Part shown: positions 1 through 44,952 of the stretch, piece after piece
Position numbering within the stretch: position 1 is the stretch's first letter
Layout: every line of letters begins with the position of its first letter
NCBI GenBank assembly: GCA_001769655.1
Contig: MEPC01000036.1
Location: 1 to 44,952 of the forward strand
Origin: Bacteroidetes bacterium RIFCSPLOWO2_12_FULL_37_12
GTDB lineage: Bacteria > Bacteroidota > Bacteroidia > 2-12-FULL-37-12
Direction: 5' to 3'
DNA length: 44,952 bases
Notes under the pieces: model-generated
Seen by the model: the letters and a program-made list of their open reading frames with translations, nothing else
Databases searched by the model: none
Told to the model about the DNA's origin: nothing
Made by a program: the position numbers and the translations under genes

Positions 1-81
1 GAGAAAAAAACTCAACAATCAAGGGGAAATTGCAAATAAACTTTCAATTCCAATTATTTTGATAGGGTTATCATATAGTTC

Positions 82-1734
82 TTCCTGTTTTCAGCGTTGC
101 AACACCCTAATAATTTTTGTTGATAATCCCATACAACTCCGCTTGCTGATCATCCATTTTTAGGAGTGTTGATTTTGTGTGTTTAGATTCTGGAAGGGTG
201 TAAGTTATTTGATAAATATTGTGAGTTAGTTCTGCGGCTTGTTTCAATGAGAAACTTGATTTTTCTTTAATAAGTACTCGTTCTAATTCTTTATAAATGC
301 AATAAGCGGCAAATGATATACAGATATGCGCTTCAATGCGATGCCTTAGCCGGTGAAAAATCGGGCGTATTCTTAAATCCGTTTTAGACATTCTAAATGC
401 CTTTTCAATATGCCAGAGATTTTTGTAATTTTCAATCACCTGCTTGTTCTTTAGCTTAGTATTAGTGAGGTATCCTTTGAGCCCATCCCATGCTTTATCT
501 TTATTAAACTTATCATAATCAATTTCAATAAATAATTCACCTTTCATTTTAAGATATTTATTGTATCCCTTATTGTTAATATTTGATTTAGTGAGTTTAC
601 CAGATATTATTTGTTTTTCTAATCGTTGTAATCCTCTTGTGCGATTATGCTCATCCTTCATTGCCCTGTTTCTTGCATAAGAAACAATTAGCTTCACTTT
701 CTTTGACTTTTTTATTGTAATTATCTGCCCATCTAAAAGTTTTTTTGACAGGATCACTTGTTTTATTTTCTCGGATTCGTTTTTCAATCTTGCTCCGATG
801 ATATATTCATAATTTTTCTCCGAAAGAGTTTTTATATTATCATTTGTCAATAATCCTGCATCTGCTACAATGATTGGTTTATTCAAGTTAAATTTTGCCG
901 ATATTTTTTCTATGAATGGAATTAAAGTATGTCCTTCATAAATGCCTCCTTCAAAAATGTCATATCCAATGGCATATCCTCCTAAACCCACTAATAAACC
1001 TAAATAAATTTGAGGATTTTGATGTTTGCCATCTTTACTGAATCCTGTTTTTCGTAAATCATCTTCATCGCTTGCTTCAAAATAAAGCGTGGTCATATCA
1101 TAAAATACAATGCTGATATTACCCTGTAGAACATTTACCGTATGAGCAAAAGAAATTTGTTCTACCTTATCTTTTAATTGATCGCTGAGCTTATCCAAAA
1201 AACGATAAATAGCATCTACATCCAGTGTTTTTCTCTGAAAGCGATACAAATAATCAACCGTTTTTAGTTTGCTTAATGGAAAAGATAAACGAGCTATTAC
1301 TAAATGGCGAAATAAATCTTCTCGTAAAATATTAAATCCAATGTAATCGTATATTTTTCCAAAAATAATTTCCGGTCCCACAGTACTGATATTCGCATTT
1401 TTCAGAGAAGAAAAAACGTTATCAACAATAATATCATTTTCCGATACAAATAATTGGGGCTGATTGCTTATACGTTCTATTTCCTGCCTGCCTGAATAAA
1501 TTAGTTTCTGAATTTCCTGTTCGTTATCACTACAGCCAATAGTCTTTAGAACCTTGTATTTTCCAGACCCCTTGGAAATAATTTGAACGGAAATACTACC
1601 AGATCGATTTTTTAGTTTTCTTAAAAACACCCACAAAGATAGGTCTTGCAACACCCATCTCAAAAATTAACTTGAACAAAATCAATCAATTACAAAGGTG
1701 TTTTGGAAAAGTGCGGAAAACAGGAAAACAGGAA
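82..1734. mobile_element. IS1634/IS4-like insertion sequence
   Basis: One transposase gene is bracketed by short inverted termini. The left end reads TTCCTGTTTTC (82-92) and its complement GAAAACAGGAA occurs at 1716-1726 and again, overlapping, at 1724-1734, so the exact right edge is ambiguous. Inside the ends, TTGCAACACCC occurs at 97-107 and 1646-1656 in direct orientation. I could not find a convincing target-site duplication. To the left (1-81) one frame stays open and reads like a coding fragment (KKLNNQGEIANKL), so the element may have landed in a gene, but too little sequence is present to name it. Confidence 0.75.
107..1630 (-). CDS. IS1634/IS4-like DDE transposase
   Basis: This is a full-length transposase of about 507 residues that should catalyse cut-and-paste movement of the surrounding element. 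The DDE triad is readable: first Asp in FYDMTTLYFE, second in VADAGLLTND, and the Glu in NLWHIEKAFRMSKTDLRIRP, the last being the Y-x2-LW-x-IE-x-AFR-type signature of the IS4/IS1634 group. The N-terminus FLRKLKNRSGSISVQII matches the usual start of this family, so I place the start at the GTG codon ending at 1630; the open frame extends to a TTG at 1663 but the extra 11 residues look like leader. There is no frameshift or internal stop, so it may be active. The stop codon (107-109) abuts the inner repeat TTGCAACACCC. Confidence 0.88.
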   Translation of the reverse strand: MFLRKLKNRSGSISVQIISKGSGKYKVLKTIGCSDNEQEIQKLIYSGRQEIERISNQPQLFVSENDIIVDNVFSSLKNANISTVGPEIIFGKIYDYIGFNILREDLFRHLVIARLSFPLSKLKTVDYLYRFQRKTLDVDAIYRFLDKLSDQLKDKVEQISFAHTVNVLQGNISIVFYDMTTLYFEASDEDDLRKTGFSKDGKHQNPQIYLGLLVGLGGYAIGYDIFEGGIYEGHTLIPFIEKISAKFNLNKPIIVADAGLLTNDNIKTLSEKNYEYIIGARLKNESEKIKQVILSKKLLDGQIITIKKSKKVKLIVSYARNRAMKDEHNRTRGLQRLEKQIISGKLTKSNINNKGYNKYLKMKGELFIEIDYDKFNKDKAWDGLKGYLTNTKLKNKQVIENYKNLWHIEKAFRMSKTDLRIRPIFHRLRHRIEAHICISFAAYCIYKELERVLIKEKSSFSLKQAAELTHNIYQITYTLPESKHTKSTLLKMDDQQAELYGIINKNY

Positions 1735-1776
1735 AAAATAATTACGGAGCAGTTGGGGATTGTTGTGTATTGATAT

Positions 1777-1811
1777 AAAAAAAGGCAGGGAGGCTGGGCG
1801 CCTCACCTGCC
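1777..1811 (-). terminator. Intrinsic terminator of the T9SS protein gene
   Basis: On the minus strand a GC-rich stem (GGCAGG then GAGGC paired with GCCTC then CCTGCC, one bulged base, five-base loop) is followed by seven T residues. It lies 33 bp beyond the stop codon of the gene ending at 1844 and is the clearest rho-independent terminator in this part of the window. Confidence 0.85.
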
Positions 1812-1843
1812 AAATCTAACCCCTTTTACCCTTATGAGTCCTT

Positions 1844-2620
1844 TTACTGTTTAATGACCTTGGAGGTTTCACTATTTTTATTTTCCTGCGAAACCCTGAA
1901 AAAATAAACCCCACTGCCAAGGTCGTTCATGTCAATCTCAACAAAACTTCCCCCTTCATTTACGTTCGCCGGAACACTTTTTACAATCTGACCGAAATTG
2001 TTGAGAACTGCTATAGTTACTTTTTGTTCCTGATTACTTTCAATGGATACGTATGTAATATTTACGAGGGGATTTGGAAATATCTGATAATTAACACCTG
2101 CTTGTACTTGGTTTTTGAAAACCGCATTGTTCTGATCATTTCTTGCAATACGGTCTTTTTTACCATCTTTTCCGCCTGCATTTGATTTGCGCGGCCAAAC
2201 ACAGATAATATTTTTCGGCTCTCCTTTTCCTTGCGGTCTCACTTTATCAGTGCTTGGCCAAACGCAAATTATATTTCGAAGGTTGACAGAGTCGGAATGT
2301 ATGTTCCTTTTAAAATTAAATTCTGCATCTACTTTAACCTCCACTTTCAAAACACCCAATGAATGTTTTAAATTTATTTTTTCATCCTGATTTTTTCCAC
2401 CGGCTCTATTACCTGAAATATTAAGAATAACTTCTCCCTCAAATTTAACGGGACCCGGATTCTTAACCGATCCCTTAAATTCCACTTCCCCGCTCCCATC
2501 GGAACTTTCCACTATATCCATGTTAACAATCTCAAGTTCCTGTGCTTGACTGAATTTCGCTCCAAACGTGAGAGCAATTACAATAAGCAGATGTGCTGGG
2601 ATTTTGCTTAATATTTTCAT
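1844..2620 (-). CDS. Secreted protein with type IX secretion sorting domain
   Basis: A 258-residue protein with an N-terminal signal peptide (hydrophobic core ahead of FSQAQE) and a C-terminal por secretion sorting domain from about residue 180: YQIFPNPLVNITYVSI, then a beta-rich stretch with NNFGQIVKSV and LGSGVYFFRV. Family knowledge says such proteins cross the outer membrane by the type IX system and are anchored or released. The central part resembles a small beta-sandwich (residues 28-120) that I cannot name. Residues around 115-142 contain NIICVWP twice, 22 residues apart, in a basic, glycine-rich linker. The terminator at 1777-1811 ends it, and a minus-strand TAAATTTG element (2683-2676) is a candidate promoter. 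Confidence 0.8.
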   Translation of the reverse strand: MKILSKIPAHLLIVIALTFGAKFSQAQELEIVNMDIVESSDGSGEVEFKGSVKNPGPVKFEGEVILNISGNRAGGKNQDEKINLKHSLGVLKVEVKVDAEFNFKRNIHSDSVNLRNIICVWPSTDKVRPQGKGEPKNIICVWPRKSNAGGKDGKKDRIARNDQNNAVFKNQVQAGVNYQIFPNPLVNITYVSIESNQEQKVTIAVLNNFGQIVKSVPANVNEGGSFVEIDMNDLGSGVYFFRVSQENKNSETSKVIKQ

Positions 2621-2800
2621 GTTTTTTTGGATTATGGATGCTTAAAATTAAATATATTTCTACCTAATCATACTACAAATTTAATCTAATAAAGTAACAA
2701 AAGGTGAGAGATATTTCAAATTTCTTACTTAGTCAAAACGTACTTTTTAATCATTTTCAGGATATTCACTTTACAAAAAAGCAAAAAGTGTGAGTAAATC

Positions 2801-3931
2801 TTACGTCTTTAGCGAATTTATAAGCACATTCCAAACTTTTTCTGCTGAATTATCCCAACTAAACTCTAATGCTCTACGACTACCATTGTCCTTCAAAATT
2901 TCACAAACGTTTTTATCTTCTGCGACCTTCTGCATACTAACAGCTACCTCTTGATGATCATCAGGATTTACTAATAAAGCGGCATTACCTGCAATTTCCG
3001 GCAATGAGGTTGTCCGGGATGTTATAACAGGACACTGACATTTGAATGCTTCAATTATTGGGATTCCGAAACCTTCAAATTTGGAAATAAAAACCAGCGC
3101 TGTGGCGCCTCCATAAGCAGATCTTAATTTATTGGGTGGTAAATGGTCAAAAAAATGGATTTCATTTTTATAGGGATGTTCTATGTATGCATTAATGATT
3201 TCATCAAATTGCCAGGCTTTTCGACCTACAATTACGAGATGATGTGTATAAGAAGTTGTGTCCCTGAAAATTTTATATGACTCTAATAAACCATCTACAT
3301 TTTTACGGGGTTGCAGTGCCCCTACAAAGAGGAAATAGTTGTTTCCCATGGCAAATTCACTTCTTGAATTTTTAATATCTTCCGCTGTTTCCAATGGCGA
3401 AAAAACCGGATTAACTCCATTGTAAACTACTTCAATTTTTTCGGAAGAAATACCAAGCTGGGATTTTATATCTCTGGCTGAAAATTCCGAGACCGTTAAA
3501 ATCCGGTGGGCTTTTTGGGCAAAACGAGGAGTAAAATATTCATAATAGTTACGAACCAGCCAGGATACACTTTTGGGGTAATGCAAGTAGGCAAGATCAT
3601 GAATAACAAGAATGGTTGGAACTTTCGTTTTTAAGCTAAGAAACCCATCGGTTGTTAAAAATACATCGGCTTTGTATTTCTTTAAATAATACGGAATGGA
3701 AAATTCAAACCATATCCAGAATAAAAAAGGATGACGCGCCTGTGGGGATACTACAACCGGAGTTATATTATCAGCAAATAGAAATTCTTTGGAGAATGGC
3801 CTATCGAAGAAAAAAATAAATTGATGTTCAGGATGTTGTTGTGTGATGCGTTTCAGAATTTCAAAGGTAAACCAGCCGATACCTTCCAGACGGTTTTTGA
3901 TTAAAAAACGGGTGTTGACGGCTATGATCAT
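2801..3931 (-). CDS. Glycosyltransferase family 4 (GT-B)
   Basis: About 376 residues, in the usual GT4 range. The N-terminal half is a Rossmann-like acceptor domain and the C-terminal half carries the donor-binding features: FVGALQPRKNVDGLLES, then FEGFGIPIIEAFKCQCPVI, the E-x7-E signature of retaining GT4 enzymes, then a GNAALLVNPDD motif. It most likely transfers a sugar from a nucleotide donor onto a lipid-linked surface glycan in the cytoplasm. I chose the ATG ending at 3931 (MIIAVNTRFL) because the open frame upstream adds 11 residues before the first beta strand. It is divergent from the FkbM methyltransferase and near a flippase, which supports a polysaccharide role. The substrate cannot be read from sequence. 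Confidence 0.88.
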   Translation of the reverse strand: MIIAVNTRFLIKNRLEGIGWFTFEILKRITQQHPEHQFIFFFDRPFSKEFLFADNITPVVVSPQARHPFLFWIWFEFSIPYYLKKYKADVFLTTDGFLSLKTKVPTILVIHDLAYLHYPKSVSWLVRNYYEYFTPRFAQKAHRILTVSEFSARDIKSQLGISSEKIEVVYNGVNPVFSPLETAEDIKNSRSEFAMGNNYFLFVGALQPRKNVDGLLESYKIFRDTTSYTHHLVIVGRKAWQFDEIINAYIEHPYKNEIHFFDHLPPNKLRSAYGGATALVFISKFEGFGIPIIEAFKCQCPVITSRTTSLPEIAGNAALLVNPDDHQEVAVSMQKVAEDKNVCEILKDNGSRRALEFSWDNSAEKVWNVLINSLKT

Positions 3932-4050
3932 GTTTTGGTTAAAACCCAGAATTCGAATTAACAATTGTTCAAAAATAAGTTTTTTTACGATAACAATAAA
4001 AAATCTGCATTTTAACTGTTTACTTTGTCAATCTTTTATATTGGAACAAT

Positions 4051-4809
4051 TTGAAATCATTTATAAAACGCATATTACAGTCATTGCTTGGTTTTGAGCG
4101 CTATCTTTATTGGTTTGCTTATTTTAAGATTAAAACATTAAAGACCGATACGAACGAAAATGACTTTTTTACTTTTCTAAAAAAACTTCCGGAAGAAGGA
4201 ATCGTACTTGACATTGGGGCAAATCTGGGAGTTATGACCTATTACTTATCAAAAAAAATTAAAAAAGGAAAAATTATTGCCTTTGAACCCCTGGAAATAA
4301 ATTTCAACGTGTTAAAAAAAATAATTCACTATTTTAAGCTGGGAAATGTGGAAGTGAAGGAAGTGGCGCTGGGAGAAAATTCGGGAGAACTGGAAATGAT
4401 TTTACCGGTGATAGACCATGTAAAGATGCATGGATTAAGCCATGTAAAAAACAAAAATTTCAATGAATTTACTCAAGGTATAACTTATACGGTCAGTGTA
4501 AAAAAGTTAGACAATTTCTATCATGACCTAAATTCTTCAGGAGTAGTAACAGGAATTAAGCTGGATGCTGAAAATTATGAATACCAGATATTAAAGGGCG
4601 GCTTGCAGTTATTAACTACCGATAAACCAATGATTTATTGTGAATTATGGGACAATCAAAACCGCAGGGATTGTATAGAGTTTATGCTATCAATTGGATA
4701 CGGTACTTTTGTGAATATTCAGGGAGAATTAGTTCCGTTTGATGTACAAATTCACCGGACACAGAATTTCTTTTTTATATATATTGAAAGAAAAGAGTAC
4801 AAGGTATAG
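4051..4809 (+). CDS. FkbM family methyltransferase
   Basis: A 252-residue class I SAM-dependent methyltransferase. Motif I is VLDIGANLGVMTYYLS (about residues 51-66), followed by IIAFEPLEINFNVLKK (motif II) and, near the C-terminus, VVTGIKLDAENYEYQILKGG, the FkbM hallmark. In polysaccharide clusters such enzymes usually O-methylate a sugar. The only plausible start is the TTG at 4051; no ATG occurs before motif I. The last four residues (EYKV) and the stop codon lie inside the left arm of a GGTATAG repeat foldback, so the repeat has probably redefined the C-terminus. The flippase gene follows on the same strand. Confidence 0.87.
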   Translation: MKSFIKRILQSLLGFERYLYWFAYFKIKTLKTDTNENDFFTFLKKLPEEGIVLDIGANLGVMTYYLSKKIKKGKIIAFEPLEINFNVLKKIIHYFKLGNVEVKEVALGENSGELEMILPVIDHVKMHGLSHVKNKNFNEFTQGITYTVSVKKLDNFYHDLNSSGVVTGIKLDAENYEYQILKGGLQLLTTDKPMIYCELWDNQNRRDCIEFMLSIGYGTFVNIQGELVPFDVQIHRTQNFFFIYIERKEYKV

Positions 4810-4872
4810 GGTACAAGGTATAGTGGTGTAAATTGCGTTATTTCCCCTATACCTTTATACCCCTATACCCTT
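4801..4872. repeat. GGTATAG heptamer foldback, copy 1
   Basis: The arms (4801-4823 and 4847-4872) are built of imperfect GGTATAG units in opposite orientation around a 23-nt loop. The left arm overlaps the end of the FkbM gene and supplies its TAG stop. Related tandem heptamers occur at 6665-6690, 33774-33868 and 37842-37945. It could also act as a transcriptional or translational barrier before the flippase gene. Confidence 0.85.
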
Positions 4873-4908
4873 TAAACATGAGAATATATTTAATGATTAT
4901 GTGACTAT

Positions 4909-6165
4909 ATGGTTAAAAAATTCCTACAAAATGCATCGTTAATGGTGGCGGCGAACCTCCTGATTAAATCTATCTGGATTTTAGGGGTTGATCGTGGGGT
5001 TCAGAATCTGTTAGGTCCTGAAGAATACGGTATGTATGCAGTTTTATTCAATGCAGGAATTCTTTTAATTTTTATTGCTGACTTAGGAGTCAACAATTAT
5101 CATAACCGGTTTGTGGCACAAAATCCGCAACTGGCAGGAAAATCTGCTTCTGCCATTTTAACCAGCAAACTAATTCTGGCTGTTGTTTATCTTGCTATTT
5201 GTTTGTGTTATGGTATTTATTCAGGTTATTCCAACAGAATTCTGCAACTTTTTGTAATTATAGGTTGTAATTGGTTTCTGACTACTTTAATTATCTTTTT
5301 CAGAGGAGTTGTAGGCGGCTTACAGCAATTTAAAACCGATACGTTATTTTCAATCAGTGACCGGTTTATTTTAATTTTTCTGGTAGGATATGCGTTATGG
5401 TTCTCCCCTACCCTGCTTACTCTCGAATATTTTGTTTATTCACAAACGATTGCTCTAAGTTTGGTGGTCTTTTCCTTAATCATTTATGTTTCCCGTCAAA
5501 CAAAAAATTTTCATTTTCATTTTGATTATGCTTATATAATCAAAACGTTGAAAAACAGCATGCCATTTGCCATTTTATTTCTTTTTCAAGCGGTAATGAT
5601 TCGGGCAGATACTATTATGCTTGAAAGATTGCTGGTAAACGGGCATGAACAAGCAGGAATTTATATGGCATCACAACGTTTGCTGGAAACACTGACAATT
5701 CTTGCTTATCTGGTATCCGTGATTCTTTTTCCGATGTTTTCAAAAATGATTGCTCAAAAAGAAAATGTGAAGCCATTGGTAAAAACTTCCGCACTGCTGA
5801 TGTTTATCCCCTCTGTCCTTGTATTTATCTTGTTTATTTTTTTTCATAAAGAAATAATGAATTCATTATATACTCATCCTGAAATCATTTCAAGTAGTAA
5901 AATTGCAATGGTTGTCATGTTATCATTTGTATGGTTGGCTCAAGGGTATGTATGGGGAACTTTACTTACTGCCAATGGGAATTTAAAGATTTTAAATATT
6001 CTGTCCCTCCTATTCATGTTATTGAATTTAAGTATGAATTTTTATTTTATTCCAAGATACCATGCGATGGGTGCGGCAATTTCTTTTTGTATAACGCAAG
6101 GATTGTTTGTATTATCGGAAGCAATTGTTTGTGTAAGAATTTTTTGGATAGCGAATCAAAAATAA
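4909..6165 (+). CDS. Oligosaccharide flippase (Wzx/MOP family membrane protein)
   Basis: A 418-residue integral membrane protein with about 12 predicted hydrophobic helices spread over the whole length. The opening (LIKSIWILGVDRGVQNLLGPEEYGMYAVLFN) is typical of polysaccharide export proteins of the MOP superfamily, which flip lipid-linked repeat units across the inner membrane. Neighbouring glycosyltransferase and methyltransferase genes support this. The ATG at 4909 lies 100 bp after the methyltransferase gene, across a repeat foldback. Its last 10 bp overlap the convergent HNH gene, tail to tail. The glycan it moves is unknown. Confidence 0.88.
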   Translation: MVKKFLQNASLMVAANLLIKSIWILGVDRGVQNLLGPEEYGMYAVLFNAGILLIFIADLGVNNYHNRFVAQNPQLAGKSASAILTSKLILAVVYLAICLCYGIYSGYSNRILQLFVIIGCNWFLTTLIIFFRGVVGGLQQFKTDTLFSISDRFILIFLVGYALWFSPTLLTLEYFVYSQTIALSLVVFSLIIYVSRQTKNFHFHFDYAYIIKTLKNSMPFAILFLFQAVMIRADTIMLERLLVNGHEQAGIYMASQRLLETLTILAYLVSVILFPMFSKMIAQKENVKPLVKTSALLMFIPSVLVFILFIFFHKEIMNSLYTHPEIISSSKIAMVVMLSFVWLAQGYVWGTLLTANGNLKILNILSLLFMLLNLSMNFYFIPRYHAMGAAISFCITQGLFVLSEAIVCVRIFWIANQK

Positions 6166-6656
6166 TACAAATAATTCTTCCATGCTTCGTCAATACCCCC
6201 CGAAAAATTTCTCAGATACATGATAAAAGACGGGCGAAATGGTTTATTTCGTAAATTCATTTTTGCCTCTTCGGGAGTGCTGTCTCCTTTACGCGAGTTA
6301 CAGTTTTTACAAGCGGTTACAACGTTTGTCCAGCTATGAGCACCCCCGCGGGAACGAGGCATCAGATGGTCTAAGGTCAACTCCTTTGAAGAGCCGCAAT
6401 ACTGGCACTCGTAATTATCTCTTTTGAGGACATTATGCTTGGTCAGCATGATGGATTTGAAAGGGAGTTTTACAAAATCTTTTAACCTGATAATTGAAGG
6501 GAGCGGGTAAGCAAAGCGCGGTGAATGAATGTATTTGTTGGGATAAACGTTTACTACCTCCGCCTTATCCATATATACAAGCAAAAAACCCTTTTTGTAG
6601 GTGCATGTATTGACTGCCTGAAAATCCTGATTTAAAACTAAGACGCGTTGGTTCAT
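6156..6656 (-). CDS. HNH endonuclease
   Basis: A 166-residue protein of a family widespread in Bacteroidota and cyanobacteria. The HNH core is complete: Cys84 and Cys87 (CQYCG), the LDH segment with Asp96-His97, PRSRGG, Asn111 (TNVVTACKNC) and Cys116/Cys119 with Asn120. The four cysteines form a structural zinc site and the His/Asn residues bind the catalytic metal. The N-terminal 75 residues (VLVLNQDFQAVNTC) are the family's usual leader domain. The biological role of these stand-alone genes is unsettled; DNA repair or restriction-like functions are possible. The gene end overlaps the flippase gene by 10 bp. Upstream lies a GGTATAG repeat. Confidence 0.9.
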   Translation of the reverse strand: MNQRVLVLNQDFQAVNTCTYKKGFLLVYMDKAEVVNVYPNKYIHSPRFAYPLPSIIRLKDFVKLPFKSIMLTKHNVLKRDNYECQYCGSSKELTLDHLMPRSRGGAHSWTNVVTACKNCNSRKGDSTPEEAKMNLRNKPFRPSFIMYLRNFSGGIDEAWKNYLYYF

Positions 6657-6664
6657 GAGGGGAC

Positions 6665-6690
6665 AGGTATAGGGGTATAGGGGTATAGGG
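6665..6690. repeat. GGTATAG tandem heptamers, copy 2
   Basis: Three to four units of GGTATAG/GGGTATA in tandem, with no opposite arm, starting 9 bp upstream of the HNH start codon. The family matches the arms of the foldbacks at 4801, 33774 and 37842. Confidence 0.85.
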
Positions 6691-6696
6691 TGCGTA

Positions 6697-7482
6697 TTAT
6701 CTTGAACCTTTTATCTTAAATAACAAATGTGAATATTCCTGATATTCTTCGTTCAAAATTCCTTTATTATCAATTGAGTCAATCCTGACTTTCCCCGAAG
6801 AATGAATTATTCTTCCTTTTTCAAAAATCATACCTACATGATTAATTCTGCCTGCATCATTTTTAAAAAAAGCCAAATCACCGGGTTCTGAATTTTCTGT
6901 ACCTGAAATCTCATTACCAAAAGAAATTTGTTGATATGCATCTCTTCCCAAGCGGATACCTGCCATGCGGAATAGTAGTTGAACAAATCCTGAACAATCA
7001 TAGCCGGCAGGGGTTTTTCCACCCCAGAGATAAGGACAATTTAATAATCGCAATGCAAAATTAACAATTTCTGTTTTTGAGATATTTTTAGTTTGAACAA
7101 CCTCCCCTGAAAATTGAAAACGTTTTTTCCCAAGTATAAATTTTCCCTTTTTAAAATCAGGAAGTCGTGAACCGAAAAAAACCGGTAATTTTTCATTGTC
7201 ACCAGTTGCCCAGCTAAAAATTTCTGTAGAAAATGTTTCCGTCCCCTGTGTTAAATCCGGTTTATAATAACGCAATTCTTTTGTACTTAATGCGAGAATT
7301 TGCTTTTTGTCAACCCATCCTTCATAATTATCTTCACACACAACTATCTTACTCCAGCCAGCATTTTCTTCCTTTATTTCCACCAAATCACCCAATAATA
7401 ATTGTGAAGACATTTCTGCTTTATCGGATGAATCTGTTCTTAGAGGCGCGGCAGGCATATTACAAATTGCTAAGAGTGACAT
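6697..7482 (-). CDS. SH3 and NlpC/P60 cysteine peptidase (C40)
   Basis: A 261-residue cell-wall hydrolase candidate. Residues 1-65 form a bacterial SH3-like domain (GDLVEIKEENAGWSKIVV, GWVDKKQI), a second SH3-like segment covers about 66-125, and the NlpC/P60 domain starts near 137. The catalytic residues are visible: Cys163 in YDCSGFVQLL, His215 in NHVGMIF, and His227 in RIIHSSG as the third polar residue. Family members cut the D-Glu-to-diamino acid bond of peptidoglycan stem peptides. The start (MSLLAICNMPAAPLR) carries no signal peptide, as is common for the Bacteroidota version, so it may act on recycled muropeptides in the cytoplasm. Confidence 0.9.
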   Translation of the reverse strand: MSLLAICNMPAAPLRTDSSDKAEMSSQLLLGDLVEIKEENAGWSKIVVCEDNYEGWVDKKQILALSTKELRYYKPDLTQGTETFSTEIFSWATGDNEKLPVFFGSRLPDFKKGKFILGKKRFQFSGEVVQTKNISKTEIVNFALRLLNCPYLWGGKTPAGYDCSGFVQLLFRMAGIRLGRDAYQQISFGNEISGTENSEPGDLAFFKNDAGRINHVGMIFEKGRIIHSSGKVRIDSIDNKGILNEEYQEYSHLLFKIKGSR

Positions 7483-7610
7483 GGATAATTGGATAATAAG
7501 GTTGTTGTAATTTATTGTACATGTTTTTTTACTAAGGTTCTCTGCGTAAGATAATTAAAGTCAACAAAGTTAACTCAATTAAATATTTTTTTTTTAGTTG
7601 CAAATCGTAG

Positions 7611-8192
7611 TTAAAAAAAATATCTTATGCTACTACTCAATAAATTATTATACCCCTTCAGGAAACCCCCTCTTCCTACATGTCCTTCTTTCAACACATT
7701 TAACATCGAATAATTAAAGCGGAAGTCAAAACCAATATGCTCAGTGAAATGATAATTAAACCCTGCAATAAAAGGTACATCATACGATTTTATGTCATCT
7801 ATCTCAGTAAATCCATACCCAATGTTTAACCGTGAAGAAATGAGAACACCATAGCCGGCACCGGCTTGTAAATCAAATACTCCGGCATGGTAAATAAAAA
7901 GAAATGGCATTTCGAGATAATTTAGCTGGAGTAAAAAATAAATGGTCTCACTAATTTCCTTGCTTCCTTTACGTGAATAAAAAATTTCTCCCTGACAACT
8001 CCAATGTTCGCTTAAAGGATAGTTCACACCGGCACCTGAGATTATTCCCGGCTTTTTATAGCCCGCAAAATCATCCCCGTCAAATTGGCTTGAATTTATT
8101 CCCAGGTAGAACATTCCTTTGAATTTTTGAGCGAAATTTATTTCACTGAAGCAAAAAAAGACAAGTATTAGACAAATTAATGACCTTTTCAT
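7611..8192 (-). CDS. PorT-like outer membrane beta-barrel protein
   Basis: A 193-residue protein with a signal peptide (LICLILVFFCFSEINFAQ). The rest alternates hydrophobic and polar residues in short strands with a terminal aromatic (SIRYFF), which fits an eight-stranded outer membrane barrel of the Bacteroidota PorT/OMP_b-brl type. Motifs such as GMFYLGINSSQFDGDDF and ISGAGVNYPLSEHWS are typical of the family. No function beyond membrane location can be assigned. It is divergent from the S46 peptidase gene, and a TACTTTTG element on the minus strand (8213-8206) is a likely -7 box. Confidence 0.75.
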   Translation of the reverse strand: MKRSLICLILVFFCFSEINFAQKFKGMFYLGINSSQFDGDDFAGYKKPGIISGAGVNYPLSEHWSCQGEIFYSRKGSKEISETIYFLLQLNYLEMPFLFIYHAGVFDLQAGAGYGVLISSRLNIGYGFTEIDDIKSYDVPFIAGFNYHFTEHIGFDFRFNYSMLNVLKEGHVGRGGFLKGYNNLLSSSIRYFF

Positions 8193-8193
8193 G

Positions 8194-8224
8194 TTTGAGA
8201 TTAGGCAAAAGTAATATAAGTTTG
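8194..8224 (+). promoter_or_regulatory. Bacteroidota-type promoter of the S46 peptidase gene
   Basis: TTTG at 8194-8197 and TAAGTTTG at 8217-8224 are separated by 19 bp, matching the Bacteroidota consensus. The ATG follows 27 bp later. A reverse TACTTTTG (8213-8206) for the divergent barrel gene lies within the same stretch, so the two promoters overlap. Confidence 0.7.
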
Positions 8225-8251
8225 CGTTTTATTTAACAAACTCTCAACAAT

Positions 8252-10420
8252 ATGAAAAACTTTTTCAAATCTCTGAAATTTTCTTTCCTATCTATACTAA
8301 TCATGTTCCCGCTTTTTCTCACCGCAGATGAAGGAATGTGGCTTCCATTATTATTGGAAAAAAATTATTCCGCAATGGAAAAACTGGGATTCAAACTTAC
8401 TCCTGACCAGATATATAACCTGAATAAATCATCTTTAAAAGATGCCATCATCAATTTCGGAGGATTTTGTTCCGGATCCATCATTTCAAAAGACGGATTA
8501 ATTTTAACCAATCATCATTGCGGTTATGATGCTATTCAGAACCAAAGCACGGTTGAGAATAACTATCTCAAAAATGGTTTTTGGGCATTATCCAAAGAAC
8601 AAGAGCTTTCAAATCCGGGACTTTCGGCTACTTTTTTAGTAAGAGTTGAAGATGTGACACAAAAAGTGATGGGTGTGAATAATGAAAATGCCAAATATGC
8701 ACCCTGGGATTCTGCCATGCAGAGCGTCACAAAAAAAATAGTGGAAGAAACCACTAAAGGCACAAACTACTCTGCTGAAATAAAAGATTTCTACGGTGGA
8801 AATACCTGGTATTTGTTTGTATATGAAACCTACAGGGATATTCGTCTGGTAGGCGCTCCACCCGAATCCATTGGTAAATTCGGAGGGGATGCAGATAACT
8901 GGATGTGGCCCAGACATACCGGTGATTTTTCCTTATTCAGGGTTTATACAGCTCCAGACGGGAAACCCTCAGCGTATGCAAAAGAAAATATACCCTTGAA
9001 ACCAAAATACTATCTTCCGGTGTCACTGAAAGGAATTCAGCCCAAGGATTTTGCCATGGTCATGGGATATCCCGGACGTACGCGCCGTTATGAAACAACC
9101 GGTGGCATCAAATTTCTTTTAGAACAATCAAATCCCACACGTATTAAATTACGTGGCGCTATTTTGAGAATCATGAAAATTGACATGGATGAAAATGAAG
9201 AAATCAAATTAAAATTATCATCCCATTACGCATCGGTTAGTAATTACCATAAAAATTTCATTGGTCAGAATAAAGGATTGGTAAGGATGAATACCATTGA
9301 AACCAAAAAAGCCGAAGAGGATGCTTTCCGGAAATGGGTGTCTGCAGATGCTACCCGTAAAGCAAAATATGGAACCTGTCTCGATGATATTTTATCTGCC
9401 ACTGAAAATCTTAAAGGTTATAATCTCGCCCGCGATTACATGAACGAACTTTTGTTCAGCGCCGGTGGGGTCTTACAAATTCCTTATCTCGTTTCGGATG
9501 CTTATAAAATGATGAAAAAGCCAAGTCCCAACCCCGACACGCTTAAAACGTTCATCACCGAAACAAGCAATAAACTGAAAAACCATTTTAAAGAATATAA
9601 TTATGCTACCGATAAAAAAATATTTACTGCCGTCATGAAAATGTATTACAACGATGCTCCGAAATTATTTCATCCTACCATATTTGATGACATCGAAAAA
9701 ATTTATAAAAACGATTTCAATGCATTCACCGATGACGTTTTTAATAAATCCATTTTAACTTCCGAAGAAAAATTACAAAAATTTTTATTGGCTCCCAATG
9801 TAACTGAGTTAGAAAACGATTTAGGATTCAAAACCATGCAATCAGTTCTTGACTCCTATAACAATAAAATTTTACCTCTCGCCACTCCTGAACGGAGAAA
9901 ACTTGGCATCGCTACCCGTTTGTATTTACAGGGATTAATGGAAATGAAAAAAGACAAACAATTTTATCCCGATGCAAATTTTTCAATGCGGCTGACGTAC
10001 GGAAAAGTGATAGATTATATTCCAAAAGATGCTGTAAAATATTCTTATTTCACTACGCTGGATGGGATTATTGAAAAATATGACCCATGGGATGAGGAAT
10101 TTTTTGTTCCGCAGAAATTAATGGATTTGCAAAAGGCAAAGGATTACGGACAATACGTTGATGCTGGCGGAAAATTGTATGTTTGCTTTATCACGGATAA
10201 CGATATAACCGGAGGTAACTCAGGTAGTTCTGTTATGAATGGGAAAGGAGAGTTAATCGGGCTTGCCTTTGACAATAACTGGGAAGGAATGACAGGCGAT
10301 CTGGTCTATGATGGCACGCTTAAACGATGCATCAATGTGGATGTGCGTTATATTCTTTTTATAATTGATAAATTCGGGGGAGCGAAGAATATCGTGGATG
10401 AGATGACGCTGGTGAAGTGA
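8252..10420 (+). CDS. S46 family dipeptidyl-peptidase (DPP7/DPP11-like)
   Basis: At 722 residues it has the length normal for S46. A signal peptide (residues 1-25) predicts periplasmic or surface location. The chymotrypsin-like triad is readable: His in TNHHCGYDAIQ (residues 88-89), Asp in FGGDADNWMWPRHTGDF, and Ser in TGGNSGSSVMNGKGELIG near residue 650. These enzymes release dipeptides from the N-terminus of oligopeptides, feeding asaccharolytic growth. In the specificity loop the sequence reads LAFDNNWEG, where DPP7 enzymes have Gly and DPP11 enzymes Arg after the Asp, so this member has Asn and its preference is not predicted by either type. The gene ends one base before the convergent PhoH gene. 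Confidence 0.93.
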   Translation: MKNFFKSLKFSFLSILIMFPLFLTADEGMWLPLLLEKNYSAMEKLGFKLTPDQIYNLNKSSLKDAIINFGGFCSGSIISKDGLILTNHHCGYDAIQNQSTVENNYLKNGFWALSKEQELSNPGLSATFLVRVEDVTQKVMGVNNENAKYAPWDSAMQSVTKKIVEETTKGTNYSAEIKDFYGGNTWYLFVYETYRDIRLVGAPPESIGKFGGDADNWMWPRHTGDFSLFRVYTAPDGKPSAYAKENIPLKPKYYLPVSLKGIQPKDFAMVMGYPGRTRRYETTGGIKFLLEQSNPTRIKLRGAILRIMKIDMDENEEIKLKLSSHYASVSNYHKNFIGQNKGLVRMNTIETKKAEEDAFRKWVSADATRKAKYGTCLDDILSATENLKGYNLARDYMNELLFSAGGVLQIPYLVSDAYKMMKKPSPNPDTLKTFITETSNKLKNHFKEYNYATDKKIFTAVMKMYYNDAPKLFHPTIFDDIEKIYKNDFNAFTDDVFNKSILTSEEKLQKFLLAPNVTELENDLGFKTMQSVLDSYNNKILPLATPERRKLGIATRLYLQGLMEMKKDKQFYPDANFSMRLTYGKVIDYIPKDAVKYSYFTTLDGIIEKYDPWDEEFFVPQKLMDLQKAKDYGQYVDAGGKLYVCFITDNDITGGNSGSSVMNGKGELIGLAFDNNWEGMTGDLVYDGTLKRCINVDVRYILFIIDKFGGAKNIVDEMTLVK

Positions 10421-11404
10421 CTAACTCCCTTTCCGTTGGTTTTCGTAGGCAGTCACTATCTCCTTTACTAACCGGTGTCTCAACACATCGTCGTTATTAA
10501 AGAAAACAAAACCGATTCCATTAATATTACGAAGTAATTCTACCGCATGTACCAGACCGGAACGCTGGTACGAGGGTAAATCTATCTGGGTAGTGTCGCC
10601 GGTGATTAACATCTTAGAATTGACACCCATACGGGTTAGGAACATTTTAATTTGAGCATCTGTGGCATTTTGCGCCTCATCCAAAATACAATACGCATTA
10701 TTCAGTGTACGTCCGCGCATATAAGCTAGGGGCGCTATTTCGATGATTCTCGTATCAATGTATTGCTTTAATTTCTCGGGGTCTATCATATCATCTAACG
10801 CATCGTAAACAGGTCTCAAATAAGGATCTATCTTTTCTTTTAAGTCACCAGGAAGAAATCCAAGATTTTCTCCTGCTTCCACGGCAGGGCGAGTTATGAT
10901 AATTTTTTTGACTTCTTTGTTTTTCAGCGCTTTAACGGCAAGCGCAACGGCAGTATAAGTTTTTCCTGTTCCGGCGGAACCTACCGCAAAAATAATATCT
11001 GATTCCTGACAAACAGTTACCAATATTTTTTGGTTTGGAGTTTTCGCACGAATAGGAATCCCCCTGGTTCCATAAAAAATCAGATCTGAAAATTCAGGCG
11101 ATACCTGAGAAGAATGTTCATTGCCATTTCCTGGAGGATGTACTGTATCTTTACGTCCATTGATAAATGAATCCAGATCAGAAAGTTGCACGGCTCCGAA
11201 TTTATGATAGTGTTCCAGTAATTTCCGGAAAAGTTCTTCAATTTTGGCGACATCGGCAGAAGTGCCCTTTATGATTATTTCATTTCCTCTTGAAATAATT
11301 TTTGTCTCGGGAAAGTAGGAAGATATTTTCTTGATATTCTGATTTTCGACACCCAGAAAATCTACCAGGGATATTGTTTCAAGGGTAATGGTTAGTTCGC
11401 TCAA
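10421..11404 (-). CDS. phoH: PhoH family ATPase
   Basis: A 327-residue cytoplasmic P-loop protein. The N-terminal ~90 residues are a KH-like domain (IKKISSYFPETKIISRGNEI); the ATPase core follows with Walker A GSAGTGKTYTA, the ITRPAVEAGENLGFLPGDLKEKIDPY signature and Walker B CILDEAQNAT, then GDTTQIDLP. PhoH proteins are linked to RNA metabolism, often together with YbeY, but no ybeY is nearby. The stop codon directly abuts that of the S46 gene. On the minus strand TAATTTTG (11464-11457) is a candidate -7 element. Confidence 0.93.
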   Translation of the reverse strand: MSELTITLETISLVDFLGVENQNIKKISSYFPETKIISRGNEIIIKGTSADVAKIEELFRKLLEHYHKFGAVQLSDLDSFINGRKDTVHPPGNGNEHSSQVSPEFSDLIFYGTRGIPIRAKTPNQKILVTVCQESDIIFAVGSAGTGKTYTAVALAVKALKNKEVKKIIITRPAVEAGENLGFLPGDLKEKIDPYLRPVYDALDDMIDPEKLKQYIDTRIIEIAPLAYMRGRTLNNAYCILDEAQNATDAQIKMFLTRMGVNSKMLITGDTTQIDLPSYQRSGLVHAVELLRNINGIGFVFFNNDDVLRHRLVKEIVTAYENQRKGS

Positions 11405-11511
11405 TGCTATATGTTAACTTTAGGAGTTTAAATAAACAAAAATTAGTTTGTGGTTACAAAATTAAATAAATTTGTCAGGATTTGCAAGCATCTGTGTTTG
11501 ATTTTTTTAGT

Positions 11512-12282
11512 ATGCCCATTATAACACTAACCACCGACTTCGGAACCCGTGACCCTTACGTTGCGGCACTCAAAGCCGCTATTTTAAAGGAAGAGCCGGG
11601 AACGATTATCGTGGATATTTCACACGAGGTGGAACGCTACAGTATTCCGCATGCATCCTATCTGCTTACTAGTGTATTCAGAGATTTTCCAACGGGCACT
11701 ATTCATATTGTTTCCGTTCATTCATTGTCTTATAAACAACATAAATTTATAGCCCTCAAAATTGATGAGCATTATTTTGTGGGCTCAGACAATGGTTTAT
11801 TTTCCTTGCTATCGGAATCCCCGCCACAACAATCGGTAAGAATATTAAATGAGAAAGCCGAGCGCACTGTATTTCCTGCAAAAGACATATTTGTTCCAGC
11901 GGCATTGACTATTTTACGATTTCAGGATCTGCTAAAAACAGGAGAGCCCATTAACTCAATAGAAACCCTGACTAATCTGAAATCATACTATCAAAATAAT
12001 ATTTTGTATGGAAACATTATTCATGTGGATGGATACGAAAATTTAATTACCAACATTGATTTTATGACTTTTGAAAAGATCAGAAACGGCAGAAAATTTT
12101 TAGTCCGTTTTGGGAAAGAAAAAACTGATTTTTTAGGATTAAACTATAATTCCGTACAACCGGGACAATGTGTTTGCCTTTTTAATTCCAATAATTACCT
12201 TGAGATTGCCATCAATCAGGGGAAAGCGGCGAGTTTGCTTGGGTTAGGGTATAATAAGAAAGTTATGGTGGAGTTTTTTTGA
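11512..12282 (+). CDS. SAM hydroxide adenosyltransferase (DUF62, chlorinase/fluorinase superfamily)
   Basis: About 256 residues from the ATG at 11512 (MPIITLTTDFGTRDPYVAALK). The N-terminal TTDFGxxDPYV motif, the VDISHEVERYSI segment, the FVGSDNGLFSLL motif and the C-terminal barrel (NNILYGNIIHVDGYENLITNI) define the family. Most bacterial members hydrolyse S-adenosylmethionine to adenosine and methionine, without halide chemistry. The open frame reaches back to 11482, but residues before the ATG have no family counterpart. A TAAATTTG element (11467-11474) is a possible -7 box, though a correctly spaced -33 is not evident. Confidence 0.9.
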   Translation: MPIITLTTDFGTRDPYVAALKAAILKEEPGTIIVDISHEVERYSIPHASYLLTSVFRDFPTGTIHIVSVHSLSYKQHKFIALKIDEHYFVGSDNGLFSLLSESPPQQSVRILNEKAERTVFPAKDIFVPAALTILRFQDLLKTGEPINSIETLTNLKSYYQNNILYGNIIHVDGYENLITNIDFMTFEKIRNGRKFLVRFGKEKTDFLGLNYNSVQPGQCVCLFNSNNYLEIAINQGKAASLLGLGYNKKVMVEFF

Positions 12283-12360
12283 TCGTTTGTGGGGAGCTAT
12301 ATGGTCAGAAGTTGAGAAAATTATGTAATTTTGTATTGAAACAATATTAACTATTAAACA

Positions 12361-12588
12361 ATGACAAAAATATCAATACCGATTAAAGATAACCTTGCAC
12401 AAGCGCTTGGAATTGAATATCTGAAAAAATATTTCAGCAGACAAATGGAATTATTAGAATTGCAGCAAGTAGCCGATAAAATAGGTAAAACCATTCAAAA
12501 AGTAAATATTAACTGGGATAAAGAATTTGAAAAAGCCCGGCAACTTGCTTGGAATGAATATAAAACCAAACTGCCTGTTAAAAAATGA
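12361..12588 (+). CDS. Putative antitoxin of a PIN toxin pair
   Basis: A 75-residue charged protein directly upstream of, and overlapping (ATGA, 12585-12588), a PIN-domain gene. The N-terminus (MTKISIPIKDNLAQALGIEYLKKYF) could form a short strand and helix for DNA binding, and the C-terminal half (FEKARQLAWNEYKTKLPVKK) is a basic amphipathic tail of the kind that covers a toxin's active site. I do not recognise a named family; assignment rests on size, overlap and partner. TAATTTTG at 12326-12333 is a likely -7 element for the pair. Confidence 0.65.
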   Translation: MTKISIPIKDNLAQALGIEYLKKYFSRQMELLELQQVADKIGKTIQKVNINWDKEFEKARQLAWNEYKTKLPVKK

Positions 12589-13010
12589 AAAAATATGTGT
12601 TGGATGCGAATGTGCTTATGTCTGCATTGATTAGCGGAAAGCAAATTTATCTATCAATATTTGAGCGAATTCAATTTTTTGTTCCTGATTTTATTATTAC
12701 AGAAATAGAAAAGTATAAGTTTCTTATTCTTGAAAAAACCAAATTAAAAACTTCAGAATTTAACGAATTTGCCAATAAACTTTTTCAAAACCTTTCTATA
12801 ATTCCATCATCATATATTTCTGAAGAAAACATTAATTATGCAATGAATCTATGTATGGACATTGACGAAAAAGATACCATGTATGTTGCCTTATCACTAC
12901 AAATGAGCATTACTTTAGTTACCCGTGATATTCCACTTTTTAAAGGGTTAAAGAAAAAGGGATTTAAAAATGTTATTTTATTTGATACCCTTTTTAACGA
13001 AATGGAATGA
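12585..13010 (+). CDS. PIN domain ribonuclease toxin (VapC-like)
   Basis: A 141-residue PIN domain. The acidic metal-binding residues are present: Asp7 (YVLDANVLMS), Glu40 (FIITEIEK), Asp in DEKDTMYVAL and Asp in TRDIPL. Such toxins cleave RNA, commonly initiator tRNA or rRNA. The start codon overlaps the antitoxin stop, implying translational coupling. All active-site positions are intact, so it is probably functional. The family also includes stand-alone PIN nucleases, but the small upstream partner favours a toxin-antitoxin module. Confidence 0.8.
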   Translation: MKKYVLDANVLMSALISGKQIYLSIFERIQFFVPDFIITEIEKYKFLILEKTKLKTSEFNEFANKLFQNLSIIPSSYISEENINYAMNLCMDIDEKDTMYVALSLQMSITLVTRDIPLFKGLKKKGFKNVILFDTLFNEME

Positions 13011-13020
13011 CTTAACCAAC

Positions 13021-13052
13021 TTGCTATATTGTTTGAAAAATAAATATATTTG
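13021..13052 (+). promoter_or_regulatory. Promoter of tRNA-Leu
   Basis: TTG at 13021-13023 and TATATTTG at 13045-13052 with a 21-bp spacer fit the Bacteroidota consensus, and the tRNA begins 9 bp after the -7 element, where the transcription start would fall. Confidence 0.6.
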
Positions 13053-13061
13053 CCAACGAAT

Positions 13062-13145
13062 GCCCGGATGGCGGAACTGGTAGACGCGCTGGTCTCAAAA
13101 ACCAGTCTCTTCACTGGGATGCCGGTTCGATTCCGGCTCCGGGTA
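13062..13145 (+). tRNA. tRNA-Leu (CAA)
   Basis: A class II tRNA. Acceptor arms GCCCGGA and TCCGGGT pair (first pair G-U), the D loop contains GGTAGACGCGC, the anticodon stem CTGGT/ACCAG encloses loop CTCAAAA (anticodon CAA), a variable arm follows, and the T arm is GCCGG TTCGATT CCGGC. The discriminator is A; CCA is not encoded. Confidence 0.93.
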
Positions 13146-13154
13146 CTTTTTTAA

Positions 13155-13295
13155 GAGCACCTCTAAAAACTTGTCTTTTGTCCAGAAACTACGTTGTCAG
13201 AAATTTTTAAATCCTCATTTACCCAATGTAAACTCCGGTTTAAAAATTTCTTTCGCCTTGTCTCTGTCCAAAATCCATAGTTTTTAGAAGTACCC
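13155..13295. repeat. GCACCTCTAAAAAC-ended foldback element, copy A
   Basis: The left terminus GAGCACCTCTAAAAACT is mirrored at the right by AGTTTTTAGAAGTACCC (two mismatches to the other copies). Inside, GAAATTTTTAAA and TTTAAAAATTTC form a second 12-bp stem. It sits just after tRNA-Leu and just before the histone H1-like gene. Copies B (15341) and C (25048) share only the termini. Confidence 0.85.
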
Positions 13296-13310
13296 TTAAT
13301 ACAACCCATC

Positions 13311-13493
13311 ATGAAAAAATTCAATGACTTAAAAAACGCTGTATTGGCTTTAGAAGCTGATGCGGAAAAATTCTACATCAAAGGCAATAACGCCGCCGGC
13401 ACACGGTTAAGAAAAGGATTATTGGATATAAAACAATTAGCCCAGGCAGTCAGGGTGGAAGTGCTTGCTATCAGGGAAGAAGAAAAAGTGTAG
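13311..13493 (+). CDS. Histone H1-like DNA-binding protein (Hc1 type)
   Basis: A 60-residue protein, MKKFNDLKNAVLALEADAEKF then GNNAAGTRLRKGLLDIKQLAQ, matching the small histone H1-like family of Bacteroidota and Chlamydia (HctA N-terminal region). Lysine and arginine residues on a helical hairpin are expected to bind DNA non-specifically. The ATG at 13311 is preceded by the foldback element, which separates it from the tRNA. Unlike longer members it has no lysine-rich tail. Confidence 0.85.
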   Translation: MKKFNDLKNAVLALEADAEKFYIKGNNAAGTRLRKGLLDIKQLAQAVRVEVLAIREEEKV

Positions 13494-13529
13494 AACTTGC
13501 AGTCCTGCCACTGCTACTGCCACTCCCCC

Positions 13530-14612
13530 CTATCTGCACCATTTTAAATTTTTGCTTTTTGCATCTATTAAATACTCATCCAACTGCTGAGTAGTAAGTA
13601 AGGTATTTTTTTCTATGAGAGTACGGTACCAGTCCACGGTTTTATGAATGGCATCCTCAAGATCCCACGCAGGGAACCAACGCAGTTTTCTTAAAGAATT
13701 TTCACAATTTAAAAGAAGTTTATCGCTTTCATGAAAGGGTTGATTACTATCATTATTCAACTGAAAACTTAACTTGGACCATTCGCTTTTCATTTTCATT
13801 ACAACTTTTGAAACCGGTACAAGGGTTGAGGGAACCGGACCAAAATTCCAGGCGGTGGCAAATTCTTTTTTCTCTTCCAATAAATTTTGTCCCACCATCA
13901 AATAACCAGACAAAGGATCCAAAACATGTTGCCAGGGGCGAAGGGCTGATGGCATTCGTATAAAAGTTGGTTTATTTTCAGAAACCCCTCTGATTAAATC
14001 GGGTATCAGCCGGTTTTGTGCCCAGTCGCCTCCTCCGATTACATTACCGGCTCTTACACTCGCTATAAATACTTTATTTTCTGTCTCAAAAAACGACCTT
14101 CGGTATGATTGTGTTAGAATTTCAACACATGCTTTAGATGAACTATAGGGATCATAGCCACCCAATGAATCATTTTCTTTATATCTGATTAATTTACTGT
14201 TATTTTCATATACTTTATCGGTTGTAACCATAATCAATGCTTTGACTTTATTATTTTTTCTCACGGCTTCCAATATATTCAAACTGCCATTCAGATTGGT
14301 ATGGTAAGTCATCATGGGTTCAAGGTAGGATTCACTTACTAAAGATTGTGCGGCAAGGTGAAAAATAATCTCCGGTTTAACAGATTGAATAACCTCATTT
14401 ACAAATTCCAGATTTCTGATATCCCCAAAAAATGAAGTACCTTCCGGCTTTAACAAATCAAAATGTGTTCTCTCTTCTTTTAAGGATAATCCAAAAACAT
14501 TGGCTCCTAATTTATTTAACCAACAGGTTAGCCAGGTTCCTTTAAAACCGGTATGGCCTGTAATTAATACTTTCCTGTTTTGGTATGCACCATTAAAATA
14601 ATTAATTGGCAT
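13530..14612 (-). CDS. rfbG: CDP-glucose 4,6-dehydratase
   Basis: A 360-residue short-chain dehydrogenase/reductase. The NAD-binding motif GHTGFKGTWLTCWL (residues 18-31), the DIRN segment, the VTTDKVYEN motif and the catalytic YDPYSSSKA (Tyr-x3-Lys) are present, with the GNVIGGGDWAQNRLIPD stretch diagnostic of RfbG. It converts CDP-glucose to CDP-4-keto-6-deoxyglucose, the precursor of 3,6-dideoxyhexoses in O-antigen. The usual partners (rfbF, rfbH) are not next to it, so it is detached from its pathway or works with genes outside the window. Confidence 0.93.
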   Translation of the reverse strand: MPINYFNGAYQNRKVLITGHTGFKGTWLTCWLNKLGANVFGLSLKEERTHFDLLKPEGTSFFGDIRNLEFVNEVIQSVKPEIIFHLAAQSLVSESYLEPMMTYHTNLNGSLNILEAVRKNNKVKALIMVTTDKVYENNSKLIRYKENDSLGGYDPYSSSKACVEILTQSYRRSFFETENKVFIASVRAGNVIGGGDWAQNRLIPDLIRGVSENKPTFIRMPSALRPWQHVLDPLSGYLMVGQNLLEEKKEFATAWNFGPVPSTLVPVSKVVMKMKSEWSKLSFQLNNDSNQPFHESDKLLLNCENSLRKLRWFPAWDLEDAIHKTVDWYRTLIEKNTLLTTQQLDEYLIDAKSKNLKWCR

Positions 14613-14658
14613 TTTTAGTGTCTTATAAAAAATATCTCAACAAATTTTGGAAATATAC

Positions 14659-14726
14659 TTTCCCGCAGATAACGCAGATTTTCGCAGAAAAATTAATCTG
14701 CGTTTATCTGCGTTATCTGCGGGAAA
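14659..14726. repeat. Perfect 21-bp inverted repeat built from CGCAGATA units
   Basis: The arms 14659-14679 and 14706-14726 are exact complements and contain repeated CGCAGAT words; the 26-bp loop holds further CGCAGA/TCTGCG words. The element lies between the rfbG start and the TPR gene stop and may terminate the TPR transcript, although no T-run follows. Confidence 0.85.
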
Positions 14727-14757
14727 CTTATTTGATTGTGGTTTATTCACGTTAGGA

Positions 14758-15291
14758 TTATCTTTTTTTACAATGAATTTTTATAAGCGCAGAGGCATCT
14801 TTTTCCCCCAATTCTAATGCTTTTCTGAAATCAAAACAAGCTTTTTCAGAGTCATTTAATTTCAAATAAATCAATCCCCTGTTAAACCAAGGTGAGGAAT
14901 TGTCGGGTTTTCTGGATATGGATTCCGAGTAATCAGTCACTGCTTCTTGAAAATTGTTTAAACTTTCCTTAATCAAAGCGCGGTTATAATAAAATCCGGC
15001 ATCATACGGATTAAGATATATGGCACGGTCATAATCCATTAATGCTCCCTTGAAGTCCTTTAATTCATCACGTACAAAAGCCCGGTTATAATATGCTTCG
15101 GTAAAAAATGAATCTAATTGAATAGAAAGGGTGAAATTCTTTTCTGCGGATGTATAGTCGCTCTGTTCTATGTTTTTCATAGCCAAACTAAAAAATTCTT
15201 TTGCAGTTTGAGCGTAATTTCTTTCTATGATATTCATCATAAAGCAAAAAAGTAAAAAAAGTATCCTTTGGCTTTTCATTGCAAAATCCAT
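14758..15291 (-). CDS. Tetratricopeptide repeat protein
   Basis: A 177-residue exported protein. The signal peptide is LFLLFCFMMNIIERNYAQ; two in-frame starts (15291 and 15279) are possible. Three to four TPR units follow from about residue 30, with readable cores EAYYNRAFVRDELKDFKGALMD, FYYNRALIKESLNNFQEAV and PWFNRGLIYLKLNDSEKA. TPR arrays mediate protein-protein contacts, here presumably in the periplasm. The partner is unknown. The upstream spacer holds a terminal-repeat foldback. Confidence 0.85.
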   Translation of the reverse strand: MDFAMKSQRILFLLFCFMMNIIERNYAQTAKEFFSLAMKNIEQSDYTSAEKNFTLSIQLDSFFTEAYYNRAFVRDELKDFKGALMDYDRAIYLNPYDAGFYYNRALIKESLNNFQEAVTDYSESISRKPDNSSPWFNRGLIYLKLNDSEKACFDFRKALELGEKDASALIKIHCKKR

Positions 15292-15340
15292 TTTTTCTGA
15301 AATATAAAAAACTTTGCGAAAAAAACAAAATTACGAAGAT

Positions 15341-15475
15341 ATGGGCACCTCTAAAAACATCTTTAACCACATAGGAACATAGGCACATAGGTAAGCACAT
15401 AGTAATTTCTATTGTGAAATTCTATGTGTCTATGTGGTAAATTATTTTTGCTCTTAAGTTTTTAGAGGTGCCCAT
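15341..15475. repeat. GCACCTCTAAAAAC-ended foldback element, copy B
   Basis: It has perfect 18-bp termini: ATGGGCACCTCTAAAAAC (15341-15358) and its complement (15458-15475). The interior carries imperfect ACATAGG-type units in one orientation and CTATGTG units in the other, forming an inner stem. It is the best preserved of three copies. Confidence 0.92.
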
Positions 15476-15486
15476 AACACAGTACC

Positions 15487-15573
15487 GTTCCTACGGAACT
15501 ATACTACATGAAGTCGGATATTACAACAACGGACTAAAGTCCGTTGTTACAAAATAATTCGTTCCTACGGAAC
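15487..15573. repeat. Cluster of three palindromes
   Basis: Two identical hairpins GTTCCTACGGAAC (15487-15499 and 15561-15573) flank a larger palindrome, ACAACGGACT AA AGTCCGTTGT (15526-15547). They fill most of the remaining spacer before the M16 gene. No coding potential was seen between 15292 and 15685. Confidence 0.88.
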
Positions 15574-15612
15574 TGATTTTATATTTCCATAATTCTTTTT
15601 TATCTCTACCCC

Positions 15613-15643
15613 TTGTTTAGAATAATAAAAAATATTAGATTTG
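15613..15643 (+). promoter_or_regulatory. Promoter of the M16-OmpA gene
   Basis: TTG (15613-15615), a 20-bp spacer and TAGATTTG (15636-15643) fit the Bacteroidota consensus. The ATG at 15686 lies 42 bp downstream; this argues against the in-frame TTG at 15641, which sits inside the -7 box. Confidence 0.7.
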
Positions 15644-15685
15644 CGCACAATTTTCAGAAATCTAACTCATCCCATTATATTTTAT

Positions 15686-17692
15686 ATGAAAAAGTTCCTT
15701 CTCTCACTCACTTTTTGTGGGTTTTCGTCCTTAGTGGTTACTGCTCAGATTGGTGATCCAGTAAAAACCATTCAAGCTATTGCCGATACCATTAAAATGG
15801 ATTCTCTTGCCGGATTAGCCGAAGTTCCGGAATTACCTAAAAATTATTATACCAAAACCTTGTCGAATGGGCTGGAAGTAATTGTAATTGAAGATAAATC
15901 GGTTCCTTTGGTTAGTATAAACATTACCTTACGTAACGGTGCTTTCGCTGAAACACCACAAACAAGTGGAATTACTCACCTCTACGAACACCTATTTTTC
16001 AAACCAAACACTGAGTTTCCAACTTCCGAACAGTTTTCTGCTAAAATGAAAGAAATTGGTTTCTATCATACAGGAATTACCAATAATGAAAGTGTCTGTT
16101 ATTCTCTTACCGTAAATAAGAATCGTACATTCGATGCCATGAATTTTCTAAACACCTGTGTGAGATACCCGCTTTTCACTGACGATGATATGCGTAAAGA
16201 ATTGGGCGTTGTAGAAGAAGAATTTATGAAAAATAAAATGAACCCTGCATCCACTCTCATGGATGAGTTAAACAACCGGCTTTGGGGAGCAATGGCTTAT
16301 AAAAAGAATACATTGGGTAACTGGGATGTTATCAAGTCGTTGAATAGTGAAAATCTAAAAGCGTTGCACGGAAAAGTTTTTAATCCCAATAATACCATAC
16401 TGATAATTGCCGGCGATGTTAAAAGAAATGATTTGTTCAATGACATTCAAACAATTTTTGGTGAATGGGCAGAAGGAGTGGTTGACCAGGAATTATCAAA
16501 TCCTACATTTAGTTATTCACCGGTTACGCAATCGCAACAATTTATCACCTTATCTGATCTTGCTAAATTTCCAATTTTCTTAACCGGTTTTTACGGACCC
16601 GATATACGCAATGACCTTAAGGGAAGTTTTGCCGGGGAAGTTCTTACCATGTTACTTTCAAATAGGAACTCACGGTTTCAAAAAAACCTGTTGGAAAACG
16701 GTCTTGCCTATCAAGCCGATTTCAAATATGAATCCTCAAAACTTACCAGTCCTATTATGATTTCTTTTGTTCCCAATCCTGCAACGGTAGAAAAAGCGTT
16801 AGCCGGTTTGATTGATGAATTAAATAATATGGATGCTGATGATTATTTCAGCGAGGAGCAAATTCAATGGGCTAAAGACATGCTTGATATTCAGGAGTCC
16901 TATTCCCGGGAGATGAATTCTTCGTTCGTTTCTAAACTTGGAAACCGTTGGGCAATGGGCTCAATTGGTTATCTTACCGACTATATATATAATCTGCGAA
17001 AAGTCACGAAAGCAGATATTCAGGAGTTTGTTAGAAAATATATTAAAAATAAACCCAACATTATGGGAGCGCTTGTTTCCGAAAAAATGAAAGGTGAAAT
17101 TGGTCTTGAAAACTTCTTTGCCTCCCGTAAAAATTTAGACGAGTTCATGTTGTTCTTCAAGCCCTATCAAATGGAATTGGACTCGATTTCTCTTGCTACC
17201 GTTGATAAAATTTCAAAATGGATGACGATTAATCCCAAACAAAAAATAAAACTAAATGGATGGGCTGACTTTACCGGTCCTGAAAAACTGAATATTAAAT
17301 TATCCACCCAACGCGGACGTTCGGTTTTCAAACGCCTCATCACGCTTGGTGTTGATTCTATGCGCATGGCTTCAATAGGGCGTGGCGAAGGTCCGACAGT
17401 GACCACTCAGGAAGAAAAAGCACATTGGAGAAGAGTTGATTTGGAATATTGGAAACCAGGAGAAGAAATGGCTTCACCTTCTTCACAAGCAACTGCACCT
17501 TCCGGCACAATGAATCCCTCAACTCCTGATTTAGCTGTCCCTACTCAGCCCATGCCCGAAAAAGTGGATTCCTTGTTAGACAAAGCAATTAAAAAATCAA
17601 CTGAAGAGCCGGCAAAAGAACTCAATCAGGAAATAAAAAAGACATTGAATCAGATGGATGGGGATAGTTTGAAAAACAAGATCCCAAAATAA
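15686..17692 (+). CDS. M16 zinc peptidase with C-terminal OmpA-like domain
   Basis: About 668 residues. A signal peptide (1-20) is followed by an M16 N-terminal domain with the inverted zinc motif HLYEH (residues 98-102) and distal acidic cluster VVEEEFMKNK, then the second M16 domain. From about residue 490 the sequence changes to an OmpA-like peptidoglycan-binding domain: a strand (MELDSISLATVDKISKWM), IKLNGWADFTG, LSTQRGRSVFKRLITLGV and RRVDLEYW. A proline/serine-rich tail of about 75 residues ends the protein. The predicted location is the periplasm, tethered to the cell wall. The next gene is an inactive M16 relative, as in heterodimeric M16 pairs. Confidence 0.88.
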   Translation: MKKFLLSLTFCGFSSLVVTAQIGDPVKTIQAIADTIKMDSLAGLAEVPELPKNYYTKTLSNGLEVIVIEDKSVPLVSINITLRNGAFAETPQTSGITHLYEHLFFKPNTEFPTSEQFSAKMKEIGFYHTGITNNESVCYSLTVNKNRTFDAMNFLNTCVRYPLFTDDDMRKELGVVEEEFMKNKMNPASTLMDELNNRLWGAMAYKKNTLGNWDVIKSLNSENLKALHGKVFNPNNTILIIAGDVKRNDLFNDIQTIFGEWAEGVVDQELSNPTFSYSPVTQSQQFITLSDLAKFPIFLTGFYGPDIRNDLKGSFAGEVLTMLLSNRNSRFQKNLLENGLAYQADFKYESSKLTSPIMISFVPNPATVEKALAGLIDELNNMDADDYFSEEQIQWAKDMLDIQESYSREMNSSFVSKLGNRWAMGSIGYLTDYIYNLRKVTKADIQEFVRKYIKNKPNIMGALVSEKMKGEIGLENFFASRKNLDEFMLFFKPYQMELDSISLATVDKISKWMTINPKQKIKLNGWADFTGPEKLNIKLSTQRGRSVFKRLITLGVDSMRMASIGRGEGPTVTTQEEKAHWRRVDLEYWKPGEEMASPSSQATAPSGTMNPSTPDLAVPTQPMPEKVDSLLDKAIKKSTEEPAKELNQEIKKTLNQMDGDSLKNKIPK

Positions 17693-17694
17693 TT

Positions 17695-17750
17695 TATTCT
17701 TTATCCTTTATTCTTTATCCTTTAAACTTAATTCTTTATTCTTTATTTAA
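17695..17750. repeat. Eight tandem heptamers (TATTCTT/TATCCTT)
   Basis: Eight consecutive 7-bp units alternate TATTCTT and TATCCTT with two variants, filling the spacer between the two M16 genes and ending 13 bp before the next ATG. Confidence 0.9.
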
Positions 17751-17763
17751 CCACTTCACCACC

Positions 17764-19116
17764 ATGAACAACAAACCAACCGCACTTTTTTCATTGAAGT
17801 CAGTGCCCACTGTTGCTATTACGCTATTTATTTTTCTGAATTGTGCAACATCCTGCAAAAAACCAGCTCCTATCCCTCAGAAATTTTCTGAGATTAAAGA
17901 ATTGAATGTAAAAGGCATCCGCGTGTATCTTAAAAAGAACACAAATGAAGTGGTAAGCGCTCAGTTATTTACCACCGGCGGAAACGCTTTTTATACTAAA
18001 GAAATGGCAGGCATGGAAGTTTTAGCTATCAAAACAGCCGTTTGGGGTAGCACAAAAAACTTGTCTGCAGATCAAATTCGCATGACCCTTGAAAATTCGG
18101 GCGCCACTATTCAGGATATTTCTGACATTGACCATTCTTCCATTCAATTGAACTGTCCCCTTGCAAAATGGGATATGTGTTGGGAAATTTTTTCAGGAAT
18201 TATCGCCTCCCCTGCTTTTGATCCTGGTGATTTTAACAGAATCCGGGAGATGATGGTATCCGACTTAAAGATGAAAGAAACTGAACCACTTGCTAAAGAA
18301 GAAAAAATGGCTATGAACTCCGTCTTTTCCGGAATGAATCTTAATAACTGGGGAAATGAAGAATACCTGAATAAGATTTCAGTTGAAATGGCAAAATCAT
18401 ATTACGACAGCATCATGGCAAAAAGCAGAATTTTTCTGGTAGTGACCGGAAAAGTAAGTGAAGAAGAAATAACTAAAAAAGTGAATATGGTGATGACTGG
18501 ACTACCCAAGGGTAAAATGATGGCGGCTCCCGACACCAATTTGTATATGATACCCTCAGGCATGATGATCGAAGCGCGCGAAGGTAACATGAACTATTTA
18601 TTCGGTTTAAGTTCTGCGCCAAAGCCAAATTCAAAAGATGCCATTGCATTGGGATTAGGTCTCTCATTGGTGAATGAACGGCTCTGGGAAGAATTTAAAA
18701 CCAGAAAAGGGTGGCCAGGTCCGGTGTTAGGGATCCGGAATAATCACCTTCATCCTTTTGTTGGAATCATGTTCGATTCTCCATTACCTAATGAGTCATT
18801 GCAAATTTTAGCAGAAGTATTAAAATCCATTAAGCAAACCGGTTTCACTGTTGACCAATTAAAAACATCCAAAGACCGTTACCTTACCCGTCACTTTATG
18901 AATCTTGAACCCAATCATGCCCAGTGCCTTCAAATCGGGCGTTATGTTTTAGCCGGCGATTATCGCTTGTGGGATGATTTCAGCGGAATGGTCACCAACA
19001 TGCCTGCTGAAAGAGTGAATGGCACCTTGAAAAAATACCTGAAAACAATAAACTGGACTTACCTTGGGAAGAAGGAAGCGGTAGATGAAAGTTTGTTGAA
19101 ACAGACGATAGAATAG
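17764..19116 (+). CDS. Inactive M16-like lipoprotein, partner of the upstream peptidase
   Basis: A 450-residue protein with a lipoprotein signal (LFIFLNCATSC, modified Cys at about residue 31). The fold is M16-like throughout (NGLSADQIRMTLENSGATI-type segment, GIIASPAFDPGDFNRIREMMVSDL, IFLVVTGKVSEEEI), but at the position of HxxEH it reads KEMAGMEVLAIK, so zinc ligands are missing. Family knowledge: many bacterial M16 enzymes are dimers of one zinc-bearing and one non-catalytic chain that supplies substrate-binding residues. Synteny with the active gene fits this. The lipid anchor would hold the pair at a membrane. Confidence 0.85.
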   Translation: MNNKPTALFSLKSVPTVAITLFIFLNCATSCKKPAPIPQKFSEIKELNVKGIRVYLKKNTNEVVSAQLFTTGGNAFYTKEMAGMEVLAIKTAVWGSTKNLSADQIRMTLENSGATIQDISDIDHSSIQLNCPLAKWDMCWEIFSGIIASPAFDPGDFNRIREMMVSDLKMKETEPLAKEEKMAMNSVFSGMNLNNWGNEEYLNKISVEMAKSYYDSIMAKSRIFLVVTGKVSEEEITKKVNMVMTGLPKGKMMAAPDTNLYMIPSGMMIEAREGNMNYLFGLSSAPKPNSKDAIALGLGLSLVNERLWEEFKTRKGWPGPVLGIRNNHLHPFVGIMFDSPLPNESLQILAEVLKSIKQTGFTVDQLKTSKDRYLTRHFMNLEPNHAQCLQIGRYVLAGDYRLWDDFSGMVTNMPAERVNGTLKKYLKTINWTYLGKKEAVDESLLKQTIE

Positions 19117-19122
19117 ATGGTT

Positions 19123-19575
19123 CTACTTGTCTAAATGGGGTAATTTTACTATAGAAAACCAAAATTGTTCAATCGTTTTTATTACATTCATGAATTGGGT
19201 AAAATCTACCGGTTTTGTAATATAGCAATTGGCATGATTTATATACGTATGAAAAACATCTTTTTCTGAATCAGAAGTTGTAAGAACAATCACTGGAATA
19301 ATTTTTAAAAGCGGGTCATTTTTAATCTCAGTAAGTACTTCCCTACCATCTATTTTGGGAAGATTGAGATCCAATAAGATAAGGTCAGGAGTGATTGCTT
19401 TTTTATGCATCCCTTTTTTCTTCAGAAACTGGATGGCTTCTTCTCCATCCTGAATTACTATCATTTTGTTTTTTATTTTGCCCTCTTTAAATGCTTCAAC
19501 GGTGAGCCGGATATCCCCAGGATTATCCTCTACCAATAATATGGTAATAGCTCTGGTTTTTTGTGTGTGGTTCAT
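19123..19575 (-). CDS. Response regulator, single receiver domain (Rcp1 type)
   Basis: About 150 residues from the ATG ending at 19575. A complete receiver: acidic pair in LLVEDNPGDIRL, phosphoacceptor Asp in LILLDLNLPKIDG, Thr/Ser in IVLTTSDSE, and Lys in CYITKPVDF. The NPGDIRL and GREVL features match the Rcp1-like regulators that pair with bacteriophytochrome-type kinases. There is no output domain, so it works as a phosphate shuttle or by protein contact. It lies downstream of a PAS kinase on the same strand, 190 bp away across a palindrome, and probably forms a pair with it. Confidence 0.9.
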   Translation of the reverse strand: MNHTQKTRAITILLVEDNPGDIRLTVEAFKEGKIKNKMIVIQDGEEAIQFLKKKGMHKKAITPDLILLDLNLPKIDGREVLTEIKNDPLLKIIPVIVLTTSDSEKDVFHTYINHANCYITKPVDFTQFMNVIKTIEQFWFSIVKLPHLDK

Positions 19576-19639
19576 GTGTGTATTTGTTTGAATAGAATAG
19601 TTATACAACAATCGGTATAAATTTCGTGTATTTCGGATG

Positions 19640-19698
19640 ATTGTTATATGGTTATATGGTTACCATGGTTCACACTAACCATATAACCATTTAACAAT
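19640..19698. repeat. 23-bp inverted repeat of GTTATATG units
   Basis: Arms 19640-19662 and 19676-19698 match at 22 of 23 positions and consist of ATGGTTAT-type 8-mers. It sits in the spacer between the PAS kinase and the receiver gene. Confidence 0.85.
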
Positions 19699-19765
19699 AT
19701 AGCAAAATGTCATGGTAGATTTTTGCTGAAATTTGCTCCGTTCGCAGTATAATAATCTATATAAT

Positions 19766-21190
19766 TTAATGATCTGCTAAAGTGAAATAAAATGTAGAAC
19801 CCTTCCTGAATTTTGATTCCACCCATATTTTTCCCCCATGCTTTTGCACGATTTTTTTACAGATTGCCAGCCCGATACCGGTTCCTGGATATTTATCTTT
19901 GCTGTGTAGCCGCGAAAAAATTATAAAGATTTTATCAAAATATTCTTTCTCTATTCCTATTCCATTATCCTTTATTGAAAATAAGATTTGTCCGTTTGTG
20001 TTTTTTCCGGAAACAAGAATTTCAGGTTTTCGCTGACTCTGAAATTTAATAGCATTTGAAATCAAGTTTTGAAAAAGATGTGAGATGAGCACATAATTAC
20101 CAAATACATCGGGTAAATTTTCTACTTTGATGGATACTTTTTTATCTTTAATGACCATCATTAAATCTTTCAAAACATCCTCAACCAATTTATTGGTATT
20201 AATTGGTTCATATTGTTTTATAGTATTTACCCGCGAATAATCCAATAATCCCTGAATTAACAACCGCATCCGTTTAGCACCGTCCACGGCAAAGTTGATA
20301 AAATCGTTGCCATCGTCCCCAAGTTTATCACTAAACCTGTTTGCCAACATTTGTACATAACTGCTTACCATTCTGAGCGGCTCCTGCAAATCGTGAGAGG
20401 CAATATAAGCAAATTGTTCCAACTCAATATTGGACTCTGTTAAATCATTTGTCAATTTTTTTAATTTCTCCTCATTTTTTTTCTTTTGAGAAATATCCCT
20501 TAAAAAACTGATAAAATATTTTTTCCCTTTTAAAATGAATGGGGAAATGGTTAATCCGCAATCAAATTCAGTATTATCTTTTCTAAGAGCAGATAACTCT
20601 ATGGGTTTATTCAAAACGGGACCTTCCCCATAAGACAAATAATGTTTTAGCCCCTTAATATGCGCTGTCCTGTATTGAAGGGGAATGATGGTTTCATGCA
20701 AATATTTTCCAACTGCCTCTTCCCTTTTCCATCCAAAAATTGATTCGGCTTTTGGATTCCATTCTGTAATTATGCTTTGTTCATCAATAATTATAACCGC
20801 ATCAGGCGCATGCACAATTATAGATGCGATCAGTTCATCTTTTTCAATTAATTTTTTTATTACGGAATTTAATTCTTCCACCATGGTATTAATCCCAAGG
20901 GCAATGGCATCCAAATCATCTCCTTTTTCACTAATCCTGATATTTTTAGAAAAATCGAGTTGAGCATTTTGAATCAATATGCTTGTTATTTCTGTAATTC
21001 TTTTTTCCTTCAGTATTAATTCTTTTGAAAAGGATGTTAACTCTTCTCCCAGGGTATTGAGACCCAGCACAACGGAGTCCATCTCGTCACCCTTCTCTGA
21101 GATTTTTCCGCGTGCTTTAAAATCTAAATTAGCAAGCCGGGTAATTTGTTTTAAAATCAGTTCAATGCGGTTGTTATTGTTTTTTTTCAT
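19766..21190 (-). CDS. Soluble PAS sensor histidine kinase with tandem HAMP-like repeats
   Basis: A 474-residue kinase without membrane segments. Residues 11-55 and 70-112 are two copies of one module (LDFKARGKISEKGDEMDSVVLGLNT and LDFSKNIRISEKGDDLDAIALGINT), resembling HAMP linkers. A PAS domain follows (about 122-235: IIIDEQSIITEWNPKAESIFGW). The dimerisation/phosphotransfer helix has His266 in YIASHDLQEPLRMV, of the phytochrome-like HisKA class. The ATPase has N, G1 and G2 boxes (NLISNAIKFQ, IKDNGIGIE, GTGIGLAICKKIV). It probably phosphorylates the receiver protein encoded downstream. The signal is unknown. Confidence 0.92.
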   Translation of the reverse strand: MKKNNNNRIELILKQITRLANLDFKARGKISEKGDEMDSVVLGLNTLGEELTSFSKELILKEKRITEITSILIQNAQLDFSKNIRISEKGDDLDAIALGINTMVEELNSVIKKLIEKDELIASIIVHAPDAVIIIDEQSIITEWNPKAESIFGWKREEAVGKYLHETIIPLQYRTAHIKGLKHYLSYGEGPVLNKPIELSALRKDNTEFDCGLTISPFILKGKKYFISFLRDISQKKKNEEKLKKLTNDLTESNIELEQFAYIASHDLQEPLRMVSSYVQMLANRFSDKLGDDGNDFINFAVDGAKRMRLLIQGLLDYSRVNTIKQYEPINTNKLVEDVLKDLMMVIKDKKVSIKVENLPDVFGNYVLISHLFQNLISNAIKFQSQRKPEILVSGKNTNGQILFSIKDNGIGIEKEYFDKIFIIFSRLHSKDKYPGTGIGLAICKKIVQKHGGKIWVESKFRKGSTFYFTLADH

Positions 21191-21214
21191 TTTAAAGAAA
21201 TTGCATCAACCATT

Positions 21215-21610
21215 CTAAAGATATTGCATCAACCATTCTTTTGCCTTTTTCTCATCATTGAAAAATTTTGCAGGATAGGGTTGTTTTTTTATGCTGAAAA
21301 ACAAATTTGCAATCATTTTACCCAAGGGTGAACCTGAAATTATAGCAACTGCTTTAATAATGTCAGGCAAAACCTCTGCGGCATAATCACGTATTTCTTT
21401 GGTTGTAGGCGCTGAATTAGTAGTGTCTGATAGCAGGCAAACTTTTTTATTGTCTAACAGTTTCTTAAGTTCCAAAACACTTTGTTTTGCTTGTTCTACT
21501 GTTTGGGAAGGATTTTTTTTTGAGACAGAGTATAAAATCCCATTCTCATCAAACCACATAGTAGAGGTTGGGTAATCTATTAACTTGACGTTTTTAGGAG
21601 GTGTTATCAT
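21215..21610 (-). CDS. STAS/SpoIIAA-like small protein
   Basis: A 131-residue protein with alternating strands and helices: LIDYPTSTMWFDENGILYSV, a helix EQAKQSVLELKKLL, strand KVCLLSDTT, then EIRDYAAEVLPDIIKAVAIISGSPLGKMI and a C-terminal helix. This is the layout of the STAS/SpoIIAA-like proteins common beside Bacteroidota signalling genes (I believe the DUF7793 type). A role as a partner of the kinases is an inference from position: it precedes the PAS kinase on the same strand by 24 bp. A 23-bp tandem duplication spans its stop codon (21200-21239). Confidence 0.65.
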   Translation of the reverse strand: MITPPKNVKLIDYPTSTMWFDENGILYSVSKKNPSQTVEQAKQSVLELKKLLDNKKVCLLSDTTNSAPTTKEIRDYAAEVLPDIIKAVAIISGSPLGKMIANLFFSIKKQPYPAKFFNDEKKAKEWLMQYL

Positions 21611-21872
21611 AGTTGATGTTTTTAATTCTATACAAATATATTCATTTTTTTAAAAAACAATGATAAATATCAATTTTTTTAATTAAAAGCTACTTGTTTA
21701 TTTTTATTGACAGGGTAAGAAATGTCATTGTATTTGCTCTCTATACTATTTCTTTTTGAGCGTGTAAGAATTTTGATTTTTTGTTTAAAAATTACTATTC
21801 ATCATAAGTAATTTAGTGTATGAAATAATTGATGAAGAAGAAAGAAACAATCAACCAATAAACACAAATGCC

Positions 21873-22319
21873 ATGGAAACATCCTTAAATTTTCCGGAAA
21901 GAGACAGTCCATACAATTTTAATGTTTTTATTGTGGAGGACTCAGATGTTTACAGAACCATGCTGGCTGAGTCACTTTCTCAGCAGGAAATTGATGATCA
22001 GAATTACAAACTTACCATTTATGGTTTTTCTTCAGGAGAGGAATGTCTTGAAAATCTTGACTTAAAACCTCATGTAATAATTCTTGATTATCATTTGGAT
22101 GGCAATGGTTATGTAACTAATATAAATGGAATGACAGTTCTGGATGAGGTCAATCGTTTATCACCTTCCACCAATGTAATTCTTTTATCATGTCAGCAAG
22201 ACGAAAAACTTGCGCATGAAATCATCAAAAAAGGAGTAGCTGGTTATTTTAAGAAGGGACCGGAAAGCATTACACATGTCAGAGAAAAAATATTAACTAT
22301 GATGCAGATAAATAATTAG
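21873..22319 (+). CDS. Response regulator, single receiver domain
   Basis: About 149 residues if started at the ATG at 21873; an in-frame GTG at 21816 would add 19 residues. Receiver motifs: VFIVEDSDVYR, phosphoacceptor in VIILDYHLDG, Ser in VILLSCQQD, and Lys in GYFKKGPES. A short insertion (GNGYVTNING) follows the phosphorylation site. It opens a plus-strand run of five signalling genes, with a 7-bp gap to the next, so the set is very likely one operon. Confidence 0.85.
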   Translation: METSLNFPERDSPYNFNVFIVEDSDVYRTMLAESLSQQEIDDQNYKLTIYGFSSGEECLENLDLKPHVIILDYHLDGNGYVTNINGMTVLDEVNRLSPSTNVILLSCQQDEKLAHEIIKKGVAGYFKKGPESITHVREKILTMMQINN

Positions 22320-22326
22320 CTATAAA

Positions 22327-22896
22327 ATGGAAACTGTTGTCAAAACGAATACAACTAATAACGTACCAACTATAAAAGGTGTTTTTGTAAACACTCATAT
22401 TAATCAGGTACGAAAAAAAAAGGGAGAAGAGTGTGTAAAATTATTGGAAAAGTTGTACGGTAAATCAATCCATTTTGGATACCTGGAAGATGTTCCCATA
22501 CAGGAAGAAATTGAAATTATTAAACTTTGCCTGCATATAATTTCGGATAAAAAAATTCCCGAAAAAGATTTTGAATTTGAGGCAGGAAGATTTCATTTCC
22601 GGAATTTTACTGAGTCCCCGTTGGGTAAATTGGTTTTTAGTTATATTCCTAAAAATTTCAAACAAATAATTCTTCATTCGAAGAATTTGGCAAGACACAT
22701 TTTTAAAAATACAAACGTATCCATACTGGATACCGGTGAAAATTCTTTAGTCATTAAAATGGAGAACAATAATTACCCCATTGAGCATTTTAAAGGTTTG
22801 TTTTTTGAGTGGATGGTTTTTTATGGAATTCATGGTCAGGTTAACGCAAAAAACATCAACAATATATTATACGAATATTATCTCCAATGGAATTAA
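22327..22896 (+). CDS. Unrecognised protein, possibly DUF2378/HNOB-like fold
   Basis: I do not recognise this 189-residue cytoplasmic protein with certainty. It opens with TIKGVFVNTHINQVRKKKG, has a helical first half, then FHFRNFTESPLGKLVFSYIP, a middle strand pair and a C-terminal EHFKGLFFEWMVFYGIHGQVN. The order (GVF start, TPLGR-like motif, G-L-x-E-x-hydrophobic end) recalls the DUF2378 / haem-NO-binding-like superfamily, but the match is by eye. Its stop overlaps the kinase start (ATGGAATTAA, 22887-22896), implying coupled translation, so it may sense a ligand or hold the kinase in a complex. Confidence 0.5.
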   Translation: METVVKTNTTNNVPTIKGVFVNTHINQVRKKKGEECVKLLEKLYGKSIHFGYLEDVPIQEEIEIIKLCLHIISDKKIPEKDFEFEAGRFHFRNFTESPLGKLVFSYIPKNFKQIILHSKNLARHIFKNTNVSILDTGENSLVIKMENNNYPIEHFKGLFFEWMVFYGIHGQVNAKNINNILYEYYLQWN

Positions 22897-24671
22897 AAAA
22901 GGTTTCTAAAAAAATAAACAGAGAACTGGACCGGTATAAAAAAAGAATAAATCAAAAAATTGAATCAATCCTTCCGGTTTTCGCAAAAGCCGCGGTAGGC
23001 GATTTTTCACAGGATGTTAATACCAACGCCTTTAAAGACGACGAATTCCTTCCGGTTTTAACCGGCGTTCAAATCATGTTGGAAGTTGTCCGTGAAAAAG
23101 TAAAAGGAATAGAAGAGGAATTTGAAAATCACCGAATGACCTGGAATTACCTTATTCAAACTGAAAAAAAATACAGAAATCTTTTTGAAAATATTAATGA
23201 GGGCGTTCAGGTAGTTGATCTTGAAAACATCATTCGATTAGTTAATCCACAATTTTGTAAACAAACGGGATATTCCGAATCAGAGTTGATTGGGAAAAGA
23301 TCAATAGAAATTTTTCCGGAAAAAAAACAAATTCCGTTTTTCGGAAAAAATTCAAAAAGTGAAAGTGAGGAATCCATCAAGCCATACGAGGTGCAATTAA
23401 AAACTAAATCCGGAGATATTATCTGGTTTTTAGTTAGTGAATCGTTTGTAAAGGATAATGATGGAATCACGATCGGTTGCATGGGAATTCATACGGATAT
23501 AACGATTAAAAAAAAACAGGAAGAAGAATTAATACATCTTTCAAAAGCCAAAGATGCCATTATAGCTAATGTGAGTCACGAAATCCGCACACCCATGAAC
23601 GGAATTATGGGTTTAGTCCAATTAATGGAAGATACTCCCACCAACGAACTACAGAAAAAATATCTTATGTCCATTCAATTTGCCGGTCAAAATCTTCTGC
23701 ATATAATCAATGACGTGCTGGATATATCTAAAATTAAAACCGGGAAAATGAAATTGGAAAATATTGATTTCTGTTTGAAGGATGTTCTTGAAGTGATTAA
23801 AGATTTATTTGTTTATCAGGCAAAAGAAAAAGGCATTGATTTATTATGCAAGTATGATGAAAACATTCCTCCGTTGTTGAATGGAGATCCCGTAAGGTTA
23901 AATCAGATTCTGACGAACCTGTTAAGCAATGCAATAAAATTTACAGAAAAAGGAAATATAATGCTTTGCATACAATCCAATGGAATTGATAAAGACAGAA
24001 TATCAATTTTCTTTTCAGTAAAAGACACAGGCATAGGTATTCCATCTGAAAGCATTCAAAAGATATTCGATATGTTTGAACAAGTTCACAAAGAACATTT
24101 CCAAAAATACGGTGGTACGGGATTAGGTCTCTCTATAGTGAAGCAACTGATTGAGATGCAAGGAGGAAAAATTGAAGTTACAAGTAAATTAACAGAGGGT
24201 TCAGAATTCAGTTTTGAACTCACTTATCTGATAGTGAACGGTATAAAATTTTTAAAAATCAATCCGGATGACTCCAATGAAAACTGTAAATTGATAGGGA
24301 AAAAAGTTTTGTTGGTGGAAGACAACAAATTAAATCAAATGGTGGCTGATATGTTTTTAAAAAAATGGGGAATGGAAGTGGAAATTGCTGAAAATGGCGC
24401 GGAGGCAATAGATAAATTTTTTCGATGTTCTTTCGACATCGTGTTAATGGACATACAGATGCCGGAAATGAATGGGTATGAAGCCACGCGATGCATAAGA
24501 AAAAAGGGAACCTCAAGGGAATCTCTGATACCTATTTTAGCTATGACAGCCCATGCGTTGAGTGGAGAAGAAGAAAAGTGTTTATCTTTAGGTATGAATG
24601 GTTATATTACCAAACCATTGAACAGGAATTTATTGAAAATTAAAATTTGTGAAATGATAAAGAAAAAATAA
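22887..24671 (+). CDS. Hybrid histidine kinase (HAMP-like, PAS, HisKA, HATPase, receiver)
   Basis: 594 residues, no membrane segment. A HAMP-like helical region (20-80; VFAKAAVGDFSQDVN) leads to a PAS domain (95-205; NEGVQVVDLENIIRLVNPQF), a HisKA domain with His231 in NVSHEIRTPMNGI, an ATPase domain (NLLSNAIKFTEKG, GTGLGLSIVKQL) and a receiver domain (LLVEDNKLNQM, LMDIQMPEMNG, ITKPLN). It can autophosphorylate and pass phosphate to its own receiver. A free Hpt protein and further receivers encoded downstream would complete a multistep relay. Its start overlaps the upstream gene. Confidence 0.93.
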   Translation: MELKKVSKKINRELDRYKKRINQKIESILPVFAKAAVGDFSQDVNTNAFKDDEFLPVLTGVQIMLEVVREKVKGIEEEFENHRMTWNYLIQTEKKYRNLFENINEGVQVVDLENIIRLVNPQFCKQTGYSESELIGKRSIEIFPEKKQIPFFGKNSKSESEESIKPYEVQLKTKSGDIIWFLVSESFVKDNDGITIGCMGIHTDITIKKKQEEELIHLSKAKDAIIANVSHEIRTPMNGIMGLVQLMEDTPTNELQKKYLMSIQFAGQNLLHIINDVLDISKIKTGKMKLENIDFCLKDVLEVIKDLFVYQAKEKGIDLLCKYDENIPPLLNGDPVRLNQILTNLLSNAIKFTEKGNIMLCIQSNGIDKDRISIFFSVKDTGIGIPSESIQKIFDMFEQVHKEHFQKYGGTGLGLSIVKQLIEMQGGKIEVTSKLTEGSEFSFELTYLIVNGIKFLKINPDDSNENCKLIGKKVLLVEDNKLNQMVADMFLKKWGMEVEIAENGAEAIDKFFRCSFDIVLMDIQMPEMNGYEATRCIRKKGTSRESLIPILAMTAHALSGEEEKCLSLGMNGYITKPLNRNLLKIKICEMIKKK

Positions 24672-24693
24672 AATGTTGTAACAAAGATTACTG

Positions 24694-25059
24694 ATGAAAA
24701 AAATTTTATTAATTGAAGATAATCCTCCTGACATCCGGCTGTTTGAAATATGTCTGGAGCAAGCTATTGGGAAAAACTATGCGTTAAAAACGGTTGAACT
24801 TTATTCTCATGCACTTGAACATCTGGAAAAAGAAAAATTCGACTTGATTTTTTTAGATGCATTTTTACCTGACTCCAGGGGATTTGGTGGCATAACAAAA
24901 ATCATTAACCAGAGCAAAGGAACAAAATTAGTCATGTTAAGTGGTTATGAAGATACTGATTTTCAACGCAAGGCATTAGAAAAAGGGGTGAATGTTTTTA
25001 TTAATAAAAGCAGATTAAGTGGAAATCTGTTGAAAGAAGTGATTGAAGAGCACCTCTAA
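24694..25059 (+). CDS. Response regulator, single receiver domain
   Basis: A 121-residue receiver: LLIEDNPPDIRLFE, phosphoacceptor in LIFLDAFLPDSRG, Ser in VMLSGYED, and Lys in FINKSR. It starts 22 bp after the hybrid kinase. The final residues HL and the TAA stop are encoded by the left end of a terminal-repeat foldback (GCACCTCTAAAAAC), so the original C-terminus may have been replaced; the receiver fold itself looks complete. Confidence 0.9.
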   Translation: MKKILLIEDNPPDIRLFEICLEQAIGKNYALKTVELYSHALEHLEKEKFDLIFLDAFLPDSRGFGGITKIINQSKGTKLVMLSGYEDTDFQRKALEKGVNVFINKSRLSGNLLKEVIEEHL

Positions 25060-25126
25060 AAACTGATATAATTCCTCTCCCTGCCCTCTCCATGAGAGGG
25101 ACAAAAGGTAGTTTTTAGAGGTGCCC
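25048..25126. repeat. GCACCTCTAAAAAC-ended foldback element, copy C
   Basis: Left GCACCTCTAAAAACT (25050-25064) and right AGTTTTTAGAGGTGC (25110-25124) are perfect complements. The short interior holds CCCTCTC CAT GAGAGGG, a second hairpin. It sits within the signalling operon between the receiver and Hpt genes. Confidence 0.92.
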
Positions 25127-25144
25127 TGTCAAAAAATTAATAAA

Positions 25145-25465
25145 ATGAAATTCAATTTTGAAAAATTTAAAAAATTGCTGGACTGTGATGATGCTTTTTT
25201 ATCAAAATTGATTGAAATCTATAAAAAAGACATCACCATGGGACTTGAAAAAATTTCAGATTTTGCCAGCCAGGCGGATTGGGAAAAAGTAGCGCCGGTA
25301 GCTCACAAACTGCTTAGTTCAACTACCTTACTTGGACGCGACGAACTTTCCCAACTATTGAAGGAAATTGAAAAAAACATAAAATTAAAAGCTAATGCAG
25401 AACAATTATTGGGGTTGATCCTTCAATTGGAGAAAAAAATAAAAGAGGATTTGGAGGAATTATGA
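25145..25465 (+). CDS. Hpt domain phosphotransfer protein
   Basis: About 106 residues from the ATG at 25145; an in-frame GTG at 25121 lies inside the foldback repeat and is unlikely. The four-helix Hpt core is clear, with the phosphorylated histidine at His54 in VAPVAHKLLSSTTLLGRDEL. It would shuttle phosphate between the hybrid kinase's receiver and the free receivers of this cluster. Its end overlaps the convergent gene by 6 bp. Confidence 0.9.
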   Translation: MKFNFEKFKKLLDCDDAFLSKLIEIYKKDITMGLEKISDFASQADWEKVAPVAHKLLSSTTLLGRDELSQLLKEIEKNIKLKANAEQLLGLILQLEKKIKEDLEEL

Positions 25466-27004
25466 AATTTCATTTTTCAAATATCTCTCCTTTTCCCTCC
25501 CTATTAATTCGATCAATGTATCATAATAGACACCTCTTTTCACTTTCGATTCCAACCAGGCATAAAAACTGATTATTTGCAAATCCAACGTTTCCCTGAA
25601 TCCCAACTTTTTCAACCGTACTAGATCCTTTTGAAAATTTTCTTGTTCTGCTACATTGGGATCTGTATTAAGTTTTCGGAACAATCTAAAAAATAACTTT
25701 TCCCGCTCATACTCCGGATGATTTAATAAATCGCTATAACTTTTTTGGATAAACCTGAGCCGGGTTTCCACAAAATCGAGGTTGCCATTGTCGTGATGAA
25801 TGATGCATTCCACAACTTGTTTTTTCAATGCATTGTATTTTCCAAAGTTTTTTTTCATCCATTTATCCGTATGCGAAATCTGCATTAAAACCTGGATCGC
25901 TTTGTGATAATTTTTAACCTGATGATACAATACAGCCAGGTTCAAACGGCAAATAGTCCGCTGTTGTATTTCCAATTTATGAGGTGGCATGGACACAATT
26001 TGTTCAAGAATCTGAATGGCTAAATTATTATTTCCGGAGTATGCATAAACCATGGAGATTAGAATCAGATACGATGCATTGAACTCTTCAAAGTGAACTT
26101 TATTATACAATAACATATTCCGGTACAATTGATCGAGATAGTTTAGCGACTCTTCAAATTTGAAATTCCGGAAAAAGGTGTGAGAAATGATATACAAAAT
26201 ATTTAATTTATAATAATGATTATACCTGTCAAAACGGTTCATTTCTTCCAGTGTATGATATTTTTCAAGCACAAATTTTTCAAATAACAGATAATCGCCG
26301 CCGGCAATTACAGTGGCTCTGAATACGGAAATCACATTGTTTATGAACTTCGGATCCGAACCTAATTCCATGTCCTCCACATTTTTTAATAATTCTTCAT
26401 TAAGAAGTTCATTCAGATTGAAATTTTTTTTAGTGGAGGAAAATTCGGACATTCTGTGACGTAAAAGTTGGTTTATCGTATTTGCTTTGTCTGACATCAC
26501 CGCCAGGTTGCGATTTTTATTTTTTTTATCTAAGATGCTTTGCAAAGGAGGCGAAAATTCAGTTCCGGATTTTTCTATCTGTTCGTAATAAATTGAATCA
26601 AGAATCAAATACTCCTTTGTTTTAATAGCAAGTTTTTCTGCTTTGCTGAGTATCTTCCATGCCATTCGATTTCTTTTTTTTCTAAATAAATACTGTGAAA
26701 GCGAAACCAAATTCAGCATAAAGGAACGGTTGGTGGTATCTTCCTCAATATTTTTTAGCGCAATAAAGGAAATGAGATGTTTGACCAATCTTTTCCTTAA
26801 GGTATGATATGCATTTTGATTACTCTCCGGATAAAATTTTTTGTATAAATCATTTTTATGAACTTTTTTGTTTTTTACTAAAAAATCAAACAAGGCAAGA
26901 TCCTTTCTTTCTTTTTTGCCTCTCCTGTGATTGATAAATACCCTGAATGACCTATGTTCATCGGGTTTTAAGGTGCTAATAATTTCAATGAGGTCGTCTG
27001 ACAT
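25460..27004 (-). CDS. Helical-repeat protein of unknown function
   Basis: A 514-residue cytoplasmic protein with no signal peptide. The first ~90 residues (LKPDEHRSFRVFINHRRGKKERK, ALFDFLVKNKKVHKNDLYKKFY) are basic and may bind nucleic acid. The rest is a run of helical hairpins of TPR-like spacing (AWKILSKAEKLAIKTKEYLILDSIYYEQ, NNNLAIQILEQIVSM, NYHKAIQVLMQISHTD). I know of similar long helical proteins in Bacteroidota but no established function. It ends convergently on the Hpt gene. Confidence 0.6.
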   Translation of the reverse strand: MSDDLIEIISTLKPDEHRSFRVFINHRRGKKERKDLALFDFLVKNKKVHKNDLYKKFYPESNQNAYHTLRKRLVKHLISFIALKNIEEDTTNRSFMLNLVSLSQYLFRKKRNRMAWKILSKAEKLAIKTKEYLILDSIYYEQIEKSGTEFSPPLQSILDKKNKNRNLAVMSDKANTINQLLRHRMSEFSSTKKNFNLNELLNEELLKNVEDMELGSDPKFINNVISVFRATVIAGGDYLLFEKFVLEKYHTLEEMNRFDRYNHYYKLNILYIISHTFFRNFKFEESLNYLDQLYRNMLLYNKVHFEEFNASYLILISMVYAYSGNNNLAIQILEQIVSMPPHKLEIQQRTICRLNLAVLYHQVKNYHKAIQVLMQISHTDKWMKKNFGKYNALKKQVVECIIHHDNGNLDFVETRLRFIQKSYSDLLNHPEYEREKLFFRLFRKLNTDPNVAEQENFQKDLVRLKKLGFRETLDLQIISFYAWLESKVKRGVYYDTLIELIGREKERYLKNEIS

Positions 27005-27035
27005 ATTTGGTAATTGAAAGAGTGTTTGTAATTAA

Positions 27036-27190
27036 AATGTTACTACTCACCACTGAGGCACGGAGTGCACAGAGTTGCACAGAGAATAGCTTTTGGAAAC
27101 ATATATTTTGAATAATCAACTCTGTGTTTCTTTGTGTTCTCTGTGTCTCCGTGGTTTTGTATTTTATTACCCTGTTGAGTAGTTACATTA
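27036..27190. repeat. 155-bp foldback with CACAGAG-type arms
   Basis: Outer arms AATGTTACTACTCA (27036-27049) and TGAGTAGTTACATT (27176-27189) match at 13 of 14 positions. Inner arms hold imperfect CACAGAG/CACGGAG words on the left and CTCTGTG words on the right. This is the first third of a 484-bp spacer without genes. Confidence 0.85.
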
Positions 27191-27488
27191 AAATTATAAT
27201 TTTATAAAGTACGTTTTTAATACATATTATAAATACTTGCAATATTACAAATTATCATAAAAACACCGTAAATATACATAAAAATAGCATATAAAATAAT
27301 TTTTTAATAAATATTTCATCAATAATTAACACATTCTATCTAAACGTAATTCAAAATTAATTATTTTTAAAAGTACGTTTTTACAATAAATATGCTTGTA
27401 ACGACTCCCCTGCTACCTTAATTTTGTTCTTGAAATCAGGCGCTAAAACCCTGAAACAATTAACAGTTAACTTAAACCACTAAATCAA
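27191..27488. other. AT-rich intergenic region with repeated AAAGTACGTTTTTA motif
   Basis: No coding potential was seen. The sequence is very AT-rich and carries the 14-mer AAAGTACGTTTTTA twice (near 27207 and 27370). The same word in reverse (AAAACGTACTTTTTAA) lies near 2733 upstream of the T9SS-protein gene. A promoter-like pair is annotated separately at 27396-27426. Confidence 0.7.
27396..27426 (+). promoter_or_regulatory. Promoter of the CsgG-like protein gene
   Basis: TTG (27396-27398), a 20-bp spacer and TAATTTTG (27419-27426). The resulting leader of about 55 nt reaches the ATG at 27489. Confidence 0.6.
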
Positions 27489-28604
27489 ATGAAAACAATG
27501 AAAACCATTTTACTGGCTGTGTTAATCGGATTAACCCTTCAGTTAAAACTATCAGCACAAAAAAAATCAACTGTTGCTGTATTTAATGCCGATACCAAGG
27601 ATATCGTGCTTCAACCATCCCAGGTTGTCAATTTAGTAAGAATGGAACTTGAAAAAACAAACCATTATGAAGTAACTGATAAGTATGACATGGAGGAGAT
27701 ACTTCATCGTAGTTCTATAAAGGAAGAAGAATGTTTTGGGAAACAATGTTTAATTGAGGCAGGAAAATCACTGAAAGTAGATAAGGTGCTCACTACCGCC
27801 GTTGAAAATTATGGAGAGAAGTTGATTATCACCCTGCGTTTACTTGACATCAAAACTGAAACCATTGAAAAATCATCGGTCAATGAGTTTTTAAATATTC
27901 AGCCGGAATTACAAGCCATGCTCGAAATCTCGTTAAAAAAATTATTGAACATTGAAACCGATGCCCGGTTGGAAGAAAATCTTGTAAAAAAGAATTCGTA
28001 TGAAAATGCGGTCAGAAACCCGGGTAAAAATAAAATCACGAATAATGGTCCCAGGATGGGTATTGCTTATTTTACCGGAGAAAAAGCACAACGCTTACAG
28101 GATTCGGAGTCGAACGGGGGTAATGAAGCATTTCCATTTCTTTCACAATTCGGCTACCAACATGAAGTACAATATCTCAATGAGGGAAATTTTCAGGCAG
28201 TTTTTGAAATGCTTGGAATGGTCTCCGGCATTGACCAGGGTATGTTTATTCCCAGTATAACGTTAATGAACGGATTTCGTGATGCAAGCAGTGGTTTCGA
28301 ATTTGGATTCGGACCTAATTTCGGAATCGTGAAAAAAGCCAGAGGATACTATGATGAAAACGATAACTGGCATTTAGCGAAAGAGTGGAATGAAAAAACT
28401 GAAAATGGTCAATTAAAACCAATTCCTGACACTAAAAAACGTTTGGACTCACGAGGAATGCCTGAAATCTCAACCGGTTTTATCTGGGCTATCGGTAAAA
28501 CATTCAAATCAGGTGCATTGAATATCCCGGTAAATGTCTATACCATCCCTTCCCGCGAAGGTTGGGTGATTGGAGCCAGTATGGGATTTAATGTGAAAAA
28601 ATAA
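27489..28604 (+). CDS. Exported protein with CsgG/TolB-like N-terminal domain
   Basis: A 371-residue protein with a signal peptide (ILLAVLIGLTLQLKLSAQ). Residues 25-165 have a CsgG/DUF2380-like pattern: STVAVFNADTKDI, LVRMELEKTNHYEVTDKYDMEEIL, a Cys pair in EEECFGKQCLIEAGKSLKVDKVL and ITLRLLDIKTE. This domain occurs in outer-membrane lipoprotein assemblies and penicillin-binding-protein activators. The C-terminal half (GMFIPSITLMNGFRD, FGFGPNFGIV, VIGASMGFNVKK) has beta-strand character and ends like an outer membrane protein. The function is unknown. A strong terminator follows. Confidence 0.7.
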   Translation: MKTMKTILLAVLIGLTLQLKLSAQKKSTVAVFNADTKDIVLQPSQVVNLVRMELEKTNHYEVTDKYDMEEILHRSSIKEEECFGKQCLIEAGKSLKVDKVLTTAVENYGEKLIITLRLLDIKTETIEKSSVNEFLNIQPELQAMLEISLKKLLNIETDARLEENLVKKNSYENAVRNPGKNKITNNGPRMGIAYFTGEKAQRLQDSESNGGNEAFPFLSQFGYQHEVQYLNEGNFQAVFEMLGMVSGIDQGMFIPSITLMNGFRDASSGFEFGFGPNFGIVKKARGYYDENDNWHLAKEWNEKTENGQLKPIPDTKKRLDSRGMPEISTGFIWAIGKTFKSGALNIPVNVYTIPSREGWVIGASMGFNVKK

Positions 28605-28624
28605 TTGGATTAGTTGTGGGTTTT

Positions 28625-28662
28625 ATAGAGACACGGTGAAACGTGTCTCTATTTTTTTTTAA
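28625..28662 (+). terminator. Intrinsic terminator
   Basis: Stem AGAGACACG / CGTGTCTCT with a GTGAAA-type loop followed by nine T residues, 20 bp after the CsgG-like gene's stop. The AGACACGG/CCGTGTCT stem recurs at 35047-35068 downstream of dnaK. Confidence 0.88.
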
Positions 28663-28699
28663 ACCTCACCCCAGCCCCTCTCCAAAGTGGAGAGGGGTG
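28663..28699. repeat. CCTCACCCCAGCCCCTCTCC repeat, copy 1
   Basis: The 20-bp word is followed by GGAGAGGGG, giving a hairpin. A second copy of the word lies at about 31391-31410. The two copies flank the CcmF-type gene on both sides. Confidence 0.85.
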
Positions 28700-28728
28700 A
28701 AAAAGAGGTTCTATTTTATTCGGTTTAT

Positions 28729-31374
28729 ATGAAATCAAAAAAAATTCACGTAAGTTTGAATAAATTTTTTTCCATGCAAAACTCAGGCGATTTCGGACAT
28801 TTCCTCCTCATTATCTCATTTGTATCTGCAACGTTAAGCGCCTATTCCTATTTTTTCTCGTTAAAAAAGAAAGATACCCCTGAAGAATTAAGGTGGGAAA
28901 AAAACGGAAGAATTTTTTACATCCTACATTCCGCTACTCTTTTTTCCTCCATATCCTTACTTTTTTATATTGTTTATACTCATAAATACCAATTCCATTA
29001 TGCCTGGGCACATTCTTCAAACTCACTCCCTGTAAAATACATGATTGCTTGTTTCTGGGAAGGACAGGAAGGCAGTTTCCTGCTTTGGCTTTTCTGGAAC
29101 ATGGTGTTGGGTTTTTTTATTTTAGGAAAATCAAAAGAATGGGAAAAACCGGTAATGACGCTCCTCAATCTCGTTCAGGTATTTCTTTTATCCATGCTGA
29201 TGGGAGTTTATTTCGGAGACCTGAAAATCGGAAGTTCTCCATTTGTACTTCTGAAAGATGTATTTTCCACTGCCCCCATATTTGCTTCCAATCCATTATA
29301 TGTGCCACAGGATGGCAATGGATTAAATCCATTGCTTCAGAATTACTGGATGGTCATCCACCCTCCTACTCTATTTCTCGGATTTTCATTGTCACTCATT
29401 CCATTCGCTTATGTCATTTCCGCTCTTTGGTTAAAAAAACAGGATGAATGGGTTAAGCCGGTTCTTACCTGGTTATTAATTTGCGCCGCTGTTTTGGGAT
29501 TAGGAATTATTATGGGAGGGTATTGGGCTTATGAAACATTAAATTTCGGCGGTTACTGGAACTGGGACCCTGTGGAAAATTCTTCATTGGTACCATGGAT
29601 ACTTGTTATTGGTGCCATTCATGCGTTAGTGGCATACCGGAATACAAACACCCGGTTGAGATCAGGAATCATTCTTTGCATGGCTCCTTTTCTGATGGTT
29701 TTATATTCTACTTTTCTTACCAGGAGTGGCATTCTAGGAAATGCATCTGTACATTCTTTTACTGACCTCGGATTATCCGGTCAGTTATTAATATATATGA
29801 TTGCATTTTTTTTAGTGGCACTATTTGTTTTGTTGTTCAGATGGAAAGGTCTCACTCCAGCAACTGGTTCAAAAGAGTCAAGTCATCTCCCAATGACAGA
29901 TACTAAAGAGACGTCAACTATCAAATCAGATGTCAAGCCAGAAAATTCAGGTTCATCATTTTTTGCAAGAGAAGAATGGATGCTCATGGGAATCATCGTG
30001 TTGTTACTTGCTTCTTTTCAGATTACCTTAACTACATCCATTCCGGTTTTAAATAAAATTGCGGAATTATTTAATTTCAAACTTCAACTCGCGCCACCCG
30101 CTAACCTCATTTCTCATTACAACCGTTGGCATATCGTTACCTCCGTTGTAATTGCTATTCTCTCCGGCATGGTGCAATATATCTGGTGGAAAAAAATGCA
30201 GGGAAAATTGCTTGCACATCTGCTTCTTAAACCATTTATATACATGGTGATTACTTCCATTCCCATCATCTTATTTTATCCCGTAAAAGAACCCGGACTG
30301 ATGGTGTTATTGATTACCGGAATTTTTTCCATTTATGCAAATGCTTTTATTCTTATAAACGTATTAAAAGGTAATTTGCGTATTGCCGGTGGCGCTTTGA
30401 CGCATACGGGTTTCGCTTTAATGCTGATTGGGATTTTATTTTCAGCAGGATATTCAACGGTTATTTCTGAAAATACAAGCGGTGAAGATGTTTTTTCGGG
30501 TTCCGGAATGTCTGAAAAAGATAAATCAACCGCCAACAAAGAGAATGTATTGCTCCATTTAAACCAGCCGGTGGAGATAAAAAATTATAGTGTCACTTAC
30601 AAGGGATTATTATTTACTTCTTTAGTATATCCTGCCTATCTCCGGAATGAATGGTTGGAAAAAACTCCGCTCCCTCAATTGAAAATTGCAAAAACTGATA
30701 TAAAACATAATAATAAAATTTATTTTAAAAAAGGCAAGCAATTTGAAGTGATTCCAGAAAATACCTATTATGAAGTTTATTTCTCGAATCAAAAAAACAC
30801 TTTTACGCTTTATCCGAGAGCGCAGGTAAATCCGAAAATGGGGTTAATTGCCTCTCCGGATATCAAACATTTTATAACAAAAGACATTTATACACACGTT
30901 TCCTCCATTCCCGATTACAACGAGCAAGAGGAGTGGAAGACGGGACCGACTATCGAAATGAAGCCCGGTGACACAACCGTACTTGAAAATTTTATAATCG
31001 TGCTGGAATCCATTAATAAAAATCCGGAATTGCAAACAATAAAATTAGGTGAGAACGATGTTTCTGCGGGCGCTCAGTTGAAATTATTTTCTCAAAATAA
31101 AATCTATTCACTGGAGCCCGTTTTTATTTTAAAAGACAGGGAGATTCTCACTCAGGATGACACAAATGAGCAAGCAGGCGTTAAAGCATCTTTTCGTGAA
31201 ATAATTCCCGACAAAGGGGTCATCCGGATTTCGTTGTTTTTCAAAAAGCCATTTAAGGACTACATCGTATTGAAAACCATTGAAAAGCCGGGGATAAATT
31301 TATTATGGGGTGGGACGGTTTTGATGTTGGCAGGTTTTTGTGTAGCGGCGGTGAGGAGGGGATTGGGGGGCTAG
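28729..31374 (+). CDS. ccmF: CcmF/CcsA-type cytochrome c haem lyase subunit
   Basis: About 881 residues with some 15 hydrophobic helices. The haem-binding WWD motif is readable (YWNWDPVENSSLVPW), with flanking histidines (HPPTLFLGF, SNSLPVKY) and the conserved FLTRSGILGNASVHSF segment. The protein delivers haem for covalent attachment to apocytochromes c on the periplasmic side. A periplasmic domain fills roughly residues 630-860. Starts at 28729 (MKSKK) or 28774 (MQNSGDFGHF) are both possible; the second is closer to the family's first helix. The middle section has a hydrophilic insertion (~395-430) longer than usual. Confidence 0.88.
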   Translation: MKSKKIHVSLNKFFSMQNSGDFGHFLLIISFVSATLSAYSYFFSLKKKDTPEELRWEKNGRIFYILHSATLFSSISLLFYIVYTHKYQFHYAWAHSSNSLPVKYMIACFWEGQEGSFLLWLFWNMVLGFFILGKSKEWEKPVMTLLNLVQVFLLSMLMGVYFGDLKIGSSPFVLLKDVFSTAPIFASNPLYVPQDGNGLNPLLQNYWMVIHPPTLFLGFSLSLIPFAYVISALWLKKQDEWVKPVLTWLLICAAVLGLGIIMGGYWAYETLNFGGYWNWDPVENSSLVPWILVIGAIHALVAYRNTNTRLRSGIILCMAPFLMVLYSTFLTRSGILGNASVHSFTDLGLSGQLLIYMIAFFLVALFVLLFRWKGLTPATGSKESSHLPMTDTKETSTIKSDVKPENSGSSFFAREEWMLMGIIVLLLASFQITLTTSIPVLNKIAELFNFKLQLAPPANLISHYNRWHIVTSVVIAILSGMVQYIWWKKMQGKLLAHLLLKPFIYMVITSIPIILFYPVKEPGLMVLLITGIFSIYANAFILINVLKGNLRIAGGALTHTGFALMLIGILFSAGYSTVISENTSGEDVFSGSGMSEKDKSTANKENVLLHLNQPVEIKNYSVTYKGLLFTSLVYPAYLRNEWLEKTPLPQLKIAKTDIKHNNKIYFKKGKQFEVIPENTYYEVYFSNQKNTFTLYPRAQVNPKMGLIASPDIKHFITKDIYTHVSSIPDYNEQEEWKTGPTIEMKPGDTTVLENFIIVLESINKNPELQTIKLGENDVSAGAQLKLFSQNKIYSLEPVFILKDREILTQDDTNEQAGVKASFREIIPDKGVIRISLFFKKPFKDYIVLKTIEKPGINLLWGGTVLMLAGFCVAAVRRGLGG

Positions 31375-31390
31375 GCATACGCGTCAAAAA

Positions 31391-31430
31391 GACCTCACCC
31401 CAGCCCCTCTCCAAAAAAATGGTGAGGGGG
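31391..31430. repeat. CCTCACCCCAGCCCCTCTCC repeat, copy 2
   Basis: The same word as at 28663, followed by GGTGAGGGGG, which can pair with CCTCACCCC. It lies between the CcmF-type gene and the fumC stop, and may serve as a terminator between convergent genes. Confidence 0.8.
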
Positions 31431-31507
31431 TAGAGATTCTTTATGCATAAAACAATAATGATTTATTTTTCAGGAACCAAAAAGTTTAAACAAGAGCGAG
31501 ACAACCC

Positions 31508-32893
31508 CTACCCTATCATCTTTTCCGGTTTTACCCACTGCTCAAACTGTTCGCCCGTAAGCAATCCTAATTCAATTCCCGATTGTTTGAGCGTGATTCC
31601 TTTTTTATGGGCATTCTTCGCAATTTTTGCGGCATTTTCATAGCCGATGTGCGTATTTAATGCTGTCACCAACATTAGTGAATTTTCAAGATTCTTTTTA
31701 ATGGCATCGTAATTCGGTTCTATACCTATGGCACAATGATCATTAAAAGAGTGACACGCATCTGCTAACAAATTGGCAGATTTCAATAAATTATAAATTA
31801 TCACCGGCTTAAATACGTTCAATTCAAAATGTCCATTCATGCCTCCTATGGTAATGGTAGTGTCATTGCCTATCACCTGCGCACAAACCATGGTCATGGC
31901 TTCACATTGTGTAGGATTCACTTTCCCCGGCATGATGGAAGAACCGGGTTCATTTTCCGGAATTAAAATCTCGCCGATACCGCAACGGGGACCCGAAGCG
32001 AGCAGACGGATGTCATTCGCAATCTTCATCAGTGAAACAGCCGCTGTCTTTAACGCACCGGATGTTTCTACCATGGCATCATGACTGGCAAGCGCTTCGA
32101 ATTTATTTTCTGCGCTCACAAAGGGGTGACCCGTTAGTTTTGCAAGTTTTTCAGCCACTTTTTCACCAAACCCTTTGGGGGCATTCAATCCGGTTCCTAC
32201 TGCAGTGCCACCGATTGCCAATTCTGAAAGATGTATCAATGAATTCTTTATTGCTTTTACAGCGTGGTCTAATTGTGACACATACCCCGATAATTCCTGT
32301 CCCAATGTCAAAGGAGTGGCATCCATTAAATGGGTTCTGCCTATTTTTACAATATTTTTAAATGACATTGATTTTGAAAACAAAGTACTCTTGAGTTTTT
32401 CAATCGCAGGGATGGTTTTGTTTACAAGCGCTTCGAATGCGGCTATATGCATGGCAGTAGGAAATGTATCATTAGAGGACTGCGATTTATTGACATCATC
32501 ATTGGGATGAATGGGTGACTTCCCCTCTCCAAGTTTACCGCCATTTAATACATGCCCCCGGTTTGAAATTACTTCATTCACATTCATATTTGATTGTGTG
32601 CCTGAACCGGTTTGCCAGACAACCAATGGAAACTGGTCAACTAATTTTTTTGCCAGGATTTCATCGCATACCTGACATATCAGGTCAGCTTTTTCTTTCG
32701 GTAAAATTCCAAGTCCGGAATTAACGATGGCGCATGCTTTTTTAAGATGAGCAAACGCTATGATAACTTCCATGGGCATAATGTCGCCTCCAATGGAGAA
32801 GTTTTCTTTCGAGCGTTGGGTTTGTGCCCCCCAATATTTATCGGCTGGCACCTTTACCTCGCCCATCGTGTCGTGTTCGATTCTGAAGTTCAT
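31508..32893 (-). CDS. fumC: Fumarate hydratase class II
   Basis: A 461-residue fumarase/aspartase superfamily enzyme: [18 protein letters not shown], the catalytic-base region [26 protein letters not shown] and the fumarate lyase signature [16 protein letters not shown]. It interconverts fumarate and malate in the TCA cycle and needs no iron-sulfur cluster. The length is as expected. The start codon overlaps the stop of the MazG-like gene (ATGA), suggesting co-transcription. Confidence 0.96.
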
Positions 32894-33225
32894 GTTGGTA
32901 AAATTAATTTTTTATTATTCTTATGCCTTAGGTTATCTCTTTTTGATTTCTTTTGTAAGTTTTTAAGAAGTGATTCTGTAAGATTAACTCCGGTTTGATT
33001 TGCCAGACATATTAAAACAAAGAGGACATCGGCAAATTCATCGGCAAGTTTCTTGTTTTTATCTGACTTTTTAAATGACTGTTCACCATATTTCCTACTG
33101 ATAATTCTTGCCACTTCTCCTACTTCCTCAGTTAATAGAGCCAAATTAGTTAGCACGTTGAAATATCTCACCCCGTTGGATTTTATCCATGTATCTACTG
33201 CTTTTTGTGCTTGATGGATGGTCAT
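32890..33225 (-). CDS. MazG-like nucleotide pyrophosphohydrolase
   Basis: A 111-residue all-helical NTP pyrophosphohydrolase. The metal-binding motifs [13 protein letters not shown] (E-E-x2-E) and [17 protein letters not shown] (E-x2-D) are intact. It hydrolyses (d)NTPs to monophosphates, a nucleotide-pool cleaning role. The length matches the short MazG-like type. The ATG lies in the first unit of an array of GGTCATT heptamers (reverse AATGACC), which therefore defines its start and its leader. Confidence 0.88.
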
Positions 33226-33275
33226 TGGTTATTGGTCATTAGTCATTGGTCATAAGTCATTGGTTATTGGTCATT
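33220..33275. repeat. Eight tandem heptamers (GGTCATT type)
   Basis: Eight consecutive units: GGTCATT, GGTTATT, GGTCATT, AGTCATT, GGTCATA, AGTCATT, GGTTATT, GGTCATT. The MazG-like start codon (33223-33225) is inside the first unit. A further TTATTGGTCAAT lies at 33308-33319. Confidence 0.92.
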
Positions 33276-33279
33276 TAAC

Positions 33280-33307
33280 GCTTTCGTTTGTGTCTTCACA
33301 AACGAAG
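33280..33307. terminator. Hairpin between dtd and the MazG-like gene
   Basis: CTTTCGTTTGTG TCTT CACAAACGAAG forms a strong stem 13-40 bp after the dtd stop (minus strand). No T-run follows on either strand, so termination is only likely, not certain. Confidence 0.55.
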
Positions 33308-33319
33308 TTATTGGTCAAT

Positions 33320-33772
33320 CTATAACCTCATTTTCGAATCAATAATAATAGTAACCGGTCCTTCATTTATCAAAGAAACTTCCATCATCTCACCAAAAAC
33401 GCCGGTTTGAACCTTTTGTCCTGTGATTTTCTCAAGTTCGATTTTCATCTGTTCATATAAGGGAATAGCAAGTGATGGTTTTGCGGCTTCTAAAAAAGAG
33501 GGGCGATTTCCTTTTTTAGTACTTGCGAATAATGTAAACTGGCTAATTAAAAGAATTTCACCGTTAATTTCTCTGAGAGAAAGATTCATTTTGTCTTCTT
33601 CATCTCCAAAAACTCTGAGATTCGCAATTTTTCCTGAAAGCCAATGGATATCGTCAACAGAATCTGTTATTTCAATGCCCAATAATACAAGTAATCCTTT
33701 CCCAATTTTTCCGGTAGTTGATTGATTTACAGAAACAGATGCCTGAGAAACTCTTTGAATTACGGCACGCAT
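33320..33772 (-). CDS. dtd: D-aminoacyl-tRNA deacylase
   Basis: A 150-residue enzyme that removes D-amino acids mischarged on tRNA. Family motifs are complete: MRAVIQRVSQASV at the N-terminus, LLISQFTLFAS with the SQFTL active-site segment, and the cross-subunit EGPVTIIID motif near the C-terminus. It forms a cytoplasmic dimer. The start codon lies just after the GGTATAG foldback at 33774. Confidence 0.96.
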   Translation of the reverse strand: MRAVIQRVSQASVSVNQSTTGKIGKGLLVLLGIEITDSVDDIHWLSGKIANLRVFGDEEDKMNLSLREINGEILLISQFTLFASTKKGNRPSFLEAAKPSLAIPLYEQMKIELEKITGQKVQTGVFGEMMEVSLINEGPVTIIIDSKMRL

Positions 33773-33773
33773 G

Positions 33774-33868
33774 AGTATAGGGTATAAAGGTATAGGGTAT
33801 AAAGGGCGTATGAAGTTATATTTCGTCTATACCTTTATACCCCTATACCCCTATACCCCTTATACCTA
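33774..33868. repeat. GGTATAG heptamer foldback, copy 3
   Basis: The left arm (33774-33808) has GGTATAG/GGTATAA units and the right arm (about 33826-33868) has CTATACC/TTATACC units in the opposite sense. It starts two bases upstream of the dtd start codon, so it forms the dtd leader. Confidence 0.9.
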
Positions 33869-33945
33869 AATACCTACAAGGCAGGAATGAGCCGAAAAAG
33901 AAATAAAAGTATTGAACGTTTTGGGAAATAAAAACTTCACGAGTC

Positions 33946-34938
33946 CTAAGCGCCAATGCCACTATTGTTTTTCCGTTTATCTCTGGCAGAAATTACCCAT
34001 GACACTACGATGGAAATTGCTAATACTACCAAAATAATAAGAAGTGAAATATTGACCGGTATTTCAATATCAAACCATTCGAGAAGCATTTTTGCGCCGA
34101 TAAAAATAAGAATCAATGAAATGCCATGCTGTAGATATTTGAATCTATTTATAACTCCTATTAGCAGAAAAAACATAGCTCTTAGCCCGAGTACTGCAAA
34201 AATATTCGACGTATATATAATAAATTCATTCTGTGAAATAGCAAAACATGCCGGAATGGAATCAAGTGCAAAGACAATATCCGTGGTTTCAATAAGTGCA
34301 ATGACCAGAAATGTAGTAGTAAAATATATTTTATTATCAATTTTGAAGAACAACTTACCTCCGCTGTCCTGCGAAGTAAAACGAAGATATTTTTTTAAAA
34401 GACGATAAACAAAATTCTTTTCAGGTTCAAAGGTTGTTTCCTTGTCGGTGAAAAGCATTTTAAACCCTGTAATTATTAATAACAAACCGAATAAATAGAG
34501 TATCCAGTGAAATTCATGCACCAATGCTCCACCTATACCGATAAAAATCGCTCTGAATACAATTGCTCCAATGATACCATAAAATAAAATCTTGTGATAA
34601 TAAATTTCATCAACCTTAAAATAACCAAGTATGAGAATGAAAACAAAAATATTATCAACAGACAACGCTTTTTCCATCAGATAGGCAGAAAGAAATTCAT
34701 AAGCGTTTTCGTGATGTGAACGAGCCCCCTCTTCCGCATTGTCAAAATAGTAAATCATTACAGCGAAAAGCAATGAAATTACAACCCAAAAAATGGATTG
34801 TAATGCCGCGCTCCTGACAGTAATTTTATGGGCTTTTTTCTGGAAGAATCCAAGGTCAACTATAAGAAAAACTATTATTACTATCCCAAAAACAAGGAAC
34901 AGCAATGGCTCAGAGGAAGAAACTTCGGAGTGGGTCAC
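33946..34938 (-). CDS. TerC family membrane protein
   Basis: A 330-residue integral membrane protein with about nine helices. Family motifs with charged residues in helices are present: EFLSAYLMEKALSVDNIFVFILIL, IALIETTDIVFALDSIPACFAI and SNIFAVLGLRAMFFLL. TerC/Alx proteins are associated with tellurite resistance and manganese export, the latter also aiding loading of exported enzymes. The start is a GTG at 34938. I searched the leader for a manganese (yybP-ykoY) riboswitch and saw none. Confidence 0.9.
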   Translation of the reverse strand: MTHSEVSSSEPLLFLVFGIVIIVFLIVDLGFFQKKAHKITVRSAALQSIFWVVISLLFAVMIYYFDNAEEGARSHHENAYEFLSAYLMEKALSVDNIFVFILILGYFKVDEIYYHKILFYGIIGAIVFRAIFIGIGGALVHEFHWILYLFGLLLIITGFKMLFTDKETTFEPEKNFVYRLLKKYLRFTSQDSGGKLFFKIDNKIYFTTTFLVIALIETTDIVFALDSIPACFAISQNEFIIYTSNIFAVLGLRAMFFLLIGVINRFKYLQHGISLILIFIGAKMLLEWFDIEIPVNISLLIILVVLAISIVVSWVISARDKRKNNSGIGA

Positions 34939-34963
34939 GTGGGCTCAGGGAGTTAAAAGAGAG

Positions 34964-34971
34964 GCAAAAGT
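34964..34971 (-). promoter_or_regulatory. -7 element of the TerC gene
   Basis: TACTTTTG on the minus strand, 26 bp ahead of the GTG. A matching TTTG -33 is not clear. Confidence 0.45.
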
Positions 34972-35046
34972 ACAAAAAACTATGATAAATAAAATATTTT
35001 AGGTAAATTTAATTATTTTTTAATTATGGGTGCTTCTAAAATGTAA

Positions 35047-35125
35047 GACACGGTTCGCCGTGTCTTTACAAGACATGCCTTTTGGGGATATAAAATGCGG
35101 GGAAACACCATGGCGTGTCCCAACA
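35047..35125. terminator. Hairpins downstream of dnaK
   Basis: AAGACACGG/CCGTGTCTT (35047-35068) is a strong stem; a second imperfect 22-bp palindrome (GGGAAACACCATGGCGTGTC at 35100-35119 with final CC) lies next to the stop codon. They probably end the dnaK transcript. A lone GGGTGCTTCTAAAA at 35027-35041 resembles the foldback termini at 3 mismatches. Confidence 0.6.
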
Positions 35126-37051
35126 TTATTTCTTTTCCTCCTTAATTTCCTCATAATCAACGTCTGTAACATTTGAACCGTTTGATTTTTGGTCCTTTTG
35201 TTGGGCTTTACCCTCATTATCTTTTGCCGCATCTTCGGCTTTGGGTCCTTGTTGGTACATTTCAGTGGATGCGGCTTGCCAGGCGGAGTTCAATGCATTC
35301 GAGGTGGTATCTATTGCTGACAGGTCTTTTGATTCGAGGGCTTTTTTCAAATCGCTCAAAGCGCTTTCTATCTTACTCTTATTGCCGGCTGATAATTTAT
35401 CACCAAACTCTTTTAATTGCTTTTCTGTCTGAAAAGCTAATGAATCGGCATGATTAATCTTGTCAATTTTTTCTTTCTCCTGACGGTCAGTATCTTCATG
35501 TGATTTAGCATCATTTTTCATCTTCTCAATTTCATCTTTTGATAATCCGGAAGATGCCTCAATTCTGATTTTTTGTTCTTTATTCGTTGCTTTATCTTTA
35601 GCCGCTACATTTAATATCCCATTCGCATCAATATCAAATGATACTTCAACTTGTGGAATACCACGCGGGGCAGGTGGAATACCATCCAAATGAAATTTCC
35701 CAAGTGTTCTGTTATCTTTAGCCATGGCTCTCTCTCCCTGAAGAACATGAATTTCAACCGAAGGTTGATTATCACTTGCCGTTGAAAATGTTTCTGCTTT
35801 CCGGGTAGGTATGGTTGTATTTGAATCTATTAATTTAGTCATTACTCCACCGAGTGTTTCAATTCCGAGTGATAAAGGAGTAACATCCAATAATACAACG
35901 TCTTTAATTTCACCGGTCAACACAGCGCCCTGAATAGCCGCACCGACTGCAACTACTTCATCAGGATTGACCCCTTTGGATGGCACTTTTCCAAAAAATT
36001 TCTCCACAATTTGTTGAACCGCTGGAATCCGGGTAGCTCCTCCAACCAAAATTACTTCATCAATATCTTTTATAGAATATCCTGCATCTTTAACTGCCTG
36101 TTCACAGGGCTTCATGGTTCGTTGAATCAACGTATCGCATATTTTCTCAAAATGTGCTCTGGTCAAAGTTTTTACAAGGTGCTTTGGAATATTATCTATG
36201 GGAATTATATAGGGTAAATTGATTTCAGTGGAAGTAGAACTTGAAAGTTCAATTTTTGCTTTTTCTGCGCCTTCTTTTAAACGTTGCAGTGCCATGGGAT
36301 CTTTGCGTAAATCCACATTATTTTCTTTCTTAAAATCCTCTGCTAACCAGTCAATAATACAGTTATCAAAATCATCCCCGCCAAGGTGAGTGTCACCGTT
36401 GGTAGATTTTACTTCAAAGACACCTTCTCCCAGGTCAAGTATTGAAATATCAAACGTACCCCCTCCTAAATCAAAGACAGCAATCTTCATATCCTTATGA
36501 CGTTTATCTAATCCATAAGCAAGAGCGGCGGCTGTTGGCTCATTCACAATTCTTCGAACATTTAATCCCGCAATTTCCCCTGCCTCTTTGGTTGCTTTTC
36601 TTTGTGCATCATTAAAATAAGCCGGAACAGTTACCACTGCCTCCGTAACAGTTTGCCCTAAATAATCTTCAGCGGTTTTTTTCATTTTCTGAAGTATCAT
36701 GGCAGAAATTTCCTGTGGAGTATATAGCCGTTCTTCAATTTTTACGCGGGTCGTATTATTATCCCCTTTTACGAGGTTGTATGTTATTCTACGTAAATCA
36801 TCGCTTACTTCGTGAAAACTTTTTCCCATAAATCTTTTTATGGAGTAAATAGTATTTTTAGGATTGGTGATTGCCTGCCTTTTTGCTGGATCACCTACTT
36901 TTCTATCGCCACTACCTCCTCCAATAAATGCCACTATGGAGGGTGTGGTTCTTCTTCCTTCACTATTAGGAATGACTACGGGCTCATTCCCTTCGAGGAC
37001 CGCCACGCACGAGTTTGTGGTGCCAAGGTCTATACCGATTATTTTTGCCAT
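35126..37051 (-). CDS. dnaK: Chaperone DnaK (Hsp70)
   Basis: A 641-residue Hsp70. All three signatures are present: [28 protein letters not shown] and [17 protein letters not shown]. The substrate-binding domain ([19 protein letters not shown] through [13 protein letters not shown]) and the C-terminal helical lid with EEIKEEKK tail are intact. It folds and disaggregates proteins with DnaJ and GrpE, neither of which is nearby. A CIRCE or other heat-shock operator was not seen; 45 bp separate it from the lipoprotein gene upstream, so it may be co-transcribed. Confidence 0.98.
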
Positions 37052-37095
37052 GAATGTAAGGTTTTAAGTTTTATTATTCAATATTCAAAAAAAAT

Positions 37096-37653
37096 TCAAT
37101 TTATCTGTCTTCCTTCTTCTTCCAGAATAAAATCATCAATAGCGAGTTGGTCATTTCTTTCTCCGTCTTTAACTACAAGTACTGTTTCATGTATGGTACC
37201 ACATTCTTCCTCGCTTTCATTTTTTAGTTTAATCTTAACACGATAGGTTATTCCAAGCGTTGTACCATATAATTTTCCATCTTCATTCTCACCCAATGCT
37301 TTTGTGATAGGTTTTCCTAATTCAAACGTATCGTAGGCACATGCTGAATTCCCAAACAATTTTTCTTCGAGATATGCTTTATCTAATTGGCCCAATTTAG
37401 GACCTTCCACCGGCGTAAACCGTTCAATAAATTTATTACTTAAGATATGATTCTCACCCGTTGTTAGCATGGAATAATTTTTTTCTGATTTTTCCATCCT
37501 CAACGTTAGAAATTGTTGCGCAAATGCAGTTGTTTGAGCTAACTCTTCCTCAGAAATTTCAGCTTTCTTGTAATTTCCACAAGCCAGGTTTAAAAGAAGT
37601 CCTGAAAAAATGACTAAAATGAGGAAAGCATTTAATTTTTTTTGTGTTGCCAT
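37096..37653 (-). CDS. Putative lipoprotein of unknown function
   Basis: A 185-residue protein with a lipoprotein signal (FLILVIFSGLLLNLACG; modified Cys at about residue 25). The mature part is acidic and mixed alpha/beta (ISEEELAQTTAFAQQFLTL, GTTLGITYRVKIKLKNESEEECGTI). A Cys pair at about 115 and 158 could form a disulphide. I recognise no family. It precedes dnaK on the same strand. Confidence 0.65.
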   Translation of the reverse strand: MATQKKLNAFLILVIFSGLLLNLACGNYKKAEISEEELAQTTAFAQQFLTLRMEKSEKNYSMLTTGENHILSNKFIERFTPVEGPKLGQLDKAYLEEKLFGNSACAYDTFELGKPITKALGENEDGKLYGTTLGITYRVKIKLKNESEEECGTIHETVLVVKDGERNDQLAIDDFILEEEGRQIN

Positions 37654-37841
37654 TGTTATGAAATTATGGTTTGACGGTTAGATGGTTAAATGAATGATGT
37701 ACTCTAAAACTTACTCAATTCATTTAATCACTTTACATCCGGAAATCCGTTCATCAATGAGTATGCCATTGAGAAAAAATCGAAAATTGACATAGATAAA
37801 TTCAAAAAAGAGCTGGGAACTCTGACTTTTTGTCATTACGG

Positions 37842-37945
37842 ATATAGGGGTATAGAGGTATAGAGGTATAGAGGTATAGAGGTATAGGGGTATAAGTAGA
37901 ACTTCAATTTTTCCTTATACTAATACCTTTTCCATATACCTTTTT
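37842..37945. repeat. GGTATAG heptamer foldback, copy 4
   Basis: About seven tandem GGTATAG/AGGTATA units (37842-37895), then a weaker opposite arm (CTTATAC, AATACC, ATATACC; 37911-37945). The remainder of this 315-bp spacer (37654-37841) holds GTTAAATG-type 8-mers near 37670 and a coding-looking stretch on the plus strand (about 37738-37845). Confidence 0.88.
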
Positions 37946-37968
37946 TAATTTTGTAAAACAATTTCCAA

Positions 37969-39009
37969 TTACTTAATAAATTTCAATTCAGGATAATTTA
38001 GAATTAGGGAATCAAGCGACAATTTAGAGAATTTTTTAAAATGTATAGTTCTATGATTGCGGGAAGCTACCAGCCCTAACCCACCTTTTACATTGGTAAA
38101 ATCAGGCGTTGATTGAGTAAGTGTCTTACTTGTTTGAATTAATTGTTTATATATCTCAAGGTCAGCAGAAGCGGAGTTAATGGTAAGAGTTACAGGACCT
38201 ACTTTTCTTTGTATTCCATTTGTGTCTGATTCATAATCAATAACTGATTCAAGAAAAATAAAAAATGAATCTTTTGGAATAGTAAAAGTTTGATAAGTAG
38301 CAGGATTAGGATTATAATCTTTGTGCACAGGGGATAACAAATTCCATCTAACTTTATGAGTTGCAAAAAAATCCCCTTGAAAATATTCGTGATACGTAAA
38401 ATCAATAAGAATTTCATACAAAGCGGCGTTTTTTGCAGTATAATAATAAACATCCGATTTACTATGGAACATGATTGAGTCAACTTCACCATCATTGGTA
38501 CAATGAGTTTCAGCGGAGTAAGGACCTTTTGCTGGTTTTCTGATACAAACACTTTGAATAATGGGGGTTATTGCATAAGCAGTTTTTCCAGTTTTTATAT
38601 TTTTAACGGTAACCTGATATTTATAGTCCCCAGAAAATACGGGGGTAGTCATAGAATAAATATTGTTTCCTTTTAATGAGAAAAGACCCGAATCTCTACC
38701 CTCCAGTGTAGTTTTTGTAAGCATGTATGATTTTAATATACTGCCATCCGTATTTATCTGAGAAATAGAAACTTCCAACTCATCGGAATAATATATAGAA
38801 TCGGGTTCGTTTTTGGCAATTTCTAACGCATTACTACCCTTGTTTAGAAATGCCTTTGTCACTTTAACATATTGTACAGGTTGGCTTGGATCAAGTATAG
38901 TATTGATTACCATAATTTCTTCCCTTTCACCCGTAACTTCGAAATCGTTTTCACATGAGAAAAAAAACAAGAGCGCAATGAAAAGAAAAGAAAGAATTTT
39001 TGCCGTCAT
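37969..39009 (-). CDS. DUF4249 family lipoprotein
   Basis: A 346-residue protein with a lipoprotein signal (FLFIALLFFFSC, modified Cys at about 19) followed by ENDFEV, the usual start of mature DUF4249 proteins. The MVINTILDPSQPVQYVKVTKAF segment, a beta-rich middle and the GGLGLVASRNHRTIHF motif near the end fit the family, which is common in Bacteroidota and often sits beside TonB-dependent receptors. No such receptor is within the window. The function is unknown. Confidence 0.85.
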   Translation of the reverse strand: MTAKILSFLFIALLFFFSCENDFEVTGEREEIMVINTILDPSQPVQYVKVTKAFLNKGSNALEIAKNEPDSIYYSDELEVSISQINTDGSILKSYMLTKTTLEGRDSGLFSLKGNNIYSMTTPVFSGDYKYQVTVKNIKTGKTAYAITPIIQSVCIRKPAKGPYSAETHCTNDGEVDSIMFHSKSDVYYYTAKNAALYEILIDFTYHEYFQGDFFATHKVRWNLLSPVHKDYNPNPATYQTFTIPKDSFFIFLESVIDYESDTNGIQRKVGPVTLTINSASADLEIYKQLIQTSKTLTQSTPDFTNVKGGLGLVASRNHRTIHFKKFSKLSLDSLILNYPELKFIK

Positions 39010-39071
39010 AATGCCTTTGGTTTACTATATTTGGGTTTGTGAAATTGTTGGGGGGTAAAGGTATAAAAAAA

Positions 39072-39102
39072 TTGGATTAAAGCATGAAACTAACTACCTT
39101 TG
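39072..39102 (+). promoter_or_regulatory. Promoter of the coiled-coil protein gene, possibly leaderless
   Basis: TTG (39072-39074), a 20-bp spacer and TACCTTTG (39095-39102). The ATG at 39109 begins 7 bp after the -7 element, where transcription itself should begin. Confidence 0.55.
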
Positions 39103-39108
39103 GGAAAA

Positions 39109-39618
39109 ATGAAATTCAATCCGAAACCGTTTCTGTTTTTGTTTTTTTATTTTCTCGCAGGACAATTGGCATTGCACGCCCAACCCGGCTCTGATCATGA
39201 CGATGAAAATTGCGATTACAAATTTCTGCATGGGAAGGAAAAGGAACGAACCGAGACACTAAAAGCTGAAAATACAGCATTAAAACACCTCCTTAAAGAA
39301 AAGGATAACGAATTTACGGAGATGCCTGAATTTCCACAATTCAAAGAAGAGCCCATCAAAAAAATTCTGGAATTAGGCGCAAGGATCTATGTGCTTCAGA
39401 CAAGCATTAACCGCTCTCTTAATCTTATTGACTCACTTAAGTCAGAAAATAGTAACCTTCGAAATTATCCCATCAAAGATGATAACCTGATTTCAGCAAA
39501 AGATAGTTTAATAAAAAACTACGAAAGCATGATTTCTGAGCAAAAAATCCAGGTCACCTTGCTGGAAGAGCAGTTGAATCTTGCAAATATGTTAGTGCAG
39601 AAGTTGATGGGGAAATGA
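39109..39618 (+). CDS. Secreted coiled-coil protein
   Basis: About 169 residues. A signal peptide (FLFLFFYFLAGQLALHAQ) is followed by an acidic stretch and two heptad-rich segments, KERTETLKAENTALKHLLKE and YESMISEQKIQVTLLEEQLNLANMLVQKL, with SLKSENSNLRN between. The closing segment closely resembles LEEQLRMSNQFNLNLL near the end of the next protein, suggesting that the two interact or share ancestry. The start is ATG 39109; an in-frame TTG at 39100 lies in the promoter box. Confidence 0.65.
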   Translation: MKFNPKPFLFLFFYFLAGQLALHAQPGSDHDDENCDYKFLHGKEKERTETLKAENTALKHLLKEKDNEFTEMPEFPQFKEEPIKKILELGARIYVLQTSINRSLNLIDSLKSENSNLRNYPIKDDNLISAKDSLIKNYESMISEQKIQVTLLEEQLNLANMLVQKLMGK

Positions 39619-39679
39619 TTATTAACTGAACCTGAATATTTTTAATTATTTAGGGTTAGTTTGAATTTTATATACTAAT

Positions 39680-39711
39680 GTTGAATGGTTGAATGGTTAA
39701 ATGGTTGAATG
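39680..39711. repeat. Four tandem 8-mers (GTTGAATG)
   Basis: GTTGAATG, GTTGAATG, GTTAAATG, GTTGAATG in direct succession, 23 bp upstream of the ATG chosen for the next gene. An in-frame ATG at 39693 lies in the repeat and would add 14 residues. Confidence 0.88.
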
Positions 39712-39734
39712 TTACTTTCTTTTTCTATCCGATT

Positions 39735-41147
39735 ATGTTGACAAACTTTTTTAAATATTATCTGTTTTTTTTTACAATCCCTTTATTTGCCTTTTCTCAA
39801 ACTTTAAAAGACGAAGATTTCAACGAGTTGTATTTCAGCGAGAGTTTTGACAATAACCGAAGGGGTTGGCTTATTCTGAATTCCCAGGATAATTTTTTTA
39901 TCATAAAAGACGGCTACTACGAATTACAACGCCGGAATGAAAAATCCTCCGATATTGTTTTATGTCCCTTTACTTCAAAGATCTCTGATTACCAGCTTTC
40001 GGTCCGTTTCGCGTTGAACACAACAGGCGTGTCTCCCACCTTTTCCGGTCTTATTTTCAATGCCACTAAAGATGGAACCAAGGCACTTGCCTTTGAAGTC
40101 AGTACGCAACGGGAATTCCGGATACGTAAATTAAATGGTACCAATTGGATATATCTCACCTCAGGCGGAACGGTTCAGGGCTGGCAAAAAACAAATGCCA
40201 TTACTTCAACAAGTGCTGAATATGAATTGTTGGTTCAGACAAAAAATGATGTCTATGACTTTTATATCAACGGAATTTTTGTTTCTAATCAAACTATTTC
40301 TAATACTTCTACGGGTGACTTCGGAATTACATTGGGACCTGCTTCAAAAGTCAAAGCCGATGAATTAACCTTGATGACCACGATGGAAACAGCGGCAGGA
40401 GCAGTAGCAGGAAAAAAAGGTGAAGAAACGGCTGTAATTAAAAATGATCTCACGCAGAAAAACATGACCGAAAAAGAAAAACAAAGAAATGCAAATCAAA
40501 GTGACCGGATCACCGAATTGGATAAAGAGTTGGAACAAATCAAAAAGAAAGTAACTGCACTCGAAGAGGAAAATGCAGTGTTAAAGAATCAGGATGAAAA
40601 TGCCAGAGTGAATCAACTGAATAAGACAATTATGGATTTACAAGCAGAACTTAATAAATCGTATCAAACTATTGATAACCTTAAGTCGGAAAATCAAGGT
40701 AGAATTAGTAACCCGGAGATGGCTTCTGATAGTGGAAGAAATAAACCATTAGACGAATATATTTATCAGAAATATACAAAATTGGTAAAAGAAAATATCA
40801 CGTTAAAAAATGAATTAGACGATGCAAAAGGCAACGGGACAAATCCTTCTTCGCCTTCTAATTCATCCTCAGAAATAGTGGCACTGAAAGAAAAAATACG
40901 GGTTTTAGAAGAACAACTACGCATGTCAAATCAGTTTAATCTGAATTTATTGAAAGAAAAAAATTCTGTTCCTAAAACCAAACAAACTTTTATACCCTCT
41001 GATGGGGAATATCATGTAGTTCAAAAAGGAGAAACGCTTTACAGTATTTCCAAAAAATACCCGAACCTAACGGTAAAAAAAATAATGCAATGGAACGGGA
41101 TGAATGATAATAAATTGGAGTTGGGGCAGAAGTTGAGAGTGAGGTGA
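39735..41147 (+). CDS. LysM protein with laminin/ConA-like and coiled-coil domains
   Basis: About 470 residues from the ATG at 39735, with a signal peptide (YYLFFFTIPLFAFSQ). Residues ~25-215 are a concanavalin-like beta-sandwich (YFSESFDNNRRGWLILNS, DGYYELQRR, GDFGITLGPASKVKADELTL). A long coiled coil follows (240-420; ITELDKELEQIKKKVTALEEEN), then a C-terminal LysM domain (YHVVQKGETLYSISKKYPNL). LysM binds peptidoglycan or chitin-like glycans, so the protein may link a surface sandwich to the wall. It probably shares an operon with the coiled-coil gene upstream. Confidence 0.8.
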   Translation: MLTNFFKYYLFFFTIPLFAFSQTLKDEDFNELYFSESFDNNRRGWLILNSQDNFFIIKDGYYELQRRNEKSSDIVLCPFTSKISDYQLSVRFALNTTGVSPTFSGLIFNATKDGTKALAFEVSTQREFRIRKLNGTNWIYLTSGGTVQGWQKTNAITSTSAEYELLVQTKNDVYDFYINGIFVSNQTISNTSTGDFGITLGPASKVKADELTLMTTMETAAGAVAGKKGEETAVIKNDLTQKNMTEKEKQRNANQSDRITELDKELEQIKKKVTALEEENAVLKNQDENARVNQLNKTIMDLQAELNKSYQTIDNLKSENQGRISNPEMASDSGRNKPLDEYIYQKYTKLVKENITLKNELDDAKGNGTNPSSPSNSSSEIVALKEKIRVLEEQLRMSNQFNLNLLKEKNSVPKTKQTFIPSDGEYHVVQKGETLYSISKKYPNLTVKKIMQWNGMNDNKLELGQKLRVR

Positions 41148-41150
41148 TCT

Positions 41151-41310
41151 AAACCTTCAAGGTTAGCCAGCGCCTCTAATCCAAACCTTCAAGGTTAGCC
41201 GGCGCCTCTAATCCAAACCTTCAAGGTTAGCCGGCACCTCTAATCCAAACCTTCAAGGTTAGCCGGCGCCTCTAATCCAAACCTTCAAGGTTAGCCGGCG
41301 CCTCTAATCC
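41151..41310. repeat. Five tandem 32-bp repeats with internal palindrome
   Basis: Five contiguous copies (starting 41151, 41183, 41215, 41247, 41279) of a 32-bp unit containing the palindrome AACCTTCAAGGTT and GCCGGCGCCTCTAATCC. Copies differ by single bases (AGC/CGC, GGCACC in copy 3). A reverse-oriented AACCTTGAAGGTT closes the array at 41317-41329. It lies between convergent genes. Confidence 0.95.
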
Positions 41311-41336
41311 ATACTAAACCTTGAAGGTTCTTATAT

Positions 41337-42629
41337 CTATAGTCCCTTCTTCATCATACCTTCAATTTCTTCGGCTTCAACGGGGATATTTTCCATCAGG
41401 TTAACCGGTCCGTTTTTCGTAATCAGAATATCATTTTCCAATCGTATACCTAAATTTTCCTCTTTGATGTAAATACCCGGTTCGCAGGTAAAAATCATGT
41501 TCTCTTCAAATTTCAGATACCTGTTTCCAACATCGTGAACATCCAATCCGAGAAAATGGGAAGTGCCGTGCATAAAATATTTTTTATACAATGGATCGTC
41601 TTCGTTTTGTTTTTCCACTTCGTCTTTTTTTAATAATCCCAAAGCAATCAATTCCTTTTCCATTATTTTTCCTACTTCCTTATGATAATCTTCCAATAAA
41701 TTTCCAGGCACCAGCATGGCAGTTGCGGCTTTCATCACTTTTAATACAGCATTGTAAACCTGTCTCTGACGGGTTGTAAAAGTGCCACTAACCGGCACAC
41801 AACGGGTTAAATCGGATGCATAATTTCCAAATTCAGCTCCAAAATCGAGTAATATAACCTCTCCTTCCTTACAAGATTTGTTATTATCAATGTAATGCAG
41901 GACACATGCAGAAGAACCTGAAGCAATGATAGGTGCATACGCATGGGTACAACGGTGTCTGATAAATTCATGCGTTAATTCTGCTTCAATTTCATATTCC
42001 ATTATTCCTGGTATTATAAACTGTGCTATCCTTCGAAATCCTTTTTCCGTGATGGAACATGCGTAACGAATTCTATCAATTTCCGGCTTTTGCTTTAGCG
42101 AGCGCAAACGATGCATGATAGGAGATGAACGTTCATAATGATGCAATGGGTAAGAATTTTTCAACTCTCGAGTAAAGCGTGCTTCCCGTGATTCAACGAC
42201 AGGAAAAGCGCGAAAATGTTCGTTGGAATTAAGATAAATATTTTCCGATTGACAGCAAACCCATCGCAATGCAGTTGGTAATTCGCTCAGCCAATACACT
42301 TTTTCAATTCCTGAAATCCGTATTGCCTCCTCTTTCGTTAATTTTTGTCCTTCCCAGACAGCAATTTTTTCATTGGTTTCGCGAAGAAATAAAACTTCCT
42401 TGTATTTTGGATCCGGAAAATCGGGCGATAGTAAGAGAACAGATTCTTCCTGGTCAATACCGGTAAGGTAAAACAAATCGTTATTCTGCCGGAAAAGAAA
42501 AGTGCCATCGGCATTTTTGGGCATTTCATCATTGGAATGAAAAATTGCCACCGAGCGGGATTTCATTTGTTTTTTGAAACGTTCGCGGTTTTCTTTGTAG
42601 AATGATTGTGGTAAGGATTCGTAGCGCAT
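41337..42629 (-). CDS. M24 aminopeptidase P (Xaa-Pro aminopeptidase)
   Basis: A 430-residue pita-bread metalloenzyme. The N-terminal creatinase domain (YYL-type: RQNNDLFYLTGIDQEESVLLLSP) precedes the catalytic domain with five metal ligands visible: Asp in LLDFGAEFG, Asp in SDLTRCVPV, His in HGTSHFLGLDVHD, Glu in FTCEPGIYI and Glu in RLENDILI. It removes N-terminal residues ahead of proline. No signal peptide is present, so it acts in the cytoplasm. The start codon is 8 bp from an array of GTGTTAT heptamers. Confidence 0.95.
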   Translation of the reverse strand: MRYESLPQSFYKENRERFKKQMKSRSVAIFHSNDEMPKNADGTFLFRQNNDLFYLTGIDQEESVLLLSPDFPDPKYKEVLFLRETNEKIAVWEGQKLTKEEAIRISGIEKVYWLSELPTALRWVCCQSENIYLNSNEHFRAFPVVESREARFTRELKNSYPLHHYERSSPIMHRLRSLKQKPEIDRIRYACSITEKGFRRIAQFIIPGIMEYEIEAELTHEFIRHRCTHAYAPIIASGSSACVLHYIDNNKSCKEGEVILLDFGAEFGNYASDLTRCVPVSGTFTTRQRQVYNAVLKVMKAATAMLVPGNLLEDYHKEVGKIMEKELIALGLLKKDEVEKQNEDDPLYKKYFMHGTSHFLGLDVHDVGNRYLKFEENMIFTCEPGIYIKEENLGIRLENDILITKNGPVNLMENIPVEAEEIEGMMKKGL

Positions 42630-42637
42630 GGGGGTTG

Positions 42638-42679
42638 GTGTTATGTGTTATGTGTTATGTGTTATGTGTTATGTGTTAT
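42638..42679. repeat. Six tandem GTGTTAT heptamers
   Basis: Six perfect units directly upstream of the aminopeptidase P gene. The stop codon of the ATPase stub on the minus strand (42669-42671) lies inside the array, so the repeat appears to have cut that gene short. Confidence 0.95.
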
Positions 42680-42785
42680 TTGTATATAACGTACGTTGAA
42701 TTTCGTCATTCCTACCCGTAAAAAATTCAAGGGGCACCAGTTGTCCGGGATTGAAAGGACTTTTACCTTTAAATTCATTATTCAT
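42669..42785 (-). pseudogene. N-terminal stub of an ATPase gene
   Basis: A 38-residue frame starting MNNEFKGKSPFNPGQLVPLE then FFTGRNDEIQRTL. This closely follows the opening of P-loop ATPases with PFNPGxPVPPExFVGRxxEI, where the Walker A motif comes some 20-30 residues later. Here the frame enters the GTGTTAT array and stops before any P-loop. TATATTTG on the minus strand (42859-42852) is a possible -7 element. The assignment is by eye on a short segment; it could be a genuine small peptide, but truncation is likelier. Confidence 0.6.
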
Positions 42786-42859
42786 TGTATTTAAAGTTAA
42801 TTTCTAACTTTTATTAATTATATGAAACTGCAAACTTTTGTTGAATTGGAACAAATATA

Positions 42860-43110
42860 TTATTTTTTTACCAATTTATCATATTTCTTCATTAGGTTTT
42901 CGTGTGGCTTTCCAAGCCCTTATTAGATTGAGCTATACTACGCTCAAATCCTTTTCTTACTTCAATAGGCATAACATTCCACAAAGTAAGTGTTTCTTTT
43001 GCAAATATTTTTGCAACAGCAAACATGGTTTTCTTTTTTTTCTCTGATAAAAGACGAACGTAATTTACGATTTGAATGTCAATTTTCGGTGGGATTTTGT
43101 ACCGGAACAA
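42860..43110 (-). pseudogene. Frameshifted small antitoxin-like gene
   Basis: One frame reads MPIEVRKGFERSIAQSNKG and then leaves the family pattern and stops at 42892; one base over, the reading continues GKPHENLMKKYDKLVKK to a TAA at 42860-42862. Joined, this gives the C-terminus typical of small Bacteroidota antitoxins (P-x-EV...QS...G-GKPHE-x2-MKKY). A single-base loss in TTGGAAA explains it. The N-terminal half (IVNYVRLLSEKKKKTMFAVAKIF) is weakly conserved and its start is unclear. No toxin gene adjoins it. Confidence 0.6.
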
Positions 43111-43263
43111 TCCCTGATTAAAAAAGCTCCGGAAGAACCCAGAGAAATAAATGAATTTAAACCGGGTATATGTCCTTATTGCAAAACAGACACGATGCTC
43201 ACGATTGAAATATTTTTTAAGCGAGGTCCTCCCGTGTCATTTCTAAAAACAGTGCATGAATAA
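43072..43263 (+). pseudogene. Possible transposase C-terminal remnant
   Basis: A 63-codon open stretch ending FKPGICPYCKTDTMLTIEIFFKRGPP. The C-P-x-C pair followed by a basic-hydrophobic tail and RGPP recalls the end of IS91-type transposases. No upstream portion survives, and its first 39 bp overlap the antitoxin remnant on the other strand. It could instead be an unrelated fragment. Confidence 0.35.
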
Positions 43264-43540
43264 AAATCTTAAATTTTACATCGCAAAAAAAATTGCAAAT
43301 GCGCAGGGTGGGAGTGCTCTTTTCATCAAAGAAAAAAACAAGATAAAATTTTTTGAACTATTCAAAAAGCAAATCCAAAAAAGAAATTTATTATTTAAAA
43401 AGAGGAAGAAAAGGAACTTTTATGAAAAAAATAGCAAGAAAATCAAAGTAACCGTTCTATCTATTTAACGAAATCCCCATAGAAAAAAAAACTCAACAAA
43501 CAAGGGGAAAAAAAACTTCCATCCAGAGGCAGATTCAGTG
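43264..43540. other. Intergenic remnant with repeated CTCAACAA-CAAGGGGAAA word
   Basis: No convincing gene. A lysine-rich frame (43256-43468) overlaps the previous fragment but its composition is driven by A-runs. At 43482-43510 a word matching the first 29 bases of the window occurs (CTCAACAAACAAGGGGAAA here, CTCAACAATCAAGGGGAAA there), preceded by an A-run in both places. Confidence 0.6.
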
Positions 43541-43589
43541 CAACAGTGGCTTCATTGCATGTCCTATGGACGCAACGAAGCCTTAGTTG
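43541..43589. repeat. 49-nt imperfect hairpin with spaced stems
   Basis: Four stem blocks are stacked: CAAC/GTTG, then a 3x3 internal loop, GGCTTC/GAAGCC, an A-C mismatch, TTGC/GCAA, a two-base bulge and GTCC/GGAC around a TAT loop. It begins 14 bp after the stop codon of the minus-strand gene ending at 43603. No T-run follows, so a plain terminator is unlikely. The arrangement is attC-like, but the integrase core GTTRRRY is imperfect (GTTGCAC on the minus strand). Confidence 0.8.
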
Positions 43590-43602
43590 TTAGTGGTAGT
43601 TG

Positions 43603-44166
43603 TTATATTTTGTCCGAATATTTGGAAATAATGTTTGATTTAATTTTTCCTAATTGTTCTCGTATTTTATTTTCTTGTTCATTTATGTCGTTTAATTCTA
43701 ACAAGTGTTGATTTCTAATATCTTCAGTAAATATGTTTCCTGTCAAAAGAATATTATTTAATAGTTTGACAATTTTATTTTTAGAGTCGTGAATGAATTT
43801 TGAAGATGCTATGCTGTCAATCTTACTTTCTTTGTAGTCATCTTCTGCGAAAAATAACAAGATATGGCTACAACTTTTTTCAAGTTGATTCTTTTGAGAT
43901 ATTAAATCATCTTTCTGATACTCAAAAGAGGATTTGTTTAACAAACTTTCCAAACTCTTCTTTAAGGTTCTGTAATCATTAATAAATGAGTCAAAATTAT
44001 TTAGTTCTTTTGTTACTTTTTCACTCAACAGTTTTGATGTAAATTCAATTTTTTTAAATCTTTTTCCAGTTAAATATTGCCATATATAATAGATTATGGC
44101 TCCAATTATACCAATTGCAAAGGTTATGTAAATCCAATTTTCTTTTATTTTATCTATCCATTCCAT
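43603..44166 (-). CDS. Membrane-anchored coiled-coil protein, unknown function
   Basis: A 187-residue protein with one N-terminal membrane helix (WIYITFAIGIIGAIIYYIWQYL, about residues 12-33) and a basic stop-transfer (TGKRFKK). The rest is polar and helical with two likely coiled coils (LLSEKVTKELNNFDSFINDYRTLKKSLESLL and HLLELNDINEQENKIREQLGKI). I recognise no family. It overlaps the upstream gene by 13 bp, so the two are probably translated together. A membrane-tethered helical partner next to a soluble alpha/beta protein is a common two-gene plan in defence systems, but this is only suggestive. Confidence 0.65.
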   Translation of the reverse strand: MEWIDKIKENWIYITFAIGIIGAIIYYIWQYLTGKRFKKIEFTSKLLSEKVTKELNNFDSFINDYRTLKKSLESLLNKSSFEYQKDDLISQKNQLEKSCSHILLFFAEDDYKESKIDSIASSKFIHDSKNKIVKLLNNILLTGNIFTEDIRNQHLLELNDINEQENKIREQLGKIKSNIISKYSDKI

Positions 44167-44837
44167 ATTTTATCAATTAGATTTGATTTCAAGTTAAAAA
44201 TATTACTCAAATCGTTATTAAAATTTATAATCTCAATTTTTTGATTTGTTGAATACCAGTCTAATGGTTCTATCAAGCAACTAATTTCTGGAAAATTCAC
44301 TTTAAATCTTTTAATTGCTTTATGGTAAAACTCAATGTTCATTTGCATCATCCAACCTGAATGAAAAGCAAAGTTTTTTATTTTTGTTTCTGTTGCCCAA
44401 AGTTTAAGGCGTTCAAAAATTCTGTCAGCAAGTTGCGTTTTGTCTGGAAGTCTGTCATTGAATAATTCGTAAAGATGACCAATACAAATATTTAGTCCTT
44501 CTTGTCTTAATCGTTTAACGTGTAACAATTTTGCTTCGTATTCATCACCCGCATTATATGAAGCAATCAAAATTATATCGCAATTATTGTCTAAAAGTGA
44601 TAGTGTATCTTTTAGTTCGGGATTATATGACCACTTGAAAAATGTCCAACCTTCGTCAAAATTGATTATTAGATATTTATTGTATAGATTAAAGAAACGA
44701 GCTTTAACTCTGTTTCTAAAATCTTCACTATTGCGAATAGTACCTATTTCCGAGTCAAATAAGTCGGATATGTTTAAGTTAAAACTATTTGGAATAAAAT
44801 GTACATTATTCAAAAGTCTTTCTACAAAGTCAATCAT
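44154..44837 (-). CDS. Alpha/beta protein of unknown function
   Basis: A 227-residue soluble protein. Alternating strands and helices (KYLIINFDEGWTFFKWSYN, NCDIILIASYNAGDEYEAKLL, GLNICIGHLYELF, NFAFHSGWMMQMNIEFYHKAI, EISCLIEPLDWYS) suggest a Rossmann-like or barrel fold. Conserved-looking acidic and histidine residues (DEGW, GDEYE, GHLYE, FHSGW) could be catalytic. I do not recognise the family. The start codon is the ATG at 44837, and its end overlaps the membrane protein gene. The 115 bp to the window end carry no recognisable promoter. Confidence 0.65.
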   Translation of the reverse strand: MIDFVERLLNNVHFIPNSFNLNISDLFDSEIGTIRNSEDFRNRVKARFFNLYNKYLIINFDEGWTFFKWSYNPELKDTLSLLDNNCDIILIASYNAGDEYEAKLLHVKRLRQEGLNICIGHLYELFNDRLPDKTQLADRIFERLKLWATETKIKNFAFHSGWMMQMNIEFYHKAIKRFKVNFPEISCLIEPLDWYSTNQKIEIINFNNDLSNIFNLKSNLIDKIWNG

Positions 44838-44952
44838 CTAATTATTCGTTTAGGGTCTTTCTAAAATTCTCTATAACGCTTTATATTGTTTTGAGCAATT
44901 TTTTTTATGAAAGTACGCAAAAACCCCCACCCAAAATTTTGTTGAGAAAAAA
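44838..44952. other. Terminal non-coding stretch
   Basis: AT-rich, no gene seen. TTTGTTGAG (44938-44946) is the reverse of the CTCAACAAA at 43491-43499, so the two-gene unit is bracketed by a short inverted word. GAAAGTACGCAAAAA (44910-44924) resembles the AAAGTACGTTTTTA motif seen elsewhere. Confidence 0.5.

Follow-up and report, generated by a model that had tools for sequence, protein, structure and literature searches.

The overlapping gene pair in the window (the whole stretch of DNA analysed here, 44,952 nt in length) is probably passenger cargo of an IS91-family insertion sequence (IS). The 3′ end of the pair abuts a hairpin, C, that belongs to a decayed copy of this element, and its 5′ end abuts a leader, P, that precedes four other cargoes. 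The element of which C forms the 3′ terminus belongs to the IS91 family and has two genes, a XerC/D-like tyrosine recombinase followed by an HUH Y2 transposase. The more general result is this IS91 setting, in which a covarying hairpin at the element's end tags accessory genes; a defence role of the pair itself is plausible. The positions of the features are collected in Table 1.

Table 1. Features of the gene pair and of the repeats surrounding it in the window.
Feature	Position	Strand	Basis
Gene 1, soluble orphan protein, 227 aa	44154..44837	-	ORF list, family searches, structure model
Gene 2, N-terminal membrane helix and helical bundle (predicted), 187 aa	43603..44166	-	ORF list, hydropathy, model
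Leader P, 87 bp, directly 5′ of the pair, holds TTTGTTGAG at 44937-44945	44866..44952	-	Repeat search, own genome
Site C, 67-bp hairpin TAACAACTAAGG...GTTGCACTGAATCTGCCTC, 10 bp past the gene 2 stop codon	43526..43592	-	
Tail T (TTGTTTGTTGAG...CTATGGGGATTTCGTT), interior side of C, holds CTCAACAAA at 43491	43456..43513	-	
IS91-family (Y2_Tnp) transposase C-terminus remnant, pointing toward T and C	43096..43263	+	

The two genes are encoded on the minus strand and overlap by 13 bp. When the 1273-bp segment was shuffled 1000 times with a first-order Markov model, the longest open reading frame (ORF) had a mean length of 62 aa and a maximum of 168 aa, and both ORFs of the pair are therefore longer than expected by chance. 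The GC content of the pair is 26.8%, versus 35.4% for the window. An earlier note on this DNA had described the pair as a soluble protein with a membrane-tethered helical partner, and hydropathy agrees with this description: gene 1 lacks any hydrophobic peak, while gene 2 has a single N-terminal one (residues ~11–29, KD 1.85). Structure prediction, suggested as a check in that note, was informative for one of the two proteins. The single-sequence AlphaFold2 model of gene 2 contains five helices at a mean pLDDT of 78.5, and the protein is probably a membrane-anchored, all-helical bundle, a fold that we regard as tentative because the remaining four models were much poorer. A fold search with this model returned generic helical bundles only. 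The gene 1 protein looks, from its sequence, like an alternating alpha/beta protein; its own single-sequence model is uninformative (mean pLDDT 35.9) and no catalytic motif was identified, leaving its description as 'catalytic-looking' unsupported.

The sensitive profile searches agree with the earlier impression that the pair matches no family, as neither protein had a significant match in Pfam, PADLOC, NCBIfam, PHROGs, or the PDB. The best PADLOC match of gene 2 was CARF_TM at an E-value of 0.068 and gene 1 had none, placing neither protein in a known anti-phage family. Homologues of gene 1 were absent from the genome contigs, phages, plasmids, IMG/VR viral contigs, and 395 genomes of the phylum; two weak genome matches (24% and 31% identity) were rejected as unrelated ORFs. 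For gene 2, the IMG/VR viral contigs, the one sequence set scanned beyond the family libraries and the PDB, likewise contained no homologue.

Along the direction of the genes, the order of the features is P, the two genes, C, T, and a shared repeat. The ~360 bp past T are common to two other loci (L009 and L017) at ~92% identity, a level that holds across ~500 bp of the copies compared, and position 43096 is the left boundary of this common repeat. The transposase remnant in the window is too short for a Pfam match, but its homologous copies at L009 and L017 match PF04986. Beyond C and T, this genome carries truncated Y2_Tnp ORFs; its IS91 transposases are all decayed. The decayed mobile region noticed earlier is thus real and contains the truncated C-terminus of an IS91-family transposase. 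The earlier note had also seen the pair bracketed by CTCAACAAA and its reverse complement (near 44938). Both motifs are present, but they are not private to the pair: each lies within a dispersed repeat, and the note had missed that these repeats form a family tied to an IS91-family element.

P occurs in five copies in its own genome, which are identical where assembled and are each followed by different cargo. In all five cases the contig terminates at or within P, pointing to a multi-copy sequence beyond it. P does not fold and was not found in other genomes, and patterns for P and C gave no matches in viral contigs. C is present in 26 copies in this genome; one scan of the genome contigs with a C-core pattern gave six scattered matches. 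Of 70 C sites, drawn from this genome and related ones, 56 have the stop codon of a same-orientation ORF between −25 and +60 bp, as compared to 17.6% of random non-coding stretches, although these ORFs were called mechanically and individual cases may be spurious. At the other end of the window, positions 1–29 are a T-type repeat, so both contig ends lie in one repeat family; contig C38 begins with sequence that overlaps the first ~69 bases in reverse, and the repeat is followed by a DDE transposase (PF01609) at 107–1663.

In the class, a covariance model of C matched 18 of 395 genomes and its improved version 26 of 390; among the genomes searched, that of the window is the sole member of its order. 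The copies of this genome alone gave no covariation, and the signal appeared with the class-wide copies. Across Bacteroidia, 78 stem cells changed on both sides versus 19.7 in shuffles, with none of 500 shuffles reaching 78. Stem cells were paired in 90.1% of cases (81.1% in shuffles), and the covariation score was 0.281, versus 0.040–0.078 for slid structures. C has no match in Rfam, and counts of G·T versus A·C in the stem (leaving aside the conserved 23-45 pair) did not single out the folding strand. The stem sequence of C is conserved across genera, along with the IS.

Within the 390 genomes, C occurs in 26, Y2_Tnp in 27, and both together in 13, where 1.8 would be expected (hypergeometric 2e-10). 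Y2_Tnp genes beside C point toward it, mostly from a distance of ~420 bp and with C on the opposite strand; the decayed copies in two genomes (G220 and G266) lie farther away. It is this combination of co-occurrence, transposase orientation and distance, and stem covariation that identifies C as the 3′ end of an IS91-family element. Against the IS91 reading, Y2_Tnp matches are lacking in the other 13 of the 26 genomes with C, where C would be a remnant or have moved by other means. Intact copies encode a tyrosine recombinase of 258–307 aa, which is XerA-like, followed by a transposase of 349–395 aa that scores 454 bits against the IS91 model NF033538 (cut-off 125) and is thereby an IS91 Y2 transposase. 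In two complete genomes, each with two near-identical copies, the elements measure 2.37 kb and 2.43 kb, with C at one end and GTTGAAC at the other. At the left end, the defining feature is a sequence (GTTGMAC); structure was seen outside it, in the flank, and in some copies only. IS91-family elements are characterised by rolling-circle transposition into a tetranucleotide target; comparison of the flanks outside C gave only a loose ACWGCNNN motif. One genome (G220; L097, L098, and L099) has genes separated by repeated non-coding modules of ~500 bp, each made up of C, T, and a leader with ACAAGTT at its end, resembling a cassette array in which each unit has its own leader.

The setting of the pair can be compared with that of cargo in another genome (G003). 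Here, the left end runs into the recombinase gene on one contig, and a second contig is a stretch of cargo with C on one side and this left end on the other. As the latter is the architecture of the window, the pair most likely sits between two IS91 copies. P would then border a second copy at its left end; this copy, which is unassembled, would have the same orientation, making the two flanking copies direct repeats. The Y2 transposase would nick the folded C end and replicate through the element by rolling circle, and replication would at times overrun the other end, carrying neighbouring genes along with the IS, a route proposed for ISCR elements. Transcription may be driven from P.

The proposed mechanism resembles ISCR-type capture, and the transposase places the element in the IS91 family. 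Rolling-circle mobilisation of neighbouring genes has been proposed for ISCR elements, and ISCR1 has outward promoters (PMC13393415). As with these IS91-like elements (which have oriIS and terIS ends and mobilise adjacent resistance genes), the element stands beside variable cargo and has a structured end. Unlike ISCR, the elements described here carry a tyrosine recombinase, their cargo is rich in toxin–antitoxin and defence-like genes, and the 3′ ends of the cargo lie against the end hairpin in a single orientation. Compared to the IS91 family at large (NF033538, Y2_Tnp), intact relatives share the IS91 transposase, with a tyrosine recombinase just upstream of it, and an end in structured DNA. 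They differ in a terminal hairpin that is conserved and covaries across Bacteroidia genera; many hairpin copies, moreover, lack a transposase, and the element copies in the window's genome are decayed. In the open-licence literature, we found no paper joining IS91, anti-phage, Bacteroid-, and toxin–antitoxin.

The cargo found in the slot before C bears on what the pair might do. In the window's genome, it includes PIN-domain toxins, a HigB/HigA-like pair, Fic, DUF2200, an OLD/GajA-like TOPRIM ATPase, an nSTAND NTPase, a SacI-like restriction enzyme, and a DNA methylase. Another gene beside C (L013:3447-4394) matches the PADLOC candidate defence family PDC-S42 at an E-value of 2.9e-122. Because toxin–antitoxin, restriction, and candidate defence genes occupy the same slot, the prior for a conflict system is raised for the pair as well. 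The most tentative steps of our proposal build on this: the helical partner encoded by gene 2 could hold the soluble protein at the membrane or relay its signal there, and the pair might be a module of inter-microbial conflict, of the toxin–antitoxin or abortive-infection type, given how many same-slot genes are of that kind. This function is read from the neighbourhood alone, and some of the cargo is not conflict-related: a trypsin-like protease, a beta-lactamase-family protein, an outer-membrane barrel, and several unknowns also precede C. A conflict or defence function is, in our estimate, at most an even bet.

A related reading takes the pair as an anti-phage or toxin–antitoxin system in its own right that is carried by the IS. 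It concerns function rather than setting and is thus compatible with passenger cargo, and we give it somewhat less than an even chance. The membrane-tethered partner, the tight overlap, and the low GC content speak for it, as do nearby PDC-S42, OLD/GajA-like, HigBA, PIN, Fic, restriction enzyme, and methylase cargoes. It is weakened by the lack of a PADLOC match, relatives, or an identified catalytic motif, and by the share of same-slot cargo that is unrelated to defence.

A different setting would be an integron cassette without an integrase (CALIN), in which C is an attC site, the pair was placed by an IntI encoded elsewhere, and the IS91 element inserted at attC later. C is attC-like in several respects: it has AAC...GTT boxes, an unpaired spacer, a covarying stem, a conserved non-Watson–Crick position, and a two-base bulge. 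Genes stop just ahead of it in a single orientation, as compact cargo similar to cassette contents, and some copies form consecutive gene–C units (L012). However, its boxes match RYYYAAC/GTTRRRY in part only, AAC and GTT being (near-)invariant and the outer positions partial. attC sites within arrays are not known to conserve their stem sequence, contrary to the cross-genus conservation of C. Furthermore, C is tied to the IS91 transposase rather than to IntI and is part of an IS91-family element. At the TIGR02249 cut-off, the only true integron integrase among the 395 class genomes (G141; L116 / L136; 422 bits) lies in a genome that has no C site, either near the integrase or elsewhere, although a CALIN could have received its cassettes from a distant source.

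The left ends of the elements bring attC-like structures back in another way. Of nine IS left ends, at least five border attC-like palindromes that are unrelated in sequence (TAACG...TGTTG), and the IS91-family element may therefore favour such palindromes as targets; their fold z-scores are modest (−1.8 to −2.8). These palindromes (TAACG...stem...TGTTG) occur at the left ends of L166, L167, L137, L138, and L140, in several genera. That several left ends adjoin them also fits a cassette origin, as does the report of attC sites next to ISCR28, an IS91-like element (PMC12772301). The sites beside ISCR28 are, in contrast, integron-type and software-called, whereas those described here are attC-like palindromes in genomes without IntI. 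On balance, we consider an integrase-placed cassette unlikely.

Equally improbable to us is a bolder version of the capture idea, in which the two-gene IS91 elements of Bacteroidia are an integron-like gene-collecting platform that operates without an integron integrase, the pair being an undescribed conflict system collected in this way. On such a platform, the tyrosine recombinase and/or the Y2 transposase would act on folded, attC-like ends, and single genes or small operons would be captured in one orientation, almost without flanking DNA, and expressed from the leader. Finally, that C and T are mere REP-like repeats of 3′ untranslated regions or terminators, unconnected with the mobility of the pair, is very doubtful: most copies do lie 3′ of genes and terminator-like sequence often follows T, but an identical P stands at the 5′ side, the IS91 transposase keeps a near-fixed distance and orientation, and nearly identical whole elements terminate at C in complete genomes.

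If the preferred link between C and the IS91-family element is true, C can serve as a search tag that locates mobile accessory genes of Bacteroidota by their 3′ ends. It has already led to toxin–antitoxin, restriction, and candidate defence genes, and offers a route to listing unknowns such as the pair described here. The same link would define an IS91 group that leaves compact, cassette-like units in one orientation without an integron integrase.

Elsewhere in the window, three further observations were made. Overlapping repeat copies (119 bp, 91.6% alike) span 41147–41329, between a LysM-like ORF and an aminopeptidase-like gene. A large imperfect palindrome at 13151–13299 (DNA fold z-score −5.8), which is not a C site, comes right after a tRNA-like sequence. 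Beside these two lies an ORF (12585–13010) that starts with MKKYVLDANVLMSAL and is PIN-domain-like, with no evident antitoxin partner.
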